Below, one piece after another: positions 1 to 5,698 of a stretch of DNA of 5,698 nt. Source of the stretch: Huberarchaeum crystalense [NCBI: Candidatus Huberarchaeum crystalense] (GTDB lineage Archaea > Huberarchaeota > Huberarchaeia > Huberarchaeales); assembly GCA_002790315.1 (NCBI GenBank), contig PFUW01000021.1, forward strand, positions 3,473 to 9,170, given 5' to 3'. The notes under the pieces are model-generated. The model saw only the letters and a list, made by a program, of their open reading frames with translations, did no database searches and was not told where the DNA came from. How positions within the stretch are numbered: position 1 is the stretch's first letter; the number at the start of each line of letters is the position of its first letter. The position numbers were made by a program, and so were the translations under genes.

Positions 1-15
1 TCTATAAATCCAAAA

Positions 16-288
16 TTACTTAATTCTTGGACCAACAAAAAAACCATCTTCAAGGTCTTTACTTAAAATAATTTGCTTGTGATTTTTATTGCAAACAATG
101 TCTTCCCTTGTAATGTTTTTTACTTCAATTGGTTGAAATGATGGCGCAACATTTTCAACATCTATTTCTTCAATTTGTTCAAACATTTTCAATATTTCAT
201 TGCATTGTTTCTCAAATTTAGCTTTTTCAGCAAGAGAAAGGTCTATGTGTGCTGTTTTGGCAATGCTATCTAAATTTATATTAACCAT
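16..288 (-). CDS. gatC: Aspartyl/glutamyl-tRNA amidotransferase subunit C (GatC)
   Basis: This 90-residue protein matches GatC, the small subunit of the GatCAB amidotransferase. That complex converts misacylated Asp-tRNA(Asn) and/or Glu-tRNA(Gln) to the amide form in the cytoplasm; GatC wraps around and stabilises GatA. Seen here: an N-terminal helical part with the family pattern IAKTAHIDLS (residues 9-18), then NEILKMFEQIEEIDVENVAP (30-49), a single Arg-Glu-Asp (61-63), and the C-terminal signature LEDGFFVGPRI (79-89). Length is normal for the family. The frame stays open 21 codons further upstream, but that stretch lies inside rps27e and is Lys/Asn-rich, so ATG at 288 is chosen. The start sits 1 nt after the rps27e stop (TAAAATG) with no Shine-Dalgarno, suggesting translational coupling. 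gatA and gatB are not in the window; they may lie beyond position 1. Confidence 0.9.
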   Translation of the reverse strand: MVNINLDSIAKTAHIDLSLAEKAKFEKQCNEILKMFEQIEEIDVENVAPSFQPIEVKNITREDIVCNKNHKQIILSKDLEDGFFVGPRIK

Positions 289-289
289 T

Positions 290-688
290 TTATTGTTTTT
301 GTGTGTTTTTTGATTTTTGTTTTTTATGCGTAGGTGTTGTTTTTTCATCAATTTGCACTTTTTTAGTAAGCGGGTTTATTTTAGATTTTTTGGAAAAACT
401 ATGTATGCTCCTATTTGAAGCATTAGAATTTGTTATTGCAGGGGTTGATTCTAAATTTTGCGCAGAAGATAAGAGATGCAAATCATTGTTCTCATCTCCA
501 ACTCTAATTATTTTTGTTAATATTTCAGATTTACCGCCTGTTGGTCTAGCTAAGACCTTCCCACAATTATTGCATTTTATAACAGCTGTTGCTTTGTTGA
601 AGATTATTTGCTTGTTATGACAATTCTTACACTCAACTTCTAAAAAGCGTGAGTTAGGATTTTTAAAAAGTTTTTCAACAGTTGTCAT
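290..688 (-). CDS. rps27e: Small ribosomal subunit protein eS27 (S27e) with long basic C-terminal tail
   Basis: Residues 10-63 match archaeal/eukaryotic S27e, a zinc-ribbon protein of the small ribosomal subunit. Zinc ligands are visible as CKNC (C20, C23) and CNNC (C39, C42), followed by the typical GKVLARPTGGKSEIL (43-57). Archaeal S27e is usually about 60-65 residues. This one is 132, with roughly 65 extra residues rich in Ser, Asn, Lys and Thr, no clear domain, and a strongly basic end. The tail is probably disordered and may contact rRNA (inference). The start overlaps the rpl44e stop as ATGA, and a GGAG at 700-703 lies 11 nt before the ATG, so the two genes are probably translationally coupled. 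In many archaea rpl44e-rps27e is followed by the gene for aIF2 alpha; here gatC follows instead. The S27e domain is secure; the tail's function is unknown. Confidence 0.93.
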   Translation of the reverse strand: MTTVEKLFKNPNSRFLEVECKNCHNKQIIFNKATAVIKCNNCGKVLARPTGGKSEILTKIIRVGDENNDLHLLSSAQNLESTPAITNSNASNRSIHSFSKKSKINPLTKKVQIDEKTTPTHKKQKSKNTQKQ

Positions 689-969
689 TCTTTTGAAATC
701 TCCAATATTTTTAGGCGAGGATAATTTTTAAGTGTGGATTTTTTGCATTCTGCACATGTCAGCAAAAGAGTATGTTGTATATTTACTTTATACTTACCCC
801 CCCCAACTTTTACAGGAAATCCATGATAGCCTTTCAGGCGATCTTGGTGCAATCGTTCTGCATGTCCTAATTTTGATCTCTTTTTGCTTGTTTTTTGTGT
901 TTTAACAGCGTGCACAGTGTATTTTTTGCAATGAGGGCAATATACCTCCATCTCTTTTGGAACCTTCAT
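685..969 (-). CDS. rpl44e: Large ribosomal subunit protein eL42 (L44e)
   Basis: This 94-residue protein matches L44e (eL42), a zinc-binding protein of the archaeal/eukaryotic large subunit located near the E site. Seen here: MKVPKEMEVYCPHCKKYTVH at the N-terminus with the first CxxC (C11, C14), a Lys/Arg-rich middle (residues 23-49), and the second CxxC (C72, C75) in LTCAECKKST. Length agrees with the archaeal family (about 92-95). The frame is open 31 codons further upstream, but that part is Phe/Tyr-rich and unlike L44e, so ATG at 969 is chosen. It is the first gene of the rpl44e-rps27e-gatC cluster and its stop overlaps the rps27e start by 4 nt. A run of eight C on the plus strand (797-804) encodes V-G-G-G-K and is a potential slippage site. 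Confidence 0.95.
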   Translation of the reverse strand: MKVPKEMEVYCPHCKKYTVHAVKTQKTSKKRSKLGHAERLHQDRLKGYHGFPVKVGGGKYKVNIQHTLLLTCAECKKSTLKNYPRLKILEISKE

Positions 970-1010
970 ATTCTTTTTATATAAAAAAGAGTGTTGTGTT
1001 TTCTCAAAGA

Positions 1011-1018
1011 AAATATAA
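1011..1018 (-). promoter_or_regulatory. Possible TATA box of the rpl44e-rps27e-gatC operon
   Basis: On the minus strand this reads TTATATTT, similar to archaeal box A. Its centre is about 45 nt before the rpl44e ATG, which would put transcription start near 990 and leave a leader of about 20 nt. A second AT-rich box (977-988) is only about 13 nt from the ATG, too close unless a downstream start is used. Tentative in such AT-rich DNA. Confidence 0.3.
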
Positions 1019-1097
1019 TATGTTTTGGTTGATAATAATACAAAAAAAATTATGTTTCTCAAAAAGATCTAACTTACACACTATGTAAGATTAATAT

Positions 1098-1169
1098 GCC
1101 TCTGTAGTCTAACGGTTAGGACATTACCCTGTCACGGTAATAATCCGGGTTCAAATCCCGGCAGAGGCG
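1098..1169 (+). tRNA. tRNA-Asp (anticodon GUC)
   Basis: A complete cloverleaf can be folded by eye. The acceptor stem GCCTCTG (1098-1104) pairs fully with CAGAGGC (1162-1168), with discriminator G at 1169. The D stem is GTCT/GGAC (1107-1110 with 1119-1122, one U-G pair) with an 8-nt loop containing GG. The anticodon stem TTACC/GGTAA (1124-1128 with 1136-1140) carries anticodon GTC at 1131-1133. The variable loop is 4 nt, and the T stem CCGGG/CCCGG (1145-1149 with 1157-1161) has loop TTCAAAT. Anticodon GUC with G73 fits aspartate. CCA is not encoded and must be added after transcription. The gene is divergent from rpl44e and convergent with the DRG gene. No clear TATA box was seen at the expected distance. 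Confidence 0.97.
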
Positions 1170-1170
1170 C

Positions 1171-1176
1171 TTTTTT
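1171..1176 (+). terminator. Oligo-T terminator after tRNA-Asp
   Basis: Six T residues follow the tRNA 3' end directly. T-runs are the usual intrinsic termination signal for archaeal RNA polymerase, and this position fits termination before the convergent DRG gene. Confidence 0.5.
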
Positions 1177-1199
1177 GTGCTTGATTTTAGCTAAATAAA

Positions 1200-2297
1200 T
1201 CAATATCTAAAATGAAGTTCTAAAACATCTTTATCAAATATCTCAAAATCAAGACCTATTTTTTGTCCATTATATCTTGAATCTTTGCGAAATATCCTTG
1301 CAAATCTTATATCTTCTTCTTTAAATCCTCTGCGAATTTGCTCGCACACATCAAAAACATTTGTTCTTCCTTGAAAAATTAGGGGGTTTTCAAAATCAAT
1401 CTCACTGTTTGGCTTTTTTAAAAGCAATCTTTTAAGTTCTAATTTCTCAAATATTTTTTGCTTGAGATTGTCGAGGCCTTGCTTGTTTTTTGTTGAAATA
1501 AATACAATTTCTTGAATTTCTGCTTTAATTTTAGATTTTTCTTTACCAGAAAGCAAGTCATCTTTATTAAAAACAACAATTGATGGCACATATACTTTAT
1601 TTCTAGAAAATACATCAGTAAATTGATCAAAGCTCACTAACCCACAAATCAAAACATCACCATTATACCATCCTTGCGACCGCAAAAATTCTTTTGCGCG
1701 CTCAACAGGGAAAGATTTATCTGTAAGAATATTTACTCCTTTGCTTGCTTTTTTGAAGAAAAATATTGGCGGGGCTTTTTCATTGATTCTTACTCCCACA
1801 TTATAAAGTTCTTTTTGTATTTGTTGGAGCTGGGATATTTTATCAAGTAAGATTAAAACCAAATCAGCATTATGTAAAGCACTCAATACTTTTTTTCCTT
1901 TTCCTTTTCCAGTAGATGCATCTACTATAATACCTGGCAAGTCAATTAGCTGTATTTGCGCGCCATTATATTTCATCATACCCGGGATTGCTAATAATGT
2001 TGTAAAATCATAATCACCTACTTTTGAATTTGCATTTGTCAATTCATTTAAAAGCGAGGATTTTCCAACAGAAGGAAAACCAACAAAACAAACAGTTGCA
2101 TCGCCTGCTTTTTTCAGCATAAATCCTTCACTATCAAGCTTTTTGCTCGCTCTTTTCTCTAATTCGCACCTTAATTTTGCAATTTTGCCTGTTAGCAAAC
2201 CAAGATGTTTTTCAGTGGCTTTATTTTTTTGTGTGTGTGTTATTTCTTTTTTTATTTCTTCAATTTTTTCTTCAATTTTTGGATTAATAGGATGCAT
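1200..2297 (-). CDS. DRG/Rbg family GTP-binding protein with TGS domain
   Basis: This 365-residue protein matches the archaeal DRG (developmentally regulated GTP-binding, Rbg) branch of OBG-type GTPases, which act on ribosomes. Domains in order: an N-terminal charged helix with QKNKATEKHLGLLTGKIAKL (23-42); a G domain with P-loop GFPSVGKS (73-80), DYDFTT (95-100, G2), DLPG (119-122, G3), NKDD (244-247, G4) and STK (268-270, G5); an inserted helical segment (about 150-235); and a C-terminal TGS domain (about 303-365). All nucleotide-binding motifs are intact and the length is normal. The frame extends six codons to a TTG at 2315, but ATG at 2297 is preferred. It begins the conserved homology and lies about 24 nt from the TATA-like box at 2317-2324, as expected for a leaderless mRNA. 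Its 5' end is the first unit of a 4 x 66-bp tandem array. Its 3' end converges on tRNA-Asp. Confidence 0.93.
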   Translation of the reverse strand: MHPINPKIEEKIEEIKKEITHTQKNKATEKHLGLLTGKIAKLRCELEKRASKKLDSEGFMLKKAGDATVCFVGFPSVGKSSLLNELTNANSKVGDYDFTTLLAIPGMMKYNGAQIQLIDLPGIIVDASTGKGKGKKVLSALHNADLVLILLDKISQLQQIQKELYNVGVRINEKAPPIFFFKKASKGVNILTDKSFPVERAKEFLRSQGWYNGDVLICGLVSFDQFTDVFSRNKVYVPSIVVFNKDDLLSGKEKSKIKAEIQEIVFISTKNKQGLDNLKQKIFEKLELKRLLLKKPNSEIDFENPLIFQGRTNVFDVCEQIRRGFKEEDIRFARIFRKDSRYNGQKIGLDFEIFDKDVLELHFRY

Positions 2298-2316
2298 AAA
2301 TTTTTTGGATGGCAAA

Positions 2317-2324
2317 AATATAAA
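2317..2324 (-). promoter_or_regulatory. TATA box (box A) of the DRG gene
   Basis: Minus-strand TTTATATT, close to the archaeal box A consensus TTTAWATA. Its centre is about 24 nt from the DRG ATG at 2297, so transcription would start at or next to the ATG (leaderless). The same box is repeated in the three upstream units. Confidence 0.6.
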
Positions 2325-2382
2325 TTACAAAACATCTTCAATTTTTGGATTAATAGGATGCATAAATTTTTTGGATAGCAAA

Positions 2383-2522
2383 AATATAAATTACAAAACA
2401 TCTTCAATTTTTGGATTAATAGGATGCATAAATTTTTTGGATAGCAAAAATATAAATTACAAAACATCTTCAATTTTTGGATTAATAGGATGCATAAATT
2501 TTTTGGATAGCAAAAATATAAA
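2383..2522 (-). promoter_or_regulatory. Three duplicated TATA boxes upstream of DRG
   Basis: Exact copies of TTTATATT at 2383-2390, 2449-2456 and 2515-2522, each about 24 nt before an ATG (2363, 2429, 2495). If active they would give transcripts starting on short decoy reading frames that stop just before the next TATA box. Activity is inferred from sequence only. Confidence 0.5.
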
Positions 2523-2569
2523 TTACAAAACAAAGCAAAGTATTTATTTTGTTATCTTTTGAATGTAAT

Positions 2570-3469
2570 TTACAAATCAAATTCAATACTTTTCAAATCC
2601 CTTGCAACTTCTACATTTTTAAAAACTGTTTTTGCTTCTTTTTCAAAAAGAGTGATGTCTAAGTGACGGCTGCTAAAATGCGTTAAAATCAAGTGCTTTA
2701 CTTTTGCTTTTTTTGCTGTGGTTGCCGCATCTTTTGCTGTCATATGATAATAATCTTCTGTGCGGTTATCTTCTTTCAAATAAGTAGATTCAAATACAGC
2801 AATATCTGCTTCTTTTGCAAAAGAAATTAAATTTTTGCAAGAAATTGTGTCTCCAGAAAAAACAAGAGAAAACGACCTTTTTTGAAAAGTTACATCTTTT
2901 GCTTTTATTTTTTTTCCTTTGTATTCTATATCAAAGCCTTTTTGCAATTTATTCCATTTTGGACCGCGCGCCAACCCTATTTTTTCTAACTTTTCAACAT
3001 TTACTTTTATAGGAAATTTTAATATTATTTTATATGCAAAACTAGGCACATTATGCTCAACTTTTTCGCAAAGCACTTCAATTTTTTCATTAGCAAAAAC
3101 AAAGCCAGCATCTTCAATGACCTTTGCGTGAAACCATTTGAATTTGTTGCTAAAATAAGCGAGCTGTTCTTTTATAAAATTTTCATATGGTTTTGGTGAA
3201 AATAAAATCAGTGGTCTTTCTCTTTTGTTTAATTCCATGCTTGACAACAAAGGAAGAAGTCCTGACATATGATCAATATGCCAATGAGTAATCAAAATAT
3301 AATTAATGTTTTGGTAATTTTTTTTTAATAAAAGCAATTGTCGTTGGCAGTTTTCGCCGCAGTCAATTAAAATCGAATAATTTTCATATTCAAGTAGATT
3401 GCAAGTATGGGCGCGTGCCTTTGTCGGCATTCCGCTTGCTGTTCCTAAAAAGCTCAGTGTAGATTTCAT
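2570..3469 (-). CDS. rnz: Ribonuclease Z (tRNA 3'-processing endonuclease, MBL fold)
   Basis: This 299-residue protein matches RNase Z, the zinc metallo-beta-lactamase nuclease that cuts precursor tRNAs after the discriminator base so that CCA can be added. This fits the tRNA-Asp here, which lacks an encoded CCA. Seen in order: N-terminal LGTASGMPTKARAHTC (8-23); D36 (motif I); HWHIDH (62-67, motif II); H138 (motif III); the family motif GLARGPKWNKLQKG (164-177); SGDT with D206 (motif IV); the RNase Z-type HMT at 241-243; and THFSSRH with H263 (motif V). All metal ligands are present and the length is typical. The frame extends 21 codons upstream to 3532, but that stretch is a duplicated Phe/Lys/Gln/Asn segment and probably promoter DNA. 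ATG at 3469 begins the homology. It lies upstream of, and in the same direction as, DRG. Confidence 0.93.
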   Translation of the reverse strand: MKSTLSFLGTASGMPTKARAHTCNLLEYENYSILIDCGENCQRQLLLLKKNYQNINYILITHWHIDHMSGLLPLLSSMELNKRERPLILFSPKPYENFIKEQLAYFSNKFKWFHAKVIEDAGFVFANEKIEVLCEKVEHNVPSFAYKIILKFPIKVNVEKLEKIGLARGPKWNKLQKGFDIEYKGKKIKAKDVTFQKRSFSLVFSGDTISCKNLISFAKEADIAVFESTYLKEDNRTEDYYHMTAKDAATTAKKAKVKHLILTHFSSRHLDITLFEKEAKTVFKNVEVARDLKSIEFDL

Positions 3470-3473
3470 AGAT

Positions 3474-3526
3474 TTTTTAAGATTTTGTTTAAAAAAGAAG
3501 TGTTGATTTTTAAGATTTTGTTTAAA
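3474..3526 (-). repeat. 20-bp direct repeat (33-bp period) in the RNase Z promoter region
   Basis: The plus-strand sequence tttttaagattttgtttaaa occurs exactly at 3474-3493 and again at 3507-3526. On the minus strand each copy gives a TTTAAACA box followed by AAATCTTAAAAA. The copy nearer the gene is placed to serve RNase Z; the other is a duplicate upstream. Confidence 0.85.
3486..3495 (-). promoter_or_regulatory. Probable TATA box of RNase Z
   Basis: The minus strand reads TTTTTAAACA. The centre is about 21-22 nt from the ATG at 3469, compatible with a leaderless or nearly leaderless transcript. The element is duplicated 33 bp upstream. Box identity is uncertain in this AT-rich context. 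Confidence 0.4.
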
Positions 3527-3532
3527 GAACAA

Positions 3533-3810
3533 ACAATTAAAAAAATAATAAATATTATTAAAAGGGTTTTAACTTTGTGTTGCGCATATTTTAGTTTTAT
3601 TTAAATTTTGTTTTTTTATATTAAAATATATTTAAAAGTTAGTTTAAAAATTAAAGAATTTGTAAAAAAATATTGTGATTTTTTGCTTTTTTCGGGCGCA
3701 ATTACAAACATTAATAAAAAAATTGTGTAAAAAATATCTATTTTTATAAGTTGTAACCAACAACCACATCTGCATTTAAATTTTATTAATACAGAGTTTT
3801 TAAACAACAA
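3533..3810. other. Gene-free AT-rich stretch between divergent genes
   Basis: No convincing gene in either strand. A 64-codon minus-strand frame here needs a TTG start and has no recognisable motif. Slightly GC-richer islands occur at about 3690-3702 (ttcgggcgcaatt) and 3750-3773. The second contains a small inverted repeat, GTTGT/ACAAC (3750-3754 with 3760-3764). The 12-mer taactttgtgtt at 3570-3581 recurs at 3950-3961. An unrecognised small RNA cannot be excluded. Confidence 0.5.
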
Positions 3811-3818
3811 TAAATATA
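3811..3818 (+). promoter_or_regulatory. Possible TATA box of the lysine-rich microprotein gene
   Basis: TAAATATA on the plus strand, followed by AAAATT. Transcription would start near 3840, about 30 nt before the ATG at 3872, leaving a leader long enough to hold the Shine-Dalgarno site at 3862-3866. Spacing is consistent; the box itself is weak evidence. Confidence 0.4.
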
Positions 3819-3861
3819 AAAATTATAGGAGAGCCACATTCATTTAATGCTTTTCTATAAT

Positions 3862-3866
3862 GGAGG
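3862..3866 (+). promoter_or_regulatory. Strong Shine-Dalgarno site (GGAGG)
   Basis: GGAGG lies 5 nt before the ATG at 3872. It is the clearest ribosome binding site in the window; DRG, RNase Z and the dehydrogenase show none. It is the main evidence that the very short frame downstream is translated. Confidence 0.7.
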
Positions 3867-3871
3867 AAAAA

Positions 3872-3931
3872 ATGGCAAAAAAAAAGACAACTAAAAAAAT
3901 AGTAAAAAAAGATACGAAGAAAAAAAAATAG
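3872..3931 (+). CDS. 19-residue lysine-rich microprotein
   Basis: The frame encodes MAKKKTTKKIVKKDTKKKK followed by TAG. Eleven of 19 residues are Lys; there is one Asp and no hydrophobic core, so it should be disordered and highly basic. Its start is supported by GGAGG 5 nt upstream and a plausible TATA box about 57 nt upstream. Short Lys-rich proteins opening with MAKKK are familiar from small archaeal genomes and resemble histone or ribosomal-protein tails; nucleic-acid binding is a guess from charge alone. A-rich DNA favours Lys codons by chance, so the Shine-Dalgarno is what separates this from noise. A 12-bp interrupted hairpin follows 9 nt after the stop. No family is recognised. Confidence 0.55.
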   Translation: MAKKKTTKKIVKKDTKKKK

Positions 3932-3940
3932 ATATAAAAA

Positions 3941-3974
3941 GAGGGGGCATAACTTTGTGTTATGCCTGCACCTC
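3941..3974 (+). other. RNA hairpin downstream of the microprotein gene
   Basis: A perfect 8-bp stem GGCATAAC/GTTATGCC (3946-3953 with 3959-3966) closes a 5-nt loop TTTGT. Beyond an internal loop (3945 versus 3967-3970), GAGG (3941-3944) can pair with CCTC (3971-3974). No T-run follows directly, so it is not a classic intrinsic terminator; it may protect a 3' end or be part of a small RNA. The 3' arm runs into CACCTCCTT (3969-3977), which resembles the 16S rRNA 3' end. Confidence 0.6.
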
Positions 3975-3991
3975 CTTAAATTTAAATAATA

Positions 3992-4094
3992 TTTAGTTAT
4001 ATTTAAATTAGAATTAAACGAGTTGATTTTTTAAATTAGAATTAATGCAGTTTAGTTATATTTAAATTAGAATTAAACGAGTTGATTTTTTAAA
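3992..4094. repeat. 44-bp direct repeat (59-bp period)
   Basis: Two identical 44-bp copies (3992-4035 and 4051-4094), beginning tttagttatatttaaatt and ending gttgattttttaaa, are separated by 15 bp. The core aaattagaattaa occurs a third time across the junction (4033-4045). Each copy includes a TATA-like ttatatttaaa. The repeat lies 40-140 bp upstream of the dehydrogenase start and contains no long reading frame. Confidence 0.9.
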
Positions 4095-4110
4095 GTTATA
4101 GCAAAAATAA

Positions 4111-4118
4111 TTTATGAT
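4111..4118 (+). promoter_or_regulatory. Possible TATA box of the FAD-dehydrogenase gene
   Basis: TTTATGAT preceded by A-rich GCAAAAATAA, with its centre about 20 nt before the ATG at 4135, a spacing close to that at DRG and RNase Z. Weak match to consensus. Confidence 0.25.
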
Positions 4119-4134
4119 ATTAAATAAATAATAT

Positions 4135-4233
4135 ATGAATAAAACTCTGAAAAAGATAAGTCATACTAAATTAAATGAATTTGATATTGTGATAATTAGA
4201 GGGGGGCCGGCAGGGATTTTTGCTTGCAAATGA
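4135..4233 (+). pseudogene. N-terminal FAD-binding fragment of the dehydrogenase, separated by a frameshift
   Basis: From ATG 4135 this frame encodes 32 residues ending at TGA 4231. It contains EFDIVIIRGGPAGIFA, clearly the first beta strand and dinucleotide-binding turn that should begin the dehydrogenase encoded just downstream. The downstream frame (from 4220) is one base ahead. Removing one T from the run at 4217-4221, or from the TT at 4224-4225, joins the two into a single 469-residue protein reading ...GGPAGILLANEL or ...GGPAGIFAANEL. The first Gly of the expected GxGxxG is Arg here (AGA, 4198-4200). Possible causes are true gene decay, a sequencing or assembly error, or a programmed +1 shift. 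Confidence 0.75.
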
Positions 4234-5545
4234 ATTGTGCGCAACAAAATCCAAAAAATTAAAAATACTTATTATAGATAAAGGAAAAGAGCCATTAAAA
4301 AGAGATCCTAAAAAAGAACCAACAGATCTTGTTTTTGGTGTTGGGGGTGCAGGTATGTTTTCAGATGGAAAACTAAACCTAAATGTTGATATTGGCGGTG
4401 ACCTTAAAGAAATAAACATATCTCGAGAAGAATTATTACAACTTATTGAAAAAGTTGATGAACTTTTTGTGGAGCTTGGAGTGTCGCGCTCTTTTTTAAA
4501 TGCAAACAAAATTAAGATCAATGAATTAAAAAAGCAAGCAAGCATAAATGGTATTGGGTTTATTTATGGAAAACAAAAGCATATTGGCACTGATGTTTTA
4601 AAAAAAATAATTAATAAATTTTACAATAAACTAAAAACAAAAGATGTTAAGTTTATGCTTGAAACAGGTGTTGAAAATATAAAAATGTTTAAAGAAAGGT
4701 ATATAATAGAAACAAATAAAGGTATAATTATGGCCAAGTATGTTTTGTGCGCGCCAGGAAGATGCGGCGCACATTGGCTCAAAAATCAAGCAGATTTATT
4801 GAATATAAAAACAAGTCCTGGGTATATAGATGTTGGTGTTCGTGTTGAATTTCCTGAATTGGTTTATAAAGACATTGAAGAAGTTATGTATGATGCAAAA
4901 TTTAGATGTTATACAAAGACATACGATGATTTGGTGCGCACTTTTTGTACAAATCCGCGCGGTTTGGTTGTTAGAGAGCAGTATGATGGCTTTTCTATTA
5001 TCAATGGACACGCAGAGTCAAAAGGTAAAACTTCAAATACAAATCTTGCTCTTTTAGTGCGCGTAGAATTAATGGAACCATCAAAAACCAGCGTAGATTA
5101 TGGTAAATATATTGTTCATCTTGCAAATGTTGTTGGAAATGGGAAGCCATTGATACAAAGATATAAAGATCTAACCGCAGGCAGAAGAAGCACTTGGGAC
5201 AGAATAAACAGATCATTTGTAGAGCCAAGTTGCAAGGATGTTTATCCTGGCGATATTTCATATGCATTACCCCACAGAATAGTTCAAAACATAATTGAAG
5301 CAATTAAAAAATTAGATAAGATAATGCCAGGCATTGCATCTGACACAACGCTTTTGTATGCTCCTGAGGTTAAGTTTTATGAAATAAAATATCTAATTAA
5401 TAATTGGTTTGAAACAACATCTTCTGGTTTGTTTGTTGCAGGTGATGCAAGCGGTTTTTCTCGCGGAATTGTTTATTCTGCTTTAACAGGTATTATTGCT
5501 GCACAAGGTATAAAAGAAAAAATATTAAAAACCCCAAACAATTAG
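4220..5545 (+). CDS. FAD-dependent dehydrogenase, COG2509-like (main part, N-terminus frameshifted)
   Basis: The frame is open for 441 codons and matches the uncharacterised FAD-dependent dehydrogenase family COG2509. Seen in order: LKILIIDKG (residues 14-22, second Rossmann strand with the ribose-binding Asp); the family signature FGVGGAGMFSDGKLN (39-53); KHIGTDVLKKII; YVLCAPGRCGAHWL; a VGVRVEFPEL segment; FCTNPRGLVV; GRRSTWDRINRSFVEPS; and the C-terminal FAD-contacting GLFVAGDASG (403-412) with GIVYSALTGIIAAQGI. Substrate and partner are unknown for this family. The open frame has only TTG (4220) at its 5' end and lacks the GxGxxG loop, which is found in another frame at 4135-4233; the true gene very likely starts at ATG 4135 (469 residues, normal length). 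Apart from the 5' lesion the sequence looks well conserved, arguing for an error or recent mutation rather than old decay. Confidence 0.85.
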   Translation: MLANELCATKSKKLKILIIDKGKEPLKRDPKKEPTDLVFGVGGAGMFSDGKLNLNVDIGGDLKEINISREELLQLIEKVDELFVELGVSRSFLNANKIKINELKKQASINGIGFIYGKQKHIGTDVLKKIINKFYNKLKTKDVKFMLETGVENIKMFKERYIIETNKGIIMAKYVLCAPGRCGAHWLKNQADLLNIKTSPGYIDVGVRVEFPELVYKDIEEVMYDAKFRCYTKTYDDLVRTFCTNPRGLVVREQYDGFSIINGHAESKGKTSNTNLALLVRVELMEPSKTSVDYGKYIVHLANVVGNGKPLIQRYKDLTAGRRSTWDRINRSFVEPSCKDVYPGDISYALPHRIVQNIIEAIKKLDKIMPGIASDTTLLYAPEVKFYEIKYLINNWFETTSSGLFVAGDASGFSRGIVYSALTGIIAAQGIKEKILKTPNN

Positions 5546-5559
5546 GTAATTAGTTGTAT

Positions 5560-5698
5560 ATGGTTGAGCGCAAAATATTTAATAAACACAATATAATATT
5601 TAGAAAAAATATAAATTTTGATTTTGTAATTGCTGTTTATTTAATGATTTTGAATTTTGATTTTGTAATTGCTGTTTATTTAATGATTTTGAATTTTG
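5560..5698 (+). CDS. Possible start of a small gene containing 13-residue repeats (partial, runs off window)
   Basis: From ATG 5560, 14 nt after the dehydrogenase stop, a frame stays open for 46 codons to the window end. It begins MVERKIFNKHNIIFRKNI and then repeats NFDFVIAVYLMIL, a hydrophobic 13-residue unit that could form membrane segments. No family is recognised. Against it: there is no Shine-Dalgarno, and the 39-bp repeat period is a multiple of three, so frames remain open automatically. The minus strand is also open here, from the window edge to TAA at 5600-5602, reading a hydrophilic repeat QNSKSLNKQQLQN, and could instead be the end of a gene coming from the right. The sequence shown cannot settle which strand, if either, is coding. 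Confidence 0.3.
   Translation, partial: MVERKIFNKHNIIFRKNINFDFVIAVYLMILNFDFVIAVYLMILNF
5614..5698. repeat. 39-bp tandem repeat continuing past the window end
   Basis: The unit begins aattttgattttgtaattgc. Copies start at 5614, 5653 and 5692; the first two are identical and the third is cut off by the window end after 7 bases. The total copy number is unknown. Confidence 0.93.

What the first reader, a model, noticed from the sequence alone, without database searches (positions are those of the whole stretch)
2269..2532. DRG promoter plus start codon amplified into a 4 x 66-bp array with decoy leaderless mini-genes
Each unit holds a TATA box about 24 nt before an ATG and the first codons of the DRG GTPase. 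Only the unit next to the gene continues into the protein; the other three give MHPINPKIEDVL then stop, with the stop adjacent to the next TATA box. This could raise transcription by adding promoters, titrate transcription factors or ribosomes, or produce a repeated 12-residue peptide. Copy number could vary and tune expression. The repeat is visible directly; the regulatory role is inference.
Basis: partly seen in the sequence, partly recalled or inferred. Interest (0 to 1): 0.75.

Follow-up and report, generated by a model that had tools for sequence, protein, structure and literature searches.

The report
Copied start region before DRG gene
In a tiny uncultivated archaeon, the promoter-like stretch and first codons of a housekeeping GTPase gene are repeated head to tail, four times in this copy and three in another; it looks like one of many similar stutters scattered between this organism's genes rather than a purpose-built expression booster.

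Summary
In detail: 4 x 66 bp at 2269-2532 on the minus strand, one variable site, each unit holding a TATA-like box, an A-run and ATG; the three upstream copies read MHPINPKIEDVL-stop. The window is Candidatus Huberarchaeum crystalense or a near-identical strain: contig L001 of that MAG encodes an identical DRG protein. L001 has three units in a different variant order, with one other difference in 5425 compared bases, so the array varies faster than its surroundings. The rest of that genome changes the reading: 64 near-perfect arrays in 375 kb, against 3 in 351 kb of three AT-rich control genomes and 4 in 668 kb of 39 others. 54 lie mainly outside called genes; they are as dense where no promoter is expected as elsewhere and span stop codons (11) at least as often as start codons (8). 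Three other genes also have a copied start codon with a dead-end ORF. Best explanation: a start-spanning VNTR made by a genome-wide tandem-duplication tendency; any effect on DRG expression is unproven. Closest known: promoter tandem repeats of bacteria. The genome's array density is the more interesting result.

The parts
2269..2532 (-). Tandem array, 4 x 66 bp, spanning the DRG start region
2269..2334 (-). Gene-proximal unit (C variant); its ATG at 2297 starts DRG
2335..2400 (-). Unit 2 (T variant); ATG at 2363, 12-codon ORF MHPINPKIEDVL-stop
2401..2466 (-). Unit 3 (T variant); ATG at 2429, same 12-codon ORF
2467..2532 (-). Unit 4 (T variant), outermost; ATG at 2495, same 12-codon ORF
1200..2297 (-). 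DRG-type GTPase, 365 aa, downstream of the array
   Evidence: PF01926 1.3e-25, PF16897 3.6e-20; 100% identical protein in L001
2570..3469 (-). Ribonuclease Z, the upstream neighbour on the same strand; 37 nt lie between its stop codon and the array
   Evidence: NF000801 above its cut-off (271.6 against 252 bits), TIGR02651 just below (278.5 against 292.95)

Best explanation
The array is a variable-number tandem repeat that happens to span the DRG start region. In this lineage short stretches of non-coding DNA (periods of 20-84 bp outside genes) are often tandemly duplicated and then gain or lose units by slippage or unequal exchange; one such event took the last 37 nt before the DRG start codon (TATA-like box, A-run) plus the first 29 nt of the gene. 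Only the gene-proximal unit starts the real protein; the others are by-products that may fire as extra promoters and be translated for 12 codons, with at most a modest effect on DRG output. Shown: anatomy, near-identity of units, a different unit number and order in a second assembly, the genome-wide excess of such arrays and their lack of promoter bias. Inferred: slippage or exchange as the mechanism, promoter activity, weak or no selection.
For: Second assembly with 3 units in order T,C,C (from the RNase Z side) against T,T,T,C here, and 1 difference in 5425 other bases. 64 arrays (at least 90% matches, at least 1.9 copies, period 20-200 allowed) in 375,195 readable bases, 17.1 per 100 kb; 0 in each of three order-1 Markov copies; 3 in 351,053 bases of three AT-rich genomes; 4 in 667,520 bases of 39 more genomes. 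54 of 64 lie mainly outside called ORFs although ORFs cover 83% of bases. No bias to promoter-bearing gaps, and 11 of these 54 span a stop against 8 a start. Period is a multiple of 3 in 10 of 10 coding arrays but 21 of 54 others: selection acts on frame inside genes, not elsewhere. 4 of the 8 start-spanning arrays, DRG included, keep an upstream ATG with a dead-end ORF of 12-20 codons.
Against: Each unit carries a complete start signal: a TATA-like box and the A-run and T-at-minus-1 context typical of this genome's leading genes, so extra copies could act. Only two assemblies could be compared. Genes were called by a crude ORF rule, which blurs start, stop and intergenic classes, and 9 of 54 non-coding arrays could not be placed. 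With four units this array has more copies than most others in the census. Absence of a promoter bias genome-wide does not exclude selection at this one locus. The molecular cause of the high array density was not found.
Confidence: 0.74

Rival explanations
1. The array is a selected promoter repeat that tunes DRG expression: extra promoters raise transcription, or copy-number change makes expression phase-variable, as proposed for promoter tandem repeats in Mycobacterium tuberculosis.
For: Units hold a TATA-like box that is the best-scoring site of the 37-nt leader; unit number differs between two near-identical assemblies; precedent in PMC12817950 (abstract and passages seen), including a 57-bp promoter duplication and repeats next to leaderless promoters.
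Against: No promoter bias of arrays in this genome. Transcripts from upstream units would carry up to three short ORFs ahead of DRG, which should lower rather than raise translation (inference). DRG is a housekeeping GTPase, not a usual contingency gene (recalled).
Confidence: 0.15
2. The copy number, or the array itself, is an assembly artefact.
For: Reads mapped for this site were 150 bp (PMC6792436, passage seen; whether the window comes from that dataset is not told), so a 264-bp array is not spanned by one read. Contig ends lie in tandem repeats (looser rule: period at least 12, at least 80% matches) more than expected: 13 of 78 ends, against 4.7% of bases.
Against: The same unit with the same boundaries occurs in two assemblies. 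The C-C neighbourhood in L001 and T-T in the window are 66 bp apart, within one such read. Periods vary from 20 to 138 and respect codon frame inside genes in 10 of 10 cases, which an artefact would not.
Confidence: 0.06
3. The repeated 12-codon ORFs make a functional peptide, or sequester ribosomes.
For: Three intact identical copies in the window, two in L001.
Against: The copies are too alike to show any constraint; the peptide is just the DRG N-terminus plus read-in from the repeat junction; three unrelated genes have similar dead-end ORFs.
Confidence: 0.03

Closest known systems
Promoter tandem repeats (PTRs) of Mycobacterium tuberculosis (dop, lpdA, cysG), PMC12817950
   Same: Head-to-tail repeat of tens of bp (57 bp for dop) at a start region, those of lpdA and cysG next to leaderless promoters, with copy number differing between near-identical genomes (abstract and passages seen)
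   Different: A bacterium; there expression effects are argued; here the unit contains the start codon, no expression data exist, and arrays elsewhere in the genome show no promoter bias
Intergenic VNTR loci of prokaryotes in general (recalled)
   Same: Near-identical short units, copy number varying faster than point changes
   Different: Density in this genome is far above that in the stretches of 42 control genomes sampled here
Archaeal leaderless genes with a TATA box about 25 nt before ATG (recalled)
   Same: DRG leader: TTTATATT at -27 to -20, no Shine-Dalgarno-like stretch seen in the letters
   Different: The TATA signal is weak genome-wide here (hits about twofold above baseline at -27 to -24); no 5' ends mapped

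Membership tests
Promoter-spanning VNTR | Head-to-tail near-identical units | tested here: met
   4 units, one variable site
Promoter-spanning VNTR | Copy number differs between close relatives | tested here: met
   4 against 3 units with 1 difference in 5425 other bases; only two assemblies, exact numbers limited by short reads
Promoter-spanning VNTR | Unit contains a working promoter | tested here: inconclusive
   TATA-like box by score only; no transcript data
Promoter-spanning VNTR | Copy number changes expression of the gene | not testable with these tools
   needs expression data
Regulatory promoter amplification as a genome strategy | Arrays enriched at promoters over other intergenic DNA | tested here: not met
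   0.99, 0.92 and 1.06 arrays per kb in same-strand, divergent and convergent gaps; 9 of 54 unplaced
DRG GTPase | MMR_HSR1 plus MMR_HSR1_Xtn domains | tested here: met
   both above curated cut-off
Leaderless archaeal gene | Transcript begins at or next to the start codon | not testable with these tools
   TATA position is compatible; no 5' ends available

The most novel reading that the evidence does not exclude
Huberarchaeum keeps a genome-wide set of hypervariable tandem arrays, many at gene ends and starts, that act together as contingency loci in an archaeal symbiont, with start-codon-bearing arrays such as DRG's adding decoy starts that tune translation by unit number; or it has a lineage-specific replication or repair change that stamps tandem duplications across its non-coding DNA.
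Probability: 0.2. Interest if true: 0.7.

Novelty: new member of a known kind. Interest (0 to 1): 0.4.

Why it matters
By itself the DRG array is an ordinary, if neat, tandem repeat. Taken with the rest of the genome it points to an archaeal lineage whose non-coding DNA is stamped with tandem duplications at some 15 times (AT-rich controls) to 25 times (all controls) the density of the stretches compared here. That trait could be traced to a replication or repair difference, would help explain why its assemblies break where they do, and offers strain markers for an uncultivated symbiont.

Tried and rejected
No whole genome is held for the window, so the census used the genome behind L001. Its phylum holds no second genome in the collection (1 of 1), so only two assemblies could be compared. 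An exact pattern of part of the unit in viral contigs and a near-identity search of 1200-3470 in plasmids found nothing. Loss of FEN1, whose absence in yeast gives tandem duplications (recalled), was tested and rejected: G001 has a FEN1 match over nearly the full profile (327.8 bits, below the curated cut-off of 351.95, while the 3 controls pass it); the one TGA that one search counts inside the match is the end of an otherwise open 342-aa ORF. RadA is present over its cut-off in all 4 genomes searched. A changed anti-Shine-Dalgarno was rejected: the 16S tail reads GATCACCTCCTTA. Homology at unit edges was examined on 32 perfect arrays of 64; the residues are longer than chance, but partial copies make them hard to read, and nothing is built on them; for DRG the letters show no homology at the outer edges. 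Of 60 genomes of the class of G003, 54 match DRG or a related GTPase; the flanks of 31 loci (from: 16 full-length matches, 15 partial) were scanned, and none carries an array of period 20 or more with at least 90% matches.

A first placing of arrays (25 same-strand, 12 divergent, 7 convergent, 10 unplaced) mis-set a few arrays that straddle a gene end; the recount by gene midpoints (26, 11, 8, 9) is the one used. The conclusion did not change.

The plus-strand ORF 2143-2562 and the minus-strand ORF 2252-2533 are rejected as genes: a period divisible by 3 keeps any open frame open through the array. The weak profile hits of the plus-strand ORF stay below the curated cut-offs; the minus-strand one was not searched.

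Full report
What is there. The minus strand of 2269-2532 holds four head-to-tail copies of a 66-bp unit. Three are identical; the gene-proximal one differs by one base. Each unit runs from 37 nt before an ATG through 29 nt from its first base on. It holds TTTATATT at -27 to -20, the best-scoring TATA-like site of the leader, an A-run at -9 to -4 and T at -1. The proximal ATG (2297) opens a 365-aa DRG-type GTPase with both defining domains. The three upstream copies read MHPINPKIEDVL and stop, the stop lying against the next TATA-like box.

Where it comes from. A scan of one genome per species finds a 5665-base contig of Candidatus Huberarchaeum crystalense with a 100% identical DRG protein over all 365 residues. 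Its DNA matches the window over nearly its whole length: outside the array 1 difference in 5425 compared bases. This organism is described from Crystal Geyser as a small-genome archaeon, about 0.5 Mbp, with 11 genomes recovered; 150-bp reads were mapped (PMC6792436, passages seen).

The array varies. L001 has three units where the window has four, and the variant base reads T,C,C from the RNase Z side, against T,T,T,C in the window. Short-read assemblies cannot count units safely in an array longer than a read, but the C-C and T-T neighbourhoods are 66 bp apart and fall within one 150-bp read. So the difference in unit order is likely real even if the exact numbers are not.

It is not special in its genome. 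Tandem Repeats Finder on the readable part of the L001 genome (375,195 bases in 39 contigs) gives 64 merged arrays with periods of 20 to 138 bp, at least 90% matches and at least 1.9 copies: 17.1 per 100 kb. Three order-1 Markov copies give none. Three AT-rich genomes of the class of G003 (an Aenigmatarchaeota MAG by the title of L003) give 1, 2 and 0 in 351,053 bases. One stretch each from 39 further genomes of that class gives 4 in 667,520 bases; among the 12 with GC below 0.36 it is 3 in 178,967, with two single stretches reaching 7 and 10 per 100 kb from one and two arrays. Of the 64 arrays 46 are intergenic, 8 straddle a gene end and 10 are coding. The 10 coding ones all have periods divisible by 3, the other 54 in 21 cases, near the third expected by chance. 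This speaks against artefact and for purging of frame-breaking events inside genes.

No promoter bias. Of the 54 arrays outside or straddling genes, 26 lie in same-strand gaps (26,307 bp), 11 in divergent gaps (11,953 bp) and 8 in convergent gaps (7,563 bp); 9 lack a called gene on one side and could not be placed (gap lengths). That is about one per kb in each class. 8 of the 54 span a called start and 11 a called stop. If arrays were kept as promoters, convergent gaps and stops should be poor in them. The gene calls are crude, so small biases would be missed.

Copied starts recur. Of the 8 start-spanning arrays 4 keep an ATG in an upstream copy, each opening a short dead-end ORF: DRG (12 codons), a 577-aa ORF on contig C42 (14), a 178-aa ORF at the edge of L020 (20) and a 490-aa ORF on contig C13 (17). 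For DRG, C42 and L020 the leader is copied too; for C13 only the start codon and first codons are. In the other 4 the upstream copy has no ATG at that place (one has an ATG two bases on).

Mechanism. Most likely: tandem duplication of short non-coding stretches at an unusual rate, then gain and loss of units, with purging where genes are harmed. FEN1 and RadA are both present, so the simplest repair-loss ideas are not supported; the cause of the high density is open. Whether extra DRG units fire as promoters is unknown. If they do, their transcripts carry one to three short ORFs before DRG, so a large rise in protein is not expected (inference).

Known and new. Promoter tandem repeats with variable copy number are known; the closest described case found is in Mycobacterium tuberculosis, with 57-bp repeats of the dop promoter and others next to leaderless promoters (PMC12817950, abstract and passages seen). 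So the DRG array is a new member of a known kind. Searches of the held papers for Huberarchaeum with 'tandem' (6 papers, listing only; by title they concern other topics) and for tandem repeats with DPANN and intergenic (none) found no report of the array density. A later paper on this symbiosis (recalled) did not appear in the listings, so a prior report is not excluded.

Observation confirmed; copy-number variation, which it guessed, is supported; the regulatory purpose is not.

Noticed in passing
L001 genome (G001), 193 leading genes; also in each unit of window 2269-2532: Leading genes share a start context: A at -9 to -7 and -5 (0.75-0.84) and T at -1 (0.83). The A-run is not seen in three AT-rich control genomes or 12 pooled ones (T at -1 reaches 0.71 in the pool), it is weaker in 54 ORFs close behind another, and the 16S tail keeps a normal anti-Shine-Dalgarno. 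Its role is unknown.
   Followed up: partly
window 5614-5698 and L001 1-76: Both assemblies end in the same 39-bp tandem array; 13 of 78 contig ends of the L001 genome lie in tandem repeats (looser rule) against 4.7% of bases.
   Followed up: yes
window 3991-4125 and 3474-3532: Further repeats in the same window: a 59-bp unit (2.3 copies, 83% matches) and a pair of 26-bp repeats 33 bp apart just upstream of the RNase Z start.
   Followed up: no
window 3855-3990 (+): A 19-residue lysine-rich ORF (3872-3931) with GGAGG before it, followed by a stable hairpin and CACCTCCTT, which matches the 16S tail; the stretch folds far better than shuffles (z -4.75). The single difference from L001 outside the array falls in this ORF, at 3911.
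   Followed up: partly
window 4135-4240 (+): The FAD-dependent protein reads in two overlapping frames near its start: a nucleotide-binding-like start from 4135 in one frame ends in a stop, the rest (ORF from 4220) lies in another; L001 has the same letters here. Frame break or assembly error.
   Followed up: partly
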